This document shows positions 1-21,022 of a stretch of DNA of 21,022 nt, piece by piece. The notes under the pieces were generated by a model that had not been told where the DNA came from, searched no databases, and saw only the letters and a list, made by a program, of their open reading frames with translations. The DNA is taken from positions 1 through 21,022 of the IMG/VR virus record IMGVR_UViG_3300036846_000232. One strand, written 5' to 3'. This DNA is from a virus. A program made the position numbers and the translations under genes. Within the stretch, counting starts at the first letter, position 1; every line of letters starts with the position of its first letter.

Positions 1-1
1 A

Positions 2-1279
2 CCCGCCTACGCGCGGGTTTTCTTTTGCTCGCTGGCAGGCCAGCTGGGTATCACCCGCCTGACTGACTCTGTTTCTGGCATAACGCTTGGTCCTGAACAG
101 ATTGCCGAGCCGCTGGCGCTGTTTGGCGATGAGGATGGAATGGAAGCCAGACCATCCCGTAGCTATCAGGTGACAAACGGGATCGCAGTGTTGCCGGTTT
201 CCGGCACGTTGGTCAGCAAAACCCGATCGCTGCAGCCTTATTCCGGCATGACCGGGTACAACGGCATTATTGCCCGTCTGCAGCAGGCCATCAGCGACCC
301 GGGTGTGGATGGCATCCTGCTGGATATGGATACGCCCGGCGGGATGGTGGCCGGGGCTTTTGACTGCGCCGATATCATCGCCCGTATGCGTGATATCAAG
401 CCCGTCTGGGCGCTGGCTAACGATATGAACTGCAGTGCCGGTCAGCTGATTGCGAGCGCGGCGTCGCGCCGAATGGTTACGCAGACCGCCAGAACGGGCT
501 CCATCGGCGTCATGATGGCGCACAGCAACTATGGCGCAGCGCTGAAAACGAACGGCGTTGAGGTCACGCTGATTTACAGCGGCGATCACAAAATCGCCGG
601 CAACCCTTACGAAAAGCTACCGAATGATGTTCGCGCTGATTTTCAGTCGCGTATCGATGCCACTCGCCAGATGTTTGCCGCAAAGGTTTCTGCCTATACC
701 GGCATGTCCGTGCAGGACGTACTCGATACCGAAGCGGCAGTATTCTCCGGGCAGGAGTCAGTGGATAACGGCCTGGCAGATGAACTTGTTAACAATACCG
801 ATGCGCTCGGTGTGATGCGCGAAGCGCTCGACCGTCGCAAGAAAATAACTACTGGAGGAAGTATGCCATCACCATCTGCATCCGCAGTGACCACAAACAC
901 CGTTGCTCAGCCTACCGCGCAGACTGTACCGGCTATCACCACCGAACCGGCATCCATTGAAGCGGCAACCGCTACTGTAGCCGCTCCTGCAGATGTCAAT
1001 GCGCAGGTCTCGGCAGCCGTCGCCGCAGAGAATGGTCGTATCATGGGCATCCTGAATTGCGACGAGGCGAAAGGGCGCGATTCACAGGCGCGTGTGCTCG
1101 CTGAAACACCAGGTATGACGGTTGAGAGCGCACAACGCATTCTGGCCGCCGCACCGCAAAGCGCCCAGGCGCGCACAGATACCGCACTGGATCGCCTGAT
1201 GGAAACGTCACCGGGCGCAGTTTCAGCAGGGAATGCCTTTGCTGAAGACGGTAACGATTTGTTAAACACCCCCGTTTAA
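2..1279 (+). CDS. C: Head maturation protease, lambda gpC-like (S49/SppA family), 5' truncated by window edge
   Basis: The reading frame is open from base 2, so the gene starts before the window; about 425 residues are visible against 439 in lambda gpC, so roughly 20 N-terminal residues are missing. The first visible residues (PAYARVFFC) match lambda gpC, which argues that the in-frame ATG at 140 is not the start. The family is an SppA-like Ser-Lys peptidase that works inside the procapsid, processing the portal and scaffold before DNA packaging. Counting from the Met at 140, the predicted nucleophile is Ser99 in NCSAG and the base is Lys151 in GDHK. Their 52-residue spacing equals that of lambda Ser166/Lys218. 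The last third, after about base 863, is the scaffold region shared with Nu3. The C-terminus (NDLLNTPV) is the same as in lambda. Confidence 0.96.
   Translation, partial: PAYARVFFCSLAGQLGITRLTDSVSGITLGPEQIAEPLALFGDEDGMEARPSRSYQVTNGIAVLPVSGTLVSKTRSLQPYSGMTGYNGIIARLQQAISDPGVDGILLDMDTPGGMVAGAFDCADIIARMRDIKPVWALANDMNCSAGQLIASAASRRMVTQTARTGSIGVMMAHSNYGAALKTNGVEVTLIYSGDHKIAGNPYEKLPNDVRADFQSRIDATRQMFAAKVSAYTGMSVQDVLDTEAAVFSGQESVDNGLADELVNNTDALGVMREALDRRKKITTGGSMPSPSASAVTTNTVAQPTAQTVPAITTEPASIEAATATVAAPADVNAQVSAAVAAENGRIMGILNCDEAKGRDSQARVLAETPGMTVESAQRILAAAPQSAQARTDTALDRLMETSPGAVSAGNAFAEDGNDLLNTPV
863..1279 (+). CDS. Nu3: Capsid scaffolding protein, lambda Nu3-like, internal in-frame start within C
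   Basis: Lambda makes its scaffold Nu3 by re-initiating translation in frame within C, so Nu3 equals the C-terminal part of gpC. The same arrangement is visible here: an ATG at 863 in the C frame is preceded by a strong ribosome binding site, TGGAGGAAGT (853-862). It would give a 138-residue protein ending with C at 1279. The segment opens with a low-complexity Ala/Thr/Pro stretch and then becomes helical (AAVAAENGRIMGIL). Nu3 guides gpE assembly into the procapsid shell and is degraded before packaging. The strong internal Shine-Dalgarno, the family precedent and the position at the protease-scaffold junction support this start. Other internal starts cannot be excluded, since the lambda Nu3 start itself has been revised. 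Confidence 0.8.
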   Translation: MPSPSASAVTTNTVAQPTAQTVPAITTEPASIEAATATVAAPADVNAQVSAAVAAENGRIMGILNCDEAKGRDSQARVLAETPGMTVESAQRILAAAPQSAQARTDTALDRLMETSPGAVSAGNAFAEDGNDLLNTPV

Positions 1280-1288
1280 GAGGCTCAC

Positions 1289-1621
1289 ATGGCAATTACC
1301 GAAGTTTTCACTCATAACCAGCCGCTCGGTAACAGCGACCCAGCACATACCGCGTATGCACCAGGCGAACTGACGGCATCCACGGCGGCAATGACGCCGC
1401 TCATGCTTGATGTTACGTCTGGCAAGCTGACGGTATGGGACGGTGAGAATGCTGGCGCAGCGACCGGCATTCTGGCTGTAACCGCAGACCAGGACAGCGC
1501 GGAGCTGGCATTTTATAAATCTGGCTCATTCCGCATTGAGGATGTGCTCTGGCCATCAGCCGTCACCGACGAAAATATCAAGCGTAATGCGTTCGCCGGC
1601 ACTGCTATCAGCATCGTTTAA
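1289..1621 (+). CDS. D: Head decoration protein, lambda gpD-like
   Basis: The product has 110 residues, the same length as lambda gpD, and matches it throughout: an N-terminal [15 protein letters not shown] segment, a central MTPLMLD strand and the C-terminus FAGTAISIV. gpD trimers bind the three-fold sites of the expanded capsid from outside and stabilise the packaged genome. The N-terminal arm is unstructured until it joins the gpE lattice. The start is set by GAGG at 1280-1283 just upstream of the ATG. The gene follows C by 9 bases and precedes the major capsid gene, as in lambda. Decoration protein is needed in hundreds of copies per particle, which fits a compact gene with a good ribosome binding site next to E. 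Confidence 0.97.
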
Positions 1622-1651
1622 CCCGCCTTTTTACCACCATCATTATTAATG

Positions 1652-1676
1652 AAAGCCGCGTATGCGGCTTTTTTTA
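1652..1676 (+). terminator. Hairpin plus T-run between D and E
   Basis: An 8-bp perfect stem, AAAGCCGC (1652-1659) with GCGGCTTT (1664-1671), closes a GTAT loop and runs into seven consecutive T (1669-1675). It looks like an intrinsic terminator but lies inside the late operon. A near-identical hairpin sits in the same D-E gap of lambda (recalled, not computed). It is likely read through or trimmed back to during late expression, and may protect or tune the abundant D message. Confidence 0.7.
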
Positions 1677-1688
1677 TGGGAAAAATCT

Positions 1689-2714
1689 ATGTCAGTTTAC
1701 ACAACAGCCCAGCTGCTGGCGGTCAATGAGAAGAAATTCAAATTCGATCCGCTCTTCCTTCGTATCTTCTTCCGCGAAAGCTATCCCTTCAAAACCGAGA
1801 AGGTTTACCTGTCGCAAATTCCCGGCATGGTCAACATGGCGCTGTATGTTTCGCCGATTGTCTCCGGCAAGGTGATCCGCTCCCGTGGCGGCAGCACCTC
1901 TGAATTTACGCCTGGCTATGTCAAGCCGAAGCACGAAGTTAACCCGCAGATGACGCTTCGCCGCCTGCCTGATGAAGATCCACAAAATCTGGCAGACCCT
2001 GATTATCGCCGCCGCCGCATCATCCTTCAGAACATGAAAGATGAAGAGCTGGCGATTGCACAGGTCGAAGAGAAGCAAGCAATTGAAGCGGTGCTCTATG
2101 GGAAATACACCATGAGCGGAGAAGCCTTTGAGCCAGTAGAAGTCGATATGGGTCGCAGCGCCGGCAATAACATCATTCAGGCTGGTGCGGCAGCATGGTC
2201 CGCCCGTGACAAAAAAACCTATGATCCGACCGATGATATTGAAGCCTATGCGCTTAACGCCAGCGGCACAGTCAACATTATCGTGTTCGATCCGAAGGGC
2301 TGGGCCTTGTTCCGCTCTTTCGACGCGGTGAAAGAGAAGCTGGATACCCGTCGTGGCTCTAACTCTGAGCTGGAAACCGCCCTGAAAGACCTGGGTGAAG
2401 CCGTTTCTTATAAGGGCATGTACGGCGATGTGGCCATTGTCGTTTACGCAGGCCAGCTTGTTGAAAATGACGTCAAAAAGAACGCTCTGCCAGACCTGAC
2501 AATGGTGCTGGGTAATACCCTGGCCCGTGGCCTGCGTACCTATGGCTGCATTATGGATGCAGATGCCCAGCGTGAAGGTATTAATGCCTCAACGCGCTAC
2601 CCGAAAAACTGGGTACAGACGGGCGACCCGGCGCGCGAGTTCACCATGATTCAGTCAGCCCCGCTGATGCTGCTGCCAGACCCGGACGCGTTCGTGTCCG
2701 TCAAACTGGCATAA
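1689..2714 (+). CDS. E: Major capsid protein, lambda gpE-like
   Basis: The product is the HK97-fold major head protein that forms the T=7 shell. Starting at ATG 1689 it has 341 residues, exactly the lambda gpE length, and its first residues (MSVYTTAQLL) align with lambda. An in-frame ATG at 1662 is rejected because it lies inside the D-E hairpin and would add residues absent from the family. Lambda-like segments run along the whole protein, including VYLSQIPG, IVSGKVIRSRGGSTSEFTPG, VNPQMTLRRLPDEDPQNLAD, a YDPTDDIEAYALNASG stretch and the C-terminal MIQSAPLMLL. The ribosome binding site is modest (GGGAAAA). The flanking genes encode its partners: scaffold and decoration protein upstream, head-completion proteins downstream. 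Confidence 0.98.
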   Translation: MSVYTTAQLLAVNEKKFKFDPLFLRIFFRESYPFKTEKVYLSQIPGMVNMALYVSPIVSGKVIRSRGGSTSEFTPGYVKPKHEVNPQMTLRRLPDEDPQNLADPDYRRRRIILQNMKDEELAIAQVEEKQAIEAVLYGKYTMSGEAFEPVEVDMGRSAGNNIIQAGAAAWSARDKKTYDPTDDIEAYALNASGTVNIIVFDPKGWALFRSFDAVKEKLDTRRGSNSELETALKDLGEAVSYKGMYGDVAIVVYAGQLVENDVKKNALPDLTMVLGNTLARGLRTYGCIMDADAQREGINASTRYPKNWVQTGDPAREFTMIQSAPLMLLPDPDAFVSVKLA

Positions 2715-2760
2715 CCACAATCCGGTGGCCCATTCGGGCCACATTTCTGGAGTATTCCCC

Positions 2761-3213
2761 ATGACAGAAAAAGAAACACTGATTGCTCGCCTGAATGAAC
2801 TGGGCGCACAGCTTAACCGCGAAGTTAACACCAGTGGCACTATCCAGGAGTTGAAGATGCGCATTGCCGAGCTCGAGGAAGAGCTGGGAGAGGCGGTCGT
2901 AACGGTTGATGGTGCTGGCGGCGATCTGAATCATTCTGGTATCACCGATACCACCGATACCACCGATACCATCATCACTGATGGTGTTGATCACAGCATC
3001 TCCCAAATCTTACAGAATGCCGCAGCGGCTACCACCACAACCGTCACAACCGGTGACCGGGTATCAGTAGAAACGCTGGCCACGCTGCACATTGACGCGC
3101 TGCATGCCACACGTAACGAGTCGGTATCCATTGTGGAGCCTGGTGTGATTGTCCGCGTTTCTGGCGAAGATGCTGCCCTGCTGATTGCTCATGGACTGGC
3201 TCGCGAAGTCTGA
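2761..3213 (+). CDS. FI: DNA packaging/head protein, lambda gpFI-like
   Basis: In lambda, gpFI helps terminase dock on the procapsid and stimulates packaging. The N-terminus (MTEKETLIARLNELGAQLNR) and the last 40 residues (LHIDALHATRNE through GLAREV) resemble lambda gpFI, while the middle differs. The start chosen is ATG 2761, with GGAG ending about 9 bases upstream; an in-frame ATG at 2725 has no clear ribosome binding site and lies right after E. The protein is 150 residues against 132 in lambda. The extra length is in a Thr/Asp-rich linker (residues about 58-75) encoded partly by three tandem copies of a 9-bp unit. Rapid divergence in this linker is typical of the family. Confidence 0.88.
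   Translation: MTEKETLIARLNELGAQLNREVNTSGTIQELKMRIAELEEELGEAVVTVDGAGGDLNHSGITDTTDTTDTIITDGVDHSISQILQNAAAATTTTVTTGDRVSVETLATLHIDALHATRNESVSIVEPGVIVRVSGEDAALLIAHGLAREV
2944..2970 (+). repeat. Three tandem 9-bp repeats in FI
   Basis: ACCGATACC occurs three times without interruption and encodes TDT-TDT-TDT at residues 62-70 of the FI-like protein. The 9-bp unit keeps the frame, so copy number could vary by slippage without disrupting the gene. Confidence 0.95.
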
Positions 3214-3223
3214 CGGGGGCGGT

Positions 3224-3577
3224 ATGACTGATTTCGATAACATCTTTGATGAGGCCATGTCGCGCGCTGATACCACTATCCGTGGCGTGATGGGGGCAGC
3301 GGCAACGGTATCGTCAGGAACCCTGTCAGGCGTCACGCTCAACGGTGTGTTCGATGATCCAGAGAATATAGGTTACGCCGACGCGGGGATTCGCATTGAC
3401 GGGACCAAACCATCGCTGTTTGTTAAAACCTCCGATGTCAGTGGGCTGGAACGCTTGGACACCCTGAAGATTCACGGTCGGGATTTTTGGGTTGATCGCG
3501 TTGGTCCGGATGATTGTGGCTCCTGTTATGTATGGCTTGGTACTGGCTCACCGCCAAACGGCGCGCGGCGTCGTTAA
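3224..3577 (+). CDS. FII: Head-tail connector, lambda gpFII-like
   Basis: Lambda gpFII is the last head-completion protein; it plugs the portal vertex and forms the surface to which the tail attaches. From ATG 3224 the product has 117 residues, the same as lambda gpFII. Conserved segments include DFDNIFD at the N-terminus, GVFDDPENIGYAD, SPSLFVKT-like strand PSLFVKTSDV, FWVDRVGPDDCGSC and the terminal Arg-rich ARRR. An in-frame ATG at 3185 is rejected because it lies inside FI; GGGGGCGGT (3215-3223) abuts the preferred start. The gene starts 10 bases after FI and ends 9 bases before Z, so translation is probably coupled. Confidence 0.94.
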   Translation: MTDFDNIFDEAMSRADTTIRGVMGAAATVSSGTLSGVTLNGVFDDPENIGYADAGIRIDGTKPSLFVKTSDVSGLERLDTLKIHGRDFWVDRVGPDDCGSCYVWLGTGSPPNGARRR

Positions 3578-3586
3578 GGAGTATCC

Positions 3587-4171
3587 ATGTCGATAAAAGG
3601 TCTTGAGCAGGCGATTGCTAACCTGGACAGCCTGGACAGAAATATGGTTCCCAATGCCAGCGCCTGGGCTGTTAACCGGGTTGCGGCTAATGGCGTCTCG
3701 GTTGCCGTCCGAAAGGTGGCGAAAGAAACGGTAGCCGGCGACAACCACGTCTCAGGGATACCGGTAAAACTGGTCCGGCAAAGGGTCAGAATCAACAAAG
3801 CCTCGCCATCAGGGCATTCAGCGGCACGAATCAAGGTTAACCGGGGCAATCTCCCTGCTATCAAGCTGGGTGCCGCGCAGGTCAGGGCGACCAACCGAAA
3901 AGGCCCGCTCGTTCGCAAAAGCAGCGTGTTGAGGATTGGTCGTTACGTTTTCCGTGATGCCTTTATCCAGCAACTGGCGAACGGTCGCTGGCATGTCATG
4001 AAGCGCATTGCCGGCAAAAGCCGTTACCCCATTGATGTGGTCAAAATCCCCCTGGCCACGCCACTCACCACGGCATTTGAAGCAGAAAAGAAACGCATGC
4101 TTGAAGAGGAGATGCCAAAACAACTTGGCTATGCCCTTAAGCAGCAACTGAGGCTGCATCTGAAACGATGA
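3587..4171 (+). CDS. Z: Minor tail protein, lambda gpZ-like
   Basis: The product has 194 residues (192 in lambda) and is basic, with many Arg and Lys. The N-terminus (MSIKGLEQAIANL) and the stretch from AFIQQLANGRWHVM through YPIDVVKIP to LGYALKQQL match lambda gpZ. The middle (about residues 40-110) is more divergent. In lambda, gpZ acts late in tail completion, and tails lacking it join heads but give non-infectious particles. AAGGAG at 3578-3583 supports the start. The stop codon overlaps the start of U in the sequence ATGA, a sign of translational coupling. Confidence 0.93.
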   Translation: MSIKGLEQAIANLDSLDRNMVPNASAWAVNRVAANGVSVAVRKVAKETVAGDNHVSGIPVKLVRQRVRINKASPSGHSAARIKVNRGNLPAIKLGAAQVRATNRKGPLVRKSSVLRIGRYVFRDAFIQQLANGRWHVMKRIAGKSRYPIDVVKIPLATPLTTAFEAEKKRMLEEEMPKQLGYALKQQLRLHLKR

Positions 4172-4566
4172 AACACACTCTGATTCGCCAGAAAATCATT
4201 GATGCGCTCGAGGAGAGCATCGGCAAAGACGTCATGTTTTTGGACGGTCGCCCTGCCGTTATTGAGGAGGAGGATTTTCCTGCCGTGGCGGTCTTTTTGA
4301 CCGACGCGGAGTATACCGGCGAAGAGCTGGATGCAGATACGTGGGCAGCGACGTTACATATTGAGCTTTTCCTGCCATCGCAGGTACCGGATTCCGAGCT
4401 GGATGAGTGGATGGAAAGCAAAATTTATCCGGCCCTTACTGATATTCCGGGGCTGGATTCACTGATTACTCTCATGGTTCCACAGGGCTTTGATTACCAG
4501 CGTGATGATGGTATGGGCCTGTGGAGCTCCGCTGATATGAAATATTCAATAACTTACGAAATGTGA
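4168..4566 (+). CDS. U: Tail terminator protein, lambda gpU-like
   Basis: gpU forms a hexameric ring that caps the tail tube once it reaches the length set by the tape measure and then offers the joining surface to the head. The product has 132 residues against 131 in lambda. MKHT at the start, [21 protein letters not shown], a [16 protein letters not shown] stretch and the C-terminal YEM are lambda-like. The gene overlaps Z by 4 bases (ATGA) and is followed after 7 bases by V. Confidence 0.95.
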
Positions 4567-4573
4567 GGGATAT

Positions 4574-5317
4574 ATGGCTACACCAAATCCACTGGCACCC
4601 GTAAAAGGTGCCGGTACCACACTCTGGCTGTATGCCGGTGCAGGCGACGGATTTTCAAATCCGCTTTCGGACGTTGACTGGAGCCGCCTGGCAAAAATCA
4701 AAGAGCTCACACCCGGAGAAATGACCGCTGAATCATACGATGACACTTATCTCGATGACGAAGATGCGGACTGGAACGCGACCGCTCAGGGCGCAAAATC
4801 TGCCGGCGATACTTCTTTTACCCTTGCCTGGAAACCGGGAGAAGAAGGGCAGAAAGACCTTGTCGCATGGTTTGGTGATGGCTCAGTGCGCTATTACAAA
4901 ATCAAATACCCGAACGGCACGGTCGACGTTTTCCGTGGATGGTGCAGCAGCCTGGGCAAAGCCATTCCCGCCAAAGAGGTCATTACCCGTACAGCGAAAA
5001 TCACCAATACCGGCAAGCCGCAGCTGGCGGAAGAGAGCGGCACTCCGAATATCGCCGTTACCGGCGTTGCGCTCGACAAGGCCACGGCCAGCGTCGTGGT
5101 CGGGGAAACTACCGCGCTCAGTGTGGCGATCACTCCAGCCAGCGCCTCAGATACTTCGTTCCGTGTGGCCACCTCTGATGGGGCAATCGCGACTGTTACC
5201 GTCAGCGGCAACACGATCACCGTCACGGGCGTGGCGGAAGGCATTACAGACATTATTGTGATGACCAGCGACGGCAATTTTGTGGCTGTGTGCAAAGTCA
5301 CCGTTACTGCGGATTAA
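4574..5317 (+). CDS. V: Major tail tube protein, lambda gpV-like, with C-terminal Ig-like domain
   Basis: gpV polymerises into the stacked hexamers of the tail tube. The product has 247 residues (246 in lambda). Residues about 1-150 are the tube domain and carry lambda-like segments such as [37 protein letters not shown] and [10 protein letters not shown]. Residues about 160-246 form a bacterial Ig-like (BIG_2 type) domain, with [17 protein letters not shown] and ITVTGVAEG. In lambda this domain projects from the tail surface, is dispensable for assembly and may aid cell-surface adhesion. The Ig-like half is more divergent than the tube half. GAGGGATAT directly precedes the ATG. Confidence 0.97.
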
Positions 5318-5326
5318 GGGGATCGC

Positions 5327-5761
5327 ATGTTTCTGAAGAAAGAGGATTTCACCTATAACGGCGAGTCCGTAATGATTACCGAGCTGTCGGCTCTGCAGCG
5401 TATTGAATTTCTCACTTTCCTGGCACAGGAAGAGAAAGCGGTCGACGCTGACAGCAGCGGTATCAGCGATCAAGAAATGACGGCTCGCCTGGTTGGGTCG
5501 AACATTCGCTGCGGTGCGCGCGTGGTCGCGCTGTCTTTATGGCATAACGATCCGACTGGCGACGATGTGGATGCGCTGTTCCAGCAGGTGCTCAGCAGCT
5601 GGCCGCCAGAAGCCATCGGTAAAGCCGAAATGAAGATTAAGCTGCTCTCCGGCATGCTCGTCCCGGTCGAAGATGATAACGCTAACGCGGCAGATTCAGA
5701 GGTTACTGCCGATGAAAACGCAGAATCCATTACGGCGGAAAAGCCCTTGCCAGCGAGCTGA
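5327..5761 (+). CDS. G: Tail assembly chaperone, lambda gpG-like
   Basis: This is the 0-frame product of the G/T pair, 144 residues (140 in lambda). It opens with MFLKKEDF and has the ELSALQRIE motif, then ALSLWHNDP and a C-terminal acidic Ala/Glu-rich tail. gpG coats the tape measure protein and prevents aggregation. A minor fraction of ribosomes shift to the -1 frame near the end and make gpG-T, which recruits tail tube subunits. AAGGGGATCGC upstream of the ATG supports the start. The acidic tail is longer than the part needed before the shift site; the 0 frame continues only 6 codons past it. Confidence 0.94.
   Translation: MFLKKEDFTYNGESVMITELSALQRIEFLTFLAQEEKAVDADSSGISDQEMTARLVGSNIRCGARVVALSLWHNDPTGDDVDALFQQVLSSWPPEAIGKAEMKIKLLSGMLVPVEDDNANAADSEVTADENAESITAEKPLPAS
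5737..5743 (+). other. Candidate -1 frameshift site between G and T
   Basis: The heptamer GGAAAAG lies with 0-frame codons GAA AAG, five bases away from being purely repetitive. The T frame (-1) is closed by TGA at 5713-5715 and the G frame ends at 5759-5761, so the shift must happen between these. Lambda uses GGGAAAG at the matching position, 7 codons from the G stop. Here the third base is A instead of G: the Lys codon AAG can re-pair with AAA, while the Glu codon would re-pair on GGA with a middle mismatch. Confidence 0.75.
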
Positions 5762-6084
5762 AGTTTGTCCTGAATCTGGCGCGCGAGTTCGGGCGACCCG
5801 ACTGGCGCGCCATGCTGGCTGGAATGTCTTCCAGTGAGCTGGGCGACTGGCACCAGTTCTACCGGGAGCATTATTTTCAGGACGCGCAGCTCGATGCGCA
5901 CTTCTCCGGGCTGCTTTATTCCATCTCCACTCTCTTCTTCCGCGATCCGGAACTTACCCCCGCACATTTCAGCCTGCTTTCTCCTTCCGGAACTGCCATC
6001 AGCGATGAGGAACCGGACGATGACACGCTGATGACGGCAGCCGAGGGGATAACAGGAGGTATCCGTTATGGCCCAGCAGATTAG
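5743..6084 (+). CDS. T: T extension of the gpG-T fusion tail chaperone
   Basis: This segment is read in the -1 frame relative to G, entered after Lys139 at the GGAAAAG site, and gives a fusion protein of about 252 residues. It has no well-placed start of its own near its 5' end; the first ATG is at 5812, inside a region conserved with lambda. The sequence [19 protein letters not shown], then [11 protein letters not shown] and a late acidic EEPDDDTLM, matches lambda T. The T part binds gpV and brings tube subunits to the tape-measure-chaperone complex; neither G nor GT stays in the finished tail. T overlaps the start of the tape measure gene by 17 bases, and AGGAGG (6055-6060) for that gene lies inside T. 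Confidence 0.88.
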
Positions 6085-9000
6085 CGATCTGGTTATTAAG
6101 CTGGATGTTGATCGCGCCACCTTCAGCGAGCAGGTCGCCCGAATCAAAGGGCAACTGACCGGAATGGCTGATGAGTCTGATAAAGTCCAGACCCGAATGC
6201 AGCGCGCTTCCGAGCGGCAGGCCGCAGCGTTTAAAAGCGTGGGCGATGCCGGCGCAGCAGCGGCTAACGAAATAAAAGCCCGTCAGTCTGCTGCAGCAGA
6301 CGGTCTGACTAAAGACTGGCAGAACGTATCAAAATCCGTTGATGAAACTCACCGGCGCGTGACCGAACTGAACCAACGGATGCGCGAGAATGACGGGCAG
6401 GCGGCGGCGCTTGCTCAACGACAGGATGAACTTGCCGCGTCATTTTTCCGTCAGATTGACGGCGTTCGCCAGCTGAATGGTGAAACGCAGTCTCTTTCGA
6501 ACGTTCAGGCGCGCTTTCGTGCCGCGAGGGCGCAGGGCAACATCACCCAGCAGGATTATCTCGCGCTGATTTCCCGCACCACGGCCAGGCAAAAGGAGCT
6601 GCAGGTCGTTGAAGAGAAATCAGCTACAGCGCGTACTCGGTTCCTCACTCAGCTGAAGCAACAGGTTGCTGAGCAAAAGCTTTCCGGTACCGAGTTGCTG
6701 CGCATGAAGGCGGCGCAGGTCGGTGCCAGCGATGCGGCAGAGGTCTATATCCGCAAGCTTGAGACCGCCAAAGTCGCCACGCACGGGCTGGGCCTGCAAA
6801 GTGCGGCGGCACGTCGTGAAATCGGCATCCTGGTTGGAGAGGTCGCAAGGGGCAACTTTGGCGCGCTGCGCGGCTCCAGTATTACGCTGGCCAACCGTGC
6901 CGGCTGGATAGACCAACTGATGACATTGCGCGGATTGGGTATCGCGGGTGTCGTCGGCGGTATTACTGCAGCAGTGTATGTTCTGGGAAAAGCATGGTAT
7001 GAGGGGGGTAAAGAGTCTGAAGAGTTCAACAAACAGCTGATCCTTACCGGTAACTACGCCGGGAAAACATCTGGTCAGCTTCAGGCGCTGGCTCGCTCAC
7101 TGTCTGGAAATGGCATAACGCAGCATGCTGCTGCAGGTGTGCTTGCCCAGGTCGTCGGCAGCGGTGCGTTTAGTGGTAATGATGTCAGCATGGTGAGCAA
7201 TGTTGCCGCCAGGCTGCAGCAGGCTACCGGACAGGCCATTGATGAAACCATTAACCAGTTTAAGCGCCTGAAAGATGATCCGGTTAACGCGGTTGTAGCG
7301 CTTAACGATTCCATGCATTTTCTGACGGCCACACAGTATGAACAGATTTCCTCTGCTCAGGCACTGGGCGATTCGCAGAAAGCAGCGGAACTGGCCATGC
7401 AGGCATATTCTGAAGCGGTCATTCAGCGTGCCGGCGCGGTCCAGGAGAATCTCGGCTCGCTCGAAAAGTCTTGGAACTGGGTGAAAAATGCTGCGTCTGG
7501 CGCATGGGATGCGATGCTTGGTGTCGGGCGAAATCCTGACACCGCGATGAAGCGTCAGGATTCGTTTGCCGAGTGGCAGGCGGCGGAAAAAGAATACCGC
7601 GTCTTATCCAACAACCTCAAAGTTGATCCGGACTATGCCGGTAACAACGCCCTGCAGAAAGCTGATGCCGAACGACTGCGTAATGCGCGCGAGCAGGTAT
7701 CGCTCAAAAAGCAGGCTTACGATCTGGCTGATAAGCAATATGCCCAGGAAGGGCTGTCTGCCGCGCGAGAAAGCATGCGGACGGAACAGCAGAGTCAGGC
7801 TATCCGTACTCAGCAGCAGTTTAACCAGCTGGTAGAATCCGGGGCGACGACGGCTGAAAAGCGTGTTTTAGCAGAGAAAAAACTCAATCAGCTTATTGAG
7901 AAAAACCGGCAGGATGCGAAAGACGGTGTCGCTACGCTGTGGTCTGACAAAGATATCGCCGCTGCGCGAGCGGGTATCGAGAAGCAGTTTAAGGATACCA
8001 AAACGCCGAAGGGTAAAAGCTACTCAACGCCTGCAGGGGACAAGGCAGAAGAGAAGGCGCAGGCCGAACTTTTGACACTTCAGGCCCAGCTTCAGACGCT
8101 TCAGCAACATACCAGCGTTAACGATGTCATCAGCAAGCAGCGACAGGACCTGTGGCAAGCCGAAAACCAGTTTGCGGTTCTGCAGGAGGCTTCCGGCAAA
8201 CGCCAGCTTTCTGCTCAGGAGAAATCGCTGCTGGCTCACAAAGATGAGACCCTGGAATACAAACGCCAGCTGGCTGACCTGGGCGATAAAGTGGCTCAGC
8301 AGCAAAAGCTTAATCAGCTTGCTGACCAGGCCGTTAAATTCGAACAGCAGCAGAAAGCAGCGCGGGCTGGTATTCAGGCGCAGTCGGAAGGTGTTTCCAG
8401 CCGGCAGGCCGGGAGGGAATCTACCCTGCAGCGCCTCAGCGAGACCTATTCCTACAACCCGGCAGCGCAGCAAAAGGTTCTGGCTGAGCAGCGGGCGACG
8501 TATGAGGCAGAAGACGCCCTGCGCGGGAACTGGCTGGCCGGCGCGAAGCAGGGCTGGGCGGAATATCAGGATTCAGCCACCAACGTATTCAGTTCAGTGC
8601 AGGAAATTTCGCAGGCGACGTTTACCGGGCTGGCAGGACAGCTCACCAGCCTGGTGACAACAGGTAAAGCCAGCTTCAGGGATTTCACGACCTCGATCCT
8701 CAAAATGATTGTCGACGTTATTAACCAGCTTCTGGTGGCTTACGCCATCCAGGGTGCAATGGGCTGGATTAGTGGCGGAGCCAGCGCCGGTTCGACGGGG
8801 CAATCCTTCGGCGTACCTTCTTTCCGACCCTCGGGTTATGACGTTGGCGGTTATACCGGGAACGGCGGCAAGTATGAGCCTGCCGGCGTTGTTCATCGCG
8901 GCGAATTTGTCTTCACTAAAGAGTCAACTAGCCGAATCGGTGTGAGCAATCTCTATCGCCTTATGCGCGGTTACGCTACTGGCGGTCTGGTCGGCGGGGG

Positions 9001-9208
9001 CAATCCAGCGGCAGCCGGCATGGGCGGCGTCAGTGTGTACGCCCCTGTATCAGTCACAACGGGTCAATCCAACGATCAGAAGCAGCAACAGGATGGTGGT
9101 GCGCTCGCCCAGGCATACCAGAAAGTGGTCGACCGCTCAGTGAGGGAGGGGATCGCCCGTGAAATACGTCCTGGCGGGATTATCTGGAATGCTAATAAAC
9201 AGAGGTAA
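6068..9208 (+). CDS. H: Tape measure protein, lambda gpH-like, enlarged
   Basis: The tape measure protein sets tail length, fills the tube and is ejected ahead of the DNA. The start has a consensus AGGAGG 7 bases upstream. The product has 1046 residues against 853 in lambda. The first ~245 residues are Gln/Ala/Arg-rich and predicted coiled coil, longer than in lambda. A hydrophobic membrane-like segment follows at about 288-310 ([19 protein letters not shown]). Residues about 325-460 resemble the lambda domain after its hydrophobic segment. A long Gln-rich coiled coil spans about 500-800. A second hydrophobic stretch is at about 877-905. Residues about 935-973 ([20 protein letters not shown] and on) are highly lambda-like and lie near where lambda H is processed to H*. 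Confidence 0.96.
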
Positions 9209-9211
9209 TTG

Positions 9212-9559
9212 ATGGCCATCGAGCATTTTGCATGGCGGATTCAGGCCGCCAGCCAGCCAACACTGAGCAGCAAAGACACGGTCAGAGCGGCGCAGTTTGG
9301 CGATGGCTACAAACAAGTGAGTGGGTCGGGTCTGAACGATGAGGTCCTGAATTATGCCTTCTCTTTTACTGGTGATCCGGTAACTGCGAGGGCGATTCAC
9401 GCATTCCTTCGCAGGCATAAAACCAAATCGTTCACGTTCACGCCTCCTGGTGGGGATTTGGCATTGTGGCGTGTCGAGGCTGATAGCCTCCAGCGAGTCG
9501 TCCTGAATAAAAAAGTAGAGACCGTTACCGCAACCTTTGAACAGGCATTTAAACCATGA
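9212..9559 (+). CDS. M: Minor tail tip protein, lambda gpM-like
   Basis: The product has 115 residues (109 in lambda) and belongs to the gpM/distal tail family that joins the tape measure tip complex to the tube. It has the family pattern of an early strand, VRAAQFGDGYKQVSGSGLN (lambda VRKVRFGDGYSQRAPAGLN), a central FLRRHKTKSFTFTPP and a C-terminal ATFEQAF strand. ATG 9212 is preferred over the in-frame TTG at 9209 because AGAGG (9201-9205) is 6 bases from the ATG and the upstream gene H ends at 9208. M overlaps L by 4 bases (ATGA). Confidence 0.9.
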   Translation: MAIEHFAWRIQAASQPTLSSKDTVRAAQFGDGYKQVSGSGLNDEVLNYAFSFTGDPVTARAIHAFLRRHKTKSFTFTPPGGDLALWRVEADSLQRVVLNKKVETVTATFEQAFKP

Positions 9560-10311
9560 GCTTAAACGCAGATTATCAGAAACTGGAGCCCGGCAGTGAA
9601 GTCCGGCTCTTTGAAGTGGACGGGAGTGCTTTTGGCGTGGTCGAAATTTTACGATTCCATGCCCATAACATCCCACATACCGAGCAGGAGATTCTCGCCG
9701 CTGGCGGTGATGAATCCAGACTGCCAGCCAAAAGTATCTGGTGGCAGGGGGAGGAATATTCGGCGTGGCCGTGCCAGATTGAAGGTATTGAAGCCTCCAC
9801 GGACGGCAGTTCAGCCCAGCCTAAACTGTCGGTCGCCAACCTGGATAGTTCTATCACCGCATTATGCCTTGCCTATGATGACTTGCTGCAGGCGAAGGTG
9901 ACAATCCGTGACACGCTGGCCACATATCTTGATGCCCAAAATTTTCCTGACGGTAATGCTTCGGCAGACCCTACGCAGGAAAAGCTGAAGGTGTTTTACA
10001 TCGACTCCAAAAGTGGCGAAACGAACGAGACGGTTGAGTTCACGCTTTCTAGTCCGATGGACCTGCAGGGGCTGATGATTCCGACACGCCAGCTGCATTC
10101 CCTCTGTACTTGGTGCATCCGAAACAAATACCGATCCGGTGACGGTTGCGACTATGCCGGAACCCGTTATTTCGATAAGCACAATAATCCGGTAGATGAT
10201 CCGTCTCTCGATGAATGCAATGGTACGTTGACTGCATGCAAACTTCGTTATGGGGAAAATAACGAACTTTCTCACGGCGGGTTTCCTGGTACTTCCCTCA
10301 TTCGGAGCTGA
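9556..10311 (+). CDS. L: Minor tail tip protein, lambda gpL-like, predicted Fe-S binding
   Basis: gpL is part of the tail tip complex; the C-terminal part of lambda gpL is reported to bind a 4Fe-4S cluster through four cysteines. The product has 251 residues (232 in lambda). Candidate ligands are Cys184 (LCTW), Cys198 (GDGCDY), Cys221 (DECNG) and Cys228 (ACKLRYG). They lie in the same local contexts as in lambda, and the last pair keeps the 7-residue spacing. An extra Cys187 sits next to the first site. The N-terminal domain (residues 1-130) has the family-type segments IWWQGEEYSAWPCQIEG and QPKLSVANL. The loop between Cys184 and Cys198 is longer than in lambda. Confidence 0.92.
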   Translation: MSLNADYQKLEPGSEVRLFEVDGSAFGVVEILRFHAHNIPHTEQEILAAGGDESRLPAKSIWWQGEEYSAWPCQIEGIEASTDGSSAQPKLSVANLDSSITALCLAYDDLLQAKVTIRDTLATYLDAQNFPDGNASADPTQEKLKVFYIDSKSGETNETVEFTLSSPMDLQGLMIPTRQLHSLCTWCIRNKYRSGDGCDYAGTRYFDKHNNPVDDPSLDECNGTLTACKLRYGENNELSHGGFPGTSLIRS

Positions 10312-10312
10312 T

Positions 10313-11023
10313 ATGCGCCAGAAAACTATTGATGCAATAATGGTGCATGCGGCTGCAGAGTATCCGCGTGAATGCTGCGGTGTTGTGGCGCAGAAAAGCC
10401 GGGTAGAGCGTTATTATCCCTGCCGGAATCTGGCGATCGAACCGACAGAACATTTTCACCTGAGTCCGGAAGATTATGCCACTGCGGAGGACTGGGGAAC
10501 TGTGACAGCAATTGTGCACAGCCACCCTGACGCAACGACGCAGCCGAGCGAGCTGGACAAGGCGCAGTGCGATGCCACGTTGCTGCCTTGGCATATCGTC
10601 AGTTGGCCTGAAGGGGATTTACGCACAATCCAGCCACGTGGTGAATTGCCGCTGCTAGAGCGCCCGTTTGTGCTGGGGCACACGGATTGCTGGGGATTGA
10701 TAATGAGCTACTTCAGGCAAACGCATGGCATAGAACTAACAGACTACAGAAAGGATTTTCCGTGGTGGGAGGACCAGCACGAGGGCAATTTCTATCAGGA
10801 TTGCTGGTATGAGTGCGGATTCCGCGAGTTCACCGGTGCGCCGCAGCCTGGCGACATGGTGATCATGCAGGTGCAGGCTAACAAATGGAACCATGCCGGC
10901 ATTCTTCTGAAGGGTAACATGCTGCTGCACCATCTGTATGGCCATCTGAGCCAGCGCGTGCCCTACGGCGGATACTGGCAGGAACGGACAATGAAGGTGC
11001 TGCGACATAATACCTTGTGCTAA
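10313..11023 (+). CDS. K: Tail assembly protein, lambda gpK-like: JAMM metalloprotease plus NlpC/P60 peptidase
   Basis: The product of ATG 10313 has 236 residues and starts one base after the stop of L, with GGAG just upstream. An in-frame ATG at 10250 lies inside L and is rejected. Two enzyme domains are visible. The N-terminal JAB/MPN (JAMM) domain carries Glu20, then His69-x-His71, Ser79 and Asp82 in HSHPDATTQPSELD, a complete zinc-protease motif. The C-terminal NlpC/P60 domain has Cys126 (HTDCWGL), His194 (NHAG) and a later His near 206-207, consistent with a cell-wall peptidase. The protein is thought to act during tail tip assembly and may help local peptidoglycan cutting at infection. 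It ends 32 bases before the inserted lipoprotein gene. Confidence 0.94.
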   Translation: MRQKTIDAIMVHAAAEYPRECCGVVAQKSRVERYYPCRNLAIEPTEHFHLSPEDYATAEDWGTVTAIVHSHPDATTQPSELDKAQCDATLLPWHIVSWPEGDLRTIQPRGELPLLERPFVLGHTDCWGLIMSYFRQTHGIELTDYRKDFPWWEDQHEGNFYQDCWYECGFREFTGAPQPGDMVIMQVQANKWNHAGILLKGNMLLHHLYGHLSQRVPYGGYWQERTMKVLRHNTLC

Positions 11024-11055
11024 TCTTCTGGTGATTTTTCAAAGGGGATAAGGAA

Positions 11056-11469
11056 ATGAAAAAATCACTTATCGCGCTCTGCGTACTTGGGATGGTTGGG
11101 TGTGCAACTAAGCCAGTATCAAACGAAATGGCAAAAGATGTACCGGCTAAACAAATTATTGACTCTTCGCTTCTTGCTAAAAAAGAAGGCTCTGGAAAAG
11201 TAATAATTAAGCGCGACTCTGGGTTTATGGGCAGCGCATGCATGACGCGAGTATATATAGATGGAAAAGAAATCGCGGATTTAGATACAGCACAAAAAAT
11301 CACAGTCTATCCGTCTTATGGGGATCATATATTTAGTGCTTGGCCTAAAGGGGTATGTGGTGGTGGGATGAGTGAGCAATCAGGAAGGGTTGCTAATGAC
11401 AGGGATTTAATGTATCGAATTGGGTATGGCACGAACGGTGATTTTGGTATTTATCCAACTGCATTTTAA
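11056..11469 (+). CDS. Putative outer-membrane lipoprotein inserted between K and I
   Basis: No lambda gene lies at this position. The 137-residue product has a lipoprotein signal: MKK, a hydrophobic core (LIALCVLGMVG) and Cys16 as the acylation site, in MVGC. The +2 residue is Ala, so the outer membrane is the expected destination. The mature part is small, with two further cysteines (SACMTR and GVCGGG) that could form a disulfide, and alternating strands (GKVIIKRD, RVYIDGKEIADL, HIFSAWPKG) suggesting a beta fold. The first half is clearly AT-richer than its neighbours, and the gene has its own hairpin terminator, both typical of late-acquired cargo (moron) genes. AAGG precedes the ATG. It could act in lysogenic conversion or superinfection exclusion, but the function is not recognised. 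Confidence 0.82.
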   Translation: MKKSLIALCVLGMVGCATKPVSNEMAKDVPAKQIIDSSLLAKKEGSGKVIIKRDSGFMGSACMTRVYIDGKEIADLDTAQKITVYPSYGDHIFSAWPKGVCGGGMSEQSGRVANDRDLMYRIGYGTNGDFGIYPTAF

Positions 11470-11484
11470 ATAAGAAACATTTAT

Positions 11485-11509
11485 AAGCCCGCAATTATCG
11501 CGGGCTTTT
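11485..11509 (+). terminator. Hairpin after the inserted lipoprotein gene
   Basis: An 8-bp stem, AAGCCCGC (11485-11492) with GCGGGCTT (11500-11507), closes a 7-base loop and continues into TT. The T-run is short (four T in all, the first two in the stem), so termination may be partial. It separates the lipoprotein gene from I. Confidence 0.65.
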
Positions 11510-11522
11510 CATTGGGGAAAAT

Positions 11523-12113
11523 ATGAAAGAAACAATGGTTCAAATAGAACTCGGTGGAATATTAGGTAAAACATTTGGTAAAAAACATAATCGCTTAATT
11601 AGCACGGTTCATGAAGCGGCAAGAGCCTTGGCAGCGACCATCCATGGCTTTGAAAAATTCATGCTTACCAGTAAACAGCGGGGGTTAACATATGCGGTTT
11701 TCCGGGGGAAGAAAAATATAGGTGAGGATGATTTAGGTTTTCCCGTAACAGAAGACGTAATCCGCATTGTACCAGTTGTAATTGGCAGCAAAAAAGCTGG
11801 TGTATTACAGACAATACTTGGCGTGGTTTTAGTGGCTGTAGGTGCGGTTGTAAACTGGTATACGGGTGGGACAGCAGGTACACCTATTATGCAGTTTGGT
11901 GCAGCGATGGCTGTTGGTGGAGTCGTGCAAATGTTATCGCCGCAAGCAGCAGGCCTTGTCAGCAAACAGAGTGCCGATAACCGTGCATCCTACGCGTTCG
12001 GTGGTGTGACAAACACTGCTGCTCAAGGCTACCCAGTGCCACTTCTTTATGGTCGACGGAGAATCGGCGGAGCAATTATATCCGCTGGAATTTTCGTCGA
12101 AGATCAGCAGTAA
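11523..12113 (+). CDS. I: Tail assembly protein, lambda gpI-like
   Basis: The product has 196 residues. In lambda, gpI is needed for tail tip assembly with J, L and K, though it is not found in the finished virion. Family segments are visible: LGGILGKTFGKKHNRLI, an AARALAATIHGFEKF helix, the QRGLTYAVFRGK strand and a hydrophobic central region (about residues 95-145, QTILGVVLVAVGAVV and MAVGGVVQMLSPQA). The C-terminus has NTAAQGYPVPLLYGRRRIGGAIISAGI, the best-conserved block. GGGG 5 bases before ATG 11523 sets the start; an ATG at 11535 lacks such a site. The 5' half is AT-rich compared with K and J, similar to the adjacent lipoprotein gene. Confidence 0.92.
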   Translation: MKETMVQIELGGILGKTFGKKHNRLISTVHEAARALAATIHGFEKFMLTSKQRGLTYAVFRGKKNIGEDDLGFPVTEDVIRIVPVVIGSKKAGVLQTILGVVLVAVGAVVNWYTGGTAGTPIMQFGAAMAVGGVVQMLSPQAAGLVSKQSADNRASYAFGGVTNTAAQGYPVPLLYGRRRIGGAIISAGIFVEDQQ

Positions 12114-12130
12114 AACTCTCTATGTCAATT

Positions 12131-12153
12131 AACCGCCTCCGGGCGGTTTTTTT
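12131..12153 (+). terminator. Hairpin plus T-run between I and J
   Basis: AACCGCC (12131-12137) pairs with GGCGGTT (12142-12148) around a TCCG tetraloop, followed by an unbroken run of T to 12153. This is a strong intrinsic-terminator shape within the late operon, 12 bases before J, so read-through is required for J expression from upstream promoters. Confidence 0.7.
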
Positions 12154-12164
12154 ATGGGCGCAAT

Positions 12165-15100
12165 ATGGCAAAGAACATCATTAAGGGTCGTAAAGGCGGT
12201 TCCTCATCATCCCGAACGCCGGCAGAACAGCCTGACGATCTTCAGTCAATCGCAAAGGCAAAACTCCTGATTGCTCTTGCTGAAGGTGAGTTGAGCGGTG
12301 GCTTGACTGGTAAGGATATTTATCTGGATGGCACGCCTCTTGAAAATCCGGATGGTTCTCAAAACTTCAGTGGTGTAGCGTGGGAATTTCGTGCCGGCAC
12401 ACAGGCGCAGAAATACATTCAGGGTATTCCAGGCACCGAAAATGAAATCAGCGTTGGAACTACCGTCTCCAGTGATACAGCCTGGACCCATACTTTTACC
12501 AATACACAGCTTTCTGCCATTCGTCTGCGCCTGAAGTGGCCATCACTGTTTGAGCAGAAGGATAACGGCGATCTGGTCGGTTACTCGATTAACTATATTA
12601 TCGAGTTGCAGACGGATGGTGGCACCTGGCAAACGATACTGAATACCAGCGTTACCGGCAAAACGACATCCGGGTACGAGCGCAGCCACCGCATCGACTT
12701 ACCGCAGGCGGGAAGCACCTGGACGGTGCGTTTGCGTAAAGTGACGGCAGACGCGAACAGTGCAAAAATCGGCGATGCGCTGTCGTTGCAGAGCTACACA
12801 GAGGTGATAGACGCCAAACTGCGCTACCCAAACACCGCCCTGCTTTATATCGAGTTCGACTCAAGCCAGTTTAATGGCTCTATTCCGCAAATCTCCTGTG
12901 AGCCCCGTGGGCGCGTTATTCGCGTACCTGATACCTACGACCCCGAAACCCGAATTTACAGCGGCACATGGACCGGTACGTTCAAGTGGGCCTGGACGGA
13001 TAACCCGGCGTGGATTTTTTACGATCTGGTTGTTACCGACCGTTTTGGACTGGGAGATCGCCTCACTGCCGCCAATATTGATAAATGGACACTTTACCAG
13101 GTGGCGCAATATTGCGATCAGGAGGTGCCTGATGGCAAAGGCGGCAGCGGTACTGAGCCACGCTATATCTGCAACGTATACGTTCAGGAACGAAACGATG
13201 CCTATACGGTTCTGCGGGACTTTGCGGCCATCTTCAGGGGGATGACCAACTGGGGCGGGGACCAGATTGTCTGCCTCGCTGATATGCCGCGTGATGTCGA
13301 TTACAGCTACACCCGCGCGAACGTTATTGATGGCGTCTTCAATTATGCGAGCAGCACGTCAAAAACGCGTTATACCTCTGCGCTGGTATCGTGGTCCGAT
13401 CCGGATAATGCCTACGCAGATGCAATGGAGCCAGTTTTTGAACAAGCACTGGTGGCGCGCTACCGGGGATTTAACCAGCTCGAAATGACCGCCATCGGTT
13501 GCACCCGACAATCAGAGGCCAACCGGAAAGGGCGCTGGGGGATTCTGACCAACAATAAGGATCGCATCGTTTCCTTCGATGTTGGTCTGGACGGGAACAT
13601 TCCGCAGCCTGGCTACGTCATTGCCGTGGCGGACGAACTGCTTTCCGGAAAAGTTATGGGTGGCCGCATCAGCTCCGTTAACGGTCGCGTTATCAAACTT
13701 GACCGGGTTCCGGATGCCGCTGCAGGTGATCGTCTTATTCTCAACCTTCCATCCGGCGCGGCGCAAAGCCGCACCATTCAGGCGGTAAACGGGGAGTCAG
13801 TCACGGTCACAACGGCTTACGGTGAAACGCCACAGGCCGAATCCGTATGGGTGGTGGAGTCAGACGAGCTCTACGCGCAGCAATACCGCGTTGTTAGTGT
13901 CTCTGATAACAATAATGGCACGTTCTCTATCACTGCGGCGTACCACGACCCCGACAAATATGCGCGGATTGATACCGGTGCAATCATCGACCAACGACCA
14001 GTAAGCGTCATTCCTCCGGGGAGTCAGGCTTCTCCGGATAACATCGTGATCAGCTCGTTTTCCGTGGTTCAGCAGAACATCAGCGTGGAAACCATGCGCG
14101 TGAGCTGGGACCAGGCGCAGAACGCCATCGCCTATGAAGCGCAATGGCGGCGCAACGATGGAAACTGGGTTAACGTGCCACGCAGCTCCACCACGTCATT
14201 CGACGTTCAGGGGATTTATTCAGGGCGTTACTTGGTGCGTGTCCGTGCGATTAATGCTGCTGAAATTTCCTCCGGCTGGGGATATTCAGAAGAGAAAACG
14301 CTGACGGGTAAGGTGGGTAATCCGCCAAAACCAGTGGGCTTCACCACAACGCCGATTAACTGGGGCATTCGTCTGAACTGGGGATTCCCGGCAAATACCG
14401 GCGACACGCTCAAGACTGAAATCCAGTACACGCCGAACGCAGATTACTCAAACCCTATACTGCTGACCGACGTGCCGTATCCGCAGGCAGAATACACGCA
14501 ACTGGGGTTAAAGGCCGGGCAGATATTCTGGTACCGCGCTCAGCTTGTGGATAAAACCGGGAACGAATCAGGTTATACAGACTGGATTAGGGGGGTGGCT
14601 AATGACAACACCGACGACTATCTCGGCGATATTGCCGATGATTTCCTGACGGCGGAAGACGGCGAGCGTCTGACCAGCAATATCGACACAAATATCGAGG
14701 GGCTACTTCAGAATGCGCTGGATAACAATTCAACTGTGAGCCACCAGTTTGCGCAGCAGGGCCAGACCCGCGCCGATATCCTGACGATAAACACAACCAT
14801 CGTTGATATGGACCAGGCGTTTGCGGAGCAAATGACGCTGGTGTCGGCTCAGTTCCAGGATGTGGATGGCCAGCTTGATGGCGTGAACAACCAACTGGGG
14901 CTGAATACAGCAGCGCTCGAGCAGAAAATGACGTCCGTATTCAACAGCAGCGGCGGCTCAGCGATTTACAGCATGAAAGCGGGGGTGAACGTCAACGGAA
15001 GTTACTACGACGCCGGGATGACTATCGCTGTGCTGGCGCCCGCAGGGCAGCCGGTCACGACACGCATAGGCCTTAACGCAAACCAGTTCGTCGTCATGAG

Positions 15101-15389
15101 TGGCAGCGGCGGCACGGCGTATTCACCGTTTGCCATCGTTAATGGCCAGGTGTTTTTAAGTGAAGCCTTCATTGGTGAGGGGACAATTCAAAATGCCATG
15201 ATTGGCAATTATATCCAATCCAACAACTATGTAGCGGGCAGCGCGGGCTGGAAGCTGGATAAAGCCGGTACGTTTGAAAATTATGGCGCTGATGGTACTG
15301 GCGCGATGAAGCAGACCAACACGACAATCAGTATCCGTGATGCCAGCAGGCTTAGGGTACAGATTGGAAGAATCACAGGGGTATTCTGA
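12165..15389 (+). CDS. J: Central tail fibre / host-specificity protein, lambda gpJ-like
   Basis: gpJ trimers form the conical tip and central fibre that bind the receptor. The product has 1074 residues against 1132 in lambda. Residues about 1-560 are the conserved tip scaffold: AIAxGEL-like LIALAEGELSGGLTGK near the start, SYTEVIDAKLRYPNTAL, CDQEVPDGKGG and the WSDPDNAY strand. Two fibronectin type III domains follow at about 633-715 and 717-812 (PPKPVGFTTTPINWGIRLNW). A coiled region (about 825-930) precedes a C-terminal fibre domain (about 930-1074, with GSAIYSMKAGVNVNG and IQNAMIGNYIQSNNY) unlike the lambda receptor-binding end. It therefore may use a different receptor from LamB. Translation probably couples to the next gene, which overlaps by one base. 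Confidence 0.95.
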   Translation: MAKNIIKGRKGGSSSSRTPAEQPDDLQSIAKAKLLIALAEGELSGGLTGKDIYLDGTPLENPDGSQNFSGVAWEFRAGTQAQKYIQGIPGTENEISVGTTVSSDTAWTHTFTNTQLSAIRLRLKWPSLFEQKDNGDLVGYSINYIIELQTDGGTWQTILNTSVTGKTTSGYERSHRIDLPQAGSTWTVRLRKVTADANSAKIGDALSLQSYTEVIDAKLRYPNTALLYIEFDSSQFNGSIPQISCEPRGRVIRVPDTYDPETRIYSGTWTGTFKWAWTDNPAWIFYDLVVTDRFGLGDRLTAANIDKWTLYQVAQYCDQEVPDGKGGSGTEPRYICNVYVQERNDAYTVLRDFAAIFRGMTNWGGDQIVCLADMPRDVDYSYTRANVIDGVFNYASSTSKTRYTSALVSWSDPDNAYADAMEPVFEQALVARYRGFNQLEMTAIGCTRQSEANRKGRWGILTNNKDRIVSFDVGLDGNIPQPGYVIAVADELLSGKVMGGRISSVNGRVIKLDRVPDAAAGDRLILNLPSGAAQSRTIQAVNGESVTVTTAYGETPQAESVWVVESDELYAQQYRVVSVSDNNNGTFSITAAYHDPDKYARIDTGAIIDQRPVSVIPPGSQASPDNIVISSFSVVQQNISVETMRVSWDQAQNAIAYEAQWRRNDGNWVNVPRSSTTSFDVQGIYSGRYLVRVRAINAAEISSGWGYSEEKTLTGKVGNPPKPVGFTTTPINWGIRLNWGFPANTGDTLKTEIQYTPNADYSNPILLTDVPYPQAEYTQLGLKAGQIFWYRAQLVDKTGNESGYTDWIRGVANDNTDDYLGDIADDFLTAEDGERLTSNIDTNIEGLLQNALDNNSTVSHQFAQQGQTRADILTINTTIVDMDQAFAEQMTLVSAQFQDVDGQLDGVNNQLGLNTAALEQKMTSVFNSSGGSAIYSMKAGVNVNGSYYDAGMTIAVLAPAGQPVTTRIGLNANQFVVMSGSGGTAYSPFAIVNGQVFLSEAFIGEGTIQNAMIGNYIQSNNYVAGSAGWKLDKAGTFENYGADGTGAMKQTNTTISIRDASRLRVQIGRITGVF

Positions 15390-15700
15390 TGGCGTTTGGT
15401 ATCCAGACATGGGATGCAAACGGAAATCCCAATAACTATGGCCTTGTGCCGGTGAGCGTGGTCGGATTCTTTGCTGTATCTGCCGGCCAGCAATCCGGGA
15501 CGGCGTCGTATCCTGTACCAGCAGGTTTTGTACTGGATATTTTGCAGGTGTGCACCGGGGAAACCTATAGCCAGACGAGGCGAACGGTTACGGTATCGGG
15601 AGGCAATATCACCATTGGTGCCGCTGCGGATACTAATTTCGGGGTTAATACCTATCCGGCAATCGGCGGATTCATTATTGCATTTCTGAGGGGAGCATAA
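15389..15700 (+). CDS. Small protein coupled to J, probable tail-tip accessory
   Basis: The 103-residue product starts at an ATG sharing one base with the J stop (TGATG) and is followed by another one-base overlap (TAATG) with the next gene. It starts MAFGIQTWDANGNPNNYG and then continues as Gly/Val/Thr-rich beta-type sequence ending in GGFIIAFLRGA. No signal peptide or membrane segment stands out. Similar small proteins are, from memory, found directly after J in several enterobacterial siphophages, but no activity is known to me. The tight coupling suggests a structural or assembly role with the J fibre. Confidence 0.75.
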   Translation: MAFGIQTWDANGNPNNYGLVPVSVVGFFAVSAGQQSGTASYPVPAGFVLDILQVCTGETYSQTRRTVTVSGGNITIGAAADTNFGVNTYPAIGGFIIAFLRGA

Positions 15701-16371
15701 TGGCAGACTGGGGAGCGCTGCTGGCGACCGAAGCCGGCGCGCCATTTATCACTCCGCAATCAATTCCGCTGGCCCTGATCGGCAAACAGTCGGTGACGCT
15801 AAAAACGGGCTCCGGGGAAATCACAACGGTTTCACAGGCAATACCCGCCGGGCGGCCGGTCATTCCGTTTGTGTGCTCAACGATAAACTGCGTGCTGAGT
15901 TATGCCGTAAGCGGGAATACCTGCACTGTTTCAGCGAGTAAGCCGGAAGGGGCCGGAACCGTGCACGTGTATTTCTTCACGATATTTGCACAGCCCCTGC
16001 CAGCATGGGGTATCGCTATCTGGGATGAGCAAGGGACCTGCATTCTGACGAATGAAACCCGGGTGCTCACGGACATTGAAGCGATAGGAACAAATGGCAG
16101 CGACACCGCGGGAGGATATAACATAGATGTTACCCGGTCCGGTAAAGTCGGTATCGTGCCGTCGATGTGCGGGCTGGTGACCGGGGTTATCACGGTTGGT
16201 GGCGTCAGACCTTATTCGTCACAGTATTTTTTCTCTGCTGTATGGAATGGAAGTAATACAAATATTCACGTAGCCACTTCTAATGGGCCGCCTCCAGCTG
16301 GCACACAGAATATCGCTTATCACAATATGCGTAACCGGGTATATGCGCTGAATCTAGATAATTACGATTAA
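15700..16371 (+). CDS. Tail-tip-associated protein of unknown function
   Basis: The product has 223 residues and begins MADWGALLATEAGAPFITP. It is rich in Gly, Val, Thr and Ser and has a beta-strand character. Residues about 85-130 include PLPAWGIAIWDEQGTCILTN, echoing the GIQTWDANGNP start of the preceding protein, so the two may share a domain. The C-terminus ends NRVYALNLDNYD. AGGGGAGC precedes the ATG, which overlaps the previous stop by one base. I believe this resembles a family of uncharacterised phage proteins (possibly DUF6453), but this is from memory. Its place after J suggests a virion or fibre-associated role. Confidence 0.75.
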   Translation: MADWGALLATEAGAPFITPQSIPLALIGKQSVTLKTGSGEITTVSQAIPAGRPVIPFVCSTINCVLSYAVSGNTCTVSASKPEGAGTVHVYFFTIFAQPLPAWGIAIWDEQGTCILTNETRVLTDIEAIGTNGSDTAGGYNIDVTRSGKVGIVPSMCGLVTGVITVGGVRPYSSQYFFSAVWNGSNTNIHVATSNGPPPAGTQNIAYHNMRNRVYALNLDNYD

Positions 16372-16374
16372 TAG

Positions 16375-16412
16375 ATTGATCGGAGAAAGCGATCAATTGC
16401 TGTTAATTGATC
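16375..16412. repeat. Three alternating ATTGATC half-sites upstream of cor
   Basis: ATTGATCG (16375-16382) is inverted as CGATCAAT (16390-16397), with a 7-base spacer. The second half-site, read as GATCAATT (16391-16398), is also inverted as AATTGATC (16405-16412), with a 6-base spacer. The two hairpins share the middle arm and cannot form together. As DNA these could be operator half-sites; as RNA, alternative structures. Confidence 0.7.
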
Positions 16413-16423
16413 TATGTAACCAA

Positions 16424-16453
16424 TTATCAATATTAACGGGGAGCTGTTATTTT
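16424..16453 (+). promoter_or_regulatory. Weak candidate promoter for the cor-like gene
   Basis: TTATCA (16424-16429) and TATTTT (16448-16453) are 18 bases apart, each matching 4 of 6 sigma70 consensus positions. The gap is AT-rich, and cor genes are expected to be expressed in lysogens when late genes are silent, which calls for a local promoter. The match is weak. Confidence 0.3.
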
Positions 16454-16486
16454 CCTTGTCAATAACATTTTCAATCTGGATGAGTG

Positions 16487-16720
16487 ATGAAAAAACTTCT
16501 TTCGGTAATTATTGTTTCCTTTGTGTTATCTGGTTGTGCCGATGCTATGAAGCGTCAGCAGCCGGTCTGCACGGCATCGGCGGTTATTGGCGGACAAAGT
16601 ACACTGGTACAGGTTTACGACGTTAAAAAAATTAACGGACAAACGAAGTATAAGGCGGGTTATCCGTTTAACTGGAAATGGGTGAATAAAAATAATTTCA
16701 CCAGGTCCACCTGTCAATAA
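16487..16720 (+). CDS. cor: Superinfection-exclusion lipoprotein, Cor-like
   Basis: Cor of N15 and phi80 is a small lipoprotein that blocks entry of phages using the FhuA receptor. The product of ATG 16487 has 77 residues. It has a lipoprotein signal with lipobox LSGC, Cys17 as the acylation site and Ala at +2 (outer membrane). The mature part carries PVCTASAVIGGQSTLVQVYD, then QTKYKAGYPFNWKWVN and a final STCQ. The GYPFNW block and the Cys pair (Cys26 region and the penultimate Cys) are what I recall of the Cor family. ATG 16487 is preferred over GTG 16484 because GGATGAG lies at a better distance. The gene is AT-rich and bracketed by hairpins, as expected for a moron. Confidence 0.8.
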   Translation: MKKLLSVIIVSFVLSGCADAMKRQQPVCTASAVIGGQSTLVQVYDVKKINGQTKYKAGYPFNWKWVNKNNFTRSTCQ

Positions 16721-16740
16721 TAGTTCATTTAATAAAAGAG

Positions 16741-16764
16741 CCCGGCCACAGTGCCGGGTTTTTT
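16741..16764 (+). terminator. Intrinsic terminator after the cor-like gene
   Basis: CCCGGC (16741-16746) pairs with GCCGGG (16753-16758) around CACAGT, followed by six T (16759-16764). It lies 21 bases after the cor stop and 25 bases before the tail fibre start. Confidence 0.8.
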
Positions 16765-16788
16765 ATTGCCTGGAATACGGAGGGATTT

Positions 16789-17703
16789 ATGCCAGCTGGC
16801 ACTATCACACTTACAAATAATTCGGTGGCAGTAACGGGCTCCGGTACCGCATTTACTACGGAGCTAAAAGTTAATGATTTTGTTGTCGCTGTTGCCGGTG
16901 GGACAACGTACACGCTGGGGGTAAAAGCAGTCGGCTCGGCTACCGCGCTGACGCTCATCACCCCTTACGACGGGCCAACAGTATCCGGGCTGGCGTGGAC
17001 CGCGGTGCCAAATCAGTCTCTTGTTGGGATTACGGCTCAAATTGCGACCGATACAGCGCGGGCTATTCGCGGGCTGAATTACGACAAAAACAACTGGCAG
17101 CAGCTGTTTACCGGCTCCGGCATTATTACCGTGCAGCTGCCGGATGGTTCGACGTATACCGGGCCGTCGTGGAACAGCATCCAGGCGTATGCTGACGCAC
17201 TGCTGCCAATCGGCATGTGCGTTATCTGGCCGTCGCTGGTGCTGCCCGATAATGCCGCTCAGGGCATTAAATTCCTGCGGCTCAACGGCGCATCGTTCAG
17301 CAAAACGCTTTATCCGAAGTTGGGCGCAATCTACACATCTGGTGTTCTGCCGGACATGCGCGGCGATACGGTGCGCGGGTACGACGATGGCAGGGGAATA
17401 GACCAGGGGCGAGCGCTTTTGTCTGAACAGGCTGATGCCATTCAGAACATTACGGGCTCGATGGACCTTCGCCCAATAATCTCAAATGGGCAGCCATACG
17501 CTAACAGACTGAGAAGCAGTGGCGCGTTCGGCGGTACGCAGCCTGCCGAAGGCAACCTGGGGAATTTAGCAGGCCAGCAGAGTGCAACAACCGTAACAAC
17601 GCTTGTTGAAAGCATCTCTTTTGATGCATCAAGAATCGTCAGGACATCAACAGAAACGCGCATGCGGAACATGGCATGGAATATGATTGTGAGGGCGTCG
17701 TGA
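16789..17703 (+). CDS. Tail fibre protein with tail-collar domain
   Basis: The 304-residue product has a consensus ribosome binding site (GGAGGG) before ATG 16789. Residues 1-75 are a Thr/Gly/Val-rich beta region that is probably the virion-attachment part. Residues about 144-206 (MCVIWPSLVLP, FLRLNGASFSKTLYPKLG, LPDMRGDTVRGYDDGRG) form the phage tail-collar domain that precedes receptor-binding tips. The C-terminus (TSTETRMRNMAWNMIVRAS) is the common end of Mu/P2-type exchangeable fibres. The stop overlaps the start of the following chaperone gene. It is much shorter than the lambda Stf side fibre. It would be a second adhesin besides J; the target is not predictable from this sequence. Confidence 0.88.
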   Translation: MPAGTITLTNNSVAVTGSGTAFTTELKVNDFVVAVAGGTTYTLGVKAVGSATALTLITPYDGPTVSGLAWTAVPNQSLVGITAQIATDTARAIRGLNYDKNNWQQLFTGSGIITVQLPDGSTYTGPSWNSIQAYADALLPIGMCVIWPSLVLPDNAAQGIKFLRLNGASFSKTLYPKLGAIYTSGVLPDMRGDTVRGYDDGRGIDQGRALLSEQADAIQNITGSMDLRPIISNGQPYANRLRSSGAFGGTQPAEGNLGNLAGQQSATTVTTLVESISFDASRIVRTSTETRMRNMAWNMIVRAS

Positions 17704-18296
17704 ATATTAAATTTGATTCTGAAGGGTTTGCCACGTCAGAAGGCACACTGACGGTTTACGTTACTGATGAGCAGAGAGTGATGGTTGGTAGTGCGCTTGC
17801 TCAGGTAAGCTTGGGCACAACACTTCCGGCACGTTCCTATGCTGATACACCGCCCGATGCGGGAGAAAACGAGGTGGTCATGCGTAGCCCGGACGGTTAT
17901 CGTTGGCTCGTTGTGCCAGATCACCGAGGCGAGACAATCTATGCGACAGATAACAGTGGCCCAATGGTTGTTATGCAGGCGGGAGAGATTCCTTCCGGTT
18001 ATACCCTGTCGGTACCGCAAACCCCATTTGATGTGTGGAATGGTACAAAATGGGTAACAGATATAGAGGCGCAGAAGCTTGCTCAAGTTGCAGATGCAGA
18101 AGCTGAGAAAGAATTAAGGCTCGCGGCCGCAAACACTTATATCTGTGAGCAGAACTGGGGAAGCAAACTGACACTTGGACGGCTGAGCGACGAGGGGAAA
18201 GCCCTTTTCAATAAATGGCTCGACTATACCGATGCACTTGAAGCGCTTGATGCTTCAACAGCACCGGATATTATTTGGCCTGAAAAACCAGCTTAA
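17700..18296 (+). CDS. tfa: Tail fibre assembly chaperone, Tfa-like
   Basis: Tfa proteins help tail fibres to trimerise and can stay on the fibre tip. From GTG 17700 the product has 198 residues. GAGGG at 17690-17694 is 5 bases upstream, and the GTG overlaps the TGA of the fibre gene, the usual coupling for these pairs. An in-frame ATG at 17676 lies within the fibre gene. The family signature is visible around residues 98-122 (PSGYTLSVPQTPFDVWNGTKWV). After it comes an Ala/Glu/Lys helix and a helical C-terminal segment (EGKALFNKWLDYTDALEAL) ending WPEKPA. The middle (residues about 40-95) contains two strand-rich blocks, SPDGYRWLVVPDHRGETIYATD. Confidence 0.9.
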   Translation: MNIKFDSEGFATSEGTLTVYVTDEQRVMVGSALAQVSLGTTLPARSYADTPPDAGENEVVMRSPDGYRWLVVPDHRGETIYATDNSGPMVVMQAGEIPSGYTLSVPQTPFDVWNGTKWVTDIEAQKLAQVADAEAEKELRLAAANTYICEQNWGSKLTLGRLSDEGKALFNKWLDYTDALEALDASTAPDIIWPEKPA

Positions 18297-18350
18297 TTGT
18301 ATTTGCAACTTATGATTATCTTCATGTGCAATCTGTTGACGGTTTAGTCC

Positions 18351-18380
18351 AAGGCCCCTGAGTAATAGGGGCCTTTTTTT
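18351..18380 (+). terminator. Strong terminator ending the late operon
   Basis: A 9-bp stem, AAGGCCCCT (18351-18359) with AGGGGCCTT (18367-18375), closes a 7-base loop and continues into T to 18380. It lies 54 bases after tfa and 5 bases before the end of sopB. Read on the minus strand the stem lacks a proper T-tract, so it is mainly a plus-strand terminator. Confidence 0.85.
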
Positions 18381-18384
18381 ATGA

Positions 18385-19404
18385 CTATTTTTTGTTTTTT
18401 AGATGGCTTTCCAGTTTGTCGAGATTACGATTAACCTGTTCGGCAACCAGTTCTGATTCAAGCAATGCCTCTATTTTTTTTAGTAGCGTGGAGGGGATTT
18501 TTCGGTTGTCTAATTTGAGAGTGACAAAATTGCCGTTGTATTTGGCAACGACGCCATCGCCGTAGGATTTCTCGGTTTTTGGCAAACTGTCTTTATCTAT
18601 CAGAATAACGTCCTGTAGTGCTTGGATGATTCGTGCCGGCTCGAAATGCTCTCCTGCTTGCTTCATGCGAAGGAGCTGCTGCGCAGCGTTTATCATTGAC
18701 TCCTTATTTCCTTGGTAAACTTTGAATAAGTCATGTCCCGCTCGTGCCGAGAGTTCGCCTGGATGCTGGAAAATAGCGATAACATCGCGTGGTAAACCAG
18801 CCGTATTTATGCAGCGAGTAATGATATTACGGTCAATACCTTCAGCCTCAGCCAGAGCCTTTACGTTACCATCAAAATCTTTTAGGCGGCGCAGGTATCG
18901 CTTGCCGCGTTCGTATGCGCTGGTCGGTCGGTAGTCGTTACCGACTTGCGAAAGCCATTGCATTTGTTCGTCGTCTAACTCCCCGACCAACACGCGGTAG
19001 TCAGTGCGGGTGATGATAGCGGTCTTGCGTCGGCGGGAACCGTCCGCGACTTCAATAATGCCTGAAATTTTACGCGCGAATGCTGGGTTCTGTTGTCCCG
19101 ATGTGAGGAACGATGGGATCAGGTCAGCCAGTGCGGATTCGTTCAGCAATTCTTGATCGCGCTCGTTACCTAGCCACACCATCGTGGCCATCTCGACTTT
19201 ATCAGCAGGAATGGTTTCCAGCTTAAAGGCTACGTTACGGCCACAAACCGGTAGCGTAATACTGTTCCCGGATAACGAGCTTAATTTGCTCTGTAAGTCA
19301 CCAACCATAGGTGAAACAGACGGCGCTTTTTGCGGCGCATTATGAGTATTGCTCATGAACGTTTCGAGGTTGGGTGCATTTTTTAAAATAGAGCGATTTT
19401 TCAT
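18385..19404 (-). CDS. sopB: Plasmid partition protein SopB (ParB family)
   Basis: SopB binds centromere sites, spreads into a partition complex and stimulates the SopA ATPase. From ATG 19404 (2 bases after the sopA stop) the product has 339 residues against 323 in F. An in-frame ATG at 19488 lies inside sopA and is rejected. Residues 46-56 (NSITLPVCGRN), 80-110 (NERDQELLN, IPSFLTSGQQNPAF) and 120-127 (ADGSRRRK, the conserved ParB arginine patch/CTP-binding box) match F SopB. YRVLVGELDDEQM and NDYRPTSAYERG follow. The helix-turn-helix is at about 178-206 (AEAEGIDRNIITRCINTAGLP). HPGELSAR (214-221) keeps the region that sets F SopB DNA specificity. The C-terminal dimerisation tail is about 20 residues longer than in F. 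Confidence 0.95.
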   Translation of the reverse strand: MKNRSILKNAPNLETFMSNTHNAPQKAPSVSPMVGDLQSKLSSLSGNSITLPVCGRNVAFKLETIPADKVEMATMVWLGNERDQELLNESALADLIPSFLTSGQQNPAFARKISGIIEVADGSRRRKTAIITRTDYRVLVGELDDEQMQWLSQVGNDYRPTSAYERGKRYLRRLKDFDGNVKALAEAEGIDRNIITRCINTAGLPRDVIAIFQHPGELSARAGHDLFKVYQGNKESMINAAQQLLRMKQAGEHFEPARIIQALQDVILIDKDSLPKTEKSYGDGVVAKYNGNFVTLKLDNRKIPSTLLKKIEALLESELVAEQVNRNLDKLESHLKNKK

Positions 19405-19406
19405 AA

Positions 19407-20570
19407 TTAGTCCTCCCAACGAGGTTTGATCAGGTCTTCGAAAATTTCTTTGCAGACTGGCTCCCAGATTTCTACTGCATTTCGCCAAGCATTAAGCGTT
19501 GAGCGTTGATTTGCTGCTTGCTCAAATACGGTGCGCATCTTGATCTGGCCTTTACCTACTTCATCAGTGACCCGTACAACCTGTCGCAAGACCATAGCTC
19601 CCCAGGTATTTCGAATCTGCTCCTCCATCCATCTGGACTGATTGCCGTTAGTCAGGCTGTATTTTGTTAGGAGCAATCGGACTACAGGTTCGAAACCGCC
19701 CAAATCCACGGTTTCAAGCAGGTCGAGCAGCATTGTGAAAAACTGAAGAACCGATGCATAGTCGAACAGCTCTGCAGGGGTTGCTACAACGATGACATCA
19801 GCAGCACATACAACGTTAATAGTTCCCGTACCTAGGTTTGGAGCGCTGTCTACGACAATAATGTCGTAGTTATCCCAGATCGACTCGATAGCAGCACGAA
19901 GCATCAAGTGAGGGGGATGAGGCAACTTCCCCTCTGAATGGTGCTGCATCAGATCCGTTTCAATGCGATGAAGAGCAAGGCAGCTAGGAATTATGTCGAG
20001 GCCTGGCCAGCATGTCGGCTTAATTGCATATTCAGCGTTGTCGCGTTCGCCGAGGTAAAACGGAAGCAGAGTATCGTCTCTGTGAATGTGCAAATCAGGG
20101 ACGTAACCGTGGTACATCGATGCAGTTCCTTGAGGGTCATTCCCTTCAACAAGTAGAACCCTGTGCCCTTGCAAGGCTAGCCATTGCGCCTGGTGTACTG
20201 CGGATGAGGTTTTATAAACCCCTCCTTTATGCGACATAACAGAAAGTACAACCGGGTTTTTATCGTCGGGTCTTTGGTTTGGGTTACCAAACACGCTCCG
20301 CATATGGCTAATTTGGTCAATGGTGTAGCCAGCGCGACGTTCTACTCGCCCCCTCATCTCAAAATCAGGAGCCGGTAGGCGACCAGCTTTTTCCGCATCT
20401 CTGATAGCCTGCGGTGTTACGCCGATCAGGCCTGCAACTTCTGTAATGCCCCAGCGGCGAGTTATACGTCGTGCTTCTGGGCTGTCATCGCCGAACTGTG
20501 CGATGGCAATAGCGCGGGTCATTTCCTGACCGCGATTGATGCAGTCTTTCAGCAAATTTATTAATGACAT
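19407..20570 (-). CDS. sopA: Plasmid partition ATPase SopA (ParA type Ia)
   Basis: SopA is the DNA-binding Walker ATPase that drives plasmid segregation on the nucleoid and represses its own operon. ATG 20570 follows GAGAGGAAACAGG and gives 387 residues, close to F SopA at 388; an in-frame ATG at 20615 lies in the operator-promoter region and has no family support. The N-terminal helix-turn-helix (residues about 42-66, ITEVAGLIGVTPQAIRDAEK) binds the operator. The deviant Walker A motif is KGGVYKTS at 115-122, with signature Lys115 and Lys120; Asp145 (Walker A') and Asp241 in VVDSAPN (Walker B) follow. Lambda-block neighbours are convergent. Similarity to F SopA runs along nearly the whole length, including GNDPQGTASMYHG and IKPTCWPGLDIIPSCLALHR. 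Confidence 0.97.
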   Translation of the reverse strand: MSLINLLKDCINRGQEMTRAIAIAQFGDDSPEARRITRRWGITEVAGLIGVTPQAIRDAEKAGRLPAPDFEMRGRVERRAGYTIDQISHMRSVFGNPNQRPDDKNPVVLSVMSHKGGVYKTSSAVHQAQWLALQGHRVLLVEGNDPQGTASMYHGYVPDLHIHRDDTLLPFYLGERDNAEYAIKPTCWPGLDIIPSCLALHRIETDLMQHHSEGKLPHPPHLMLRAAIESIWDNYDIIVVDSAPNLGTGTINVVCAADVIVVATPAELFDYASVLQFFTMLLDLLETVDLGGFEPVVRLLLTKYSLTNGNQSRWMEEQIRNTWGAMVLRQVVRVTDEVGKGQIKMRTVFEQAANQRSTLNAWRNAVEIWEPVCKEIFEDLIKPRWED

Positions 20571-20610
20571 CCTGTTTCCTCTCAAACATGCCCTTACCTT
20601 TGTGTTTTTC

Positions 20611-20640
20611 ATCATACTTTACGTATTTTAAGCAAAGCAA
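20611..20640 (-). promoter_or_regulatory. sopAB promoter
   Basis: On the minus strand, TTGCTT (20640-20635) and TATGAT (20616-20611) are 18 bases apart. The -10 matches 5 of 6 consensus positions; the -35 is weak (TTG only). It lies 40 bases upstream of the sopA ATG, and the first SopA-type box overlaps the -35 region, as expected for an autorepressed promoter. Confidence 0.6.
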
Positions 20641-20675
20641 CATAAAAAAGGCAAAGTGACTCACAAAACGCAAAG
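20632..20675 (-). promoter_or_regulatory. SopA operator: three CTTTGC boxes at 19-bp spacing
   Basis: CTTTGC on the minus strand (GCAAAG on plus) occurs at 20632-20637, 20651-20656 and 20670-20675, exactly 19 bp apart. F SopA binds repeated CTTTGC-type boxes in its operator (established for F). The array starts at the sopAB -35 region and extends upstream. Together with the conserved SopA helix-turn-helix this supports autorepression. Confidence 0.8.
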
Positions 20676-20676
20676 T

Positions 20677-20757
20677 TTAGGTTTCAACCAATGATTTGAT
20701 GCGGCACAGAAGCTGTTTAGCCTCATCTAAGCGCATCGTTATTACTGACGTTGGCAT
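20677..20757 (-). CDS. Short candidate ORF upstream of the sop operator (26 aa)
   Basis: ATG 20757 opens a 26-codon frame ending in TAA at 20679-20677, next to the operator boxes. The predicted peptide (MPTSVITMRLDEAKQLLCR and six more residues) begins like a short beta strand followed by an amphipathic helix, reminiscent of the N-terminus of ribbon-helix-helix proteins, but it is too short to be a full one. There is no good ribosome binding site. It could be a leader peptide, a decayed gene start, or chance. The stretch is less AT-rich than what lies to its right. Confidence 0.25.
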   Translation of the reverse strand: MPTSVITMRLDEAKQLLCRIKSLVET

Positions 20758-21022
20758 ATTGAAAATCTAACTATATGATTTTAAATGGTAATAAATCATA
20801 CCAATTGCTATCAAAAGTTAAGAGAACATGCCGGATTTCTTACTGTTTATACACCGCGAAGTATCTCCTTCTCTTTTTCGACATCATCGAAACACAATAA
20901 AAGAACACAGCAAATCATAACTAGCCATCACTATCTAAGAATATCATAACAGAACATATATAAAGAATGCAATATAATCGAATCACAAAATCAGAACACT
21001 ATGCCACTAACATATCATATAT
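20758..21022. other. AT-rich stretch without a convincing gene
   Basis: Together with 20678-20757 this is the only region of more than 300 bases without a confident gene. It holds the inverted repeats at 20774-20803. ATCATA-type octamers, AAATCATA or ATATCATA, lie at 20793, 20912, 20941 and 21012. AGAACA lies at 20823, 20902, 20951 and 20993. A 30-codon plus-strand frame (20828-20920) is judged spurious. No rRNA, tRNA or telomere palindrome is visible. Confidence 0.6.
20774..20803. repeat. Overlapping inverted repeats in the AT-rich right end
   Basis: TATGATTT (20774-20781) is inverted as AAATCATA (20793-20800) with an 11-base spacer. TGGTA (20786-20790) is also inverted as TACCA (20799-20803), sharing part of the same sequence. 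They may be binding sites; AT-rich composition makes chance matches likelier. Confidence 0.45.

What the first reader, a model, noticed from the sequence alone, without database searches (positions are those of the whole stretch)
20632..20675. Three CTTTGC boxes at an exact 19-bp period in the sop operator
Seen: GCAAAG on the plus strand at 20632, 20651 and 20670. Known: F SopA recognises CTTTGC-like boxes in its own operator. The strict 19-bp period, just under two helical turns, suggests stepwise binding of SopA dimers from the -35 region outward. The boxes also sit between the promoter and a short ORF, so they may control both.
Basis: partly seen in the sequence, partly recalled or inferred. 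Interest (0 to 1): 0.55.

Follow-up and report, generated by a model that had tools for sequence, protein, structure and literature searches.

The report
SopA operator of an N15-like phage
Three evenly spaced copies of a six-letter DNA word are the published docking sites by which a plasmid-like phage turns down its own DNA-segregation genes; this copy follows the known layout of the F plasmid and phage N15, so it is an ordinary, well-preserved example.

Summary
In detail: GCAAAG starts at 20632, 20651 and 20670 on the + strand, an exact 19-bp period, and it is not chance. On the minus (operon) strand these are CTTTGC boxes #1, #2 and #3 upstream of sopA in an N15-like telomere phage. The layout is already published for F, pLVPK, N15 and phiKO2 (PMC8465637): three CTTTGC boxes 13 bp apart and an inverted box 28 bp further on, with a second inverted box (#2') between. 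All five positions are occupied here; #2' (GTAAAG) and #4 (ACAAAG) are each one letter off, as in N15. Of 37 distinct sopA leaders, 34 keep the 19/19 step while spacer letters change. The likely mechanism is the published one: three SopA dimers, each bridging a direct and an inverted half-site 34 bp apart and stepped by 19 bp, cover and repress the promoter. Small additions: 17 of 26 operators lack a perfect inverted pair, and half-sites extend to CTTTGC-NN-(A/T)3. Ordinary; new member of a known kind.

The parts
20670..20675 (-). Box #1, CTTTGC (direct half-site)
   Evidence: Exact match
20651..20656 (-). Box #2, CTTTGC (direct half-site), 13 bp after #1
   Evidence: Exact match
20632..20637 (-). 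Box #3, CTTTGC (direct half-site), 13 bp after #2; overlaps the presumed -35
   Evidence: Exact match
20635..20640 (-). Presumed -35 (TTGCTT), where the inverted partner of box #1 would fall
   Evidence: Assigned by position against F (paper; alignment). Only 3 of 6 letters match TTGACA, and the consensus scan did not list it
20617..20622 (-). Box #2', inverted half-site GTAAAG, 28 bp from #2
   Evidence: same variant as reported for N15 in PMC8465637
20611..20616 (-). Presumed -10 (TATGAT), 18 bp after the -35
   Evidence: Sequence and position against F
20598..20603 (-). Box #4, inverted half-site ACAAAG, 28 bp from #3
   Evidence: one letter off GCAAAG, as in N15 (L002)
20577..20580 (-). 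Likely ribosome-binding site AGGA
   Evidence: Read from the sequence
19407..20570 (-). sopA, ParA-type partition ATPase, 387 aa (start at 20570, not the 20615 of the mechanical ORF list)
   Evidence: same length as N15 gene 28
18385..19404 (-). sopB, ParB-type centromere-binding protein
   Evidence: SoPB_HTH; NF010252, above cut-off

Best explanation
The three boxes are the direct half-sites of the SopA autorepression operator of an N15-like linear plasmid prophage. Two of them pair with inverted half-sites whose centres lie 34 bp downstream (#2 with #2', #3 with #4); the partner position of #1 is taken up by the presumed -35. The exact 19-bp period is the step between three overlapping SopA dimers that together cover about 80 bp, including -35 and -10, and so repress sopAB. 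Shown here: the sequence layout, its conservation, and the identity of SopA and SopB. Inferred from published work on F: binding, three-dimer stoichiometry, oriented cooperative loading, help from SopB, and repression.
For: The layout 13/13/28 with five half-sites in the window equals the published layout of F, pLVPK, N15 and phiKO2. Of 37 distinct leaders among 47 loci, 34 keep the 19/19 step between direct boxes, while the distance from box #4 to the sopA start varies, mostly 21-29 bp. In 26 intact distinct operators, boxes #1 and #2 are invariant (pairwise identity 1.0), against 0.55 and 0.79 in the two 13-bp spacers. Among spacers of 16-45 bp, the inverted partner of #2 and of #3 fits best at 28 bp (mean mismatches 1.58 and 0.88; next best 3.15 and 2.69). 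In viral contigs 24 of 42 period-19 CTTTGC triples (17 distinct) stand just upstream of a SopA gene, against 0 of 58 at period 20.
Against: In F, replacement of all of motif #4 abolished binding, yet #4 and #2' here are each one letter off consensus; 17 of 26 operators lack any perfect inverted pair, so the rule that a perfect pair nucleates is not general. The -35 is weak and was not picked up by the scan. Centres 34 bp apart are 3.24 turns, so the two half-sites of a pair are not on exactly the same face. PY54 (L010) and L044/L047 deviate from the layout. There are no binding data for this sequence.
Confidence: 0.93

Rival explanations
1. One SopA monomer (or one dimer) binds each hexamer independently, and the 19-bp period reflects side-by-side packing along the DNA, as first proposed for F (four monomers on four boxes) and.
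For: The earlier monomer model for F is reported in PMC8465637; three direct boxes without obvious partners are what a first look shows.
Against: Inverted partners fit best at exactly 28 bp; SPR and gel filtration in F gave three dimers per operator, and no gel shift was seen without motif #4.
Confidence: 0.06
2. The boxes jointly control sopAB and a short upstream ORF.
For: Short ORFs exist near the boxes (minus 20757-20677, plus 20699-20770, plus 20588-20659, minus 20673-20485).
Against: Across 11 N15-type leaders these ORFs lose start codons, gain stops or shift frame. The 26-aa ORF has an in-frame stop in each of the other ten; the two plus-strand ORFs stay open with their ATG in 5 of 11 at most.
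Confidence: 0.02
3. Chance repeat without function.
For: The hexamer alone is no more frequent in the window than expected.
Against: 0 of 1000 local shuffles give a triple of this hexamer, and the same layout is kept in five operator types with changed spacers.
Confidence: 0.005

Closest known systems
sop operator of Escherichia phage N15 (NC_001901; L002)
   Same: All five half-sites identical, including GTAAAG and ACAAAG; same 13/13/28 spacing; SopA 98.45% identical
   Different: A few spacer letters differ; the leader alignment has a mean column identity of 80%
sopAB operator of plasmid F (NC_002483; L011)
   Same: Three CTTTGC boxes at 19-bp steps, inverted box 28 bp downstream, promoter inside the array (PMC8465637)
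   Different: In F #4 is a perfect GCAAAG and #2' a poorer match at 27 bp; SopA is about 74% identical
phiKO2-type operators (L007 and others)
   Same: Same layout and spacing
   Different: Both inverted boxes are ATAAAG
par operators of plasmids P1 and P7
   Same: Overlapping inverted motifs 26-29 bp apart proposed as ParA dimer sites (PMC8465637)
   Different: Different hexamers and different placing against -35/-10; taken from the paper, not examined here

Membership tests
F-type SopA (type Ia ParA) partition operator | Three direct CTTTGC boxes with 13-bp intervals | tested here: met
F-type SopA (type Ia ParA) partition operator | Inverted box 28 bp after box #3 (#4) | tested here: met
   ACAAAG, one mismatch, at exactly 28 bp, as in N15
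F-type SopA (type Ia ParA) partition operator | Second inverted box 27-28 bp after box #2 (#2') | tested here: met
   GTAAAG, one mismatch, at 28 bp, as in N15
F-type SopA (type Ia ParA) partition operator | Directly upstream of a sopA-sopB operon | tested here: met
F-type SopA (type Ia ParA) partition operator | -35 and -10 lie inside the box array | tested here: inconclusive
   Good -10 (TATGAT); -35 (TTGCTT) only by position against F; pair not listed
F-type SopA (type Ia ParA) partition operator | Bound by SopA as three dimers, stimulated by SopB, repressing the operon | not testable with these tools
   Published for F
Perfect-pair nucleation model proposed for F (PMC8465637) | At least one perfect inverted pair CTTTGC-28-GCAAAG | tested here: not met
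   Neither pair is perfect here or in the N15 and KO2 types; 9 of 26 operators have one. The paper itself counts N15 and phiKO2 in the operator family, so this bears on the nucleation model, not on membership
N15-like telomere phage | Telomere site and protelomerase gene next to sopA | tested here: inconclusive
   The window ends about 16 bp short of where N15 telRL begins; the protelomerase gene would lie beyond the window

The most novel reading that the evidence does not exclude
The operator is a ladder of equal 19-bp dimer steps in which the step and the 34-bp span, not a perfect nucleation pair, are what selection keeps. N15- and KO2-type operators would then work with no perfect pair. 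The true half-site is longer, CTTTGC-NN-(A/T)3, the A/T part facing the dyad, where a wing could read the minor groove. One lineage (two distinct operators, e.g. L032 and L036) even has a near-match (GCAAAT) at the partner position of box #1 that F lacks, giving six half-sites for three dimers.
Probability: 0.35. Interest if true: 0.3.

Novelty: new member of a known kind. Interest (0 to 1): 0.12.

Why it matters
It adds a close N15 relative to a published operator family. The compared set (47 loci, 30 distinct operators) shows the 19-bp step held fixed while spacer letters change, and shows that a perfect inverted pair is not universal, which narrows how SopA dimers may assemble. It does not open a new question of general interest.

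Tried and rejected
Independent-box packing, short-ORF control and chance were considered and are ranked as rivals. A consensus promoter scan did not list the presumed sop promoter (3 sites found, 2.1 expected), so the promoter call rests on position against F. The N15 SopB centromere consensus, taken from PMC7205306 (passages read), has no match in the window with up to 2 mismatches. One scan of genome contigs gave 3 loci. A search for work on further control of the N15 sop operon by protelomerase (recalled: Dorokhov and co-workers, 2003) found nothing held, so control from the telomere side is unassessed. The period-20 control is dominated by one repeated sequence family seen in many contigs, so its 58 matches are not independent cases; the same caution holds for the 24 SopA-linked matches (17 distinct).

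Rows dropped before counts: of 49 sequences with a SopA match, L001 (the window again) and L041 (truncated, no leader) were dropped, leaving 47. For the column statistics 4 of the 30 distinct operators were dropped: L030 (holds an N), L034 (one extra T, step 20), L044/L047 (rearranged) and L010 = PY54 (no good box #1). Operators of one lineage are not independent. Plasmid relatives were sampled, not surveyed: 4712 plasmid records match the sopA start region, and 11 plasmid records were read (L004-L006, L009, L011-L017).

Full report
What is there. The + strand reads GCAAAG at 20632, 20651 and 20670. The gene it precedes runs on the minus strand, so in operon sense these are three CTTTGC boxes, #1 (20675-20670), #2 (20656-20651) and #3 (20637-20632), each 13 bp from the next. 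The hexamer is not over-represented in the window, but an evenly spaced triple is: apart from a 9-bp repeat near 2943 it is the only such 6-mer in 21 kb, and 0 of 1000 dinucleotide shuffles of the local 462 bases give a CTTTGC/GCAAAG triple.

Surroundings. The downstream gene (minus, 20570-19407, 387 aa) is SopA: 98.45% identical to N15 SopA, Pfam AAA_31, NCBIfam NF010259 at 724.2 bits against a cut-off of 725. The next gene is SopB. The region from 19400 to the window end is 89.5% identical to phage N15. The window ends about 16 bp before the place where N15 telRL starts, so the contig most likely stops at a hairpin telomere or at its palindrome.

Hidden partners. The window also holds two inverted half-sites, GTAAAG (minus 20622-20617) and ACAAAG (minus 20603-20598), at exactly 28 bp from #2 and #3. 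Among spacers from 16 to 45 bp in 26 distinct operators, 28 bp is the best fit for both (mean mismatches 1.58 for #2 and 0.88 for #3; next best 3.15 and 2.69). #1 has no such partner: its slot reads GTTGCT, which overlaps the presumed -35, in 22 of 26.

Prior knowledge. PMC8465637 (abstract, whole Results section, first part of the Discussion, and found passages; [quoted passage not shown] three dimers bind; boxes #3-#4 nucleate; binding is cooperative and oriented; SopB improves binding about eight-fold; ADP does not change affinity. It names N15, phiKO2 and pLVPK as having the same spacing, N15 with GTAAAG at #2'. The finding is thus a further copy of a described operator, nearly identical to that of N15.

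Comparison made here. From 47 loci with a sopA leader there are 30 distinct 78-bp operators. Of 37 distinct 140-bp leaders, 34 keep the 19/19 step (33 with just these boxes, one with an extra box further up), one has 20/19, one is rearranged (a 57-bp gap, three steps of 19), and one (PY54) keeps a single exact box. Boxes #1 and #2 are invariant in 26 operators, the two 13-bp spacers average 0.55 and 0.79 pairwise identity, and the distance from #4 to the start codon varies. In viral contigs 24 of 42 exact period-19 triples stand just upstream of SopA, and 0 of 58 at period 20.

Small points that I did not see in the parts of PMC8465637 that I read; its supplementary alignment and figures were not available to me. 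First, 17 of 26 operators have no perfect inverted pair. Second, the bases at positions +3 to +5 after the hexamer are TTT in 26 of 26 operators at #1 and #2, A or T in 26 of 26 at #2' and #4, and A or T in at least 22 of 26 at #3; the region is A/T-rich, which weakens this. Third, two distinct operators of one lineage carry GCAAAT at the slot of #1'.

Nucleation around the -35 followed by outward loading resembles the published oriented assembly in F. The 19 bp, just under two turns (1.81 turns), is best read as the offset between overlapping dimers. The short-ORF idea fails: four short ORFs were checked in 11 N15-type leaders and none is kept throughout.

Verdict. Real, functional by homology, and ordinary: a new member of a known kind.

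Noticed in passing
window 20980-21022: The contig stops about 16 bp before the position where the N15 telRL palindrome begins, as expected for a linear plasmid prophage end or an assembly break at the palindrome.
   Followed up: partly
window 2943-2970: Three copies of a 9-bp repeat within ORF 2725-3213, giving a short D-T-T repeat in the protein.
   Followed up: no
L021/L023 and L037/L042; L084, L176, L195: Two contigs (92,470 and 25,496 bp) each carry two sopA copies in opposite orientation close together, and three more loci show two operators facing away from each other, like head-to-head dimers across a telomere.
   Followed up: no
L189, L192, L197: Period-19 CTTTGC triples with T-rich spacers but no SopA match in the locus, followed by an inverted repeat; possibly another operator or iteron.
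   Followed up: no
L044/L047: Rearranged sop operator: boxes at -121, -102 (CTTTTC) and -64 from the start codon keep multiples of 19 bp, with an inverted GAAAAG 34 bp from the first.
   Followed up: partly
L048 (Limoniibacter endophyticus record): A contig labelled as this organism carries a KO2-type sop operator identical to Klebsiella plasmid copies; possibly contamination or mislabelling.
   Followed up: no
window 1-9045: The left part resembles phage phi80 head and tail genes (83.5% identity), while the right end is N15-like: a mosaic genome.
   Followed up: no
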